From: a virus
Reading direction: 5' to 3' (one strand)
DNA length: 43,474 nucleotides
IMG/VR virus record: IMGVR_UViG_3300045016_000313
Span: 1-43,474 of that record
The position numbers were made by a program, and so were the translations under genes. The notes beneath the pieces are model-generated. The model did not search any database, was not told where the DNA came from, and saw nothing but the letters and a program-made list of their open reading frames with translations. Within the stretch, counting starts at the first letter, position 1. Each line of letters starts with the position of its first letter. Shown in pieces: positions 1 to 43,474 of the stretch.

Positions 1-105
1 GAGCATATCGGTAAGGTCGAACTCGCCCTTCTGGGCCATGGAGGCTTGTGCCGGGACTGCCGGGAATGCAGCTACCCTCACTGTCCATTCGGCAAAGGCA
101 TGTAG
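1..105 (+). CDS. 3' end of a host gene (Cys-rich C-terminal tail)
   Basis: An open frame runs in from the window edge and stops at TAG 103-105. The last 34 residues end in a cysteine cluster of pattern C-x2-C-x2-C-x4-C followed by PFGKGM. Similar Cys-rich tails occur, from memory, on small molybdopterin-binding-domain proteins of anaerobes, but too little is visible to name the gene. It lies outside the prophage end at 188, so it is host chromosome. Only the C-terminus is present. Confidence 0.5.
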   Translation, partial: EHIGKVELALLGHGGLCRDCRECSYPHCPFGKGM

Positions 106-182
106 GTTATGGGAGAAAATCCCGGCGCTAGGAAAACCGGTTATTTGCGCATCTCCGTCAGCGACCGCGGCAATTTCCGCTG

Positions 183-187
183 CCGGT
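183..187. repeat. Target-site duplication CCGGT, left copy
   Basis: CCGGT directly precedes the phage 5'-TG at 188. The identical pentamer follows the phage CA-3' at 43347. Mu-type transposition duplicates 5 bp with preference N-Y-S-R-N, which CCGGT fits. Confidence 0.8.
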
Positions 188-233
188 TGTAATTTCGACC
201 ATAAAATGAGAAGTGGTCGGACGTAGAATGATA
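188..233 (+). repeat. Phage right end (attR-like) with transposase-site repeats
   Basis: Two copies of a motif like GAYCATARAATGRGAA: site 1 at 197-212 (offset 9 from the terminal T) and a weaker site 2 at 219-233. The shared TARAATG cores lie 22 bp apart, the same spacing as Mu R1 and R2. A third site was not clearly seen. The function as transposase-binding sites is inferred from position and from matching sites in the other end. Confidence 0.7.
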
Positions 234-266
234 AAAAAGGAAGCCGTCAGCAAAAAGCAAAACTAT

Positions 267-287
267 TCCGGTGGTTTTCCCACCGGA
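267..287 (-). terminator. Possible terminator of the late operon
   Basis: Perfect 8-bp inverted repeat TCCGGTGG/CCACCGGA with a 5-base loop. On the - strand it is followed by a T-rich stretch (complement of 250-266), as expected for stopping late transcription at the phage end. The T tract is interrupted, so the call is tentative. Confidence 0.4.
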
Positions 288-458
288 GCCAGGGTGTTGC
301 TGGTGATATATGGGTTATTTGTTACAATTATGTGGCAATTGATAAGGTGGGTTTCCGGGTAATTTACCTCCTATGATGAAAAATATCTGGGGCGGAGGAT
401 TTGATGGGTGATCAACTCCTGGCCGGCCCCAGAAAGGCAACGCATATTTAGAACTTTG

Positions 459-1265
459 TCAGCTCATATTGGGTAAATCGTAGTTGGCAATAAGCAGTTC
501 CTTCGCCTTTTTGCCCGGCCTGCTGCCTCCTGGCCCACCGGTGCCCGCGGTGTAAGTGGTGCCTACCTCTCGCATTTGCTGGCCTTTGAAGACCTCCCGC
601 ACCTCCGGCTCATCATTGAGGCTCATTAAGAAGCGGCCTTTGAGGGATTGAAGAAGCACGGCCAACCTGTGAAAATCCTCCCGGTTGAAGATGCCCTTGC
701 CATAGAAGTTTTCGAACCCCCAATAGGGCGGATCGAGATAAAAGAAGCTGTCCGGGCCGTCGTAGCGGGCCAGGCATTCATCATAGGGGAGCTGCTCCAC
801 CACCACGTTTTCCAGGCGCAGATGCACCTCAAACAGGGTCTGCTCGGCCCGGGAGCCAAGGAAAGGCCGAGAGCTGCCGTCCAGACGCCCGGCAAAATGG
901 CAGTTGACGTCTGGCAGTTTGCCGCCGTAGCCGGTGCGCAGCAAATAATAAAACCTGACCGCCCTTTGGATATCCGTGAGGTGCCTGGGCTGGATCTCCT
1001 TAAATCGGGCGAATTCAGTGCGGCTGCGAAGACTCCAGCGCATGCATTTAAGAAACTCCTCCGGGTGGTTCTGCACGATCCGGAAGAGGTTGATCAGTTC
1101 CCCGTTAAGATCATTTAACACCTCGCAGGGGCTGGGCGTTTTGGCCAAAAGGATGGTGGCCGACCCGGCGAAAGGTTCGCAGTAAAGCCGGTGGTCGGGC
1201 AGCAGGTTGAGGATGGTTTTGGTCAGCAGGCGTTTCCCTCCCAAGTAAGGAACCAATCGGGACAT
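459..1265 (-). CDS. dam: DNA adenine N6-methyltransferase, D12/Dam type
   Basis: 268 residues, the normal size for D12-class (Dam/M.DpnII-like) methylases. The N-terminal PYLGGKR motif, the AdoMet loop EPFAGS near residues 30-35, and the catalytic DPPY at 178-181 are all visible. It transfers a methyl group from AdoMet to adenine N6, so it probably shields phage DNA from host restriction. It is the last gene before the right end, where phage Mu carries the DNA-modification gene mom. A strong Shine-Dalgarno AGGAGGT lies 8 bases before the ATG. The target site cannot be read from sequence. Confidence 0.9.
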   Translation of the reverse strand: MSRLVPYLGGKRLLTKTILNLLPDHRLYCEPFAGSATILLAKTPSPCEVLNDLNGELINLFRIVQNHPEEFLKCMRWSLRSRTEFARFKEIQPRHLTDIQRAVRFYYLLRTGYGGKLPDVNCHFAGRLDGSSRPFLGSRAEQTLFEVHLRLENVVVEQLPYDECLARYDGPDSFFYLDPPYWGFENFYGKGIFNREDFHRLAVLLQSLKGRFLMSLNDEPEVREVFKGQQMREVGTTYTAGTGGPGGSRPGKKAKELLIANYDLPNMS

Positions 1266-1382
1266 GGCTTATACCTCCTATGGTTATTTATACAAGATTA
1301 CCATCGCAGGAGGCTTTTAACAACGCTGCTGGCGCTGTTTAAGATTGATCATAGCCGTAGGACCTATTCAGTGCTGCCCGCC
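1266..1382. other. Short spacer
   Basis: 117 bases between the methylase start and the stop of the next gene. Apart from the methylase ribosome-binding site at about 1273-1280 I see nothing in it. Confidence 0.5.
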
Positions 1383-2438
1383 TCATTCCTCCCAGCCAAC
1401 GGCCCGGACGGACTGGTTGCCGGTGTTTTCGTTGTTGAGGTAGATGCGGTTGCCGTCCAGGAGGTGGCAGGCGAAGGGGATTGCCCCTCGGAGGCTCTGG
1501 AAGTTGCCACTGGGCGCGGACCCGTGTACCACCAGAGCGGCGTTCGTGCCGTCGTAGGAGATCCCGAGTTTCACGTCCGTGCCCCCGGTGGCCGTGGCCT
1601 CTCCCAGGAGCCGCCGGGCCGTGGGGGGCACCTTCAGCCCCAAATCCTGGGCGGTGTAGCCGTTAATGGCGCCGGCGACGATCTCGATGAAGGTGTTCCA
1701 GACCACCTGGTTGCCGCACTTGTTGAAGCGCACGATATTGGAGCTATCGTCGTTGAAGATCATGCCCAGGTAGCGGAAATTGGTGTTGGGCAGCACCATG
1801 ACCCAGTCGCCCTGGGCCAGGGTCAGGGCCGTGCCGGAGTAGGTCACGGTGCCGGCCGTGCCGTTATCGTTGTTGTTGGCGGTGATGGTCCTGATCTGGC
1901 CTTTGGAAGCCCCGGAGAACACCAGGAGCTTGCTGTTCGCCAGCTCGTTGGTGGAGAGGCCGTAGCCGATATCGCCGCTGTTGCCGCAGTTCCGCAAGGT
2001 GATGACCTGGGCCACCTGGGAGGAGAAGCGCATCACCGGCATGGCCTTCAGGGTGAAGGTGGTGTCCGCGGACGCGGCCAAGGCATAAATGACATACCAC
2101 TGGCTGGTCTTCTCATTGCCCCAGAGATTGGAGGGGGTATCGAAATCCATCACCACGTCGGCGCTGAGTTCCCGGTACTTGCCGTCAGAGAGTCCGCCGT
2201 CCACGAACAGGCCCCGGTGCAGGGGCGAGGGAAAGCCGCAGTGCACCACCCGGGCCTTGCAATCCGCAGTGGCCGGGATCTTCACCTGGGTGGCGTCCAC
2301 CCACACCAGGTCCGGGCAATAAGTGAGATCGAAGGCCTCCAGCAGCGCGCCTTCCACCTTCTCGAAGTCGCTTTTTAAAATCACCTGGCGGCCGGTGCCG
2401 CTGCCCCATTTGGATTGGGGGACGTGGATCAAGCCCAT
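1383..2438 (-). CDS. Phage structural protein, probably distal tail or fibre
   Basis: 351 residues rich in Thr, Asn, Gly and Ser with beta-type composition and no hydrophobic segment. I do not recognise the family. It lies between the methylase and a Tyr-rich tail protein at the distal end of the tail operon, where receptor-binding and fibre genes are placed. An AGGAGGT ribosome-binding site precedes the ATG. A direct-repeat block (2454-2485) fills the gap to the upstream gene. Confidence 0.6.
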   Translation of the reverse strand: MGLIHVPQSKWGSGTGRQVILKSDFEKVEGALLEAFDLTYCPDLVWVDATQVKIPATADCKARVVHCGFPSPLHRGLFVDGGLSDGKYRELSADVVMDFDTPSNLWGNEKTSQWYVIYALAASADTTFTLKAMPVMRFSSQVAQVITLRNCGNSGDIGYGLSTNELANSKLLVFSGASKGQIRTITANNNDNGTAGTVTYSGTALTLAQGDWVMVLPNTNFRYLGMIFNDDSSNIVRFNKCGNQVVWNTFIEIVAGAINGYTAQDLGLKVPPTARRLLGEATATGGTDVKLGISYDGTNAALVVHGSAPSGNFQSLRGAIPFACHLLDGNRIYLNNENTGNQSVRAVGWEE

Positions 2439-2453
2439 TATTACCTCCTTTTC

Positions 2454-2485
2454 TCACGCAAAGACGCAAAGGCGCAAAGGCGCAG
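2454..2485. repeat. Family C repeat (acgcaaagacgc type), copy 1
   Basis: Tandem ACGCAAAGACGC/AAAGGCGC units directly after the stop of the upstream gene and before the next ribosome-binding site. Five further copies lie at 11811-11843, 15692-15720, 23446-23484, 25116-25129 and 29826-29862. All are in intercistronic gaps within a few bases of an upstream stop codon. Confidence 0.8.
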
Positions 2486-2486
2486 G

Positions 2487-3728
2487 TTAATAAACATAAG
2501 ACCGATAGCTCCAATTGGGGTCGGACTCCCCGGCCTGGTCGATGGCGTAGGAGTCGTAAGCCGTGCCCGCGTCGTCCACCGCCCAGGCCGCGGGGTAGGC
2601 AATGGGGCGCCAGAGTCGCAACTTGGCCCGGCGCTGGTCCAGGCTGAGGTTCTTGGCAAAGAGCTGAAACTCCTCATGGTCAAAGCCGTGGAAATCGGAG
2701 GTGATGGCCACCTGGTCGCCCAACTCCAGGCGGGCCCCTTCCAGCCAGGTCTCCAGATCGGCGATCTCCCGGGGCGGGCTTAAGCGGGCCAGCTTCCGCT
2801 CCGCCAGGAGCGCGGCAAGTTGGGGGTCTTCGGTGATCACCGGGGAGCCGTATTTCAGGTCGATGTCGCCGGGCAACTCCCCCAGCTCGTCGATGAGGGC
2901 CTGGTCCCTGGCTTCGGCGTATTTGCTGTTGTCCCGGTCATAGTCGCCGTAGCGCACCCGCACCAGGTTTTTCAAGTCCCGCAGCTCGTAGGAGGTGGAG
3001 ATGGACTTAACCGAGGAGGCCGCCAGGACCGCCAGGTTCTCCAGGAGTACGAACTTCAGCATCTTGTCGAACCAGACCCAGGAGCCGCTCTGTTTGCCAT
3101 AATCCAGGGCGGCGTAGAGCATCAGGGTCAGGCCCTCCAGGCTCCCCAACTGGCGCAGCATCAGGTAGTGGGGGACGTATTCCCAGACGTCCGCGTCCTC
3201 GATAATCGTGAACGGGATGAGGTCAGCGTTGAGGAGATTGGGTTTGGAGTCCCCGGAAAGCGCGAAGAACCCGGCCAGCATGGCCTGGAAATGATCGATG
3301 TCCTCCTGGGTGGCCGGGAAGTCATAGATCTGGCCGCTACGGCCGGTCACCGCCAGGCCGAAGGCGTGGGCCACCAGGGCGTTGAGCCAGGCGTAATGGT
3401 AATCGCTCTTGTATAACGGGTGGCCATATTCAGTGGTCGAGCGGTTCACCCGCAGATCGATTAAGATGCGCTGGGCCAGATTAAGGGCTGTGGCGTTGCC
3501 ATTGCGCAAATAGATATAAATCAGGCCGATGGCCGCGGCGGCCATTGCTCCGGGATCATAGCTGCCATATTTGAAGCCATAGTCGGAAAACCACAGGGGC
3601 AGTTCAACCGGCGGCGCTCCCCCATAAACCACACCGGTCCCATACTTCGCTCCCGTGCCGTATTTGGCCTTGGGAGCGCCATAGCGAACGGTGCTGCCGT
3701 ATTTTACCCCGGTGCCGTATTTTGCCAT
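2487..3728 (-). CDS. Tail-associated protein with N-terminal KYGTG repeats
   Basis: 413 residues. The first 35 contain repeated [KR]YG units (KYGTGVKYGS..., KYGTGAKYGTG), a likely low-complexity attachment or oligomerisation segment. The middle is alpha-helical and unrecognised. The C-terminus WAVDDAGTAYDSYAIDQ resembles WAVDEAGDADAYSAYAVD in the hub-like protein at 9598-11289, so the two tail proteins share a small module. Its place in the fibre cluster suggests a virion component, but the function is unknown. The Shine-Dalgarno is weak. Confidence 0.6.
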   Translation of the reverse strand: MAKYGTGVKYGSTVRYGAPKAKYGTGAKYGTGVVYGGAPPVELPLWFSDYGFKYGSYDPGAMAAAAIGLIYIYLRNGNATALNLAQRILIDLRVNRSTTEYGHPLYKSDYHYAWLNALVAHAFGLAVTGRSGQIYDFPATQEDIDHFQAMLAGFFALSGDSKPNLLNADLIPFTIIEDADVWEYVPHYLMLRQLGSLEGLTLMLYAALDYGKQSGSWVWFDKMLKFVLLENLAVLAASSVKSISTSYELRDLKNLVRVRYGDYDRDNSKYAEARDQALIDELGELPGDIDLKYGSPVITEDPQLAALLAERKLARLSPPREIADLETWLEGARLELGDQVAITSDFHGFDHEEFQLFAKNLSLDQRRAKLRLWRPIAYPAAWAVDDAGTAYDSYAIDQAGESDPNWSYRSYVY

Positions 3729-3757
3729 TCTTGAGCCTTAGAAGATAGCGGCGGCGA

Positions 3758-4840
3758 CTATGGCGCCGCTTCATAAAAGAATTGCCCGGCAATGGTTTTA
3801 TTCCCCGAAGCCGTCCAGGCCGTCTCCGCGGCATCCTTATAAAAGTTGACCGTGCTCGCCCCCTGGGCCAGTGAAAGCAGCCCCGCGGTCTGCCAGTTAT
3901 AATTGTCCGCGGCCCGGATCAGGGCGTGGATGTAGGTGGGGGCGTTGCTGGCAAAGGGTAGGGTGAAGCTGGCCGCGGTGCTATTGCTGACCCCGTGGAT
4001 GTAGAAGGTGACATAGACCAGGGAGCCGATCTTCTTGTAGTAAATATCCTTGTACCAGAACGAACTCCAGCCGGTGACCGTGGACGTGGCTCCATAGCTG
4101 TTCCAGGCGTAAGCTGCGGCGATGAAGGAGTCGATGGCCGCGTGGGAATTGTTGCCGATATCGGTCAGGGAAGTATGGCTTTTGGTGGTGAGATCACCCA
4201 GATCGGAGACGGTCTTGTCGATCTGCGCCCAGGTGCCGATGACGCCGGTGTGCGAGCCGGAGCCGTGGGCCGTGGGCGTCCGGGCGTCGCTGTTCCGGGG
4301 GTCGGAGTTGGTGACATATTTATTGGCGGCCGCAGGCGCGCCGTTAGTCCCGGCCAGGGCCGCTTTCTGGTCCGCCGTGGGGTCGTTGGCGTTGCTGTGG
4401 GTGGGGTAATTGAGGCCCAGTTTGCTTTCGGCAATGCCTGCGGAGGCATGCACGTCCCCGTTTTCCACCAGCTTGGCGGCCGCATCTTCCACGCCCCCGG
4501 TCACGTGTCTAAAGCCGGTGCCGGTGGGCGCGGTCACCGGCAGGTCCGCCCAGGCGCCATCCCCCCGGAAGAACTTGCTGAGATCATTGGGGGCCTTGGG
4601 GACCAGGCCGTGCCGGGCCGTGGAGACGTCCCCGGTGGTGTTGTCGGTGAGGATGAGGCCGCTTTCCGGCACGGCCGCGCCGGCGCCGCCCGTATGGTTA
4701 TGGGAGTCCCCCCCGGTGACGTGGGCCCCGGGCAGCAGGTCGTGTTGGGCCGGCAGATCGCCGGGGAAGGTGATCTGCGTAGCCCAGCCATGCGCCGCCA
4801 ACATCCCCAAAATAAGCAATAATCCAAAGAAGCGTTTCAT
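3758..4840 (-). CDS. Tail fibre-like protein with a Sec signal peptide
   Basis: 360 residues. Gly/His/Asn-rich fibre-type sequence (DSHNHTGGAG; AHGSGSHTG; SHTSLTDIGNNSHAAIDSFIAA) resembles phage tail-fibre shafts. Unusually, residues 1-20 form a clear signal peptide: MKR, a hydrophobic run FFGLLLILGMLAA, then GWA before the cleavage point. The DGR target gene upstream begins with nearly the same leader. A strong GGAAGGAG precedes the ATG. Either the protein is exported or the leader is a local duplication used otherwise. Virion location is inferred from context. Confidence 0.65.
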   Translation of the reverse strand: MKRFFGLLLILGMLAAHGWATQITFPGDLPAQHDLLPGAHVTGGDSHNHTGGAGAAVPESGLILTDNTTGDVSTARHGLVPKAPNDLSKFFRGDGAWADLPVTAPTGTGFRHVTGGVEDAAAKLVENGDVHASAGIAESKLGLNYPTHSNANDPTADQKAALAGTNGAPAAANKYVTNSDPRNSDARTPTAHGSGSHTGVIGTWAQIDKTVSDLGDLTTKSHTSLTDIGNNSHAAIDSFIAAAYAWNSYGATSTVTGWSSFWYKDIYYKKIGSLVYVTFYIHGVSNSTAASFTLPFASNAPTYIHALIRAADNYNWQTAGLLSLAQGASTVNFYKDAAETAWTASGNKTIAGQFFYEAAP

Positions 4841-4855
4841 GACTCCTTCCCTCTC

Positions 4856-4990
4856 TTAGCTCATGGTGTAATAGCGATCTATCTTTTGAATGACGGTCAT
4901 AAACGGAACCTCATTCCCATATTTCTCTAATTGGTAAATAAGTTGCCGTGTCGTCTCATAGAAATCGCCGAGGGAAGCCTTCGCTACTCG
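4856..4990 (-). pseudogene. Short open frame downstream of the DGR template, possible remnant
   Basis: A 44-codon frame with no good start (TAG at 4991-4993, first internal ATG late) encodes GDFYETTRQLIYQLEKYG and onwards, ending in TMS. The sequence looks protein-like and amphipathic helical, yet it is no known RT or Avd segment that I can identify. In phage DGRs the accessory protein and RT genes lie in this neighbourhood, so it may be what is left of a deleted gene. That is speculative. Confidence 0.3.
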
Positions 4991-5025
4991 CTACTAACTT
5001 CCCCCGGCCTCCGCCTGGTGTTTTG

Positions 5026-5042
5026 CCGCCCCGAAGGGCGAC
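5026..5042 (-). other. UUCG-capped hairpin after the DGR template
   Basis: On the - strand CGCCC-TTCG-GGGCG forms a 5-bp GC stem with a UUCG tetraloop, extendable by a wobble pair. It lies about 40 bases downstream of the template repeat and could stabilise the template RNA 3' portion. No T tract follows, so it is not a typical terminator. Confidence 0.4.
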
Positions 5043-5078
5043 ATGGCCGGGAGGCCCAGCCAGGAGTCTCCGCCCTGT

Positions 5079-5193
5079 CTCCGTGCACCTGCGGGTGCCG
5101 ATATTCGAATTCGCATTCCAGCGATAGTTATTCGCATCCGGCACCGGGACCTGCAATTCGTGCCATTATTCCAATTGCCGCCCGCCAGGAGCT
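5079..5193 (-). repeat. DGR template repeat (TR)
   Basis: 115 bases matching the variable repeat at 5252-5367 except for 16 substitutions and one missing base. On the - strand, 15 of the 16 substituted positions are A in this copy, changed to T, G or C in the other. That is the hallmark of adenine-specific mutagenic retrohoming. Translated in frame it reads LLAGGNWNNGTNC...NNYRWNANSNIG, with the AAT/AAC codons typical of templates. The lost base is in CGG-ATGCG versus CGGAATGCG. The template is non-coding and lies between the target gene and the next fibre gene. Confidence 0.9.
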
Positions 5194-5197
5194 ACCC

Positions 5198-5242
5198 ATC
5201 GACCCCCCAGCCGAAACTCGCGCCCGCGAGCCGCGAGCCGGT
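5198..5242 (-). other. GC-rich hairpin region between VR and TR
   Basis: Just past the target gene stop, the - strand can fold as CTCGCG...CGCGAG around 5219-5239. Known phage DGRs carry a hairpin shortly after the variable repeat that helps target recognition. Equivalence here is inferred only. Confidence 0.35.
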
Positions 5243-6430
5243 TTATTTTGGCTCCGCGCACCCGCGGGCGCCGAAAGTCGAAGCCGCAAACCAGCGAAAG
5301 TAATTCGCATTCCGGCCCCGGGACCCGCAATTCGCGCCATCATTCCAATAGCCGCCCGCCAGGAGCTGGGTGTTGCCACAACCGTTGGTTCCGAAAGTAT
5401 AGAAAGACCCCTTGGCGCCAGCCAGATCGATCCATATTCCGGCAGTTCCATCATCTAACCTGGCCCCGGGAGTCCGCAGCCACTGCCACATGGCGCCGCA
5501 GGTGTCTTCACAGCCAATGTTGCTGATCATCCGCCGGCTTGCGGTGTCGACATGCCCCCCGGTCGTATTCGGATCGGCACTGCCGGCAATATTGGTTTCT
5601 TCGTTGCTGCCGGCAGCAATAATTTGAAATTCATCATCTTCCAGCAATCTTTTGCTCACCGCCGCCAAGTCGTCGACAAAGTCCATCCAATTGCGGCTAT
5701 CGGTGATCACCGCCCCATAAACGCTGGCGCTGTTGGCCCCGGTGCCGCTCATCAAATAAATATCGACCCAGAGCTTGGCCTGCTCGGACCAGACCATGCC
5801 CTCCGGGCTGCACCGGGGCCGGTGGTTCAAACTCCAGACGCTGGCGGGGAGAATCGCACCGGCAACATAGCCGGACAAGGGATGGCCGGAGATCGTCCCG
5901 ACGTCGGCGCAGAGGGTGTGAAACCCGCCGATTTTCCGGCTGTTGCTGGCGTTGTAGCCATTCGGATAGGTGGTATTAAGAGAAGCGATTATTTTGGCGT
6001 AATAGCCGGTCTGCTGACAGGCGTAAACATAGTAATTAGTACCCGGGGCTAAGGAGGTAAAACTGCTATCCCTATTGGCCGCCGCCGTCGGGTCCCAGTT
6101 GGACTGGGCGGCTATCAGATATCCGTAGCCGTTGCCCCCGACATTAATCGCCCCTTCCGGGATGTTCAGAGTATTGCCGCTGCCTTTGGCCAGATTTTCG
6201 GAGAAACTATAAAATCCCGCGGCGGCAGCAGGGGCCCGGCGCACCAGGTAATCGAGGGAGGTGGGTACGGTGGAGTTATCCACCCCCACCTTGGCTTCCA
6301 GGTTATTGAGGTGGGCGGAAACAATTTCTGTAACACCGTCAACGGCATTAGTCAGATTCTCCGGAAATGCAGAAAACGCCGGGTTAGCCAGCATTCCGAA
6401 GATAAGCAACAGAGCCAGAAAACGTTTCAT
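5243..6430 (-). CDS. DGR target protein: C-type-lectin-like tail/receptor protein with signal peptide
   Basis: 395 residues. A signal peptide (MKRFLALLLIFGMLA...AFSA) is followed by a coiled or shaft segment. A C-terminal CLec/FGE-like domain follows, carrying the conserved stretches TDSRNWMDFVDDL, EEFQ-type DDEFQIIAAGSNEETN, GGHVDTASRRMISNIG and MWQWLRTPG. The last 41 residues (355-395) are the variable region. VR-encoded changes relative to the template affect residues 361, 364, 366, 369, 372, 377, 378, 381, 383, 385, 386, 388, 390 and 392, the expected ligand-facing positions. It probably determines receptor binding, as Mtd does in BPP-1. A strong AGGAGGAG precedes the ATG. The Sec leader is odd for a virion protein. 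Confidence 0.85.
   Translation of the reverse strand: MKRFLALLLIFGMLANPAFSAFPENLTNAVDGVTEIVSAHLNNLEAKVGVDNSTVPTSLDYLVRRAPAAAAGFYSFSENLAKGSGNTLNIPEGAINVGGNGYGYLIAAQSNWDPTAAANRDSSFTSLAPGTNYYVYACQQTGYYAKIIASLNTTYPNGYNASNSRKIGGFHTLCADVGTISGHPLSGYVAGAILPASVWSLNHRPRCSPEGMVWSEQAKLWVDIYLMSGTGANSASVYGAVITDSRNWMDFVDDLAAVSKRLLEDDEFQIIAAGSNEETNIAGSADPNTTGGHVDTASRRMISNIGCEDTCGAMWQWLRTPGARLDDGTAGIWIDLAGAKGSFYTFGTNGCGNTQLLAGGYWNDGANCGSRGRNANYFRWFAASTFGARGCAEPK
5252..5367 (-). repeat. DGR variable repeat (VR)
   Basis: 116 bases at the 3' end of the target gene, homologous to the template at 5079-5193 (offset 173-174). 15 of 16 substitutions fall on template adenines: 5 A-to-G from Thr/Arg/Asn first positions and the rest A-to-T, G or C in Asn, Tyr and Ile codons. 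The sixteenth is T-to-G (Cys to Gly 372). Homology begins at AGCTCCTGG and ends at GCGGAG just before the stop. The GC-rich last 20 bases are a plausible IMH. Confidence 0.9.
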
Positions 6431-6451
6431 AATCTTCTCCTCCTGTTCCCT

Positions 6452-9400
6452 TTAGGGTGAAACGAGGTAGGTGTTAAACCAGTTGAGCCAGTTCTCCAGG
6501 ATCTCCCAAGCCGCGGGGTCGTTAGAGGTGAAATAGTATTCGGCCAGGCGGTAGAAGGACCAGTATTGGGCCAGGGCGTGGCCCACCTCCGGGTAGGCGC
6601 TGCCGTTCGCCAGCCCCTGGACGATGTTCCAGGCGTTTTCGTATTCTGCGGCGGGCAGCGCCCGGCGCTCGTATTTGAAATAGTCCAGGTGGAAGACCGC
6701 GCTGGCGCCGAGGTTGAGATAAGCCGTGTTCAATAAGCCGCTCCCCACCGCCAGGTTGTTGTCGCCTAAGAGCACGCCGTCCTTGATGCGGTAGATCTTG
6801 GCGTCGGCGGGCACGATCATCCAGGTCACCAGGTGCCAGGAGCCGTCTAAAACACCTGCGATGTCCGAGTAGGAGTCCCCGGCCGAAGTGGTCACCTTGA
6901 GCTGCAAATCCAGGGACCCGGCAGTTTTAGTCTGGACCACCCAGCCGTCCGCGGCCATCTTGTCCGCCACCCAGCGGTAGTCCCCGGCCTGGCTGTTACC
7001 CTTGATGATCAAAGTGATGGAAAAAGGATTGAGCCCCGGCACGAACAGGGCGTTGCTGGCCAGGCTGGCGTGGGCCGCGCCGTCGAAGGCGATGGCGGTG
7101 TTCCCGGGCTGGCAGACGCCGGTGGCGTAGGTGGGGCTGCCGCTGCTCCAGGCCAGGGTGTGATTGTGCCCCGAGGCGTCGGTCAAGGCCCCGTTAAAAG
7201 GCCAGGCCCCGCTCACCAGGCCGTAGTCCCGGTACTTTTTCCACCAGGAAAAGCGGGTGAAATCCTCCTCGCCGCACAGGGGGATGTTCTCAATGTCGTT
7301 CCTGGTGTGCACCGGCAGGACCGGCCCCTTGACGCCGCCGTAGCGGTTATTGAACTCGTTCTGGGCGTCCCGGTGGAAATTAAGGAAGTTGGTGACCAGG
7401 TCCAGGCGGTTTAAGAGATACGGCCCCAGGGGGTGGGCGTAGTGCACCGGGGTGGGTCCCCGCCAGGTGTTCTGGCCGTAGGGGGTGAGCGACACGGCCA
7501 GCCGGGGGGCGTAAGGGTAGGCGTCCCCGGCCTCCAAGTCGGCGCCGGCGTCGTCCAGCCACCAGGCCGGGGCCTGTTCCAGATCCTGGTTGATTTCCGG
7601 GTATTTGAACTCCAGGAGCCGCAGGCGTTGAGCTCCTGAGAATCGCGTGGTGTCGTTGAACCTCACATCCGTGAGACGGAAGCTGGTGTCAGAGGGCGGC
7701 GAGCTGGGGATGCCGATCTCCACCATCTGGAGGGGGTGGGCCAGGGGCCAATGGCCCCAATCCAGGTTCAGGTCCGCGAAATTCACGGTCACCCGGTTCC
7801 ACTGCCCCACGGTCGCCTGAAAATCCTTATAAAAATAGGAACCATTGGCATCCTTCACCTTGAGGCGATAACCCAAATAGGTGTAGCCACTGGCCATTGG
7901 ATAGATCAGAAAATTAACATTGGTCTTGCCGGTGGAATTTACCTCGGAAGTATTAAGCCCTGTAAAAACCCCCCAGGCGGTGACCTGCGCGGTCAATTTC
8001 GTTTCTACCTGCAGGGTGGTGTAGTAGATGTCCCCCTCGATGGTCTCCTGGACTTCCCGGTCCTGCCGGATGATATCGCTGCTGTCCGGCGCGCCGGCCG
8101 AGTACCAGGACCCCCAGCCGGGCCGGCGCCGGTCCCGGTCGTCAATGAGGTTGTCGATGGTCTTGAACTGGGAGAAGTCGATCTCGAACTGGGTCAGCGC
8201 CCCGTAGCGATCCGGCAGGGCATGGACAAAGGTATGGGCCGGGCCCCAGGGGTCGGCGTCGCCGGGGGCCGAGTCGTTCAGGACCACCAGGAGCCGCCGG
8301 GGGAAGATCTCCGGGTCCCCGGTGGTGAAGGTCCAGAAATCCCCGTTTACAAAATCGTTGCCCGGGCCCGGCTCCCAGAAGACCTCCAGGCCGTTCCCCA
8401 GGGACACGGGCGCGTCCGGCCCGCCGGTCTTGCAATTGCTGGCGTTCCAACTCTGACCCCGGTTGTCGGACCACCTGAACCTGGCTGTGCCGATTTCCCC
8501 GGTATCCTGGGCTTGGATTACAAAATTGAGGGGGTTGCTGCCGTTATACGTCCCTTTGAGCACCATCGTGGCGCTGCCGCCGTTGGACGTCTTGCAGATG
8601 TTGTGCACCCGGTTGCCCGCGGCCAGGCCCCGGAGCTTGAAACGCACCCGGCTGATGTCCGCCAGGGGGCTGACGGCCAGGCTCCAGTTCATGCCGTAGC
8701 CCCACCAGGCCTGGAAGGTGGTGGCGCTGAAGTCCTTGAGGATCACCCTGAGCGCCCGGGGACCCTGGGCCGCCTCCGCCAGGCCGGTGTCCTGATCGTC
8801 GTCGTCCCCGGGGTAGAGTTCGATGGCGAACTTCTCGTAGCCCTGCACCCCCAGGGAGGAGTCCCGGTACATGAGAAAGGCGCCGTTGCTCCACTGCTGG
8901 CGCTCGAAGTTGTCCAGCAAGAGCGGCGAGGTGCGGGAGGTCTGGTAGGGGTAGAAATTGTCCCAGAGGAACTTGATCAGCCGGGAGTAATCCCGGCCCC
9001 GCTCCGGCCCGGCGAAGGCGAGGACGGCCATCAGGTCCAGCAGCCGGTCCACCGCGAAGTCATAGGTGTAATCGGCACGTCCGCGCACGGCCGGGCGCAC
9101 GCAGGGGGTGTTGTTCAGGGCCTGGCCCTTAACGCCCGTCTCCCCGGTGTAGTAGAGATAATAAACCTGCACCACCGTGCCCGGCGCCAGCGAAGTCCCC
9201 AGGGTGACTTGCGTCTGGGTGCCGGAGTTGAGGTGGCTGCCCCCGGTGAAGTAATTGGTGAGGTCGCCGGACTCGGGATCGGCCCAGAAGCCGTTCCAGG
9301 GGAACACGGTCTCGAACTTCCACACGCCCCGGAGATAGGCCACGCTCCCGCCGCCGGGCAAGGGCGTCTGGATATAGACCTTGCCGTCCGGGGCCACGGC

Positions 9401-9517
9401 CAGGCTGTATTGGGCGCCGCTCCAGTTCCCGGCGAGGATCTCCATGAGGGGCGCGCCCCCCATGTTGTCGAAGACCCAGTTGAACTGGCTGCCTCTGGCC
9501 CACCTGATTTCCGGCAT
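6452..9517 (-). CDS. Large distal tail protein with LamG/ConA-like domain
   Basis: 1021 residues from the ATG at 9517, chosen because further upstream the frame runs through the low-complexity repeat at 9521-9596. The N-terminal part is of mixed beta type. A middle module (ATFRWS-like TARFRWSDNRGQSWN ... GLEVFWEPGPGNDF) is also found in the next protein. Near the C-terminus is a LamG/concanavalin-type fold (DASGHNHTL...IAFDGAAHASL...FSITLIIKG...DGSWHLVTWMI), suggesting carbohydrate binding. It lies between the hub-like protein and the fibres and so is probably a tail-tip receptor-binding or central fibre protein. Confidence 0.7.
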   Translation of the reverse strand: MPEIRWARGSQFNWVFDNMGGAPLMEILAGNWSGAQYSLAVAPDGKVYIQTPLPGGGSVAYLRGVWKFETVFPWNGFWADPESGDLTNYFTGGSHLNSGTQTQVTLGTSLAPGTVVQVYYLYYTGETGVKGQALNNTPCVRPAVRGRADYTYDFAVDRLLDLMAVLAFAGPERGRDYSRLIKFLWDNFYPYQTSRTSPLLLDNFERQQWSNGAFLMYRDSSLGVQGYEKFAIELYPGDDDDQDTGLAEAAQGPRALRVILKDFSATTFQAWWGYGMNWSLAVSPLADISRVRFKLRGLAAGNRVHNICKTSNGGSATMVLKGTYNGSNPLNFVIQAQDTGEIGTARFRWSDNRGQSWNASNCKTGGPDAPVSLGNGLEVFWEPGPGNDFVNGDFWTFTTGDPEIFPRRLLVVLNDSAPGDADPWGPAHTFVHALPDRYGALTQFEIDFSQFKTIDNLIDDRDRRRPGWGSWYSAGAPDSSDIIRQDREVQETIEGDIYYTTLQVETKLTAQVTAWGVFTGLNTSEVNSTGKTNVNFLIYPMASGYTYLGYRLKVKDANGSYFYKDFQATVGQWNRVTVNFADLNLDWGHWPLAHPLQMVEIGIPSSPPSDTSFRLTDVRFNDTTRFSGAQRLRLLEFKYPEINQDLEQAPAWWLDDAGADLEAGDAYPYAPRLAVSLTPYGQNTWRGPTPVHYAHPLGPYLLNRLDLVTNFLNFHRDAQNEFNNRYGGVKGPVLPVHTRNDIENIPLCGEEDFTRFSWWKKYRDYGLVSGAWPFNGALTDASGHNHTLAWSSGSPTYATGVCQPGNTAIAFDGAAHASLASNALFVPGLNPFSITLIIKGNSQAGDYRWVADKMAADGWVVQTKTAGSLDLQLKVTTSAGDSYSDIAGVLDGSWHLVTWMIVPADAKIYRIKDGVLLGDNNLAVGSGLLNTAYLNLGASAVFHLDYFKYERRALPAAEYENAWNIVQGLANGSAYPEVGHALAQYWSFYRLAEYYFTSNDPAAWEILENWLNWFNTYLVSP

Positions 9518-9520
9518 CTC

Positions 9521-9596
9521 TAATACCCGTTTTTGGTTTTTCGTTTTTGGTTTTTCGTTAAAGCGAAAAACGAAAACCCCAAAACGATAAACGGTT
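9521..9596. repeat. Family D repeat (gttttcgg type), copy 1, inverted
   Basis: Runs of GTTTTTGGTTTTTCG followed by the opposite orientation CGAAAAACGAAAACC, forming an imperfect inverted repeat in the gap after the stop at 9598. Other copies lie at 11746-11774 and 33106-33139. The last encodes the PKTENPKPKT start of Gam. Confidence 0.75.
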
Positions 9597-9597
9597 T

Positions 9598-11289
9598 TTA
9601 ATCCCCCAAATACGCCCGGATCTTGATCTCCCCGCAATCCACCCAGAAATCATACAAACACCGGGAGCAGATCTCCCGGATGGCCCGGCCCGCCTCCAGG
9701 TCCCCGAAGCAGACGCCGACGTGGTAGAACAGCGTGTCGCTCTTGGCCAGGGCGAAGGCGTCGGCGTTGAGAAACTCGCTGAGGCCCACGGCCGCCAAAA
9801 TGTCTTCGATGATGTCCACCGGGTGGGTGGTGTCGTCCTTCACCACCCGGGCCTCGACGCTGCCGGCGTTGCCCTTCACGTTGATTTCGCCGCTGTTTTC
9901 GGAGAAGGTCACGCCCTGGCGGCTGTCGTCGTCCTGGACCCACACCGCGGTGATGGCCTGGAAAGGCGCGCCCGGAATCCGGTAATGCACCACCTTGGCC
10001 ACCGCGGTGATGAGCCACTGGTCCCCGGACGTAAGATCCGTGCCCGGCGCGCTCTCCCAATAGATTTCCAGGCCGTTTTCCAGGGTCACCTGGTTGCCCT
10101 GGCCCTCGGTGGTGATCCCGGTCTTTTCCCAGGTCTGGCCGTTGTCCTTGGACCAGCGGAAGGTGGCCGCGCCCACCTCGCCGGTGGAGTCCGCCTGCAC
10201 CAGGTAATTGACGTCAGAGAGGCCGGAGTATTTGGTGCCATCCACCACGTGCAGGCTGGCCGCGCCGCTGCCGGTCTTCACCACCGTGCAGGCCGCGTCC
10301 GTGGTGCCGGTCGACTCCGCCTTGGCCCGGTAGTAGCCCCGCATGAAAGGCCTTTTGGTGCCGTCCGCGTCCGGCACCCCGATCTTTTTGTCCAGGGTGG
10401 TGCGGATGAAGTCTTCGGTCTCCAGGTGGGCCAGGTGCGCGCCCTCCCAGGCGTGGCCCATCTCCGACAGCGTCTGCAACTGGCCGATGTAGACGAGCTG
10501 CCACTCCACCTGGCCGCTGGGCAGCTCGTAGCCGTGGTAGAGCTTGAGCTGCTTCTTGTACCAGGGAATGGCCCGGAGATAGAAATTGGGGCCTCCCGGA
10601 ATCCACTGGCGGGAGCGGTTGTCCACCACTAAGCGGTTGCTGCCGGTGCGCAGGTTCTGGAAGTCCAGGGACATTTCCAGGCTGACGTCGCCGGGGTTGT
10701 GAATCTCGCTCTCCGGCAGCAGCACCTTGCCGGTGAGGAGGAAATCCTGCAAATTCCCCGGAAACTCGCCGTCGCTGGCGTAGCTGTCGTAGCCGGGATC
10801 AGGGGAGACGTCCACCGCGTAAGCGGAGTAGGCGTCCGCGTCCCCGGCCTCATCCACGGCCCAGGCCCGGATGGCGGAGATCAACTCCACCTTGACCTGG
10901 TAATACTGGCCCAGGTCGTATTCGCCTCCGGAGGCGACGGCCGTCCAGGCCGCCCCGGCCACGCCCTCGTAGGTGGCCGCGGTCCGGATAGACACCACCA
11001 CCGTCATATACCCGGCCTGGTCCACCCAGGAAGGCACCACCAGGTTGGGGGTGTAGGCCTGCATCACCGGCGAGACCCAGGAACCGGTCAAGAAATACCC
11101 GGCCTGCATGGCCAGCCGTGGCGCAGGCGTCCCCGCCTGCGCTCCGATATATTCCGTGTTGACGAAGGTGCCGCCCGTCCCGGCCATCCCCAAGTCCAGG
11201 TCGAAGGGATAGATCACCGCCCGCACCCGGGGCTTGGCCCCCCGGGGCCGGGCTTCTTCCTGGAGGTAGTTGGCAGTGGCTTCTCTCAT
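9598..11289 (-). CDS. Tail hub/tip-like structural protein
   Basis: 563 residues from ATG 11289. An upstream TTG would add only repeat-derived residues. It follows the tape measure and a 120-aa tail protein, the place of the Tal/hub gene in siphoviruses. It contains the WAVDEAGDADAYSAYAVD motif shared with 2487-3728. The domain ATFRWSKDNGQTWEKT ... GLEIYWESAPGTDLTSGDQW is shared with the 1021-aa protein. An inserted palindromic repeat codes for QAGTPAP (11117-11145). No catalytic motif is seen. The hub role is inferred from position. Confidence 0.65.
   Translation of the reverse strand: MREATANYLQEEARPRGAKPRVRAVIYPFDLDLGMAGTGGTFVNTEYIGAQAGTPAPRLAMQAGYFLTGSWVSPVMQAYTPNLVVPSWVDQAGYMTVVVSIRTAATYEGVAGAAWTAVASGGEYDLGQYYQVKVELISAIRAWAVDEAGDADAYSAYAVDVSPDPGYDSYASDGEFPGNLQDFLLTGKVLLPESEIHNPGDVSLEMSLDFQNLRTGSNRLVVDNRSRQWIPGGPNFYLRAIPWYKKQLKLYHGYELPSGQVEWQLVYIGQLQTLSEMGHAWEGAHLAHLETEDFIRTTLDKKIGVPDADGTKRPFMRGYYRAKAESTGTTDAACTVVKTGSGAASLHVVDGTKYSGLSDVNYLVQADSTGEVGAATFRWSKDNGQTWEKTGITTEGQGNQVTLENGLEIYWESAPGTDLTSGDQWLITAVAKVVHYRIPGAPFQAITAVWVQDDDSRQGVTFSENSGEINVKGNAGSVEARVVKDDTTHPVDIIEDILAAVGLSEFLNADAFALAKSDTLFYHVGVCFGDLEAGRAIREICSRCLYDFWVDCGEIKIRAYLGD
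11117..11145. repeat. Family A palindromic repeat in frame in the hub gene
   Basis: GCGCAGGCG/CGCCTGCGC palindrome with a 4-base centre. On the - strand in frame it gives AQAGTPAP. It is one of 17 copies of the family in the window. Confidence 0.85.
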
Positions 11290-11295
11290 AAAAAA

Positions 11296-11378
11296 AAGTT
11301 CAAAGTTCAAGGTTCAAAGTTCAAGGTCTGGGTTAGCGAGTTACAACTTTGAACTTTGAACCTTGAACCTTGAACTCA
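11296..11378. repeat. Inverted minisatellite (family E, gttcaaag type)
   Basis: AAAGTTCAAGGTTCAAAG units on the left arm and CTTTGAACCTTGAAC units on the right form an approximately 80-base inverted repeat. It fills the whole gap between the stop at 11376 and the next start at 11289. Confidence 0.8.
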
Positions 11379-11738
11379 CACTTCTTCCAGTTCTATCGTC
11401 CCCGACCACCAGCCGCCGGGCACGGCCACGAAATTGAAATTGTTGGTCCACTCGAAGACCCCCACCTTCGCCCCGGAAAGGTCGTAAAAATCCAGGTCCA
11501 CCTGGGCGTCCTTGATCTCTTTGAATTTTTCCTTTTGGGCCAGGGAGATGTAATTGAAGCGCAGGGAGAAGCGCTGCTTGTAGTCCCGGCGATAGCTCCG
11601 AAGCGTGCCGTCGATGGCCCGGCCCCGGTCGCCGAAGTCCTGGTGCTGGTGCTCAAAGCCCCAGGAATAATTCACCGGGAAGGTGTAGCTCTGCTCCGCG
11701 CCCCCCCGGGGCGTCCAGACGAATCTTCCATTAGGCAT
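11376..11738 (-). CDS. Small distal-tail protein
   Basis: 120 residues, Trp/Phe/Tyr-rich and beta-type (RFVWTPRGGAEQSYTFPVNYSWGFEHQHQDFGD near the N-terminus; ends in an acidic ELEEV). It follows the tape measure gene, the slot of distal-tail (Dit-like) adaptors, but it is shorter than usual Dit. The family is not recognised. No clear Shine-Dalgarno is seen; the upstream gap is packed with repeats (11746-11843). Confidence 0.55.
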   Translation of the reverse strand: MPNGRFVWTPRGGAEQSYTFPVNYSWGFEHQHQDFGDRGRAIDGTLRSYRRDYKQRFSLRFNYISLAQKEKFKEIKDAQVDLDFYDLSGAKVGVFEWTNNFNFVAVPGGWWSGTIELEEV

Positions 11739-11745
11739 TTAAAAG

Positions 11746-11843
11746 ACCGTTTTCGGTTTTCGGTTTTCGGTTTGGTAGCGCAGGCGTCCCGCCTGCGCTC
11801 CTCTTAACTCTTGCGTCTTTGCGCCTTGGCGTCTTTGCGTGAG
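11746..11843. repeat. Composite intercistronic repeat block (families D, A and C)
   Basis: Three unrelated families are stacked in one gap. D (gttttcggttttcgg) lies at 11746-11774, the A palindrome (GCAGGCG...CGCCTGC) at 11774-11802, and C (tctttgcgccttggcg) at 11811-11843, ending 2 bases from the tape-measure stop. Confidence 0.8.
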
Positions 11844-11844
11844 A

Positions 11845-14800
11845 TCAGGAAATCCACTGGCCCTGATATTTCTTCATGATGGGGGCGATCTTGTTCTCCA
11901 CCATCCGCTCCCAATCCAGAGTGCTCACGGACTCGGCGTCCAGGGCATGAATGTGAAAATGCATGTGCATCTCTGGTGTTTCTTTCTGGCCCCTGACCCC
12001 TGGCCCCTGATCCCTGCCCAAATCCACCTGGTCGAAGTCCCCCCGGTTCAGGGCCTCGAAGTTGCGCCGGCCGAGCTTGCGCATGGCGGGCCGCTGCAGG
12101 AAGCCCTCTCCCAACTGGCCGATGACCAGGCGCTCGTCTTCGCCCAACACCCCACCGCCGTGAAAGATGCCCAAGTCCAGAAAACTCAGGATACCGCTGA
12201 TCCCCCCGCCGGTCTCCACCGGGCCGCGCAGGTCCCGGATCACGGCCGCGGCCAGGGTTTGCCAGTTGGCCATGAAATTGCGGCCCATCGCCTCCATCGA
12301 TTCCTGGAAGGACATGCCGCCCTTGCTGACGTTCTCGAAGAAGACCCGGGAGGCGTCCTCTATGAGGTCCCCGGACACGAGCACCTGGTCCTGCCAGGCG
12401 CTCCCGGCCCGCTCCACGATGCCCTCCAGCCCCTCCAGGCCATTGATATGCGCGGTCTGCGCATAGAGGGCCGCGGCCACCAGGCTCTCCACTTCCTGGG
12501 CCTCGCCGGTCCCCTGAAAGAGGAAGCGGTAGGAACCGGCCTGGACCTGGGCTGCTGTGATCTCCCGGGACATCTCGGGGCTGGCCAGGTACGCGCCCCC
12601 GGACTGGCCGCTGACCATCCCCTGCACCACCAGTTGCGCCACCTGCATGGTCTGCACGGACATGGTCTCCGTGGATGACCCCCCGAAGCCCCCGGCGCCC
12701 TTCTCGTTTCCACTCATCATCGCCGCCAGCAGCCCGATGCCCCCCACCCCCAGGAGTCCCAGCCAGCCGCCGTCCCCGGAGCCGCCGCCGCCGAAACCGC
12801 CGCCGTAATTCTGGGGCCAGGCGCCGGTGGCCGGACCCTGGGCCGCGGCGTTGATGATGCTGGCCTGGCCGCCCCCGCCCAAACCCAGGAGGTTGCTGAG
12901 CCAGCCGCCCCCGCCGCCGAAGATGTAGCTGCCCGCGCCCTGGAACAAAGACCCCACCCCTCCGGCGATCAACCCCACCAGGGGCTGGACGATCAGGGAT
13001 TCCAGGAGGGCATTGCTCAGGCGCTTCAAAAAATTGGTCATCACGTCCGTGAATTTCCCGGTGCGCCAGATGATGATGTCGAAAAACCCCATGAGCAGGC
13101 CCTCGGAGGCCTGGGTGAAGCCCGCGAAGGCCTTCACCCCTTGCTGGTAGAGGTTGGTGGCTTCGGCGTGATACCGGGCCGCGGCATCGGCCATGCCCGC
13201 GTAAAAGCCCCCCACCTGCTGGGCCATGCCCCGGGCGCGCTCGATGGCGCCCTGGTAATATTGCTCATCCAAGCCCCGGCGGGACCCGTCAATCTCTTCG
13301 TAGGCCCGCTTATGCTCCCGCACCAGGTCCCGGAGGGACTGCTGGGGATTGAAGACCGTGCGGCCCCGGCCGTAGTCGGCCGCATTGGTGAGGCCGCCCC
13401 AGAAACCCCAATCCTCCCCGCCGCCGCTGCGCCAGCCGCCGGACATCATATCCAGGGGCACATCGCCCCAGGGGAATTCCTCATAAGAATTTCCCCTCTT
13501 GGGCGGCGCCTGCAGATCCAAACCCTCTTCCTTAAGCTTTTTTTGCGTGTCCTTGAGCCGGTCCAGCTTCTCCCGGAGATGGTCCGCGCCGCTGGTCATG
13601 TACTCCCAGAAGGAGAGGTTGCCTTCCTGCCAGGCTTTGAGGCCCTCCAGGGAGGTTTTCACCTGGCCGAGCACACTGAGAATCAAGAGAATGGCGGCTT
13701 TGCCCTTGGTCCCCAGCAGGAAGAAGCCGACAATGCCGGCTTCCTGAATTTCGGGCGGCAGGGTCCGCCGGCCGTCGTCCATCTGCTTCAGGAGATCCCA
13801 CAGGCCCCCGGCGATGGGCTTGATGTCCGCTAAAAATTGCTTGGTATTCTTCCAGGCGTCGCCCACCCGCTCCGCCAGCTCCTGCTGATGCTCCAGGGCC
13901 TGGTTGCCGGTGAGGTAATACTCCTTGATCTTGTCCAGTTCCTGAATGGTGTCCTTGTAGATGGGTTTGAAGGCCACCTGGGCCAGCTTGTCCGCCACCG
14001 TGCCCAGGGTCTCCTTGGTGGATTCCCAGGTCTGCTGGATGTCCTTGCTGGCCACCGCGGCCGCGGGGAAAAGACCCATCACCTTTTCCAGGAAGCCGCC
14101 GAAGCCCCCCTTTTTCCACTCCTCCAGGATCGCCTGGAATTGTTTCTGAACTTCCTTGCCTTCGGTGGCGGTGATCTGGCCTATCTGCTTCAGCCGGTCG
14201 ATAACCAGTTTGGCCATCGTGTCGGTGATGCGGGCATGGCCCTCCCAGAGGGCGTTCAATTCTTGGAGGACCTGGCCTTCCTGCTTGATCCAGGGCACCA
14301 ATTGCTTGACCTTGTCGATGAACAGGCCGATGTTGTCGATGGTGCCTTTGCTGACGGTATGATTCCGGGCGATGGCCCACTCCATCACCATCATCATTTC
14401 CCGGGCGTTGGCGAAATACTTGGAGGAGGCCACCATCGCATAGTCGACCAGCTCCCCGTATTTTCCCTTGAGGCTGTCGTAGTGGGCCTCCAGGTCCTTG
14501 CCCGTCTTGCCGGAGAGGTCCGCCTCGGCTGCGGCCATGCGGATGATGGCCTTCTCGTAGGCGTCCACCGACTCCATCGCCTTGTTGAAAAGGCTGTACG
14601 ATCCCCGCACCACCGCGTACAGCGCCACCATCTTCGCCTGGGCCATTGCCACCGACTGCCCCAGGCGGTCGTAATCCGCCCCGGCCTGGGCCGCGTCCTT
14701 GCCGCTCCGGGCCACCCCCTGGCCGCCCGCGGCCGCGGCCTTCCCGGCCCGGTCCAGGGCCTCGCCGCTGGACGCGGCCGCGCCCTTCAGACGCTCCAGG

Positions 14801-14871
14801 TCGCCGGTGATGCCGGTGATTTTGACCGCGCCCTGTTCATCGACGATGATGGTGAGTTTGACTTCAGGCAT
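11845..14871 (-). CDS. Tape measure protein
   Basis: 1008 residues. The N-terminus (VKLTIIVDEQGAVKITGITG...) resembles the starts of phage tape measures. It is followed by Ala/Gln/Lys-rich helical segments, hydrophobic stretches around residues 390-410 and Gly-rich membrane-like patches (GLIAGGVGSLF, GGGGGWLSNLLGLGGG) near 620-680. It sets tail length, about 150 nm if 0.15 nm per residue applies. It lies after the G/GT chaperone genes as in other siphoviruses and overlaps the GT stop by 8 bases. A GC-rich repeat (11987-12017) codes QGPGVRGQ near the C-terminus. Confidence 0.85.
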   Translation of the reverse strand: MPEVKLTIIVDEQGAVKITGITGDLERLKGAAASSGEALDRAGKAAAAGGQGVARSGKDAAQAGADYDRLGQSVAMAQAKMVALYAVVRGSYSLFNKAMESVDAYEKAIIRMAAAEADLSGKTGKDLEAHYDSLKGKYGELVDYAMVASSKYFANAREMMMVMEWAIARNHTVSKGTIDNIGLFIDKVKQLVPWIKQEGQVLQELNALWEGHARITDTMAKLVIDRLKQIGQITATEGKEVQKQFQAILEEWKKGGFGGFLEKVMGLFPAAAVASKDIQQTWESTKETLGTVADKLAQVAFKPIYKDTIQELDKIKEYYLTGNQALEHQQELAERVGDAWKNTKQFLADIKPIAGGLWDLLKQMDDGRRTLPPEIQEAGIVGFFLLGTKGKAAILLILSVLGQVKTSLEGLKAWQEGNLSFWEYMTSGADHLREKLDRLKDTQKKLKEEGLDLQAPPKRGNSYEEFPWGDVPLDMMSGGWRSGGGEDWGFWGGLTNAADYGRGRTVFNPQQSLRDLVREHKRAYEEIDGSRRGLDEQYYQGAIERARGMAQQVGGFYAGMADAAARYHAEATNLYQQGVKAFAGFTQASEGLLMGFFDIIIWRTGKFTDVMTNFLKRLSNALLESLIVQPLVGLIAGGVGSLFQGAGSYIFGGGGGWLSNLLGLGGGGQASIINAAAQGPATGAWPQNYGGGFGGGGSGDGGWLGLLGVGGIGLLAAMMSGNEKGAGGFGGSSTETMSVQTMQVAQLVVQGMVSGQSGGAYLASPEMSREITAAQVQAGSYRFLFQGTGEAQEVESLVAAALYAQTAHINGLEGLEGIVERAGSAWQDQVLVSGDLIEDASRVFFENVSKGGMSFQESMEAMGRNFMANWQTLAAAVIRDLRGPVETGGGISGILSFLDLGIFHGGGVLGEDERLVIGQLGEGFLQRPAMRKLGRRNFEALNRGDFDQVDLGRDQGPGVRGQKETPEMHMHFHIHALDAESVSTLDWERMVENKIAPIMKKYQGQWIS
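11987..12017. repeat. Family B repeat (ggcccctgacccctg type) inside the tape measure gene
   Basis: Tandem variants of CCCCTGRYCCCTGG. In frame on the - strand it encodes GRDQGPGVRGQ. Further copies lie at 23816-23850, 25355-25381, 32170-32197, 32536-32566, 37213-37245 and 38009-38043. Confidence 0.8.
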
Positions 14872-15672
14872 CGGGTTGGTTCAGCCTTTTCACGTTTTCC
14901 CAGGCGATTTTGCTGATTTTGTTGAGTTTTTGCAGCAGGCGCACCGGGTGCCGGACGCCCCAGCGCGCCATCAGGGCAAAGAAATCAATTCTCTGGCAGA
15001 AGGGGCCGGTCAAAGTGCGGTAGATTTCCCAGACCAGCAGATTGTTGGGGGCCAAACTCGGCATCTGGCAGTCCGCGCATTTCCTCTCCACGCCGAATAT
15101 CCGCCGCTCCAGGCGGCAATCCTCGCAGGTTAAGCTGAGGGGGTCGGTGAAATATCCGGCGTAGGCGGCAAATTTTCGTTGTCTTGTTCCTCCTGCCTGG
15201 TCACCTGGCGGTCCCAATCCCGCACATACTTGGACAGCCAATTGGAGAAGTGCACCGCCTGGCGCACCAGGAACTCCAGGTTCTCCGGGCAAAAGGTTAG
15301 TTCTGCTTCAGGGTCTACGCCCTCGGCCGTCACCTTGCGCCCCGGCAGGAGCAGCGCCAGGTGCTCCACCTTGAGCCCCTGCCAGCCGGCCACCGCATAG
15401 AGGGTCAACTGGAACTGGTGCTCCACCCAATCCACCGCGGCCAGGGCCCGGGCGGCCACCGCTTCTTCGTCTTCCTCCCCCCGGGGGATCATCAGTGGTG
15501 CAGGATTTCCAGCCTGCACACCTTTCAACATCGCCCGGCCCATGATCCGGGCGCTCTCGGGCACGTCCGGCAACCTGAGCAGCAGCTTGAAGCCGGGAAT
15601 CTGCGGATACTCCACCCACCGGGGCGCGGCCAGGTCTTCCACCAACTCGCTGATTTTGAGAATTTCAGCCAT
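14864..15672 (-). CDS. Tail assembly chaperone GT (fusion by -1 frameshift)
   Basis: Predicted 269-aa fusion. It comprises codons 1-168 of the G frame, a slip at A-AAT-TTG (15175-15169), then 101 codons in the -1 frame to the stop at 14864. The extension carries a C-x2-C...C-x2-C pair (LTCEDCRLERRIFG, ERKCADC), probably zinc binding, and basic helices (LLQKLNKISKIAWENVKRL). The extension frame has no good start of its own near the G stop. The arrangement just before the tape measure matches lambda G/GT, in which GT recruits the tape measure and tube protein. Confidence 0.75.
15130..15672 (-). CDS. Tail assembly chaperone G
   Basis: 180-aa zero-frame product. Acidic and helical with a typical tail-chaperone appearance, directly upstream of the tape measure and downstream of the tube gene. 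An in-frame palindromic repeat codes GVQAGNPAPL at about residues 51-60 (15495-15522). The Shine-Dalgarno is GAGG, 7 bases before ATG. The C-terminal Pro-rich tail after codon 168 is replaced by the GT extension when ribosomes slip. Confidence 0.75.
   Translation of the reverse strand: MAEILKISELVEDLAAPRWVEYPQIPGFKLLLRLPDVPESARIMGRAMLKGVQAGNPAPLMIPRGEEDEEAVAARALAAVDWVEHQFQLTLYAVAGWQGLKVEHLALLLPGRKVTAEGVDPEAELTFCPENLEFLVRQAVHFSNWLSKYVRDWDRQVTRQEEQDNENLPPTPDISPTPSA
15169..15175 (-). promoter_or_regulatory. Programmed -1 ribosomal frameshift site A-AAT-TTG
   Basis: The heptamer fits X-XXY-YYZ exactly in the zero frame (codons AAT TTG re-pair as AAA TTT). It lies 12 codons before the G stop and opens into a 101-codon -1 frame. 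No strong pseudoknot was evident immediately downstream. Confidence 0.75.
15495..15522. repeat. Family A palindromic repeat in the chaperone gene
   Basis: GTGCAGGATTTCCAGCCTGCAC palindrome variant, in frame as GVQAGNPAPL on the - strand. Confidence 0.8.
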
Positions 15673-15691
15673 CTCTTTCCTCTCTCAATGA

Positions 15692-15720
15692 TCTCTGCGC
15701 CTTTGCGCCTTTGCGTGAGG
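15692..15720. repeat. Family C repeat, copy between tube and chaperone genes
   Basis: CTGCGCCTTTGCGCCTTTGC type units between the tube stop (15729) and the chaperone start (15672). Confidence 0.75.
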
Positions 15721-15728
15721 TTTGTTAA

Positions 15729-16661
15729 TTACGTCAACAAGATACTCCACTCATCATCGCCGTTGGTTTCCTTGAGGGCCGCGGTGGTCTGGAAGATGCG
15801 GATTTCCTTGCGGTCGCCGGGCTTCAGGTCCTCCAACTGGGCCTTGCCCGCGGTGATGGTGATGATGTTGCCGGGGGTGGAACCCACGGTGCAGCTCATG
15901 GCCGCGCCGCCGGAGGCCCGCCATTTGCCGTAGAAATCCTTGGTGGCCACGGCCACCGCCGCGGGGTCGAAACTCCACTTGGGGTGCCGGGGGCCGAGAA
16001 TGGCCGGGCGGAAGCCGCTGGGTGCGCCGGCGTCGTCGGGGAGAATGAGGGTGTTGCCCAACGACAATTCTGACTTGGATATGATCGCCTGGTAGGAGTC
16101 GAAGAGGAAACTCACCCCCAAAAACAGCGGCGGCTGGATGAGCATGGGCGCATAGTTGGCCCCGGCAAGAAAACCGCCGTCCACCACCGTGAAATCCATG
16201 CCCTGGAAATTGAACTGCCCCAGGAGGCCCTTGGCCTTGTCCATGACGACCTTCAGATCGCCCCGGCAGCCCCACACCGTTTTTCTCAACGTCCCCGTAT
16301 AGCGCCCCAGGGTGACGCTGGGCACGTTCAGGGTGGCGGGTTTATACTCCACGCTGACGCCCGGGGTGATGATCTCCTGGGCGCCGCAGGCCTTGAAGTA
16401 CTTGCCCCACCAGGGCGGCGTGCCCGGGGTGCCCGAGCCTGCCAGGTGCGAACTCCAGGAAATCTTGGCCGAGCGCTCGCCGGGCTGGGATTCGATCTCC
16501 CCCAGGGTTTCCTTGGCGGGATCGGCCTGGTAGCGCCCGATTTCCGGGTCCCAGCCGGGAGCGATGGCCAGAAAGGCCTCGGCCCCGGTCAGGGTCTCGG
16601 CCACCCCCTCTACGGATTCGAGTTTTCCCGCCATTTGCATGCGTTTGGTCAGATCGGCCAT
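15729..16661 (-). CDS. Major tail tube protein
   Basis: 310 residues. The N-terminus reads MAGKLESVEGVAETLTGAEAFLA, followed by GEIESQPGERSAKISWSSHLAGSG and a beta-rich body ending SILLT. The pattern (LAxExxxG...PxTGAD-like start) and the position immediately before the G/GT chaperones are characteristic of phage tube proteins. It should polymerise into the non-contractile tail shaft. GAGGTG lies 6 bases before the ATG. The absence of a sheath gene next to it argues for a siphovirus-type tail. Confidence 0.75.
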   Translation of the reverse strand: MADLTKRMQMAGKLESVEGVAETLTGAEAFLAIAPGWDPEIGRYQADPAKETLGEIESQPGERSAKISWSSHLAGSGTPGTPPWWGKYFKACGAQEIITPGVSVEYKPATLNVPSVTLGRYTGTLRKTVWGCRGDLKVVMDKAKGLLGQFNFQGMDFTVVDGGFLAGANYAPMLIQPPLFLGVSFLFDSYQAIISKSELSLGNTLILPDDAGAPSGFRPAILGPRHPKWSFDPAAVAVATKDFYGKWRASGGAAMSCTVGSTPGNIITITAGKAQLEDLKPGDRKEIRIFQTTAALKETNGDDEWSILLT

Positions 16662-16663
16662 GA

Positions 16664-17035
16664 CTACACCTCGCTCTTAATATGGTTTTCGCCCAGAGGT
16701 TCAGGGGCTTGTGGAGCAGGCGTCTCGCCTGCTGGCGGGCGGGCCTCCACCTCCGGGGCCGGGGCCGCCTCCGCCAATCCCTCCCAATGGGGCGGCCTCA
16801 GGGTTACGGTCCCGGCCTCCCGGGCCTCGAAGAATTGGACCGGGAGATTCTCGCCGAGGGCAGGGTCACCCGCCTTGCGGCGGCGTGACTTCAGGATCAC
16901 CGTTTCCGCGGAGCGCGCCTGAAAGGATTGGCTGGCGGCGTCCAGTGGCGCAGGCGTCCCGCCTGCGCTCCTTTGAACTTCCTCCTCCGGCACTTCCCGG
17001 CCCGCCACCAGCGTCACCGCTTTTTGGGCGTCCAT
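16664..17035 (-). CDS. Unknown protein, one fifth repeat-derived
   Basis: 123 residues, low complexity, rich in Ala, Pro and Glu. Two palindromic repeats are translated in frame: SAGGTPAPL near residue 25 and PAGETPAPQ near residue 105. The middle (SAETVILKSRRRKAGDPAL...LPVQFFEAREAGTVTLRPP) is unrecognised. The start overlaps the upstream stop as TAATG, so translation is coupled. It lies in the connector/tail operon. Function is unknown. Confidence 0.6.
   Translation of the reverse strand: MDAQKAVTLVAGREVPEEEVQRSAGGTPAPLDAASQSFQARSAETVILKSRRRKAGDPALGENLPVQFFEAREAGTVTLRPPHWEGLAEAAPAPEVEARPPAGETPAPQAPEPLGENHIKSEV
16711..16735. repeat. Family A palindromic repeat
   Basis: GAGCAGGCGTCTCGCCTGCTGG, in frame in 16664-17035. 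Confidence 0.8.
16944..16974. repeat. Family A palindromic repeat
   Basis: GGCGCAGGCGTCCCGCCTGC palindrome, second copy within the same 123-aa gene. Confidence 0.85.
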
Positions 17036-17532
17036 TAGCCGGAGGTCCCCAGAATCCAGACCAGGTAATCGCAGGGGTCGCCCGCGTCGTTGGCGACCTT
17101 GATCTTGTCGCCGGTGTCCGGGGTCACGGTCCAGCCGGTCACCGGGTTGGCATAAGCCAGTTTACCTTTGGGCGCCAGCACCACCGTGTGCGCTGCGGCC
17201 CCCAGGAAGACCAGGGGATTGGCGTCGTTGCCGATGGTGAGCGTCTTGGTGCTGCTTAAGTTTTCGATGACCACGGCCCGGACCTTGGCGAAGGCCAGGG
17301 CCGCGCCGAAGGCGTCCGTCAGGCCGCCCCCGACCAGGTCCAGGCTCTCGTTGGCCCCGCCCGCCAGGGTGCGTTTGTCGTGGAAAACCAGGTCCCCCTG
17401 CTCGGAGCCCACCCCCGCGGCGAAGTCCTGGCTGATGGCCTTATTCAACTCATCCACGGGGGTGCTGTAATCCATCACTTTGGTGGCGGTATGCCGGATG
17501 GTGATGCCCAAACGGGCGCTGTTCAAGCCCAT
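17035..17532 (-). CDS. Small beta-rich virion protein
   Basis: 165 residues from the ATG at 17532, which has AGGAGG 8 bases upstream (an upstream TTG is less likely). The body (ALAFAKVRAVVIENLSSTKTLTIGNDANPLVFLG...GKLAYANPVTGWTV...DKIKVANDAGDPCDYLVWILG) is of a type common next to tube genes in siphoviruses, probably a structural beta-sandwich. The exact role is unknown. Confidence 0.6.
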   Translation of the reverse strand: MGLNSARLGITIRHTATKVMDYSTPVDELNKAISQDFAAGVGSEQGDLVFHDKRTLAGGANESLDLVGGGLTDAFGAALAFAKVRAVVIENLSSTKTLTIGNDANPLVFLGAAAHTVVLAPKGKLAYANPVTGWTVTPDTGDKIKVANDAGDPCDYLVWILGTSG

Positions 17533-17534
17533 GA

Positions 17535-17996
17535 TCAAACCTCCTCGGTGACCGAATCGTTGATGATGACGTACTCCGCCAGGTAGATGACGGTTTTGGG
17601 GGAACTGGCCAGCTTGGTTTCCTTGCGGATCTGCAAGGGCCGGATCTCCAGCCCCAGGTCTTTCCGGTTCAGCAGCCGCCGCAGATCCTTGAGGATGGTA
17701 AAGGCCCCGGCATCCCCGCCCCGGGCCTGGTCCTGGCTCCGGAAACTCCTGGCCCCCACCAGCAGATTGACCCGGGTTTCCTGGTAATCTTGAACGATGT
17801 CCAAGACTGAGTAGTCCGCCTCGCTCACTTCCACCAGGACCCCGGGAAAGCCCCGAAGGAAATTGTCCAGGGCCGCGTCCTCGTCCAGCTCACCGGCGTA
17901 ACCTTTCAAGGTCTTCAGGTAACTCCCGTTCTCGACCTTCAGGCTGGCCAGGGCCTTGAGAATCGCGGCCTCGTAGTCGTCGAATCCGTAGTTCAT
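17535..17996 (-). CDS. Mu gp37-like protein (DUF1834 type)
   Basis: 153 residues beginning MNYGFDDYEAAILKALASL, with VEVSEADYSVLDIVQDYQETRVNLLVGARSF and the end KTVIYLAEYVIINDSVTEEV. Length, N-terminus and place after the gp36-like and gpG-like genes fit Mu gp37/DUF1834, a head-tail connector or tail-completion component. The start overlaps the upstream stop by ATGA. Confidence 0.7.
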   Translation of the reverse strand: MNYGFDDYEAAILKALASLKVENGSYLKTLKGYAGELDEDAALDNFLRGFPGVLVEVSEADYSVLDIVQDYQETRVNLLVGARSFRSQDQARGGDAGAFTILKDLRRLLNRKDLGLEIRPLQIRKETKLASSPKTVIYLAEYVIINDSVTEEV

Positions 17997-18475
17997 GCCG
18001 TCTTCAGAAATTCGGTCCAGCGGTTAATGAAATAGCCCCAATCTTCCGCCTGCACCAGGAGGAACGGGCGGGCCGGCATCTTCCGAGTGCCCAATTGATG
18101 GAACTTGGCGTATTTGACGTTGGTGATCAGTTCCACCCGGTTGCGGAAGGCCCGATAGGAGATGGAGCGCCGCAGGCGTCCGGTTCTCGTCAGGATTTTG
18201 CGCCCGGACCAGGCTTCCCGGCCTTTTTTGCTCATCCGGTCTTTTTTGGTCCAGGCGTATTTCAACCCCGAGATCCAGCCCACCAGGGTGGAAAAGTTCA
18301 ATTTGGCCCAGCGCACCGGGCGGCCCTCGACCTCGAAAGTCTTATCGGTGGAGCCTTTCATGCGCTCCCCGAAGTCCGCCATCACCAGGGTGGGGTCATC
18401 CAGCTTGGCCTTGAGCTGGCGCATCAGGGCCGTGGCCCCGAAATCCTGGTGGATGATGTGCAGCCGGTACGCCAT
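17993..18475 (-). CDS. Virion morphogenesis protein (Mu gpG / P2 gpS family)
   Basis: 160 residues. The C-terminal pattern RTGRLRRSISYRAFRNRVELITNVKYAKFHQLGTRKMPARPFLL is the diagnostic stretch of phage virion morphogenesis (tail completion) proteins. Here it lies between the DUF1320 and DUF1834 genes. In Mu, G sits earlier, next to F. The Shine-Dalgarno is weak and the stop overlaps the next gene. Confidence 0.85.
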   Translation of the reverse strand: MAYRLHIIHQDFGATALMRQLKAKLDDPTLVMADFGERMKGSTDKTFEVEGRPVRWAKLNFSTLVGWISGLKYAWTKKDRMSKKGREAWSGRKILTRTGRLRRSISYRAFRNRVELITNVKYAKFHQLGTRKMPARPFLLVQAEDWGYFINRWTEFLKTA

Positions 18476-18482
18476 GACAGCC

Positions 18483-18905
18483 CTACCAGTTTTTCAAAGT
18501 TTCCCGGGAAAAGACCCGGTCGCTGCTGGAGATCTCCGCCACCGCGGATTCCACCTCCGGGAGTGGCGCCGCCGTAGCCCCCAAAGTCGCTGTCCCTTTG
18601 GAGAGCCGGTCTAAGAATTTCACCGCATCCTCATACTTCTGCCGCCGCACCTTGGACTCCAGGTTGCGGCGGGTGAAGAGGTGGTAGATGGCCATGTCCA
18701 CGGACAGCGACCGCACCATCTCCGGCGCCGGATTGAAAGGCACCTGGTAGCGCTTCCCGCAATAGGCGTCGATCTCGGCGTCCGCCTTGGCAATGGCCTC
18801 AGCCACCATCGTGGCCTCCGGCGTCCCCCCGGACTCCGCAGTCAGGTCCGCCAGCTCCTCTTCGGAGATCTGCTTGAGGATGTCGCTTTGGGTGCAATAC
18901 GGCAT
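18483..18905 (-). CDS. Mu gp36-like protein (DUF1320)
   Basis: 140 residues: MPYCTQSDILKQISEEELADLT, then AIAKADAEIDAYCGKRYQVPF, VRSLSVDMAIYHLFTRR and an acidic C-terminus. These are the typical elements of the DUF1320/gp36 head-tail connector family (adaptor-like). The gene order T - gp35-like - gp36 matches Mu. Confidence 0.85.
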   Translation of the reverse strand: MPYCTQSDILKQISEEELADLTAESGGTPEATMVAEAIAKADAEIDAYCGKRYQVPFNPAPEMVRSLSVDMAIYHLFTRRNLESKVRRQKYEDAVKFLDRLSKGTATLGATAAPLPEVESAVAEISSSDRVFSRETLKNW

Positions 18906-18908
18906 GGC

Positions 18909-19259
18909 CTATCCCTTGTCCTTCCCGCCTTTCTTGGCTGCGGCCAACTGGCCTTCCAGGTCCTTCACTTTGACTGTTAGAGCCGCAATTTCGTCAACGG
19001 CCGCCGCGTAAGTAGTGTTCCATTGGTCGATTTCGCCTTTGAGGGCCTCGATATCCTCCCGGGCCGCGGCGTCCGCCAGCGCCGCCTCAGAAGGCTCCCA
19101 TTTCCGGACCGCCGCGCCCAGAGTAGTCAAAAGTTCCTTGGCCCGGCCCAGTTCCTCTTCCCCGGGCCGGTAATCACCGGGGAGGAGGCCCAGCTCGTGA
19201 ATGAGCAGAGCCATTCTCCCCTGCCGCCTGATCCGCGCATCGTCTTGAACCGGCATCAT
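18909..19259 (-). CDS. Mu gp35-position protein with coiled coil
   Basis: 116 residues. The second half is a predicted coiled coil (DIEALKGEIDQWNTTYAAAVDEIAALTVKVKDLEGQLAAAKK), ending in a Lys/Gly tail. It sits between the major head protein and DUF1320, the slot of Mu gp35. Family homology is not certain. GGAGG lies before the doubled ATG. Confidence 0.6.
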   Translation of the reverse strand: MMPVQDDARIRRQGRMALLIHELGLLPGDYRPGEEELGRAKELLTTLGAAVRKWEPSEAALADAAAREDIEALKGEIDQWNTTYAAAVDEIAALTVKVKDLEGQLAAAKKGGKDKG

Positions 19260-19272
19260 TCTGTCCTCCGGC

Positions 19273-20187
19273 CTACGCCGCCAGGTCCTGAATGACCAGC
19301 AGGTCGGCGGTGCCTTTCCAGACGTTCTCCTTGCTCCCGCCCGCAGTGGCGTCGCCGATGATGAACTGGTTGTTCAGGAGTTCCCGGGCCTTGCCTTCGA
19401 GAGAGGGCGGCACCACCAGGAGATTGGGGGTGATGTCCAGGGCCTCGCCCCGCACGTTTTTCAGGCTCATCATCGCCGCCCGCACAGCCCCGAAGTTGTC
19501 GCCGCTCAGGACCGCCTTGCTGCAATGGGCCAACTGCCACAGCCCGAAGCCCACGTTGCTCCGGTAATCCACGCCGTAGCGGATCTTGCCGCGCATGAAC
19601 TTCTCTTCATCGTCTTCCTTGTCCATGCGCACCAGCCGCCAATCCCGGCGCAACTGAAAGATGAAGGGCTTGATGGCCCGGGATACGTCCAGCAGATACC
19701 AGGGCGTGCCCGCGCCGTCGGTGTAATTGCTGGCCACGGCCGCCTCGTTAGTGGGCACGGGCGCAGGATGATCGGTGTCGAAAAAGTGTTTGCCGTCCCA
19801 GATGGTGGCGGTGAGGCCCGCGGCGATCAGCGCCCCGATGAGCCGGTCCGGGTGCTTTTTGGCGGCCCGGCCCAACTCCGAAACCAGGGGGCTGTAAATC
19901 CCCAGGGTGTCGTCCTCGATATCGTCTTCCTCCACCTCCACCGTGCCCTCGTACTTCTTGGCCTCGATCTGGAAGGCTTCGGCCTCCAGGGATTGGATCT
20001 GGCGGTCGCCGATCCATTCTTGGATGCCGGGGAAGTTTTTCAGCCATTTATAATCGACGATCCTGGTGGAGGCCCGCACCAGCATGGCCACCCGTTCCCA
20101 CCAGGGCTGCGTCGCCTGCAACGCCTCGTTGAAGAGGGCGTTGAAGGTGATGTACATATTCGCCAGCTTGTTTTGGTCAATGATCAT
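19273..20187 (-). CDS. Major head (capsid) protein, Mu gpT-like
   Basis: 304 residues, the size of Mu gpT. Diagnostic stretches are MYITFNALFNEAL near the N-terminus, WWERVAMLVRASTRIVDYKWL, GIYSPLVSELGRAAKKHPD, and LLVVPPSLEGKARELL near the C-terminus. It forms the capsid shell after scaffold/protease action by the adjacent I/Z genes. GGAGG precedes the ATG. High expression is expected. Confidence 0.9.
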   Translation of the reverse strand: MIIDQNKLANMYITFNALFNEALQATQPWWERVAMLVRASTRIVDYKWLKNFPGIQEWIGDRQIQSLEAEAFQIEAKKYEGTVEVEEDDIEDDTLGIYSPLVSELGRAAKKHPDRLIGALIAAGLTATIWDGKHFFDTDHPAPVPTNEAAVASNYTDGAGTPWYLLDVSRAIKPFIFQLRRDWRLVRMDKEDDEEKFMRGKIRYGVDYRSNVGFGLWQLAHCSKAVLSGDNFGAVRAAMMSLKNVRGEALDITPNLLVVPPSLEGKARELLNNQFIIGDATAGGSKENVWKGTADLLVIQDLAA

Positions 20188-20216
20188 GAGGTATTTCCTC
20201 CCTGATTAGGCTGTGG

Positions 20217-21125
20217 TTAAGCCGCGTTCTTCCGGGTGAAGGACACCCGGGCCGCATAGAGGTGGAGGTCGTCGGTGCCCAGCTCCCCGCTCTTGGGCTT
20301 CAGCACCACCGTCAGGTGCGCCGGGCCGTCGGGCACGTTCGCCTTATCGATGGTCATGGTGTACCAGGTAAGGGTGGCGCCGCCGGTGATCTCCGGGTCC
20401 GTGCCGGCGCAATCGGTGTCGCCCTTGTCGAAATAGGCCTCCATCTCCAGCACCGGGGTGTCGGTGGCCCCGGTCATGGCCACGGCCACCTTCACCTGCA
20501 CGTCCGCGCCGCCGTCTAAGTCCGCGGGCAGGCTCACCCCGAAGGCCACGGCCACGGGGGTGGCGTGGGCCGCCCACTTGAGCACCCGCTCCTTGTCGCT
20601 GATCTGGGCCCACCCCGGGGCGGTCGCGGCCGCGTACTTGGTGAGAACGGTGCCGTCCTCCAGGGTGAGGTTGGCCAGGACGTCGATGTCACCGTCCACG
20701 GAGATGTTGTAAGTCCCCAGGGTGGCGGGTTCGATGTCGATCTGGCCCTTGGTGGCGGAAATGTATTTCGCCAGCCGCCCGCAAGGCACCAGGTTGTTGC
20801 TGGTGTTGTCGAAGGTCTGATCGTCCTTGACGTACATCATGGAGCCGACCATCGCCTGGGTGATGGAGGTGGCCTGGAATTCAAAGACCCCCTTGCGCCG
20901 CACCCGGATGGTCTTGGCGCCGTTGGCCCCGCCGGTGTTATCCACCTGCTGCAGCGCCATGCCCGCCAGGAGGAAACTGGCGGTATCCGCGGCCGGCACC
21001 GCATAGCCGTCGGTGTTGACGCACACCAGGCTGCCCGCGTAGATCTTGGCGTTCGCGGCTACGGGATAGTCGATCTCCACCCCTTCCCGATACGGCGTCG
21101 CCCGGTCTTTCGTTAAGGCCGTCAT
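20217..21125 (-). CDS. Capsid decoration-like protein (DUF2190-type N-terminus)
   Basis: 302 residues. The N-terminal third (YPVAANAKIYAGSLVCVNTDGYAVPA, FLLAGMALQQVDNT, IRVRRKGVFEF) matches phage decoration/cement (DUF2190-like) proteins, which are normally about 110 aa. The C-terminal two thirds form an added beta-rich domain (VQVKVAVAMTGATDTPVLEMEAYFDKGD...DDLHLYAARVSFTRK). That domain could extend from the capsid surface. The gene lies between protease/scaffold and major capsid, as usual for such genes. Confidence 0.65.
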   Translation of the reverse strand: MTALTKDRATPYREGVEIDYPVAANAKIYAGSLVCVNTDGYAVPAADTASFLLAGMALQQVDNTGGANGAKTIRVRRKGVFEFQATSITQAMVGSMMYVKDDQTFDNTSNNLVPCGRLAKYISATKGQIDIEPATLGTYNISVDGDIDVLANLTLEDGTVLTKYAAATAPGWAQISDKERVLKWAAHATPVAVAFGVSLPADLDGGADVQVKVAVAMTGATDTPVLEMEAYFDKGDTDCAGTDPEITGGATLTWYTMTIDKANVPDGPAHLTVVLKPKSGELGTDDLHLYAARVSFTRKNAA

Positions 21126-21127
21126 GG

Positions 21128-21676
21128 TTACCTCCCCTCTTTGAGCAGACCCTGCTCAACCAGTTGTTGATGGCTGGCCTTGAAGGCTTCGGGCTTGATC
21201 CCGGCTTCTGTGCACATGGCCAACTGCTCGGCGTCCAGCCCCTCCTGGCCGGTGGCGCCCGGCTTGGGGGTCTTCAGTCCCTGGCCGTCCGGCATCACCT
21301 CCGGCTTGGCGGCGACCCAGGCCTTGAAGGCCTCCAGGTCCTGGAGGGCGTATTTCAGGGCGAACTCCTTTTCCCCGGGGGTGATCTTCCGGGCGTCCAG
21401 GGCCTCCTGCACCGCGGCCTCCGCCTTGGCCGTAGCACTCTCGGTTTCCAGGGCCGTGACCTTGGCCTTCAGCTCCACCAGTTCCCCCTGCCCCTGCTTC
21501 AGGGCCAGGACGGTGCCCTTGATCTCGGAGACCGTAGCTTCGGGTTTTAGGCCCGCGGCCTGGGCGATCTCCGGCAGGGCTTGCGCCAACTTGAACCGGG
21601 TATCCGCCAGGGCCAGGACCTCCGCCTCCGGCTGCTCGCCGGTAAGCCCCAACAACCGCATGATGTCTTGTTTCAT
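21128..21676 (-). CDS. Nested scaffold protein (Mu Z-like) from an internal start
   Basis: 182-aa C-terminal part of the gpI gene, readable from an internal ATG at residue 246. The sequence before it is GGGAGGAGGCGAAAGCC, a near-ideal ribosome-binding site inside the coding frame. The product is Ala/Glu/Lys-rich and helical, as scaffolds are. Mu makes protein Z from within gene I in the same way. The evidence is the internal Shine-Dalgarno plus this precedent. Confidence 0.7.
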   Translation of the reverse strand: MKQDIMRLLGLTGEQPEAEVLALADTRFKLAQALPEIAQAAGLKPEATVSEIKGTVLALKQGQGELVELKAKVTALETESATAKAEAAVQEALDARKITPGEKEFALKYALQDLEAFKAWVAAKPEVMPDGQGLKTPKPGATGQEGLDAEQLAMCTEAGIKPEAFKASHQQLVEQGLLKEGR

Positions 21677-22411
21677 GGCTTTCGCCTCCTCCCTTTTTTT
21701 GCTCCCCGGCCAGCCGGCCGGCAGCAGGTCCATGCAGCCCAGGGCCTTGGCCCGGGCGATGATATGTTTTTGGGCGGCCTCCTGGTCCTTGGCCCGGCCG
21801 ATGGCCTGCACCGCGTTTTTCACGTCCTCCCGGCTCTTGATGGGAAAAGAGCCGTCCGGCATGGCCTCGCCGTCCTGGGCCATTTTTTTGCGCTCCTCCA
21901 TCGAGAAATCCCGGAGCACCAGGATTTCTGGTCCTTCCTCTCCCCCATACTTCGCGGCCAGGAGCGGCGGCAGATTGCTTATGGCCGGGATGTTGGTCAG
22001 CGCTACATGCAGCAGGGCAAGGGGGTGCCGGGTCTTGGGGTCCAGGAGCAGCACTGGGGAATGATAGCGGTACTCCCCGGCCAGAATATGCGCCTTGGCC
22101 GTATCCGTCCATTCCACCCGGGCATAAAGTCCATCTTCCCGGCTCTGCAACTCCTTGATCCAGCCCGCGGCCGGGGCCTTCCCGCCCGTCAGGGTCTGGT
22201 GTTCGTAATCCACCACCAGGTCCACTCCTCCGGCCGAGAACTTCCGGATTACGGTTTCCAGATCCCCGGGCTGCACCTCAAAGGGCTTGCTCGTATCCCG
22301 CAGTTCCACCCGGCCAAAGGGCAAAATTTTGATCCATTCCGGAGTTTGGCCGCCGCTCTCGCATACGTAGAGGAGCAGGGCGGCCGTCCCCGTCTGCCGT
22401 TTCTCAGTCAT
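21128..22411 (-). CDS. Head maturation protease/scaffold, Mu gpI-like
   Basis: 427 residues. The N-terminal protease part (ILPFGRVELRD, VDLVVDYEHQTL with a probable catalytic His, AAGWIKEL, YHSPVLLLD, ALTNIPAI) is typical of Mu gpI proteases. A central insert (DGSFPIKSREDVKNAVQAIGRAKD...HIIARAKALGCMDLLPAGW) is a small helical domain often found in phage capsid-module proteins. The C-terminal scaffold (residue 246 on) is also made separately. The ATG overlaps the end of the gpF-like reading frame if that is read through its UGA. Confidence 0.8.
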   Translation of the reverse strand: MTEKRQTGTAALLLYVCESGGQTPEWIKILPFGRVELRDTSKPFEVQPGDLETVIRKFSAGGVDLVVDYEHQTLTGGKAPAAGWIKELQSREDGLYARVEWTDTAKAHILAGEYRYHSPVLLLDPKTRHPLALLHVALTNIPAISNLPPLLAAKYGGEEGPEILVLRDFSMEERKKMAQDGEAMPDGSFPIKSREDVKNAVQAIGRAKDQEAAQKHIIARAKALGCMDLLPAGWPGSKKREEAKAMKQDIMRLLGLTGEQPEAEVLALADTRFKLAQALPEIAQAAGLKPEATVSEIKGTVLALKQGQGELVELKAKVTALETESATAKAEAAVQEALDARKITPGEKEFALKYALQDLEAFKAWVAAKPEVMPDGQGLKTPKPGATGQEGLDAEQLAMCTEAGIKPEAFKASHQQLVEQGLLKEGR

Positions 22412-23090
22412 AAATCGCCTTCTCCAATGCCTTTTGCAGTTGCGCCGCCAGCCAGGGCGGATATTTGTTATAGTCAGGTTCCCAGCGTCCCCCCAGGGCC
22501 GGGCCCCGGAACTTGGGGTTGGCCGGGGGCAGTCCCTCGTCGTCTTCGCTGATCTTCAGCCCCAGGTCGTCCACCTCCCACCGGGAGAGGGTGATCCATT
22601 GGGACCGTCAGTTGTGGTGCCGGGGGCACCAGTTGGCCCGGACATAGGCGCTGTCCAGGGGCATGGTGACCCCGTTCAGCCGGTAGCACCCCGGCGAGGT
22701 CCGGCCGTCGATGACCGCCCGAAAGGTGGCCCAGGGCCGCAGCGCCTTGGTGGCCTGGGCCTGCTCCCAATGCCCCCGGCCGTAGGCCGAGAGGATATTG
22801 GTGTTAAACACCGTCCGCCGGTGCCAGGGGTTGGTAATAATCCCCTGCACCGCCTTGGAAAAATCGGCATAGACGCCGCCTTGGTACAGAGCCGCAAAGA
22901 GCGCATCGTAAACGGCCAGGAGCTGGTCCGCCTCATAAACCCGGGCCGCGGTGAAGGCCCATTGGCGCATCTCCGCGGATAACCTGGCGAACTGGTCCGG
23001 AGTGACGATTTGCCGCTCCAGGAACCAATCCACCGCCTCGATGAAGGGCGGAATATTTTCCGTCTGAAAGTGACCATCGAACTCGGGCAT
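22404..23090 (-). CDS. gpF-like minor head protein with in-frame UGA
   Basis: A head morphogenesis protein (Mu gpF/SPP1 gp7 family). The frame opens at 23090 and meets TGA at codon 161 (22608-22610). It then continues in the same frame for 67 more codons to 22404, encoding SRWEVDDLGLKI and KFRGPALGGRWEPDYNKYPPWL. These fit the family C-terminus and overlap the next start as expected. The TGA falls in HHN-x-RSQW, where the family has a conserved Cys (HxNC). A hairpin with a GGT apical loop starts about 20 bases after the TGA. It is either a nonsense mutation or error, or a selenocysteine codon. The product would be 228 aa if read through and 160 aa if not. Confidence 0.75.
22562..22585 (-). 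other. SECIS-like hairpin after the in-frame UGA
   Basis: On the - strand CTCCC-GGT-GGGAG forms a 5-bp stem with a 3-base loop. It extends by a T-G and, past one mismatch, two C-G pairs. The loop is 25 bases after the TGA, inside the 16-37 base range used for bacterial SECIS. GC-rich coding DNA makes such hairpins by chance, so the call is weak. Confidence 0.3.
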
Positions 23091-23225
23091 TTCCCACCAT
23101 ATGGATCCGTTTAGGTCTAAATTAGGGACGGCTTCCCACCTCCCAGATGATTCGGAGTTCCGGCCCTGGGTGGATCGCTTTCAGATCTCCCCACTTTGCG
23201 AATTTGCGCAAACTGAGGGTTGCCC

Positions 23226-23432
23226 CTAAACCTTCACCACGTCCTTGGCAAACAGCCCTTTGGGGCCCTGCTCCAGATCGAATTCCACTTGGTCATCTTC
23301 CGCCAAGCTCTTGAAGCCCATGCCGGAGATGCCGGAGTGGTGTACAAATACGTCCGGATGCCCGTCCGGCTGGCTGATAAACCCGTACCCCTTGACGTCG
23401 CTGAACCATTTGACTGTGCCTCTTAGCCGCAC
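23226..23432 (-). CDS. Cold-shock protein (CspA family)
   Basis: 68 residues from GTG 23432, with AAGGAGG 7 bases upstream. Full-length single CSD: GTVKWF start, RNP1 KGYGFI (14-19), RNP2 VFVHH (28-32), then SLAEDDQVEFDLEQGPKG. It binds single-stranded RNA/DNA and can melt mRNA structure. Its place between the portal and the gpF-like gene, inside the head operon, is unusual. It may be a host-acquired moron. A family C repeat (23446-23484) lies directly upstream. Confidence 0.9.
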   Translation of the reverse strand: MRLRGTVKWFSDVKGYGFISQPDGHPDVFVHHSGISGMGFKSLAEDDQVEFDLEQGPKGLFAKDVVKV

Positions 23433-23445
23433 TTTCCATCCTCCT

Positions 23446-23484
23446 TGCGTTGCGTCTTTGCGCCTTGGCGTCTTTGCGTGAGGT
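23446..23484. repeat. Family C repeat between portal and cold-shock genes
   Basis: TTGCGTCTTTGCGCCTTGGC-type units ending 1 base from the portal stop codon. Confidence 0.8.
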
Positions 23485-25110
23485 CTATTGCAACCGCGCC
23501 CGCAGATGCGCCAGCACCATCGCCTGGTACAGGGCCTCCTCCTGGCCTCCGGATTCCAACTCCGGGTAGAGCGATTGCAGGCGGCGCATGATCTCCTCCA
23601 GGCCGGCCCCTTGTTCAATGAGTTCCAGGACCGGGGCCAGCATCTGGGCCGCGGCTGCAGCGGAAGCCTCCAGGGCCGCCCGGGCCAACTGGTCCAACTC
23701 CTGCTGGGTTTGGATCACCTGGGCGTCCTGGGGGATCAGCTCCAACTCCCCGTCCCGAAGCGGCAGGATCAGCCTCATGGCCCGTGGCGCCGGCGTCCCC
23801 GCCTGCGGTCCTTTCTCTGACCCCTGGCCCCTGGCCCCTGGCCCCTGTTCCGGGGGCGGCGCATCCCCCAAGGTCTCCTCCCCCTCTTTCGGCTCGGGTA
23901 TCCCGAAATGATCGTTCGCCCACCGGAGGGGAATGCGTTTGCCAAACCCGGCTTCCTTCAGGTTTTTGACGACCTCGGAATCCTCCTTCAGGTCCGGCGC
24001 ATCCTGAATCAGCAGGGCAAAACGTGGCACCTTCTTTTTTTTATCCCAGCCGAAGTTGTAGCCCACCAGGGGCCGCAAAATCTGCTGGCGGATGGTCTTG
24101 GCGATGGCCTTGGCGTCCGCTTCCACCAGGTCCCGGCGCACGTCCGCATGGACCTTGCCCGCGGCATAGGTGCCGGTCGACCCTTTGGTATCCGTGGTCA
24201 GGGTCTGGCCCAGCACCGCCTTGGACATCTCCCGGTTGCAGAAATCGGCCATCACCTCGTAGGGATTGTAAGACCCGGTGAGGCGGCCCGCCGCCTCCAC
24301 GAACTCTATTTCCGTGGTCTTGCTGATCACCCCCGCGGCGTCGGACCCCAGGCTGCGGATGGCCTCCTTCAGGGCCGCGATGTCCTCCTTGGAGGCCGAG
24401 GGGTCGTATTTCCCGAGGCGCAGGGGCATGCCGAAGATCTCGTTGAAGGTGACCCAGTCCTTCACCGCAAAGTTTTTAAACAGGAACATATAGGCCACCA
24501 CCCGCAGCAAGCCGTTCCGGGTGTCATGGCCGCTCCTGGCCGCGTAGCGGTGGTAGGCCAACTGAAACGGCCGGGGCTCCACCCCCATGCGGTTCTCCTC
24601 GGTGACCACCTTCGGGGTCAGGGAGTCGACGAAGGTGAGGTTTTTGGGGTGGATCAACTGGAACCCCTTGATCAGGGCCTGGGCGCCGCTCTGCCAGAGG
24701 ATCTCCGCGGCCCCGTAGCCGTGGCCAACGGCCCCCAGGAGATGGGTCATCAGGGCGTCCAGTTCCAGGTCCTCGAGATGCTCCCGGCAGAAATCGGCGA
24801 TTTTGGCATCCTCGGGAGCGTCGGACGCGGCCTCCACCTGCCACTCCAGGCCCAGGACCGCCAGCCGCCGGGTCTGCATCACAGAGAGCAGGTGGCCGTC
24901 CTTTTCCTCCATCTCCTCGAAGAGTTCCGCCTGGCGGTAGACGTCGCCCACGTCCGCGGCCTGGAAGATGGCGGCCAGGCGCGGGGGCGTCAGCCCCGCG
25001 GACGGGTAGCTGGACCAGCGGTCCCGGATGGAGACCACCCCCAGCTCCCGGGTCTCCGGCCGCTTCGCAGGCGGAAAGGGCCGCCCGAATTGGTCAACGA
25101 GTACGGACAT
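23485..25110 (-). CDS. Portal protein, Mu gp29-like (DUF935)
   Basis: 541 residues. Hallmarks are DGHLLSVMQTRRLAVLGLEWQV, YGAAEILW, RNGLLRVVAYMFLFKNFAVKDWVTFNEIFGMPLRLGKYD, IEFVEA and FCNREMSKAVLGQTLTTD, all typical of Mu gp29 portals. It forms the DNA-entry dodecamer. The region after residue 400 is lengthened by two repeat elements read in frame, GPGARGQG (family B, 23816-23850) and QAGTPAPRA (family A, 23783-23813). GGAG lies 5 bases before the ATG. Confidence 0.9.
   Translation of the reverse strand: MSVLVDQFGRPFPPAKRPETRELGVVSIRDRWSSYPSAGLTPPRLAAIFQAADVGDVYRQAELFEEMEEKDGHLLSVMQTRRLAVLGLEWQVEAASDAPEDAKIADFCREHLEDLELDALMTHLLGAVGHGYGAAEILWQSGAQALIKGFQLIHPKNLTFVDSLTPKVVTEENRMGVEPRPFQLAYHRYAARSGHDTRNGLLRVVAYMFLFKNFAVKDWVTFNEIFGMPLRLGKYDPSASKEDIAALKEAIRSLGSDAAGVISKTTEIEFVEAAGRLTGSYNPYEVMADFCNREMSKAVLGQTLTTDTKGSTGTYAAGKVHADVRRDLVEADAKAIAKTIRQQILRPLVGYNFGWDKKKKVPRFALLIQDAPDLKEDSEVVKNLKEAGFGKRIPLRWANDHFGIPEPKEGEETLGDAPPPEQGPGARGQGSEKGPQAGTPAPRAMRLILPLRDGELELIPQDAQVIQTQQELDQLARAALEASAAAAAQMLAPVLELIEQGAGLEEIMRRLQSLYPELESGGQEEALYQAMVLAHLRARLQ
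23783..23850. repeat. Families A and B repeats side by side in the portal gene
   Basis: A palindrome (GGCGCCGGCGTCCCCGCCTGC) at 23783-23813 is followed by a GGCCCCTGG-type B array at 23816-23850. Both are translated in frame. Confidence 0.8.
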
Positions 25111-25115
25111 GATTC

Positions 25116-25129
25116 TCCACGCAAAGACG
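25116..25129. repeat. Family C repeat, short copy
   Basis: CCACGCAAAGACGC between the 69-aa gene stop (25130) and the portal start. Confidence 0.65.
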
Positions 25130-25339
25130 CTAAGTTTCCAAAGCGATGGCGGCGTTGGCCCACATCACCGCTTCTTGCAGCTTGGTCATGGCCAGGGACT
25201 TTTCCCGACCGTCCGGGCATAGATCATTGATGAGCAAAGCGAAACCGAAGGCGTAACTGCGAATCTCCTGATATTTTTCAGGCTGCCCCTCTTTCGGCGG
25301 ATGGTAGGTAAAGTTCTTTTCGATAATTTTCGGGTCCAT
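25130..25339 (-). CDS. Acb2-like anti-CBASS cyclic-nucleotide sponge
   Basis: 69 residues: NFTYHPPKEGQPEKYQEIRS, then INDLCPDGREKSLAMTKLQEAVMWANAAIA. This is the characteristic layout of the phage Acb2/Tad1 hairpin family: an FTYHxPK start, a helix-turn, SREKSLAxTKLEEAVMWANAAIA. Acb2 is a small helical protein that binds cyclic di- and trinucleotides and so blunts CBASS signalling. It sits between terminase and portal, a usual spot. It has GGGGGA before the ATG. Ligand preference cannot be read from sequence. Confidence 0.8.
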   Translation of the reverse strand: MDPKIIEKNFTYHPPKEGQPEKYQEIRSYAFGFALLINDLCPDGREKSLAMTKLQEAVMWANAAIALET

Positions 25340-25354
25340 TTATTCCCCCTCTTG

Positions 25355-25381
25355 TCCCTGGCCCCTGACCCCTGATCCCTG
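25355..25381. repeat. Family B repeat between terminase and Acb2-like genes
   Basis: GGCCCCTGACCCCTGATCCC-type array directly after the terminase stop. Confidence 0.75.
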
Positions 25382-25383
25382 CA

Positions 25384-26919
25384 TCAATACGCCCCCCGCT
25401 GCCCGGCAAAACGCCGTTCCTGGACCCGCTCATACTCCACCGGCTGGCCCACCCCGCTCTGGAGCAGGCTTACCGCGCCCTCCAGGGCGTCGGCCCCGTC
25501 GTCCTTCACGTTTTTGTTGAGGATGTACACCAACTGCTCCCGGAGCCGGTCCTGGTCGCTGTGGCCTTTCTCAAACTCGATCTTGCCGTGCTCCACCAGG
25601 TAGGACAGGGTGCTGACGATGCGCCCCTCTTTGTTGGTGGTGTGCTTCACGCCCTTCCAGGGGAGATACCGGCCCGCTTCCCGGGCGTAATTGGCAATGG
25701 CTTCGTGGAGAAAATCCTCCAGCATGTTCTCCTCGATGCCCACCACCACGCTGCCGTAAGTGTCTTTCTGCCAGTAGAGGGCGGCGAACATCTCCCCGAT
25801 GGTGGCGTGGCGTATCCAGGCGTGTAACACCCGGAAGAGCATTTTTTGCCGGTCCACCCCCACGGTGACCGCGGCCTTGAAATCGTTGTTCTCCCCTTTT
25901 TTGGCGGAGGGGTCGCAAAAAGTGGCCACGATCATCGAGGACGAATCGATTTCGTCACGGTTAAAAAAACGGAACCATTCCTCACGGAAGGGGGAATCTT
26001 CAGCGCCGCACCGGTTCATCATCTCCCGGTTGAAGGCCACGGTCCCCATCTTCTTCCGCTTGGCCTTCAGGCGTTCCAGGCTCCAGGCGCCGGGCCACAG
26101 CGGCCGCTCCTCCGGAGTGCCTTCGTCCAGAATGGCCTCGTAGACCCGGGAGATGTAGAGGGGGGCGCCGGTTTCTTCGTCTTTTTCGGCGATGAGCTGG
26201 GAGAGGATGCTCTTGTTGTCGAAGAGGTTCCCCACCATGATGAAGCAGTAGCCCGGCCCCGCGGAGCCGAGCACCGCCTGCTGCAGATATTCCTTGCCCT
26301 GCTTCACCAACTGCGGATTGCGCACGTTGGTGTCGTTCTCAAAGTCGTCCACCAGGATTTTATCGGGCCGCCACTGCCGGTTTTTCAGCCCCCGGACCTT
26401 CTCCCCCCGGCCCCGGGCCAGGACCCGGACGCCGCCCACGGTGGTGAAATCGTTCTTGGCCCATTGCCCGCTCTGCATATCCCCGAAATCATGCCGGAGA
26501 CGGGGATTGTCCTCCAACTCCAGGCGGATGGGGAGGGTGAAGCCGGTGGCCTGGTTGTTGGAGTCGCTGACCACCATGATGAAATGGCGCAGCTCGTAGC
26601 AGATATCGTGGAGCGGATCGCCGAAGGTGAAGAAGGTGGATTTGGCATGTTCCCGGGGCGCGCCCAGGAGCACCACCTCGTCTTTCAGGTCCCCGAAATC
26701 CCCCCACTCGTCGTGAAATTCCCCGAACTCCCCGTAAAAATAGTGGGGCAGATAGGTCTGCATGAAAAAGAGCTTGTCCCACCGGGCCCGGTCGATTCTC
26801 TCTTTCTGTTTCTCCGGGGAATCATCCTCAAAGGGCGAGACGGAATTCCTGATCCAGGCCTTGAGAGCCTCAATCCACTGATCAAATTTAAACTCTGTAA
26901 TCTTAGGCCGTTTGCGCAT
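25384..26919 (-). CDS. Terminase large subunit, Mu gp28-like
   Basis: 511 residues from ATG 26919, with AAGG upstream; an in-frame start 8 codons earlier is possible. Walker A variant GAPREHAKST at about 86-95, Walker B ILVDDFE at about 188-194, and nuclease-domain Asp residues in FCDPSAKKGENNDFK and DGADALEGA. It packages phage DNA, headful from the inserted copy in Mu-like phages. The start lies inside the end of the small subunit gene. Confidence 0.9.
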   Translation of the reverse strand: MRKRPKITEFKFDQWIEALKAWIRNSVSPFEDDSPEKQKERIDRARWDKLFFMQTYLPHYFYGEFGEFHDEWGDFGDLKDEVVLLGAPREHAKSTFFTFGDPLHDICYELRHFIMVVSDSNNQATGFTLPIRLELEDNPRLRHDFGDMQSGQWAKNDFTTVGGVRVLARGRGEKVRGLKNRQWRPDKILVDDFENDTNVRNPQLVKQGKEYLQQAVLGSAGPGYCFIMVGNLFDNKSILSQLIAEKDEETGAPLYISRVYEAILDEGTPEERPLWPGAWSLERLKAKRKKMGTVAFNREMMNRCGAEDSPFREEWFRFFNRDEIDSSSMIVATFCDPSAKKGENNDFKAAVTVGVDRQKMLFRVLHAWIRHATIGEMFAALYWQKDTYGSVVVGIEENMLEDFLHEAIANYAREAGRYLPWKGVKHTTNKEGRIVSTLSYLVEHGKIEFEKGHSDQDRLREQLVYILNKNVKDDGADALEGAVSLLQSGVGQPVEYERVQERRFAGQRGAY

Positions 26920-27433
26920 ACTGAGCCTTGCCCCGGGCCGCAATCACCTCAAAATTCCTGGCGAAGACCTTCAGACCCTCGGGGTCAACCTCTTTCAAAA
27001 TATTGGCGATGAACTCCAGGTCCTCTAAAAACAATGCCGGCCGGTCGATGTCCGGGGCCGGGGCTTCCTCCTGGCGGCTGGTTTCCTTGGGACTGATCAC
27101 CTTGGCCACCCGCACCAGGCCGAACATGCTTTGCGAATCTAATTGCTTCTCCTTGTCCTCCAGGTCCTTCAAAACCTCCAAGGCCTTTTTCATCAACCGT
27201 TTTCTAAATTCGATGCTGCCCTCTTCCAGGTCCATCAGGTCCTGGCGCAACTGGTCTTTTTTATTGCGCCAGCCTTCCGCCTGCGCCCACCGTTGGATCT
27301 GCGTGCGTGAGGGCGTCGGCGCCGGGAATAATTCTTTTAGGGCCGCAGCAACGTCCTCGTAAGAACCGCATTCGCCGGTGGTATAAAGCGATTTGGCTTT
27401 TTCCCGGACGGCCATCGAGTATTCCTGACCCAT
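26903..27433 (-). CDS. Terminase small subunit-like DNA-binding protein (Mu gp27 position)
   Basis: 176 residues. The N-terminal helix-turn-helix (AVREKAKSLYTTGECGSYEDVAAALKELFPAPTPSRTQIQRWAQAEGW) is typical of small terminases. It is followed by a helical middle and an acidic C-terminus. It overlaps the large subunit by 17 bases. Starting at Met7 is also possible because AGGAA stands before it. It is expected to recognise the phage packaging end. Confidence 0.75.
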   Translation of the reverse strand: MGQEYSMAVREKAKSLYTTGECGSYEDVAAALKELFPAPTPSRTQIQRWAQAEGWRNKKDQLRQDLMDLEEGSIEFRKRLMKKALEVLKDLEDKEKQLDSQSMFGLVRVAKVISPKETSRQEEAPAPDIDRPALFLEDLEFIANILKEVDPEGLKVFARNFEVIAARGKAQYAQTA

Positions 27434-27437
27434 GCGG

Positions 27438-27683
27438 TTATTCCAGGTAACCCTTAATCGCCTTGATTTCCCCCAGCGTCTTCTTCAGGGCAGCATGCGC
27501 CAGGGTGAAATCTGTGGCCAGGGAGAAGATGAGTTCCGCATCCACCTCCTCCACCGGCTTCAGCGGCGGCAGGTGATGGCGCAAGGTGTCCCGCAGGTTT
27601 TCGGCCCGCAGCCTCTCCCCTGTCACCCGGCTTTCCAGTGCGGTCAGTTCAACCTTAAGTTGCACGATCTCAGGACTGGCCAT
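27438..27683 (-). CDS. Small helical protein
   Basis: 81 residues, coiled-coil-like (EIVQLKVELTALESRVTGERLRAENLRDTL), no motif recognised. It sits tightly between the small terminase and a membrane-coiled-coil gene, with GGGGGAG before the ATG. It occupies roughly the slot of the small Mu proteins gp25/gp26. Function unknown. Confidence 0.6.
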   Translation of the reverse strand: MASPEIVQLKVELTALESRVTGERLRAENLRDTLRHHLPPLKPVEEVDAELIFSLATDFTLAHAALKKTLGEIKAIKGYLE

Positions 27684-27698
27684 TACTCTCCCCCTGGC

Positions 27699-28127
27699 CT
27701 ACCTATCCGCCTTTTGGCGGCATTTTTCCACGATGTCGGTGCATTGCTGCATGGCCTGGATATTGGCCTGGATCAGCCTCTCCAGATATTCTCCCCGCTC
27801 GGCGTAACGCTGGGTCAAGGCCCCGAACATCTCCACCAAGCGGGCGTTGTTGTCGTATTTGTCGCTCATCTCCTTGAGGATCTGCGACATCTGCCCGTTC
27901 ATCCCGGCCAGGTCGGTCTTATAAAGTTCCAGGACCTTCTGATAGTGCTCCAGGATTTTGCTGTTGGCTTTTTCCTGCGCCTCGGCGCTATCTTTGCCGG
28001 CCTTGCTCTGGGCCGCATAAGCCTCTTTCAAAGACCGGATGGACAGCCACCAAAGGAAGGCCATGATCCCCGGCACGCCATAGGGGGCCAGCTTTTCCAG
28101 GACGCCCACAAAGGCCAGGTTCTCCAT
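27699..28127 (-). CDS. Membrane-anchored coiled-coil protein (spanin-like?)
   Basis: 142 residues. One transmembrane segment at about 15-32 (YGVPGIMAFLWWLSI) is followed by a long coiled coil to the C-terminus. This N-terminal anchor plus periplasmic helix is the plan of inner-membrane spanins (Rz). It lies in the lysis cluster with a lipoprotein, an M15 peptidase and a holin-like gene. An Rz-like role is inferred; no sequence family was recognised. Confidence 0.55.
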   Translation of the reverse strand: MENLAFVGVLEKLAPYGVPGIMAFLWWLSIRSLKEAYAAQSKAGKDSAEAQEKANSKILEHYQKVLELYKTDLAGMNGQMSQILKEMSDKYDNNARLVEMFGALTQRYAERGEYLERLIQANIQAMQQCTDIVEKCRQKADR

Positions 28128-28128
28128 C

Positions 28129-28386
28129 TTACGACCCCGTCACGCCGGGAGGTCCCGCGTCCAGGCCGGGAAAGATTCCGGGGGCGGCGGGTCCGGACTT
28201 GGTCACCCCGGCCCTTAACGCGGCGGTGGTGCCCCCGAAGAGAATCTCGAACAGGCCCAGCATCGCCGCCATTGCGCTTTGCGACCCCCAGCCGTCGGTG
28301 CAAACCGCGAGGCCCAGAATAATCAGGCCCTTGGCGATCATCAGGCCGGAGAAGATATAAGTTTTTTTGCCGCTCAGATGGTTCAT
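28129..28386 (-). CDS. Holin-like small membrane protein
   Basis: 85 residues from ATG 28386, which overlaps the peptidase stop as ATGA. Two hydrophobic stretches (KTYIFSGLMIAKGLIILGLAVC and AAMLGLFEILFGGTTAALRAG) are joined by a short turn, followed by a Pro/Gly tail. Size, two-helix topology and coupling to the endolysin gene suggest a holin. Confidence 0.6.
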   Translation of the reverse strand: MNHLSGKKTYIFSGLMIAKGLIILGLAVCTDGWGSQSAMAAMLGLFEILFGGTTAALRAGVTKSGPAAPGIFPGLDAGPPGVTGS

Positions 28387-28808
28387 TTCTTCCCCCCCGC
28401 CTCCTCGATGGACACGTATTTGCCGCCGACCTTGGCCCAGCGGGCCTTGCCCCCCCGGACGTCCAGATGCACAAACCCGTTTTCCGGGTAGACCCCGATG
28501 CCGCCCCGGGCGAACGCCGGGATCTCCCGGGCCAGCTCGTAAATCCGCCACAGGCCGAGCCCTGGAATGCGCACGTCCCCCGCCCGGCCCTCCAGGACCT
28601 CCGTGGCCAGGTGGAAGGATTGAGGTTCACCCCCCACCTCCCGGTTATGCTCCGGACAGCGGCAGCCGCTGACCACCATGACCGGCCGCCCGGCCCGGTC
28701 TCGCAACTCTTGCAGCGCCGCCACCAGCTCCGGGGAGACGTTGTCCGTGCCGCAGCCGCAGTGGCAGGCGAACTCTTTCCGGGAAAATTTTCGGCTCAAA
28801 TCACCCAT
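28383..28808 (-). CDS. Endolysin: peptidase M15 (D-Ala-D-Ala carboxypeptidase type)
   Basis: 141 residues, the size of the M15A endolysin domain. An N-terminal Cys/His patch (FACHCGCG) is followed by SGCRCPEHNREVGG. Candidate zinc ligands are His66 (SFHLAT), Asp78 (GRAGDV) and His114 (GFVHLDVRG). It cuts peptide cross-links in peptidoglycan during lysis. The Shine-Dalgarno is GGAG. The spacing between the first two ligands looks slightly longer than usual, so activity should not be assumed. Confidence 0.85.
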   Translation of the reverse strand: MGDLSRKFSRKEFACHCGCGTDNVSPELVAALQELRDRAGRPVMVVSGCRCPEHNREVGGEPQSFHLATEVLEGRAGDVRIPGLGLWRIYELAREIPAFARGGIGVYPENGFVHLDVRGGKARWAKVGGKYVSIEEAGGKK

Positions 28809-28935
28809 TACTCCACCCCCCTGTTACCGCATCCTTGCGCACATAGGTTGCTTTGCGGCCTTTTCAGCCTCTGCCGCCGGGAACGGCCCGAGCCGTATCC
28901 CGGCTACACAAGCTGAAACAGCGGTCAGGCTTTCT

Positions 28936-28967
28936 CGTGGTGCCGGCGTCCCGCCTGCACACCTTTG
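28936..28967. repeat. Family A palindromic repeat (intergenic)
   Basis: GGTGCCGGCGTCCCGCCTGC, just 3' of the lipoprotein gene. Confidence 0.75.
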
Positions 28968-28976
28968 AGTTTTTGC

Positions 28977-29309
28977 CTACTTCACCCCGGCTTGGTCCGC
29001 CAGGCGCTTAGCCTCCGCGGCTTTAGCCTGGGCCGCGGCCACTTCTTTCGGATCGGGGCAGTTTTGCTCCGACAGCGCGCCCGCCAGGGCCAGGGCCTGA
29101 TCCGCAATCTTCGCGCCCAGGGCCACATATTTGTCAGCCTCCGCCATCTCCTTGATTTGCGGCTTCAAAATGCCGCTGGAGTTGTAATAGGTGCCCGCCA
29201 CCGTCTGCAGCACCGCCCGGGCCTTCGCCGGCCCCTCCGGATTCTGGCAGCAGCCTAAGAAGAGTGCTGCTAACGCCAGGAATAAAAAAACCCACCAAAC
29301 CTTTTTCAT
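28977..29309 (-). CDS. Small lipoprotein, candidate outer-membrane spanin
   Basis: 110 residues. A lipoprotein signal (MKK, hydrophobic VWWVFLFLALAALFL, lipobox ending at Cys20 or Cys21 in FLGCCQNP) is followed by an Ala-rich helical domain. It is the first gene of the lysis cluster. In Gram-negative phages a lipoprotein here usually works as o-spanin, although those are typically Pro-rich. AAGGAA precedes the ATG. Confidence 0.6.
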   Translation of the reverse strand: MKKVWWVFLFLALAALFLGCCQNPEGPAKARAVLQTVAGTYYNSSGILKPQIKEMAEADKYVALGAKIADQALALAGALSEQNCPDPKEVAAAQAKAAEAKRLADQAGVK

Positions 29310-29327
29310 TTCCTTGCTCCTTCTGAT

Positions 29328-29386
29328 AGTGGCGCCAGGCTTTTAGCCTGGTCACAGTGGCCGCAGGCTTTCCAGCCTGCGGCGCC
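29328..29386. repeat. Two adjacent family A palindromic repeats
   Basis: 29328-29355 (GCCAGGCTTTTAGCCTGG) and 29356-29386 (CCGCAGGCTTTCCAGCCTGC) stand in tandem in a gap after the small membrane gene stop. Confidence 0.8.
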
Positions 29387-29509
29387 TTAAATTCCCGGCC
29401 TCTCCAGGTTCAGAGCCAGGGCCGCGCACAACAGGCACAGAACCATGCTCGCCTGCATCGGCGCCAGCATCTCCCCGCTCCCGAGCCAATAGGCCAAAAC
29501 GGTTTCCAT
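29387..29509 (-). CDS. Small membrane protein (40 aa)
   Basis: METVLAYWLG then a hydrophobic helix (ASMVLCLLCAALALNL) and a short tail. The frame ends exactly at the edge of a repeat block. The Shine-Dalgarno is weak, so the call rests on composition and its fit between neighbours. Function unknown. Confidence 0.4.
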   Translation of the reverse strand: METVLAYWLGSGEMLAPMQASMVLCLLCAALALNLERPGI

Positions 29510-29532
29510 TACCTACCATTGAAGCACATTTT

Positions 29533-29573
29533 TGTTGTCCGTTGGGTCCGTTAGGTCCGTTAGGTCCGTTAAA
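29533..29573. repeat. Tandem GTCCGTTAG repeat (family F)
   Basis: Four to five near-perfect 9-10-base units ending at the stop codon (29569) of the HTH gene. Confidence 0.8.
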
Positions 29574-29817
29574 GTTGTTCTTGATGCAAATAATTTAGCT
29601 GGTTGGGCGGTACCTTGTCCCGGATCACCCGGTTGATCCACCAGGAAAACTTTTCCAGGGCCGATTCGGGGATGCGGATGCGCCGCGCTGAAAACCGGTG
29701 CGCAGCCAGCTTCCCCTGGTCGATCAGGCGCCGCACGTGCCGCTCGCTCACGTGGAGCCGCTTGGCCACCTGGTCCACCCTGAGCATCTTCTCCGCCTTC
29801 TCCCCGCCCTGCTCCAT
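29569..29817 (-). CDS. AlpA/excisionase-like HTH DNA-binding protein
   Basis: 82 residues: MLRVDQVAKRLHVSERHVRRLIDQGKLAAHRFSARRIRIPESALEKF is a helix_turn_helix_17 (MerR-type winged) domain, as in excisionases and AlpA activators. The phage has no integrase for an excisionase to partner. It stands at the early/late boundary where Mu has its Mor and C activators, so a late-gene activator role is a reasonable inference. GAGAGG precedes the ATG. Confidence 0.7.
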   Translation of the reverse strand: MEQGGEKAEKMLRVDQVAKRLHVSERHVRRLIDQGKLAAHRFSARRIRIPESALEKFSWWINRVIRDKVPPNQLNYLHQEQL

Positions 29818-29825
29818 CGCCTCTC

Positions 29826-29862
29826 CCCGGCGCTTTGCGCCTCTCGCACCTTGGCGTGAGGA
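29826..29862. repeat. Family C repeat
   Basis: GCGCTTTGCGCCTCTCGC/CTTGGCGTGAGG variant immediately after the stop of the 35-aa gene. Confidence 0.7.
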
Positions 29863-29970
29863 TTACGATTCGCTCTTTTCCTTAGCCCGGGCCATCACCA
29901 GCAGGGCCATGATGGCCATCCCCGCGCCCACCCCCAACACCAGGCCACCGTAAAAAGCCAGTAGCGCCAT
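29863..29970 (-). CDS. Tiny membrane protein (35 aa, DUF3789-like)
   Basis: MALLAFYGGLVLGVGAGMAI followed by MALLVMARAKEKSES: one transmembrane helix and a charged tail. It has a near-perfect GGGAGGT 6 bases before the ATG, so it is very likely expressed. It resembles the small phage DUF3789 proteins. Function unknown. Confidence 0.65.
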   Translation of the reverse strand: MALLAFYGGLVLGVGAGMAIMALLVMARAKEKSES

Positions 29971-29972
29971 GT

Positions 29973-30260
29973 CTACCTCCCTTCTGACACCGGGCAATGC
30001 CCGGCCGCGGCCTTTTTCCGTTCATCCTTTTCCCTGGCCTCCATTAACCGGGGCATCAAAGTTTCCGGGGTCACCGCCACCAGGATTACCTGATGGGCAT
30101 CGGTGATTATCATGCTCCGGGTGCGCCTGCCACTGGTGGCGTCCAGCAGCCGCCCGGCCGCCTTCGCCTCCTGCCGCAACCGTTTACCCGGTCCCGTATT
30201 GGGGACCAGAATCGCGGTCACCCGCCACCAAGGCACTCGATTCTCATAACCTACATGCAT
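29973..30260 (-). CDS. RemA/DUF370-like DNA-binding regulator
   Basis: 95 residues. GYENRV, ILVPNTGPGKRLRQEAKAAGRLLDAT, GRRTRSMIITDAHQVILVAVTPETL follow the RemA family closely (family core: xPxSxPxKRxxxEAKxxGxLIDATxGRxTR-xIIxD-xHVILSAxxPET). RemA is an oligomeric DNA-binding regulator of biofilm genes in Bacillus. Bacterial homologues are normally chromosomal. Being in a phage early/late switch region it may be a transcription activator or may alter host gene control. Confidence 0.75.
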   Translation of the reverse strand: MHVGYENRVPWWRVTAILVPNTGPGKRLRQEAKAAGRLLDATSGRRTRSMIITDAHQVILVAVTPETLMPRLMEAREKDERKKAAAGHCPVSEGR

Positions 30261-30263
30261 CTT

Positions 30264-31373
30264 TCATCCCTCCAAATACGCCCGCTTTACTGCGTCCGTG
30301 GCCCCCCGGAGGCTCGGCGGCAGCCGTCTCCGGGGAGGGGCGTCCCGCCCCCCGGAATCAGGGTGAGAGCCTTGCTTGCTTGCTTGCTTGCTTGCTTTTT
30401 GCTTTAGTGGCGCAGGCTTTCCAGCCTGCTCACCATCGATTAATTTCCCGAAAACCTCCAGCCACTTGATCTGCATCTCGGGACTCCAGGCCGAGTCGAA
30501 GTCCGGGAGTTTGGCCAGCAGCGAGGCTTCCCCTGATACTATCGCCCCTGGGGGCATTGGCGGAAGCGCTGGCATGGGCGCCATCGGGTGTTCAGGTGCG
30601 GTAGGTCCATACGTTCCTGGAGGATTCCGGGGATCGGGGACACCCCCCAGAGGCGGGGCCGCGGCCTTCCGGGCGGCGATATTGGCCATTTTGGTCACGA
30701 TATTCCGGCGCTGCTGCTCCTGGAAGCAGAGCCGGCACCGGCCCCGGTAGGCCCCTTTCTTGTCCCGGACCTGCTCATTCTCCGGGTGCCTGGGGCACCG
30801 GGGCGCCGGGCGGTCCTCTGCCGCGGCAGGGACCGCGGCCGGCGCGCCCCGGCCGTTGTCCGGCCGGGCCGTCTGCAGACACAGCTCGCAAGCCCCGATG
30901 GGCTTGCCTTCATGGTCCAGTTTTTGTGCCCGCCCTGGGTGGTCCGGACACCTGGGAATTTCCCTTGCCTCCATCGCTTTACCCTCTCCTTGCCGCGGGG
31001 CTGCCGCCTGCCGGGGCGGCAGGGTCCTGGGATTCAAAGGCATCCCCAAATGGTCATGCCGGGTGACAATCTGCGCCCCTTCCACCCCCTCCGGATGCCG
31101 GGCCTGTACTTCAGCCCCCTCGGGGCACTCCAGGCACCAGGAGGGAAACCCCACCGCCGCGGCCCGTGCCCGGTTGATCAGGCACTGCCTCTCGGAGATC
31201 CGCGCCGCGCCCTGGGGATTGCGGCGGCAATTCATCATCCCCGGCGCGTCCAGGGCCTCATCCTGCGCCTCCGGGTCCAAATCCGGATAAACCTGGGGCG
31301 GCCGGTCCATCGCCGCCGGAAAGGCCGTGGGCGTCCGGGTGAACACCGACGCCCCGGAGCCGCGCAAAAACAT
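30264..31373 (-). CDS. Zinc-ribbon-rich protein with tetranucleotide microsatellite
   Basis: 369 residues from ATG 31373, preceded by AGGAGGT. Repeated C-x2-H...C-x2-C units (RCPDHPGRAQK...GACELCLQ; RCPRHPENEQV...GRCRLCFQE) and CLECPEG suggest two or three zinc ribbons. A Pro/Met-rich middle and a variable C-terminus follow. Near the C-terminus (CTTG)6 at 30371-30394 encodes KQASKQASKQ; gain or loss of a unit would shift the last 35 codons. A family A repeat gives QAGKPAP just before it. Function unknown. Confidence 0.6.
   Translation of the reverse strand: MFLRGSGASVFTRTPTAFPAAMDRPPQVYPDLDPEAQDEALDAPGMMNCRRNPQGAARISERQCLINRARAAAVGFPSWCLECPEGAEVQARHPEGVEGAQIVTRHDHLGMPLNPRTLPPRQAAAPRQGEGKAMEAREIPRCPDHPGRAQKLDHEGKPIGACELCLQTARPDNGRGAPAAVPAAAEDRPAPRCPRHPENEQVRDKKGAYRGRCRLCFQEQQRRNIVTKMANIAARKAAAPPLGGVPDPRNPPGTYGPTAPEHPMAPMPALPPMPPGAIVSGEASLLAKLPDFDSAWSPEMQIKWLEVFGKLIDGEQAGKPAPLKQKASKQASKQGSHPDSGGRDAPPRRRLPPSLRGATDAVKRAYLEG
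30371..30394. repeat. (CTTG)6 microsatellite in coding DNA
   Basis: Six perfect tetranucleotide units in frame. The length is not a multiple of three per unit, so slippage changes the reading frame. Confidence 0.9.
30405..30434. repeat. Family A palindromic repeat
   Basis: GGCGCAGGCTTTCCAGCCTGC, in frame as QAGKPAPL. Confidence 0.85.
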
Positions 31374-31387
31374 GATGCTGACCTCCT

Positions 31388-31437
31388 GGTGGTCCAGGCT
31401 TTCCAGCCCGTGGCATAGGCGTCTCGCCTGCGCACCA
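31388..31437. repeat. Two fused family A palindromic repeats
   Basis: CCAGGCTTTCCAGCC (31388-31408) runs into GCATAGGCGTCTCGCCTGCG (31409-31437), upstream of the 369-aa gene. Confidence 0.75.
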
Positions 31438-31598
31438 TTAACCCCGGTCTCGCCCGGGGAGCGCCTGCTGGGGCGATTGGCCGCGTTAGATGAGCGTCCC
31501 TCCCCGCCCGCGGCCAAGCATCGCCCCTGACGAGTCAGCGAGCCCCGTAAGGAGAGCGGCGGGGGTCCGAAAAAAAGGGGACAGACCTAATTCCCTGC

Positions 31599-31760
31599 CT
31601 ATTCGTCTACTTCCTCACAGGTGAACGCATCTATGATTGGCTCAAGGATTTGTTGGTCAAACTTTTCCCACGCTTCGTCTTCGTTAGCAGCCTCAATGAT
31701 AAATGGCTCAACGGGTGGAGGCGGGGCGCCATAACTATTCGTAAATTCATATTTTGCCAT
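31599..31760 (-). CDS. Small acidic protein (53 aa)
   Basis: MAKYEFTNSYGAPPPPVEPF then a helical acidic part (EAANEDEAWEKFDQQILEPIID) ending EEVDE. GGAGG lies 8 bases upstream of the ATG. AT-richer than its neighbours. The family is not recognised; acidity suggests a DNA mimic or a protein-binding inhibitor, which is speculation. An AAAGGGGACAGACC motif lies just 3' (31575-31589). Confidence 0.6.
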   Translation of the reverse strand: MAKYEFTNSYGAPPPPVEPFIIEAANEDEAWEKFDQQILEPIIDAFTCEEVDE

Positions 31761-31779
31761 GAATTACCCTCCTTTTAGG

Positions 31780-31968
31780 CTAAAACCGCGTTGCCTCCCG
31801 CCGCTCCGGCTCCCGCTCCCCGAAGATGAACCCGGCGCCCTCGACCTGGCTCACCTGGCAGGCCTCGCACAGCCTGAACAGCGGGGCATAGCCCCCGCAG
31901 CGGGCGCAGACGTGGGGGTTAGCCGCCGCCGGCCGCCGGTGAAACCCCGGAAAGTTGTCCCGCTCCAT
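31780..31968 (-). CDS. Small zinc-ribbon protein (62 aa)
   Basis: CARCGGYAPLFRLCEAC gives a C-x2-C/C-x2-C zinc site. The start overlaps the upstream stop. Function unknown; part of a run of Cys-rich small proteins. Confidence 0.6.
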   Translation of the reverse strand: MERDNFPGFHRRPAAANPHVCARCGGYAPLFRLCEACQVSQVEGAGFIFGEREPERREATRF

Positions 31969-32156
31969 TACTTGCCCTCCCCGATCTTACGGCCCACAGT
32001 ACGGGGTGAGCAGTGGCCGCCTTCCCGGCAGCACTTGCCCATGCCCCCGGGAATCTTCACCCCCGAATATTTCCGGTTGCCCCGGCTTTTATAAAAGCCG
32101 CAGATGTTGCAGTCTCCAGTAGCCCTGAAACTTCCCTCTTTCATCAATTGGCCCAT
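31968..32156 (-). CDS. Cys-rich small protein (62 aa)
   Basis: The start is placed at ATG 32156 because upstream codons come from a family B repeat. Cys pattern: CNICGFYKSRGN...GKCCREGGHC, probably a metal or Fe-S site. A similar layout recurs in phages of sulfate reducers, from memory. Function unknown. Confidence 0.6.
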   Translation of the reverse strand: MGQLMKEGSFRATGDCNICGFYKSRGNRKYSGVKIPGGMGKCCREGGHCSPRTVGRKIGEGK

Positions 32157-32169
32157 AGATTTTCTCCCT

Positions 32170-32197
32170 CTGGCCCCTGGCCCCTGGCCCCTGGCAA
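32170..32197. repeat. Family B repeat
   Basis: TGGCCCCTGG tandem units between two small genes. Confidence 0.75.
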
Positions 32198-32205
32198 CTG
32201 CCTTT

Positions 32206-32571
32206 CTACTCCTCCAACACCGGCCGCCGGTTAACATCCTCCAGCAGCGGATAGCGCCGGGTGTAGGGCCAGCCGTCCGGAGGGGCAGGCGTCCCGCCTG
32301 CTGTCCTTAAGCTCCGGCAGTCCAACTCCAGATAAACAGTGCACCCCTCCACCACCAGCCGCCCGGCGTCCACCCGGGCCGGGGTCCCTTCATGGCGCAG
32401 CACCGTCTCCATCACCCGGCAGTGCTCCGGGGACAACTCCCCCATGACCTGCCGCTGCCCCTGCGCCACCGCGTCCCCCACACCCAGATAAAGCGCCAGG
32501 CCCCAGCCCAGCAGGATGATGCTCCACGCCGCTTTTGCCCCTGATCCCTGGCCCCTGACCCCTGGTTTCAT
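32206..32571 (-). CDS. Exported or membrane-anchored small protein
   Basis: 121 residues. N-terminal MKPGVRGQGSGAK comes from a family B repeat. It is followed by a hydrophobic segment (WSIILLGWGLALYLGVGDAVA) that may be a signal peptide or anchor, then a domain with two Cys. A family A repeat codes GGTPAPP. The start overlaps the Gam stop. Confidence 0.55.
   Translation of the reverse strand: MKPGVRGQGSGAKAAWSIILLGWGLALYLGVGDAVAQGQRQVMGELSPEHCRVMETVLRHEGTPARVDAGRLVVEGCTVYLELDCRSLRTAGGTPAPPDGWPYTRRYPLLEDVNRRPVLEE
32281..32307. repeat. Family A palindromic repeat
   Basis: GGGGCAGGCGTCCCGCCTGC, in frame as TAGGTPAP. Confidence 0.8.
32536..32566. repeat. Family B repeat overlapping a gene start
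   Basis: GCCCCTGATCCCTGGCCCC array coding the first residues of 32206-32571. Confidence 0.75.
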
Positions 32572-33143
32572 CCTTCCTCCCGCAGCTCGAAGGAATACGT
32601 CTCCTTAGCCCGTTTGTCCGTGCCCACCAGTTGCAACCGCTCCGGGGGCCAGTATTGCAGGGCGTCCCAGTTCAGGGACTTGGAGATCTTGACCACCTCC
32701 GCGAAGCCCTGGTAATCCCCGACGCCCAGGATCTCCAAGGCCGCGTACTCCTCGACGGCTGCCAGCACGTTCACCTTCTTGGGCCGGATCACGTGCGCCT
32801 CCAGGGAGTAAAACAACTCGCCTGCGGGCAGCTCCACCTTGATGGAGTGCGGCGCGGTGGTGGGGGGATCAAAAAGGTCCCATTTCTGCTCCGCCTCGAA
32901 GGCTTTGATCCGGGCCGCGGCCTCCGCCTCCCGGGCCAGTTCCTGGAGATAATTCGCCTCCAGGGCCTCCCAGAACGGCGACAACTCCTTCAGCCGTGCC
33001 AGCTCCCCCGCCAGGTCCGCCTCGGCCCGCACCCGGGCGCTTTTAGCCGCGGCCGCCTCGGTCAGCAGCCGGTCCGCTTCGGCATGCGCCGGCGTGGGGT
33101 AAGGGACGGTTTTCGGTTTTGGGTTTTCGGTTTTCGGCATCAG
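32568..33143 (-). CDS. gam: Gam-like host-nuclease inhibitor
   Basis: 191 residues from ATG 33143, start overlapping the upstream stop as TGATG. A long N-terminal helical hairpin (HAEADRLLTEAAAAKSARVRAEADL...) is followed by the Gam-type beta/C-terminal part. Length is like Mu Gam (174 aa). Gam coats double-strand DNA ends and blocks RecBCD-type exonucleases. The N-terminus PKTENPKPKT is translated from a family D repeat. Position in the early cluster downstream of B agrees with Mu. Confidence 0.75.
   Translation of the reverse strand: MMPKTENPKPKTVPYPTPAHAEADRLLTEAAAAKSARVRAEADLAGELARLKELSPFWEALEANYLQELAREAEAAARIKAFEAEQKWDLFDPPTTAPHSIKVELPAGELFYSLEAHVIRPKKVNVLAAVEEYAALEILGVGDYQGFAEVVKISKSLNWDALQYWPPERLQLVGTDKRAKETYSFELREEG
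33106..33139. repeat. Family D repeat in the gam start
   Basis: GGTTTTCGGTTTTGGGTTTTC units; on the - strand in frame as KTENPKPKT. Confidence 0.75.
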
Positions 33144-33457
33144 TAAACGTCTCCGGCGTTCCCCAGACAAACGCCTGGGCGCTTGAGCAGCTCCGACAGC
33201 CTTTCCCGAACCCATAAGGTCAAGCCCCCGGTCCCGCAGTAATCCCGAACGGGGCAATCCCGGTCGCATAACATCTGCAACCGGAAGTGACAGTTAGTCC
33301 GGCAGGCGTGCTTAAGCGCTTTTTCTATCGCGGCGTTCCGGGCCTCCAGTTGGTCAACCTTTTTAATCAAATCAAAAACCATTTCTTGATATTGCTCGGG
33401 CTTAAGCTCGGGATAGGAGTGTTTCTGGGACTTTTGGCTTTTATCGGGCGTACTCAT
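33140..33457 (-). CDS. Small coiled-coil protein with Cys cluster
   Basis: 105 residues. A coiled coil (EMVFDLIKKVDQLEARNAAIEKALKHA) is followed by CRTNCHFRLQMLCDRDCPVRDYC, five Cys suggestive of metal binding. Unrecognised. It overlaps gam and its upstream neighbour. Confidence 0.6.
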   Translation of the reverse strand: MSTPDKSQKSQKHSYPELKPEQYQEMVFDLIKKVDQLEARNAAIEKALKHACRTNCHFRLQMLCDRDCPVRDYCGTGGLTLWVRERLSELLKRPGVCLGNAGDVY

Positions 33458-33641
33458 CGATTCCCTTCTCCTCTGCCATTTTCAAAGGCACGGTCACCGT
33501 CACCGGCTCCTGCACCACGGCGATGGCCGACCGGGGCAGGCAGACCGACGCCACCGGCACCGGCGCCTTGGGCCTAAAAACGATGAACAGGTCCTCCGCC
33601 CGGTCCCGCAGGACGCGGCCTTTGATTTTCACGTCGCTCAT
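33441..33641 (-). CDS. Small protein of unknown function (66 aa)
   Basis: Start at ATG 33641, which has GGAG 8 bases upstream. Beta-type sequence (VKIKGRVLRDRAEDLFIVFRPKA...AIAVVQEPVTVTVPLKMAEEKGI). Tightly coupled with both neighbours. Confidence 0.55.
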   Translation of the reverse strand: MSDVKIKGRVLRDRAEDLFIVFRPKAPVPVASVCLPRSAIAVVQEPVTVTVPLKMAEEKGIDEYAR

Positions 33642-33904
33642 GGATTTCTCCTCGACAAAACCGTCTTCAAACAGCGGTAGAGCAGATCCCAAGGCCCCCG
33701 ATTCTTGCGGGGAAAGCCTCTTACGACGCCGCTCATCCAAGCCTCCTTGGGCCGCCCCCATTTTGAAAGGGAAAATGAGTAATTGCCTGTTTCAGGGGTT
33801 CCAGTGCCATCATTGGCAATTAGGGCTGTCCCCAAATGTGTTGCCCTCGCTGCATCTCCACCTGGTAGTAACTCGACTGTTACCCTCAGCATTTCGCCCC
33901 TCAA
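33638..33904 (-). CDS. Conserved small phage protein (88 aa)
   Basis: MLRVTVELLPGGDAARATHLGTALIANDGTGTPETGNYSF...GWR-like WMSGVVRGFPRKNRGPWDLLYRCL. The pattern is typical of small conserved proteins in the middle region of Mu-like phages; the role is unknown. ATGA overlap with the upstream gene. Confidence 0.6.
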   Translation of the reverse strand: MRGEMLRVTVELLPGGDAARATHLGTALIANDGTGTPETGNYSFSLSKWGRPKEAWMSGVVRGFPRKNRGPWDLLYRCLKTVLSRRNP

Positions 33905-34140
33905 CCTCCTCCCAGCCCCATTTCCCAGGGGCTTAGCCGCAGCTCCCGGGCCACCCGGTAGACGGTGCCCAGGGGGAGCAGCGCCGCGTCCGGCGGGATT
34001 CTGCCCCGCTCAATCCCTAAGAACCGGGATTTCGAGGTGGAGAGATAACGCCCCCCCCCCGCTGAATTCTCATACTTGACCCGGTAGATGCCCCTGACCC
34101 AGGCGTCCGTCTCCGGGATCTTCCGCTGCCCCCGCCGCAT
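33901..34140 (-). CDS. Small basic protein (79 aa)
   Basis: Possible HTH in the C-terminal half (AALLPLGTVYRVARELRLSPWEMG). A GC run (C10 at 34050-34061 on +) inside the gene is a mutable homopolymer. Function unknown. Confidence 0.5.
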   Translation of the reverse strand: MRRGQRKIPETDAWVRGIYRVKYENSAGGGRYLSTSKSRFLGIERGRIPPDAALLPLGTVYRVARELRLSPWEMGLGGG

Positions 34141-34153
34141 AGCCCTGCTCCCC

Positions 34154-34183
34154 GGTGGCGCAGGCTTTCAAGCCTGCACTCCT
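34154..34183. repeat. Family A palindromic repeat at a gene end
   Basis: GGCGCAGGCTTTCAAGCCTGC; supplies the last residues (GVQA-stop) of the upstream gene. Confidence 0.8.
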
Positions 34184-34605
34184 CTCATTTTTAAGGCCAT
34201 CTGCCCCAGGTAGTCCGGCAGGGCCAGCCGCCGCAGGCGGGCGATCAGGCCCAGGCCGTCTATCAGCCGCTTTTCCTTCTTCCGGAGCCACTCCTCCAGC
34301 TCCTGGCCCACGGGCAGGTAATAGCCGGGGCGCAGATTGCTGGAGGTGGAGCAAATCGGCATGGGCCGCATGCCTTTTTTCTCGTTGCCCCGCCTTAAGT
34401 CCTCGATGATGTCCCGGACCGCCCGGGTGTCGTTGATGCGGTTGCGCCAACTCCGCCCCGGGAAGGCGATCTCGAAGGCCTCGGCCATGCCTAAAGCCTT
34501 GTTCCGCCCCAGGCACTGCACCAGTTTGGCCAGCAACCGGCCCTTGGCCTGTTCCCATTCCAGATCCCGCCGCGCCTTTTTCAGCTTTTTTTCGGTCATG
34601 GTTTT
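34168..34605 (-). CDS. Middle-region DNA-binding-like protein (145 aa)
   Basis: Start at ATG 34605 with AGAGGG upstream. Lys-rich N-terminus (EKKLKKARRDLEWEQ), then RSWRNRINDTRAVRDIIEDLRRGN, STSSNLRPGYYLPV and a helical end. The middle looks like a winged helix (…GYYLPxxxxELEEWL is common in such phage proteins). It sits in the Mu Mor region but has no Mor sequence signature. The C-terminus is repeat-derived. Confidence 0.55.
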   Translation of the reverse strand, partial: KTMTEKKLKKARRDLEWEQAKGRLLAKLVQCLGRNKALGMAEAFEIAFPGRSWRNRINDTRAVRDIIEDLRRGNEKKGMRPMPICSTSSNLRPGYYLPVGQELEEWLRKKEKRLIDGLGLIARLRRLALPDYLGQMALKMRGVQA

Positions 34606-34668
34606 TTGCCCTCTAATCAGATGGTTGGGCTGATTGATTGCCGCTGGATTGCCGGTTTTTCTCATTCT

Positions 34669-34884
34669 TCATGCAAATATGCCGCTCTCCTGCCCGGCCG
34701 CGGCCAGCTCCCGGCGGCGCGGCTGGCTGGTGAGGTGCCAGCGCCGGCAGCGCTGGCAGCGGTAGGCCCGCTGCGGCACTTCCTCCCGGCGGGAATAGAA
34801 GACGATTTTCCCCACCGCCATCATCGCCCGGCGATGGCTGGCGTACCCCACCTTGCCGCTGGGACATTTGCGGTTGGGGGCCAT
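34669..34884 (-). CDS. Small zinc-ribbon protein (71 aa)
   Basis: CPSGKVGYASHRRAM...RAYRCQRCRRWHLTSQ. This C...C-x2-C-x2-WH arrangement is widespread in small actinophage and Mu-like phage proteins. The role is unknown, probably nucleic-acid binding. Confidence 0.65.
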   Translation of the reverse strand: MAPNRKCPSGKVGYASHRRAMMAVGKIVFYSRREEVPQRAYRCQRCRRWHLTSQPRRRELAAAGQESGIFA

Positions 34885-34885
34885 T

Positions 34886-35155
34886 TTATTCCCCCATCAA
34901 CACGTGCTGGGCCTTATGCAGCCAAAAGGATAGCAAGCCCACGATCTGGCTGAATTTCATGCCCGCCTGATAATAGGTAGTGGCATAGTTGGGCTTGCCG
35001 TCCAGGTCTTCATCGTCCAGCAATAGCAGAATGGCCTTGGCGTGCCGGTACTTGCCGGCGCGGTAATCCACCAGGGCCTCTTCCAGCATCTCCGGCACCG
35101 ACCACAACCGGCCGTCCTGGCCGCGATTGGCCCTGATGGAACCCAGAGTCTTCAA
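34886..35155 (-). CDS. Conserved small phage protein (89 aa)
   Basis: MLEEALVDYRAGKYRHAKAILLLLDDEDLDGKPNYATTYYQAGMKFSQIVGLLSFW: a helical protein of a type recurrent next to gemA in Mu-like phages. The start is uncertain: a TTG at 35155 overlaps the gemA stop and has GGGGGA upstream; otherwise the internal Met23. Confidence 0.6.
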   Translation of the reverse strand: MKTLGSIRANRGQDGRLWSVPEMLEEALVDYRAGKYRHAKAILLLLDDEDLDGKPNYATTYYQAGMKFSQIVGLLSFWLHKAQHVLMGE

Positions 35156-35713
35156 AACGGAATATCCCCCAACTCCTGCGTCTTGGCGTCCCCAGTGGCG
35201 CAGGCGTCCCGCCTGCGCTCCTTCGCCTGCCGCCTTTTCGCCAGCGTCTCCGGCCGGGGCTGCGGCGGATCGTCCGCGAGCCGGCGCTCGTAGTAAATCA
35301 GAGCCGTTTGCAAGTCATTGAGCTGCTCGGGGGAGAGCCACTCCGCCTTATCCACCCGGAACATCTGTTTGGCGATGCCGTCGGCGTAGGCCCAAGTCTT
35401 TCACCAAGGCCCCCAGGGTCGCCTGGATGGCCTCCAGGTGGATCTGTTTGGCCCGCTGCTGCTTCTTCGGGTCCGGGGCCTTCTTCACCTTGGGACGATA
35501 TACCCAACCGCATTTCTTAAAATGCGCCAGCAGCTCGTCCGCCTGCCACTGCAGCAGGTCCTTGGAGGACGTCACCGGCTTGCCCTGCCGCTTGAACTGC
35601 GCCAGCAGGTCCCGGTAGCCGCCCTCGTCCAGCACGCCCTTGGCGATCAGATCGGCCTTGGCCACGTGGATCAGGCCGATTTGCTTTTGATTGACCCGGA
35701 AGTGGGGTTTCAT
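35152..35713 (-). pseudogene. gemA: GemA (Mu gp16-like), frameshifted
   Basis: The N-part from ATG 35713 (AAAGGAG upstream) reads FRVNQKQIGLIHVAKADLIAKGVLDEGGYRDLLAQF and QWQADELLAHFKKCGW, the DUF1018/GemA signature. At about 35388-35398 the frame is lost. The family C-terminus WAYADGIAKQMFRVDKAEWLSPEQLNDLQTALIYYERRL continues in another frame to 35152, about 186 codons in all. One extra T in GACTTGGGCC explains the break. GemA modulates early gene expression and DNA topology in Mu. It is a true mutation or a sequencing error. The C-terminus carries a family A repeat (RRDACAT). Confidence 0.8.
35193..35223. repeat. Family A palindromic repeat in gemA
   Basis: GGCGCAGGCGTCCCGCCTGC near the 3' end of the gemA frame. 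Confidence 0.85.
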
Positions 35714-35832
35714 GGCTTTCGCTCCTTTCCCAGGACGCAACTGCTATTTAGAGTTCTGGCCCGGATCAGCCATTCCGCAAGCTGCTGTATAGTTTCCCCG
35801 ATGATCTTTGCGTCAATGATCTCTCTCTCCAT
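35710..35832 (-). CDS. Small protein upstream of gemA (40 aa)
   Basis: MEREIIDAKIIGETIQQLAEWLIRARTLNSSCVLGKERKP; amphipathic helix. It ends in an ATGA overlap with the gemA start and overlaps its upstream neighbour by 20 bases, so it may serve translational coupling. Shine-Dalgarno GAGAGG. Confidence 0.45.
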   Translation of the reverse strand: MEREIIDAKIIGETIQQLAEWLIRARTLNSSCVLGKERKP

Positions 35833-36007
35833 CTCGCCTCTCCCGCCGCGCCCGCTTGTGGCGCTTGCGCTCCGCCTTGCCCATCTTGCGCTCCAGCCGG
35901 ACGATCTGCCCGGTTTCCCGCACCCGGTATCGCGTGCCGTCTCCGGCCTTGATCAGCCCCGGGGGATAGCCGCAGGGAGTAACCGGCTTCGGCTTGGATG
36001 CCTCCAT
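35813..36007 (-). CDS. Small basic protein (64 aa)
   Basis: Start at ATG 36007 (AGGAGG upstream, TGATG overlap). Beta-like middle (GTRYRVRETGQIVRLERK) and a very Lys/Arg-rich C-terminus (KAERKRHKRARRERR), probably nucleic-acid binding. Function unknown. Confidence 0.55.
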   Translation of the reverse strand: MEASKPKPVTPCGYPPGLIKAGDGTRYRVRETGQIVRLERKMGKAERKRHKRARRERRDGERDH

Positions 36008-36441
36008 CAAGGCTCCTCCTCCCAATAATCGCAGTAGTCTTCGGGGGCGGTTAGCAGGTCCAGAAGGGGGGAGGCGGGGCATTCGCAGTAACCGCTCTCG
36101 AACTCCGGCGCCCACCAGCCGCAGTTTTTGCAAATCCTCTTACCCGCCCAGGTGGAGGGCAGCCGCACCAGCCCCAGCTTCAACCCCTCCTCCTGGAGGG
36201 CCGCGGCCTCCGGAGGATACTTGCTGTCGCCGTCATCCCAGCCTTCAAACACGTCCAAGAACTCCAGCACCCGGCCAGCCCAGTTCGTCAGGGCCGCCAA
36301 CTCTTTCTTGAGGCAAGGGCTGCCGCGCAGGGCCGGAATTCCGATGACGGTACCGCATTGGTAACAGTTTTTGCCTCTGCCTTTCTTCGGCGCCGCCCCG
36401 CAATGGGGACATTGGCTTCCTTCATCTTTTTCTGCTTGCAT
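36007..36441 (-). CDS. Double zinc-ribbon protein (144 aa)
   Basis: Start at ATG 36441 with AGGAGGGG upstream; earlier codons are a family A repeat. The first ribbon is CPHCGAAPKKGRGKNCYQCG (20-41), and the second C-terminal cluster is CKNCGWW...YCECPASP...DYC. It may bind DNA, RNA or a host factor. No named family. Confidence 0.6.
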   Translation of the reverse strand: MQAEKDEGSQCPHCGAAPKKGRGKNCYQCGTVIGIPALRGSPCLKKELAALTNWAGRVLEFLDVFEGWDDGDSKYPPEAAALQEEGLKLGLVRLPSTWAGKRICKNCGWWAPEFESGYCECPASPLLDLLTAPEDYCDYWEEEP

Positions 36442-36458
36442 TTTTGTGCCGCCCCTCC

Positions 36459-36488
36459 TGGTGGCGCAGGCTTTCCAGCCTGCGCACC
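36459..36488. repeat. Family A palindromic repeat (intergenic)
   Basis: GGTGGCGCAGGCTTTCCAGC palindrome between the double-ribbon gene and its neighbour. Confidence 0.85.
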
Positions 36489-36743
36489 TCAATTCAACCC
36501 CGCCTCTTCCGGCCCCGGCCGCGGCCCCTCCTGGATGCGCCGGGCGATCTCCGCCGCGGCCTTGACCTCGTCGGCCTGCCGCTTGTGGGCCTTAAGCAGC
36601 CCCAGGCCGGTGAGCATCAGGCTGAGGACCAGGTCCTCTGCGGAGTCGTCAAACTTCAACTCCAGTGCCCGCATGATCTCCCGGGCCTCCGCCAGCAGCT
36701 CCGCGACCCGCTTTTCCGTCTCGAGGCTGATTTCCAGCGTCAT
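36489..36743 (-). CDS. Small helical protein (84 aa)
   Basis: EKRVAELLAEAREIMRALELKFDDSAEDLVLSLMLTGLGLLKAHKR. It shares AEARE[IV]M-x-AL with the next gene upstream, so the two may be diverged duplicates. Function unknown. Confidence 0.5.
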   Translation of the reverse strand: MTLEISLETEKRVAELLAEAREIMRALELKFDDSAEDLVLSLMLTGLGLLKAHKRQADEVKAAAEIARRIQEGPRPGPEEAGLN

Positions 36744-36747
36744 TGCG

Positions 36748-36996
36748 TCACCTCCCCGAACCGCGCGCCCAGGCTCTTTTTAGCCGCAACTCTAGGCCCT
36801 CTTTCCGTCCCACCAGGCTGGCCAGGCCGAACCGCATCAGCATCTCCTGGATTTCCTCCCGGGGCTCTCCGGCCTCCGCACCCCAATCCTTCTCCCCCAG
36901 CACCGCCAGCGCCATCATCACCTCCCGGGCTTCGGCCACTATCCGCGCCCGCCGCCGGTAGGATTGGTATTTTTGCCGCAGTCGGCCCAGCATCAT
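36748..36996 (-). CDS. Small helical protein (82 aa)
   Basis: RARIVAEAREVMMALAVLGEKDWG and onwards; see the neighbour at 36489. Basic N- and C-termini. Function unknown. Overlaps the upstream stop. Confidence 0.5.
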   Translation of the reverse strand: MMLGRLRQKYQSYRRRARIVAEAREVMMALAVLGEKDWGAEAGEPREEIQEMLMRFGLASLVGRKEGLELRLKRAWARGSGR

Positions 36997-37211
36997 CTCA
37001 CCTCGAAAAGCGCGGCCAGGCCCGATTTCACCAGCCTCCGGTAAAGAATGCGGCCAATTTTGTCTGCAACCCTTTGGGCCGCTAAGGCCAAATCGCTATT
37101 CAATGGCTCTCCCCGGCTCCAGAGCTTCGAATAAAGGGAAACCAAAAGACCCGTGTTTCCCTGCGTGTCCCGGGCGAGCTTCAGCAAATATTCCTCCTCG
37201 GTGCGCCGCAT
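36993..37211 (-). CDS. Small protein (72 aa)
   Basis: Start at ATG 37211. The preceding family B repeat supplies AGGGG 6 bases upstream as its ribosome-binding site. RRTEEEYLLKLARDTQGNTGLLVSLYSKLW...LAAQRVADKIGRIL, helical, unknown function. Confidence 0.5.
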   Translation of the reverse strand: MRRTEEEYLLKLARDTQGNTGLLVSLYSKLWSRGEPLNSDLALAAQRVADKIGRILYRRLVKSGLAALFEVR

Positions 37212-37212
37212 T

Positions 37213-37245
37213 TCTGACCCCTGGCCCCTGACCCCTAACCCCTGC
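37213..37245. repeat. Family B repeat acting as ribosome-binding region
   Basis: CCCCTGGCCCCTGACCCC array between a stop (37248) and a start (37211). Confidence 0.75.
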
Positions 37246-37247
37246 AT

Positions 37248-37817
37248 TTACCCCTCCTCCATCTGGCTCACGGCCAGGCGCACGGTCGCCGCCTTCTGCG
37301 CCAGGGCGATGGCGTCCAGAAAAATATCATCCAGCGCCACCAGGGCTTGTCTTTGCTTCTCCCGCCAGGCCTTGGCCCGGTCCGCCCGCACCGTGTCGAA
37401 GGGACATTCCGGCCCGGCGTCGTTAAGCAGCCGCAGGCTGCCGTCGGGGAGGATCTCCGCCAGGCGCTGGCGCACCGCCGCGGCGCAGAAATCCTTCACT
37501 GTCCGTTCCGAGGCCGCGGCCACGGCCCGGAGCTGCTCCTTGGTGGCCCGGCGGCTGAGCCGCAGGAATTTCCACATGATCTGCTGCTTGGAGGGCAGGG
37601 CCGGAGGCGGCGGGGGCACATAGCGCAACCGCCCCCGGGCCGGACGCTGCAACTCCCCGGCCTTCACCAGGTCCTGCACCGCGATTTGCAGCCGCTTCTG
37701 GTCTTTCTCGGACTTGACCCCCAGAAAATCCTCCAGGGCCACGTAGAGAAACCCCTCCCCCTGCTCCAACTCCCGGCCCGCAGCCCGCACCCGCTCCCGG
37801 AGACTGCCGCGTCTCAT
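37248..37817 (-). CDS. Winged-helix-like early protein (189 aa)
   Basis: Start at ATG 37817, overlapping the upstream stop. Two possible winged-helix units (LYVALEDFLGVKSEKDQKRLQIAVQDLVKAGELQRPARGRLRYV and MWKFLRLSRRATKEQLRAVAAASERTVKDFCAAAVRQRLAEIL) and a helical C-terminus. Located after B; may regulate early genes or replication. Family unnamed. Confidence 0.5.
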   Translation of the reverse strand: MRRGSLRERVRAAGRELEQGEGFLYVALEDFLGVKSEKDQKRLQIAVQDLVKAGELQRPARGRLRYVPPPPPALPSKQQIMWKFLRLSRRATKEQLRAVAAASERTVKDFCAAAVRQRLAEILPDGSLRLLNDAGPECPFDTVRADRAKAWREKQRQALVALDDIFLDAIALAQKAATVRLAVSQMEEG

Positions 37818-37999
37818 TTCAAAAGCCCTTTTTGGCGAAGGCGCATAAGGAGACAAATTTGAGAATCCACGGAGACGATGAGTCCAGCCCGGATGATGTT
37901 TTTAAAGCAGGTGGTATCGTGGTCATTCATCAGATTTTCAATGGAGTCCCCGCCAGTATTGGTGATTAATTCTCGATAGGGCTCCATCCACTCGGGCAT
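37814..37999 (-). CDS. Small protein downstream of B (61 aa)
   Basis: MPEWMEPYRELITNTGGDSIENLMNDH...NIIRAGLIVSVDSQICLLMRL. Start at 37999; the region before it is a family B repeat. Function unknown. AT-richer than its neighbours. Confidence 0.5.
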   Translation of the reverse strand: MPEWMEPYRELITNTGGDSIENLMNDHDTTCFKNIIRAGLIVSVDSQICLLMRLRQKGLLK

Positions 38000-38008
38000 C
38001 TTCCATTC

Positions 38009-38043
38009 TTCCCTGACCCCTGCCCCCTGATCCCTGACCCCTG
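38009..38043. repeat. Family B repeat after the B gene
   Basis: CCCTGACCCCTGCCCCCTG array starting at the B stop. Confidence 0.75.
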
Positions 38044-38853
38044 TCATTTCCGCGTCTCCACCAGCGGCGCCAGCAGGCTTCTCAGCACCGCGTCCACGTC
38101 GGCCAGGTCCAGCCGGGCGTCCCCCTTGGCCTGGGCCTTCTGGAGGCAGCCGGCCACCGCGTTCTCGACGAACCGGAAATCCCCCTTTGCCCAGGTGTGC
38201 AGCTTAATTACCGCTTCCCGCGTCAACACCAGGCCCGCGGCCTCCTTAGCCAGCTTGGCCACGTCCGCGGGCTGGTTGTCCTTGAACTCCACCGCCTGCT
38301 TGGTCCGGGAGGCCACCTGGCGCTTTTCCTTGAGCATGAACTCTAATCTTTCCTCGCCGATCAGGACCACCGGCGCGCCGGACATCTCGGTTAAGTCCCG
38401 GACGATCTCCAGGTGGCCGGGCAGGCGGTCGAGACGGTGAAAATCGTCCAGCACCACGGGCCGGTGGGGGTGGGCCTCCATCACGGAGAGCACCTTTTCA
38501 AAACACGGGGCCTTGCGGTGGGGGATGTTATCGCTCTTGACGCCCACGGCCTTGCACAGGGCCCTTAAGAATTCCAGTTCGCTGTTGGCCCAGACCCAGA
38601 GACACTCCAGATAGGGGATTTCTTCCGGCTGCCGGGAGATGTGGGTTTTCACGCAATAGGTCTTGCCCACCCCGGCCCGGCCCCAGATGCCCATGAGCCG
38701 GGGTTTGCCCCGGGCCAGGCCCAGGGCGTTCCAGGCCGCCAGAAAGGAGCGCACGTTCTCGGTGTTGACGAACACCGGCACCAGTTCTTTCCAGGGCTTG
38801 ACCTTCTCAGTGGCACCGGCCTCTGGCCGGTGCTCCTTTACTGCTTGCGTCAT
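38044..38853 (-). CDS. B: Transposition ATPase B
   Basis: 269 residues, AAA+ type. Walker A GRAGVGKT at 58-65, Walker B PVVLDD with Asp136-Asp137, sensor-like VVLIGEE at 162-168, C-terminal helical part. Like MuB it should bind target DNA, direct target choice and stimulate the transposase. It is shorter than MuB (312 aa), which has an extra N-terminal HTH; here only about 50 residues precede the Walker A motif. Overlaps the transposase end by ATGA. Confidence 0.9.
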   Translation of the reverse strand: MTQAVKEHRPEAGATEKVKPWKELVPVFVNTENVRSFLAAWNALGLARGKPRLMGIWGRAGVGKTYCVKTHISRQPEEIPYLECLWVWANSELEFLRALCKAVGVKSDNIPHRKAPCFEKVLSVMEAHPHRPVVLDDFHRLDRLPGHLEIVRDLTEMSGAPVVLIGEERLEFMLKEKRQVASRTKQAVEFKDNQPADVAKLAKEAAGLVLTREAVIKLHTWAKGDFRFVENAVAGCLQKAQAKGDARLDLADVDAVLRSLLAPLVETRK

Positions 38854-41108
38854 CTTGCCTGCGCCTCCTTCACCTCCAGGGAGAGGAACAACCTCTTCTC
38901 CTGGTAATAATCCGCCAGGGCCTGGTATTCGGGCGAATACTCGAAATAGCGCATGAAGGCCATCTCCTCCGGCGGCAGCTCCCGGCCCTGGGCCTCGTCC
39001 TCCAGGTCCCGCTCGTAACGCTCGTCATCCCGGAGCCCCCTCCGCCGCTCCCAGTAAGCCGCGGCCTCCCGTTCCCGGTCCTCCTCCTGCCAGCGCTCCC
39101 TGGCGGCCAGTTGTTTTTCCAGGTCCCCGGGCGCGGGCAGTTGCACCAGTGGTGCCGGAGGTGCAGGCTTTCCAGCCTGCACACCACCCGCCTGCACACC
39201 GCTGAGCTTCAGCCGCTCCCGGGTTTCCGGCACCACCACCGCGTCCGCAAAGGCCCGGGCGCTGGCCTGGGTCTGCTTCAGCAGCCCCAGTTTCTGCCGG
39301 ATCTGCTCCTGCACCAATCTTTGATCTTCCGGCGACCCGGTGACGAAGGCGATGGGGTGAACCTTGGGCCTAAACGGGGCCTCACAGATGAACTCCCCGT
39401 CCAGGCCGTAAATCCACACGGCCCGGAGGTCGTGGTGGTCATAGCGCACCACCACCTGATGCCGCCGGCCGTAGAGTTCTTCCGAGTAATAGTGGCCTTT
39501 GACCCCCGGCACCGTCACCCCGTTCCTATGCAGCGTCCTGACCGTCGCCTCCAGCATCAGGTGCCGCAATTTGCCGGGATCCAGGTCCGAATCAAAGCCT
39601 TCCCGGCGCCGCTCGAAATATTCTTCCAGGACTTGTCCGGGCGACCTGCCCGCCAGGTGGCTCTTCTTCTGGGGCCGGGCCGCGTAATCGTCCATCCAGG
39701 CCGCCAGCAACTGGTGGGCCTCCTCCAGGGTGGGAATCCTGCCCCCGGTGGCCTTTTCATGCACCCTGCGGAGTAGCTTCTCCCCGCCCCGGCGCCAGGC
39801 TGGTTTCTTCTCGATGGAGGTGCCGGTGTAAGAGGGCAGCAGCCGTTCAAATTCCCCCAGGTATTTGAACCAGCGCTCCACCACCTTGGACTGGGCGTGA
39901 TATTTCCAGGCCACGATAGTCTTGGCCCCGGCCCGCTCGAACATCCCCGGCAGACCCGACTCCGCCAAATTGCTGCTGAAATATTTGGCCCCGAAGGCCT
40001 TGCCGTTGTCGATGTAGACCGCTTTGGGGAATTTTCCCAGAAACAGGCACGCCCGCCTGAAAGCCGCGGAGATGGCCCGGGTGTTTTCCTCCGGCATGAT
40101 CTCCCAGCCTGCGGGGTAGTTGGATTTCCAGTCCTCGAAGACGATCAGGGTCATGCGCTTGGGTTTGCCGGTGAAGGGATTGAGGATCTCGAAGTTCAGC
40201 CGGTGGCCGTCTGCCACCAGGCAGTCCCCCACCTCCAGGAAATCGGTGTCCCGCTCCAAATAAGGGAGATTCTGCTCATGCAGCGCCTTCTCCCCCTGGC
40301 GGTAGAAGACCCACAGGTCATTGAACCGGTCCCGGAAGTCCTCCAAAAATAAGCGGTAGGTATCGTCGCTCTGCTCAACAGGGACGCCCTTGCACGCCAT
40401 GATGGTCTTGGCGGTGCGGATGGCTTCGGTGAGGTGGGGCTGATTTTGGCTCAAGGCCGCGGCCAGCAAAATCTTTCCCTGCTCGGAGGAGATGAAGTCT
40501 TTGACCTCTTTCCTTTCCCCGCCCAGCCGGTGCCTCCCCCGGCGATGGTCGCCGTGCCCGGAGGCCAGGGCCGTTATCGGATCGCTGCCCCGTTTTAATT
40601 TCAGGGCCCAGCGTTCGATGGTGGGAAAGGTCACCGCCCCCAGAAATTGATAGAGTTGGGGATACGCGCCCTGCAGCCCCAGGTTGTAGGCTGCCAGAAA
40701 ATCCTGCTTGGCCCCCAGGGTGCCGCCGCCATTCTTTTTCTCCACCGCGTACCGGAGGTAATGCTTGACCAGGTCGGCCCGGTGCAGGGCCTGGCGCACC
40801 TTCCAATCGGGCAGTGCGGGCGCCTCTGCCGGTATCGCCGGGACCATCGACCTATCATCCGGGACCGGGGCTGGAAGGGTGGCTGACGCAGTCAACCCGT
40901 TGACCGCCTCGCCCACCTCCCAGGCCTGCAGCGCCCGGCGCACCTCCGGAGGCAAGGGGGGGAACGGGTAAAGCTTGGCCCCACCCCGGCCCTTCCTCTC
41001 CAGGGCGGGCCATTTTTCTTCTTCTGCCCGCAATTGCACCCATCTTGGGGTTGACCCCAGGGCCTGGGCGATCTCGGCGGCGGTGTAGTTTTTATCGCCG
41101 GCGGCCAT
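38850..41108 (-). CDS. A: Mu-type DDE transposase A
   Basis: 752 residues. N-terminal winged helix (YTAAEIAQALGSTPRWVQLRAEEEKWP, residues 8-35), end-binding helical domains, then the RNase H-like core. Catalytic residues are Asp300 (CLVADGH), Asp367 (VYIDNG) and Glu411 (KVVERWF); the Asp-Asp spacing of 67 equals MuA's. C-terminal activation domain, with a family A repeat coding GVQAGKPAPP near residue 650 (39158-39186). It joins the phage ends to target DNA with a 5-bp stagger, matching the CCGGT duplication. Confidence 0.95.
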   Translation of the reverse strand: MAAGDKNYTAAEIAQALGSTPRWVQLRAEEEKWPALERKGRGGAKLYPFPPLPPEVRRALQAWEVGEAVNGLTASATLPAPVPDDRSMVPAIPAEAPALPDWKVRQALHRADLVKHYLRYAVEKKNGGGTLGAKQDFLAAYNLGLQGAYPQLYQFLGAVTFPTIERWALKLKRGSDPITALASGHGDHRRGRHRLGGERKEVKDFISSEQGKILLAAALSQNQPHLTEAIRTAKTIMACKGVPVEQSDDTYRLFLEDFRDRFNDLWVFYRQGEKALHEQNLPYLERDTDFLEVGDCLVADGHRLNFEILNPFTGKPKRMTLIVFEDWKSNYPAGWEIMPEENTRAISAAFRRACLFLGKFPKAVYIDNGKAFGAKYFSSNLAESGLPGMFERAGAKTIVAWKYHAQSKVVERWFKYLGEFERLLPSYTGTSIEKKPAWRRGGEKLLRRVHEKATGGRIPTLEEAHQLLAAWMDDYAARPQKKSHLAGRSPGQVLEEYFERRREGFDSDLDPGKLRHLMLEATVRTLHRNGVTVPGVKGHYYSEELYGRRHQVVVRYDHHDLRAVWIYGLDGEFICEAPFRPKVHPIAFVTGSPEDQRLVQEQIRQKLGLLKQTQASARAFADAVVVPETRERLKLSGVQAGGVQAGKPAPPAPLVQLPAPGDLEKQLAARERWQEEDREREAAAYWERRRGLRDDERYERDLEDEAQGRELPPEEMAFMRYFEYSPEYQALADYYQEKRLFLSLEVKEAQAR
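39158..39186. repeat. Family A palindromic repeat in the transposase gene
   Basis: GTGCAGGCTTTCCAGCCTGC, in frame as VQAGKPAP. Confidence 0.85.
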
Positions 41109-41117
41109 ACCCTGCCC

Positions 41118-41390
41118 CTACTCCCCCTCTCCCGGGCCGGAAGAGGCTGTTTCGCCCCACACTGCCGTGAAATCCATCTCCAAGGCTGCGGCCACGGCCT
41201 CCTGCACCTTCCGGATGGTGGCCTCCGGCACTCGTTGTTCCGTCCCCTGGCCGTTGATCACATAGGACATCAACCGCCGGCTCACCGGGGGGTCCATCTC
41301 CCGGCCCACGGCCGCGGCGGAAGTCTTTTTCAGGGTCAACTGGTAATAAATCCAGGCCGCCCGTTCCTGTTGGGGACCGCACTCGGTCAT
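41118..41390 (-). CDS. Ner/BcepMu gp16-like HTH regulator (90 aa)
   Basis: Start at ATG 41390, overlapping the upstream stop as ATGA. AAWIYYQLTLKKTSAAAVGREMDPPVSRRLMSYVINGQGTEQRVPEATIRKVQEAVAAAL follows the pattern of short phage HTH regulators in the Ner/BcepMu gp16 position (YQLxLxGxSxxxVAREL...VSxVIxGxxxSxRV). It probably represses its own promoter and the lysogenic one early in lytic growth. Confidence 0.65.
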   Translation of the reverse strand: MTECGPQQERAAWIYYQLTLKKTSAAAVGREMDPPVSRRLMSYVINGQGTEQRVPEATIRKVQEAVAAALEMDFTAVWGETASSGPGEGE

Positions 41391-41815
41391 TGACCCATCT
41401 CCTTGAGCTGCTCCGCCAATATCCGGCACTGTCTTTGCGCCTTTCGGCCTGCCAGGATGTTCTCGGCAAACTTCAACTTGATGATTTCTGCGGGTCCGAT
41501 CACCCGATATCCTTCCGGGGCCAGGGTTTGTGCGGGCCCGCCGGATTTGGTCACGGTTCCGAAAATCTTGAGCAGCTTGGTGGGGATAATCTCCGGGGCT
41601 CCAGGCGCCAGCCATTTGTTCACCATGTCTTCGGTGATCAACCCGTCTTTCCCTCGAGTGCGCAGCCTTTCCACCACGATCTTCTCATTCATGCGGTCGG
41701 CCACCTGTGCCCTTGTAAGGCCGCTTGCTTCGATGGCCCGGTTCATGGCCAGCTTCAAATCCGAGGTCGGATTCAGAGATTTGTCATCGTAAGGCAGCCC
41801 TTTCTGCTCCATCAT
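41387..41815 (-). CDS. First early gene: HTH-containing regulator (142 aa)
   Basis: LKLAMNRAIEASGLTRAQVADRMNEKI...GLITEDMVNKWLAPGAPEIIPTKLLKIF resembles a Cro/C1-like fold followed by a C-terminal segment. It opens the early operon opposite the repressor, as ner does in Mu. The Shine-Dalgarno is poor. The role as a regulator or end-binding accessory factor is inferred. Confidence 0.55.
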   Translation of the reverse strand: MMEQKGLPYDDKSLNPTSDLKLAMNRAIEASGLTRAQVADRMNEKIVVERLRTRGKDGLITEDMVNKWLAPGAPEIIPTKLLKIFGTVTKSGGPAQTLAPEGYRVIGPAEIIKLKFAENILAGRKAQRQCRILAEQLKEMGQ

Positions 41816-41967
41816 CGCCAGAACCTTACGCCCTTTTTGCCCCGGTTTTGACTTCCTGGCCTCTGAACTCTTTAATAATTAGAGATTGTGCCCACTTGCC
41901 TTTTCTGATAGGTTTGCTTCCCTGGGGAAGCATTACTAATATCCCTTATTAGGGAAATCTTAGCACA
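41816..41967. promoter_or_regulatory. Divergent early/lysogenic promoter and operator region
   Basis: 152-base AT-richer gap between oppositely directed regulators. Candidate operators are GCTTCCCTGGGGAAGC (41916-41931, perfect 7-bp arms) and TCCCTTATTAGGGA (41942-41955). ATTAGGGAAAT recurs at 41948-41958 and 41991-42001 (inside the repressor start). Promoter hexamers are not clear enough to call. Confidence 0.6.
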
Positions 41968-42429
41968 ATGTCAAGAAAAAAATCTCCCCAATTAGGGAAA
42001 TATTTAGGTACAGGAGCGCGTATTAGAAAAATCCGGGGGGATTTGACTCAGGAAGAATTTGGGAAAATATTTGGCGTTAAAGGTAACACTATTTCGCGCT
42101 GGGAAGATGGAAGGCTTTCTGACGAAGAAACTTTAAAAAGAATTGCAGAATTTGGGCGGGTTACGGTAGAATGGCTTTTAACCGGGGAAAAGAAGCCTCA
42201 AGTTAAAGAGCAGTCCCAGGCGCCCTACGAGGCCGGGCCCACCTCCCTGGACCGGGACGCCTTGTCCCACATTATTCTCTTGGTTCGGGACTGGCTGCGC
42301 CGGCGCCGGCAAAAGCTCTCCCCGGCCAGCGAGTCGGAGCTCATCGCCCGCTGCTATGATTATTGGGCCACCGAGCATTTTCACCCTGATGATGAAGTAA
42401 TCGGCAAGCTGAGGGACCTGGTCCCTTAA
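41968..42429 (+). CDS. Cro/C1-type lysogeny repressor
   Basis: 153 residues. XRE HTH at about 16-70 (LGTGARIRKIRGDLTQEEFGKIFGVKGNTISRWEDG...TVEWLLTG), then a linker and a C-terminal helical domain (SHIILLVRDWLRRRRQKL...). No S24 peptidase domain, so no RecA-type self-cleavage is expected. It lies divergent to the early operon, as c does in Mu. The N-terminal half is AT-rich, the C-terminal half GC-rich like the rest, hinting at a mosaic. Weak AGGGA 12 bases before ATG. Confidence 0.8.
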   Translation: MSRKKSPQLGKYLGTGARIRKIRGDLTQEEFGKIFGVKGNTISRWEDGRLSDEETLKRIAEFGRVTVEWLLTGEKKPQVKEQSQAPYEAGPTSLDRDALSHIILLVRDWLRRRRQKLSPASESELIARCYDYWATEHFHPDDEVIGKLRDLVP

Positions 42430-42441
42430 AAAGAGCTTACC

Positions 42442-42945
42442 ATGAGGCTAAGCGACCGCCACCTTGGTTACTTGGTTATTGCTGGGTTTTTTTCGGTACT
42501 GCTATTGCTTTGGGCGGTTAAAAGAAATAGTCAAGGCCCCATACCTTCTTCCTTTGCCCCGGAAGTTAAAACCGCCTCCCCTACCCTATCCCCCGCTCCC
42601 GCCGCGGTTCCCAAAGTTCCTCCGGAACTCTGCCGGCATGCATCTTTCTATATTGGCGAGATGAAACAAGCCGGTCTTCTCGATTATTGGATCTCTCCTG
42701 ACGGCCTTGATTCCTTGGTCTTTATTGATCCCAAGATCTGGCAGTCCTTTCTCCATCAGGAAAAATTAACTTTTGTGCAGATGTTCATCGACTTTTTCCT
42801 CTGCCACAATCAGGACCACCCCGGCTCCAAACCGGTCCCGATTTTTGCCGTTCTCAATATGACGACCCGGGAGCGCCTGGCCAGGGGCTGGCTAATTGAC
42901 GGCGGCGAAGGGTGCCCGCCGGGAACCGCGGAAGTTTTTAAATAG
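42442..42945 (+). CDS. Membrane-anchored protein next to the repressor (lysogenic moron?)
   Basis: 167 residues. One transmembrane segment at about 9-26 (GYLVIAGFFSVLLLLWAV), a Pro-rich linker, then a globular domain (FYIGEMKQAGLLDYWISPDG, IWQSFL, FFLCHNQDH). It follows the repressor by 12 bases on the same strand and is probably expressed in the lysogen. It lies between c and the phage end, a spot used for lysogenic conversion or exclusion genes. No family recognised. Confidence 0.55.
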   Translation: MRLSDRHLGYLVIAGFFSVLLLLWAVKRNSQGPIPSSFAPEVKTASPTLSPAPAAVPKVPPELCRHASFYIGEMKQAGLLDYWISPDGLDSLVFIDPKIWQSFLHQEKLTFVQMFIDFFLCHNQDHPGSKPVPIFAVLNMTTRERLARGWLIDGGEGCPPGTAEVFK

Positions 42946-43051
42946 ACCTCTATTTATACATAATATTGTGCAAACTTCGCACTTCCGCACCCTTCATATT
43001 GCCCTATAATATTCAATTTCTTAATTATATCATTTGTTTATCCTTTATTTA

Positions 43052-43076
43052 AAAGTGCGAAGCGACTTCGCACTTT
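43052..43076 (+). terminator. Probable terminator of the repressor operon
   Basis: Perfect 11-bp arms AAAGTGCGAAG/CTTCGCACTTT around CGA, followed by T-rich sequence. The same ACTTCGCACTT core recurs at 42974-42984, so it may also be a protein site. Confidence 0.5.
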
Positions 43077-43171
43077 CATCTTCCCGACCTTACTTCTCCC
43101 TCCAATCATAATTACCCTGTCTTCCATTTATCTTTTTAATTTCCTATAGTTAACATATATCCATTTTTTCG

Positions 43172-43347
43172 ATTTCTCATTTTATCTTATAATTTCTTTC
43201 CTGTTTTTTTCAGTATTTCTCATTTTATCATCTTAATTGTTCAAACACTGCCTCTTCCCTTAACTCCCTAAAAGTTCCATAAAAGTTCCCCTCCCGTCTC
43301 CTCATACCCTCAATTTATCTTATTCCCATTCTATGATCCCCCTTCCA
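43172..43347 (-). repeat. Phage left end (attL-like) with three transposase-site repeats
   Basis: Inward-facing motif GAYCATARAATGRGAA at 43323-43338 (offset 9 from the end), 43215-43232 (about 115-132) and 43172-43188 (about 159-175). Mu L1, L2 and L3 lie at nearly these offsets. The two inner copies share an exact 15-base core ATTTCTCATTTTATC on +. Confidence 0.8.
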
Positions 43348-43352
43348 CCGGT
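43348..43352. repeat. Target-site duplication CCGGT, right copy
   Basis: Follows the terminal CA of the phage; matches 183-187. Confidence 0.8.
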
Positions 43353-43382
43353 ATTGCACCTATTGGCGGTCACAAAATGGTC

Positions 43383-43423
43383 ATAAAAAGAAGAAAGGGG
43401 CCACTGAAAAATCAGTAACCCCT
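43383..43423 (-). terminator. Rho-independent terminator of the host tRNA
   Basis: 12-bp stem (43396-43407 with 43412-43423, including two G-U pairs in RNA), AAAA/UUUU loop, followed on the - strand by TTCTTCTTTTT. Intact and just outside the phage. Confidence 0.75.
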
Positions 43424-43432
43424 CGAAATTCC

Positions 43433-43474
43433 TGGTAGGCACGAGGGGATTTGAACCCCTGACCCCTACCGCGT
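43433..43474 (-). tRNA. 3' part of a host tRNA, probably tRNA-Val
   Basis: Reads from the edge: part of the anticodon loop, variable loop, T arm AGGGG-TTCAAAT-CCCCT, acceptor strand CGTGCCT, discriminator A and encoded CCA. If the anticodon stem is CTACC/GGTAG, bases 35-36 are AC, giving anticodon NAC (Val). The 5' half is cut off by the window end. Confidence 0.75.

Follow-up and report, generated by a model that had tools for sequence, protein, structure and literature searches.

A probable fossil of a diversity-generating retroelement at the tail-tip gene of a Mu-like phage, and recurrent loss of the reverse transcriptase among its relatives

The DNA analysed here, which we call the window, is a single virus contig of 43,474 bases (IMG/VR record IMGVR_UViG_3300045016_000313). 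It carries a template repeat (TR) and a variable repeat (VR) at a tail gene, followed by the remains of the genes for a reverse transcriptase (RT) and an accessory protein. The features are as follows.

38850..41108, minus strand: Mu-like transposase gene (phrog_310, E 7.1e-93; Mu-transpos_C, E 7.4e-15)
38044..38853, minus strand: gene for a MuB-like DNA transposition protein (phrog_296, E 8.6e-37)
5243..6430, minus strand: target gene for an Mtd-like tail protein of 395 aa (Pfam, PHROG, tblastn and PDB profile matches)
5249..5367, minus strand: VR, at the C-terminus of the Mtd-like gene, placed by TR/VR alignment
5076..5193, minus strand: TR, non-coding, placed by the same alignment
4960..5075, minus strand: spacer RNA, from TR to the old RT start, retained, with the ACTCCTGGCTGG motif and covariation
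4934..4959, minus strand: residual 5′ end of the RT gene, MRRHGNLFT, ATG at 4959, like the RT starts of intact relatives
4934..4942, minus strand: deletion junction, CTTATTTAC, fitting both the RT start and the accessory codons
4856..4942, minus strand: residual accessory gene, its last 28 codons (LIYQLEKYGNEVPFMTVIQKIDRYYTMS) and stop, recognized by similarity to intact accessory ends
3758..4840, minus strand: downstream neighbour gene, tail-fibre-like by eye, with a signal-peptide-like N-terminus

The presence of MuA-type transposase and MuB-type ATPase genes in the record agrees with an earlier reading of this DNA as that of a Mu-like phage. The target had been proposed to be a tail-tip protein, and its matches identify it as a receptor-binding tail protein homologous to Mtd of Bordetella phage BPP-1. 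These matches include Pfam mtd_2nd (E 2.4e-21), the tail family phrog_11262 of PHROG, BPP-1 Mtd itself by tblastn (27.6%, E 7e-12) and, by profile, the solved Mtd structure PDB 1yu4 (E 1.6e-24). In a diversity-generating retroelement (DGR), RT copies the RNA of TR and makes errors at adenines, and the resulting cDNA replaces VR; this is established, also for Mtd. As in a complete DGR, VR in the window forms the end of an open reading frame with a C-terminal lectin-like domain. A scan of 395 genomes from the phylum of the host of L042 (relatives are denoted by L numbers) gave a full Mtd match in only one. The neighbouring gene (3758..4840) had no family match in the Pfam and PHROG comparison. 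Both adjacent tail-tip genes (6430-5243 and 4840-3758, minus strand) have Sec signal-peptide-like starts, MKRFLALLLIFGMLANPAFSA and MKRFFGLLLILGMLAAHGWA, and the Mtd homologues of L056, L127, L140, L158 and L165 start comparably; such starts are unusual among phage tail proteins. A gene for a D12-class adenine DNA methyltransferase lies close to one contig end (window 459-1265, minus strand).

Along the minus strand, the alignment of TR (5193-5076) with VR (5367-5249) spans 119 columns and contains 17 substitutions. Sixteen of them fall at template adenines (7 A>G, 6 A>T and 3 A>C), of which TR has 30, and chance would place 16 or more of the 17 at A with a probability of ~4e-9. This bias bears out the earlier proposal that the pair originated by adenine-directed mutagenic retrohoming. 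The lone non-A substitution is a T>G at 5143. TR is also one A short between 5138 and 5137, where VR and the TRs of relatives have that base; its absence is known from one metagenomic contig. Because of this one-base gap, the repeats had been given as intervals of 115 and 116 bases in the initial annotation, and inside them its count of 15 substitutions at template-strand adenines and one T-to-G is correct. The changes were also described there as clustering in AAY codons; such codons are among those changed, but so are ACN, AGG, TAT and ATC codons. Since copying of the gapped TR would frameshift mtd, productive retrohoming has probably stopped since the gap arose. No repeat copies besides TR and VR were found in the window. 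An exact search of viral contigs with the window TR gave no match, and the window phage therefore lacks a second copy as comparison partner.

A structured spacer RNA lies 3′ of TR, as it does in a complete DGR, with a helix at about 5043-5024 and a covarying hairpin at about 5007-4968 (~ten pairs). Across 34 loci, window included, 91.8% of cells pair compared with 67.8% when shuffled, and double changes occur in 15 of the 17 spacer base pairs. Comparison of the spacer RNA with Rfam gave no match above chance. The counterpart spacer of BPP-1 has two roles, recruitment of the RT-Avd complex and priming of cDNA synthesis (PMC12875486). As read from the sequence, the deficit of the window is one of the enzyme, and the template RNA is kept. 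The spacer RNA (window 5075-4960, minus strand) could be used to search for DGRs independently of RT.

TR and a full RT are present in 53 loci sharing the Mtd target. The gene order in these intact relatives is mtd-VR, TR, structured spacer RNA, RT and a gene for an accessory protein of ~100 aa. Their RT is about 340-370 aa long, carries VPIGNYTSQ and YxDD motifs and matches phrog_1423 (E 8.8e-122). The accessory protein has a conserved end such as EKYQDEIPFLTVIKKIDRYYTFS; its gene is found beside the DGR RT in L041 (L041:2002-2307) and some 60 relatives. No match to it was found in Pfam, NCBIfam or PDB sequences, and PHROG gave only a weak match to a family of unknown function. Its predicted structure (pLDDT 84.5) has an OB-like topology with weak fold matches. 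In these DGRs, the accessory protein may substitute for Avd.

No match to the RT family PF00078 (RVT_1) was found in the whole 43.5-kb record. RVT_1 was present in 12 of the 33 relative records first found via the target protein, some of the others being short fragments. Of the RT gene that a complete DGR has nearby, only the first codons are left in the window, and of the accessory gene only the last 28 codons; both remnants stand where a DGR fossil would be expected to have them. The residual MRRHGNLFT corresponds to the RT start MKRHGNLFTR of L041, and the accessory remnant is 61-71% identical to accessory-protein ends in several intact relatives (E 5.5e-10 for L041). The RT start abuts the accessory end without an interval, exactly at the RT position of the relatives, and comparison with L041 gives a deletion of ~1.2 kb, known from one metagenomic contig. 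The CTTATTTAC at the junction is probably a microhomology, its overlap being deduced from divergent relatives. The exact breakpoint is likewise an estimate, since identity in the target protein reaches only ~66% among the closest relatives.

Our comparisons also support ongoing DGR activity in the intact relatives, as judged from closely related contigs. L001 and L003, which come from different metagenomes, differ at 18 positions in 5.76 kb, all of them in VR and all at TR adenines. L004 differs from these two by 16 and 17 TR-adenine changes in VR with TR unchanged, and any further listed differences occur solely near the far upstream limit of the region compared. The initial annotation had named variation of VR at TR-adenine columns alone as the mark of activity, and this pattern is found in L001, L003 and L004. 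Similarly, 18 of the 20 differing sites between L048 and L049 (960 sites compared) are in the VR zone. The target-bearing contigs L011, L012, L016 and L017, three of which belong to the L001 phage, stop within VR or near it, as is expected if VR diversity breaks assembly.

Non-A differences between TR and VR are more frequent in RT-less pairs (8/493) than in RT-bearing pairs (17/3519; p 0.008, small numbers), as decay predicts. We considered the T>G of the window as a sign of such decay and rejected it: intact loci show T>G too (9/1074 T), so a single T>G cannot date the loss of RT. In RT-bearing pairs, changes at T (12/1074) exceed those at C and G (5/2445, p 0.0008). The rare non-adenine changes are mostly T>G (9 of the 12 at T) and frequently adjoin mutated adenines, which may point to slippage or to a further kind of error made by these RTs.

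Loss of RT extends beyond the window. Wider scans gave 135 non-redundant loci, and those with an Mtd C-terminus were classed. RT is absent from 24 of the 75 testable Mtd loci, or about a third, and present in 51. On a tree of the conserved core of the target protein from these 75 loci, the RT-less loci are scattered, with 20 label changes compared with a shuffled mean of 20.6, and at least 11 changes are forced by well-supported branches. The window branches alone inside a group of 33. Twelve Mtd loci without a full RT, the window among them, hold remnants, and their breakpoints vary. In L005, RT runs to about codon 43; in L007, RT codon 39 is joined in frame to the accessory end; and in L031 and L100, the deletion reaches from inside the spacer to about accessory codon 38. 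The target is fused to the accessory gene and TR is gone in L019 and L157, L115 has a partial TR only, L130 has lost TR and RT with the accessory gene retained, and RT is truncated in L161, L167 and L179. At junctions compared with intact relatives, the overlaps are 7 bases (L007/L142), 4 bases (L019/L014, with flanks 94-98% identical) and 9 bases (L031/L049). Overlaps of 4 to 9 bases are as expected for deletion between short repeats. About ten RT-less loci have no scar, and there a loss is our inference. These comparisons are evidence that RT loss in the Mtd family is recurrent, being apparently frequent and shallow. In a different DGR (L071:303-760), the RT catalytic core is deleted in frame with the start and end kept. 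In L105 (L105:1-327), the end of a TnpB-like ORF stands directly upstream of an accessory-gene remnant, which suggests replacement of RT by an IS605-type element.

We therefore regard the window pair as very probably a DGR fossil, its RT removed by a deletion of ~1.2 kb and its VR probably frozen. In the ancestor, error-prone copying of TR would have replaced the VR of mtd and changed the receptor-binding face of the tail tip. The internal deletion visible in the sequence, probably between short similar sequences, fused the RT start to the accessory end and took away the enzyme. The loss of one base from TR presumably followed the deletion, and the present VR would be a frozen variant under ordinary selection. 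The initial annotation took the element for a working DGR; this was not supported: the record lacks RT, a scar marks the RT position of 53 relatives, and TR has a frameshift. Its view that host range is diversified would hold for the past and probably not for the present, unless an RT acts in trans.

Such action in trans, by the RT of a co-resident intact phage or of the host on a satellite DGR, would mean that the element still works. The intact spacer RNA and the open mtd, which would be needed for it as well, count against the fossil reading, and the window retains TR along with the spacer hairpin and mtd. Further, nearly all TR/VR differences of several RT-less relatives (L007, L100 and L031) are at A, and many intact relatives have an RNA of this type. 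However, the record lacks RT, copying of a TR that is one base short would put mtd out of frame, and RT-less loci form no lineages on the tree, as a stable satellite would. We consider trans action unlikely in the window. For RT-less cassettes in general, the corresponding idea is that they are satellite DGRs of phages that have dropped the enzyme but retain TR, the RNA and the target; RT-bearing phages sharing the cell would diversify them in trans, giving the population a common mutator. This we hold to be quite improbable. Alternatively, the population could have the full cassette, with the contig misjoined by an assembly error. Only a single contig is available, VR diversity disturbs assembly, and several contigs of the L001 phage end in or near VR; yet the junction overlaps of 4 to 9 bases are far below assembly word lengths, and different scars occur in twelve loci from different contigs, which makes this explanation very improbable. 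Ordinary gene duplication followed by drift, to which the one non-A substitution and the one indel could be ascribed, has scarcely any probability and is excluded by the base bias (16/17, P ~4e-9) and by the anatomy shared with RT-bearing relatives: the TR of the window is non-coding, occupies the place that TR has in these DGRs and precedes the DGR spacer RNA.

The DGR fossil of the window can be compared with known systems. Like the DGR of BPP-1 (mtd, avd, TR, brt), it has a homologous Mtd target with VR at the C-terminus, adenine-directed changes and a structured spacer RNA after TR, and it serves a phage tail tip. In BPP-1, avd lies between VR and TR, whereas the intact relatives of the window have a gene for a ~100-aa accessory protein (OB-like by prediction) after RT; and unlike the BPP-1 element, that of the window has its RT deleted and belongs to a Mu-like phage. 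Partial DGRs without RT, comprising target, VR, cis elements and adenine-directed changes, were described from DUSEL4 Nanoarchaeota, for which a fossil or remote diversification was offered (PMC4372165, Paul et al. 2015). In comparison with these, the window also keeps TR, its RT and accessory remnants show the deletion, and this type of loss recurs within one phage target family. In the open-licence literature on Mu-like phages with DGRs and on RT-less or orphan DGRs, only the nanoarchaeal fragments were found as precedent. The proposal of an RT-less fossil was thus already known, and what is new here is the deletion scar itself and the recurrence of RT loss. A global metagenome survey (PMC8144416, Roux et al. 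2021) accepted only repeats with an RT gene no more than 1 kb away, and its 'inactive' DGRs are those without VR variation. The window belongs to the same class as the DGRs surveyed; nevertheless, elements like it fall outside that survey because an RT near the repeat was required.

In conclusion, DGRs are usually detected via their RT, and RT-less elements therefore go uncounted. For one case, the question of fossil or remote diversification raised in 2015 is answered by a deletion. Comparing sister phages with and without RT makes it possible to measure what programmed diversity costs and what it brings. Our findings suggest that phages often abandon targeted mutation permanently, perhaps with a successful receptor-binding variant becoming fixed, and that lineages which have done so do not last.
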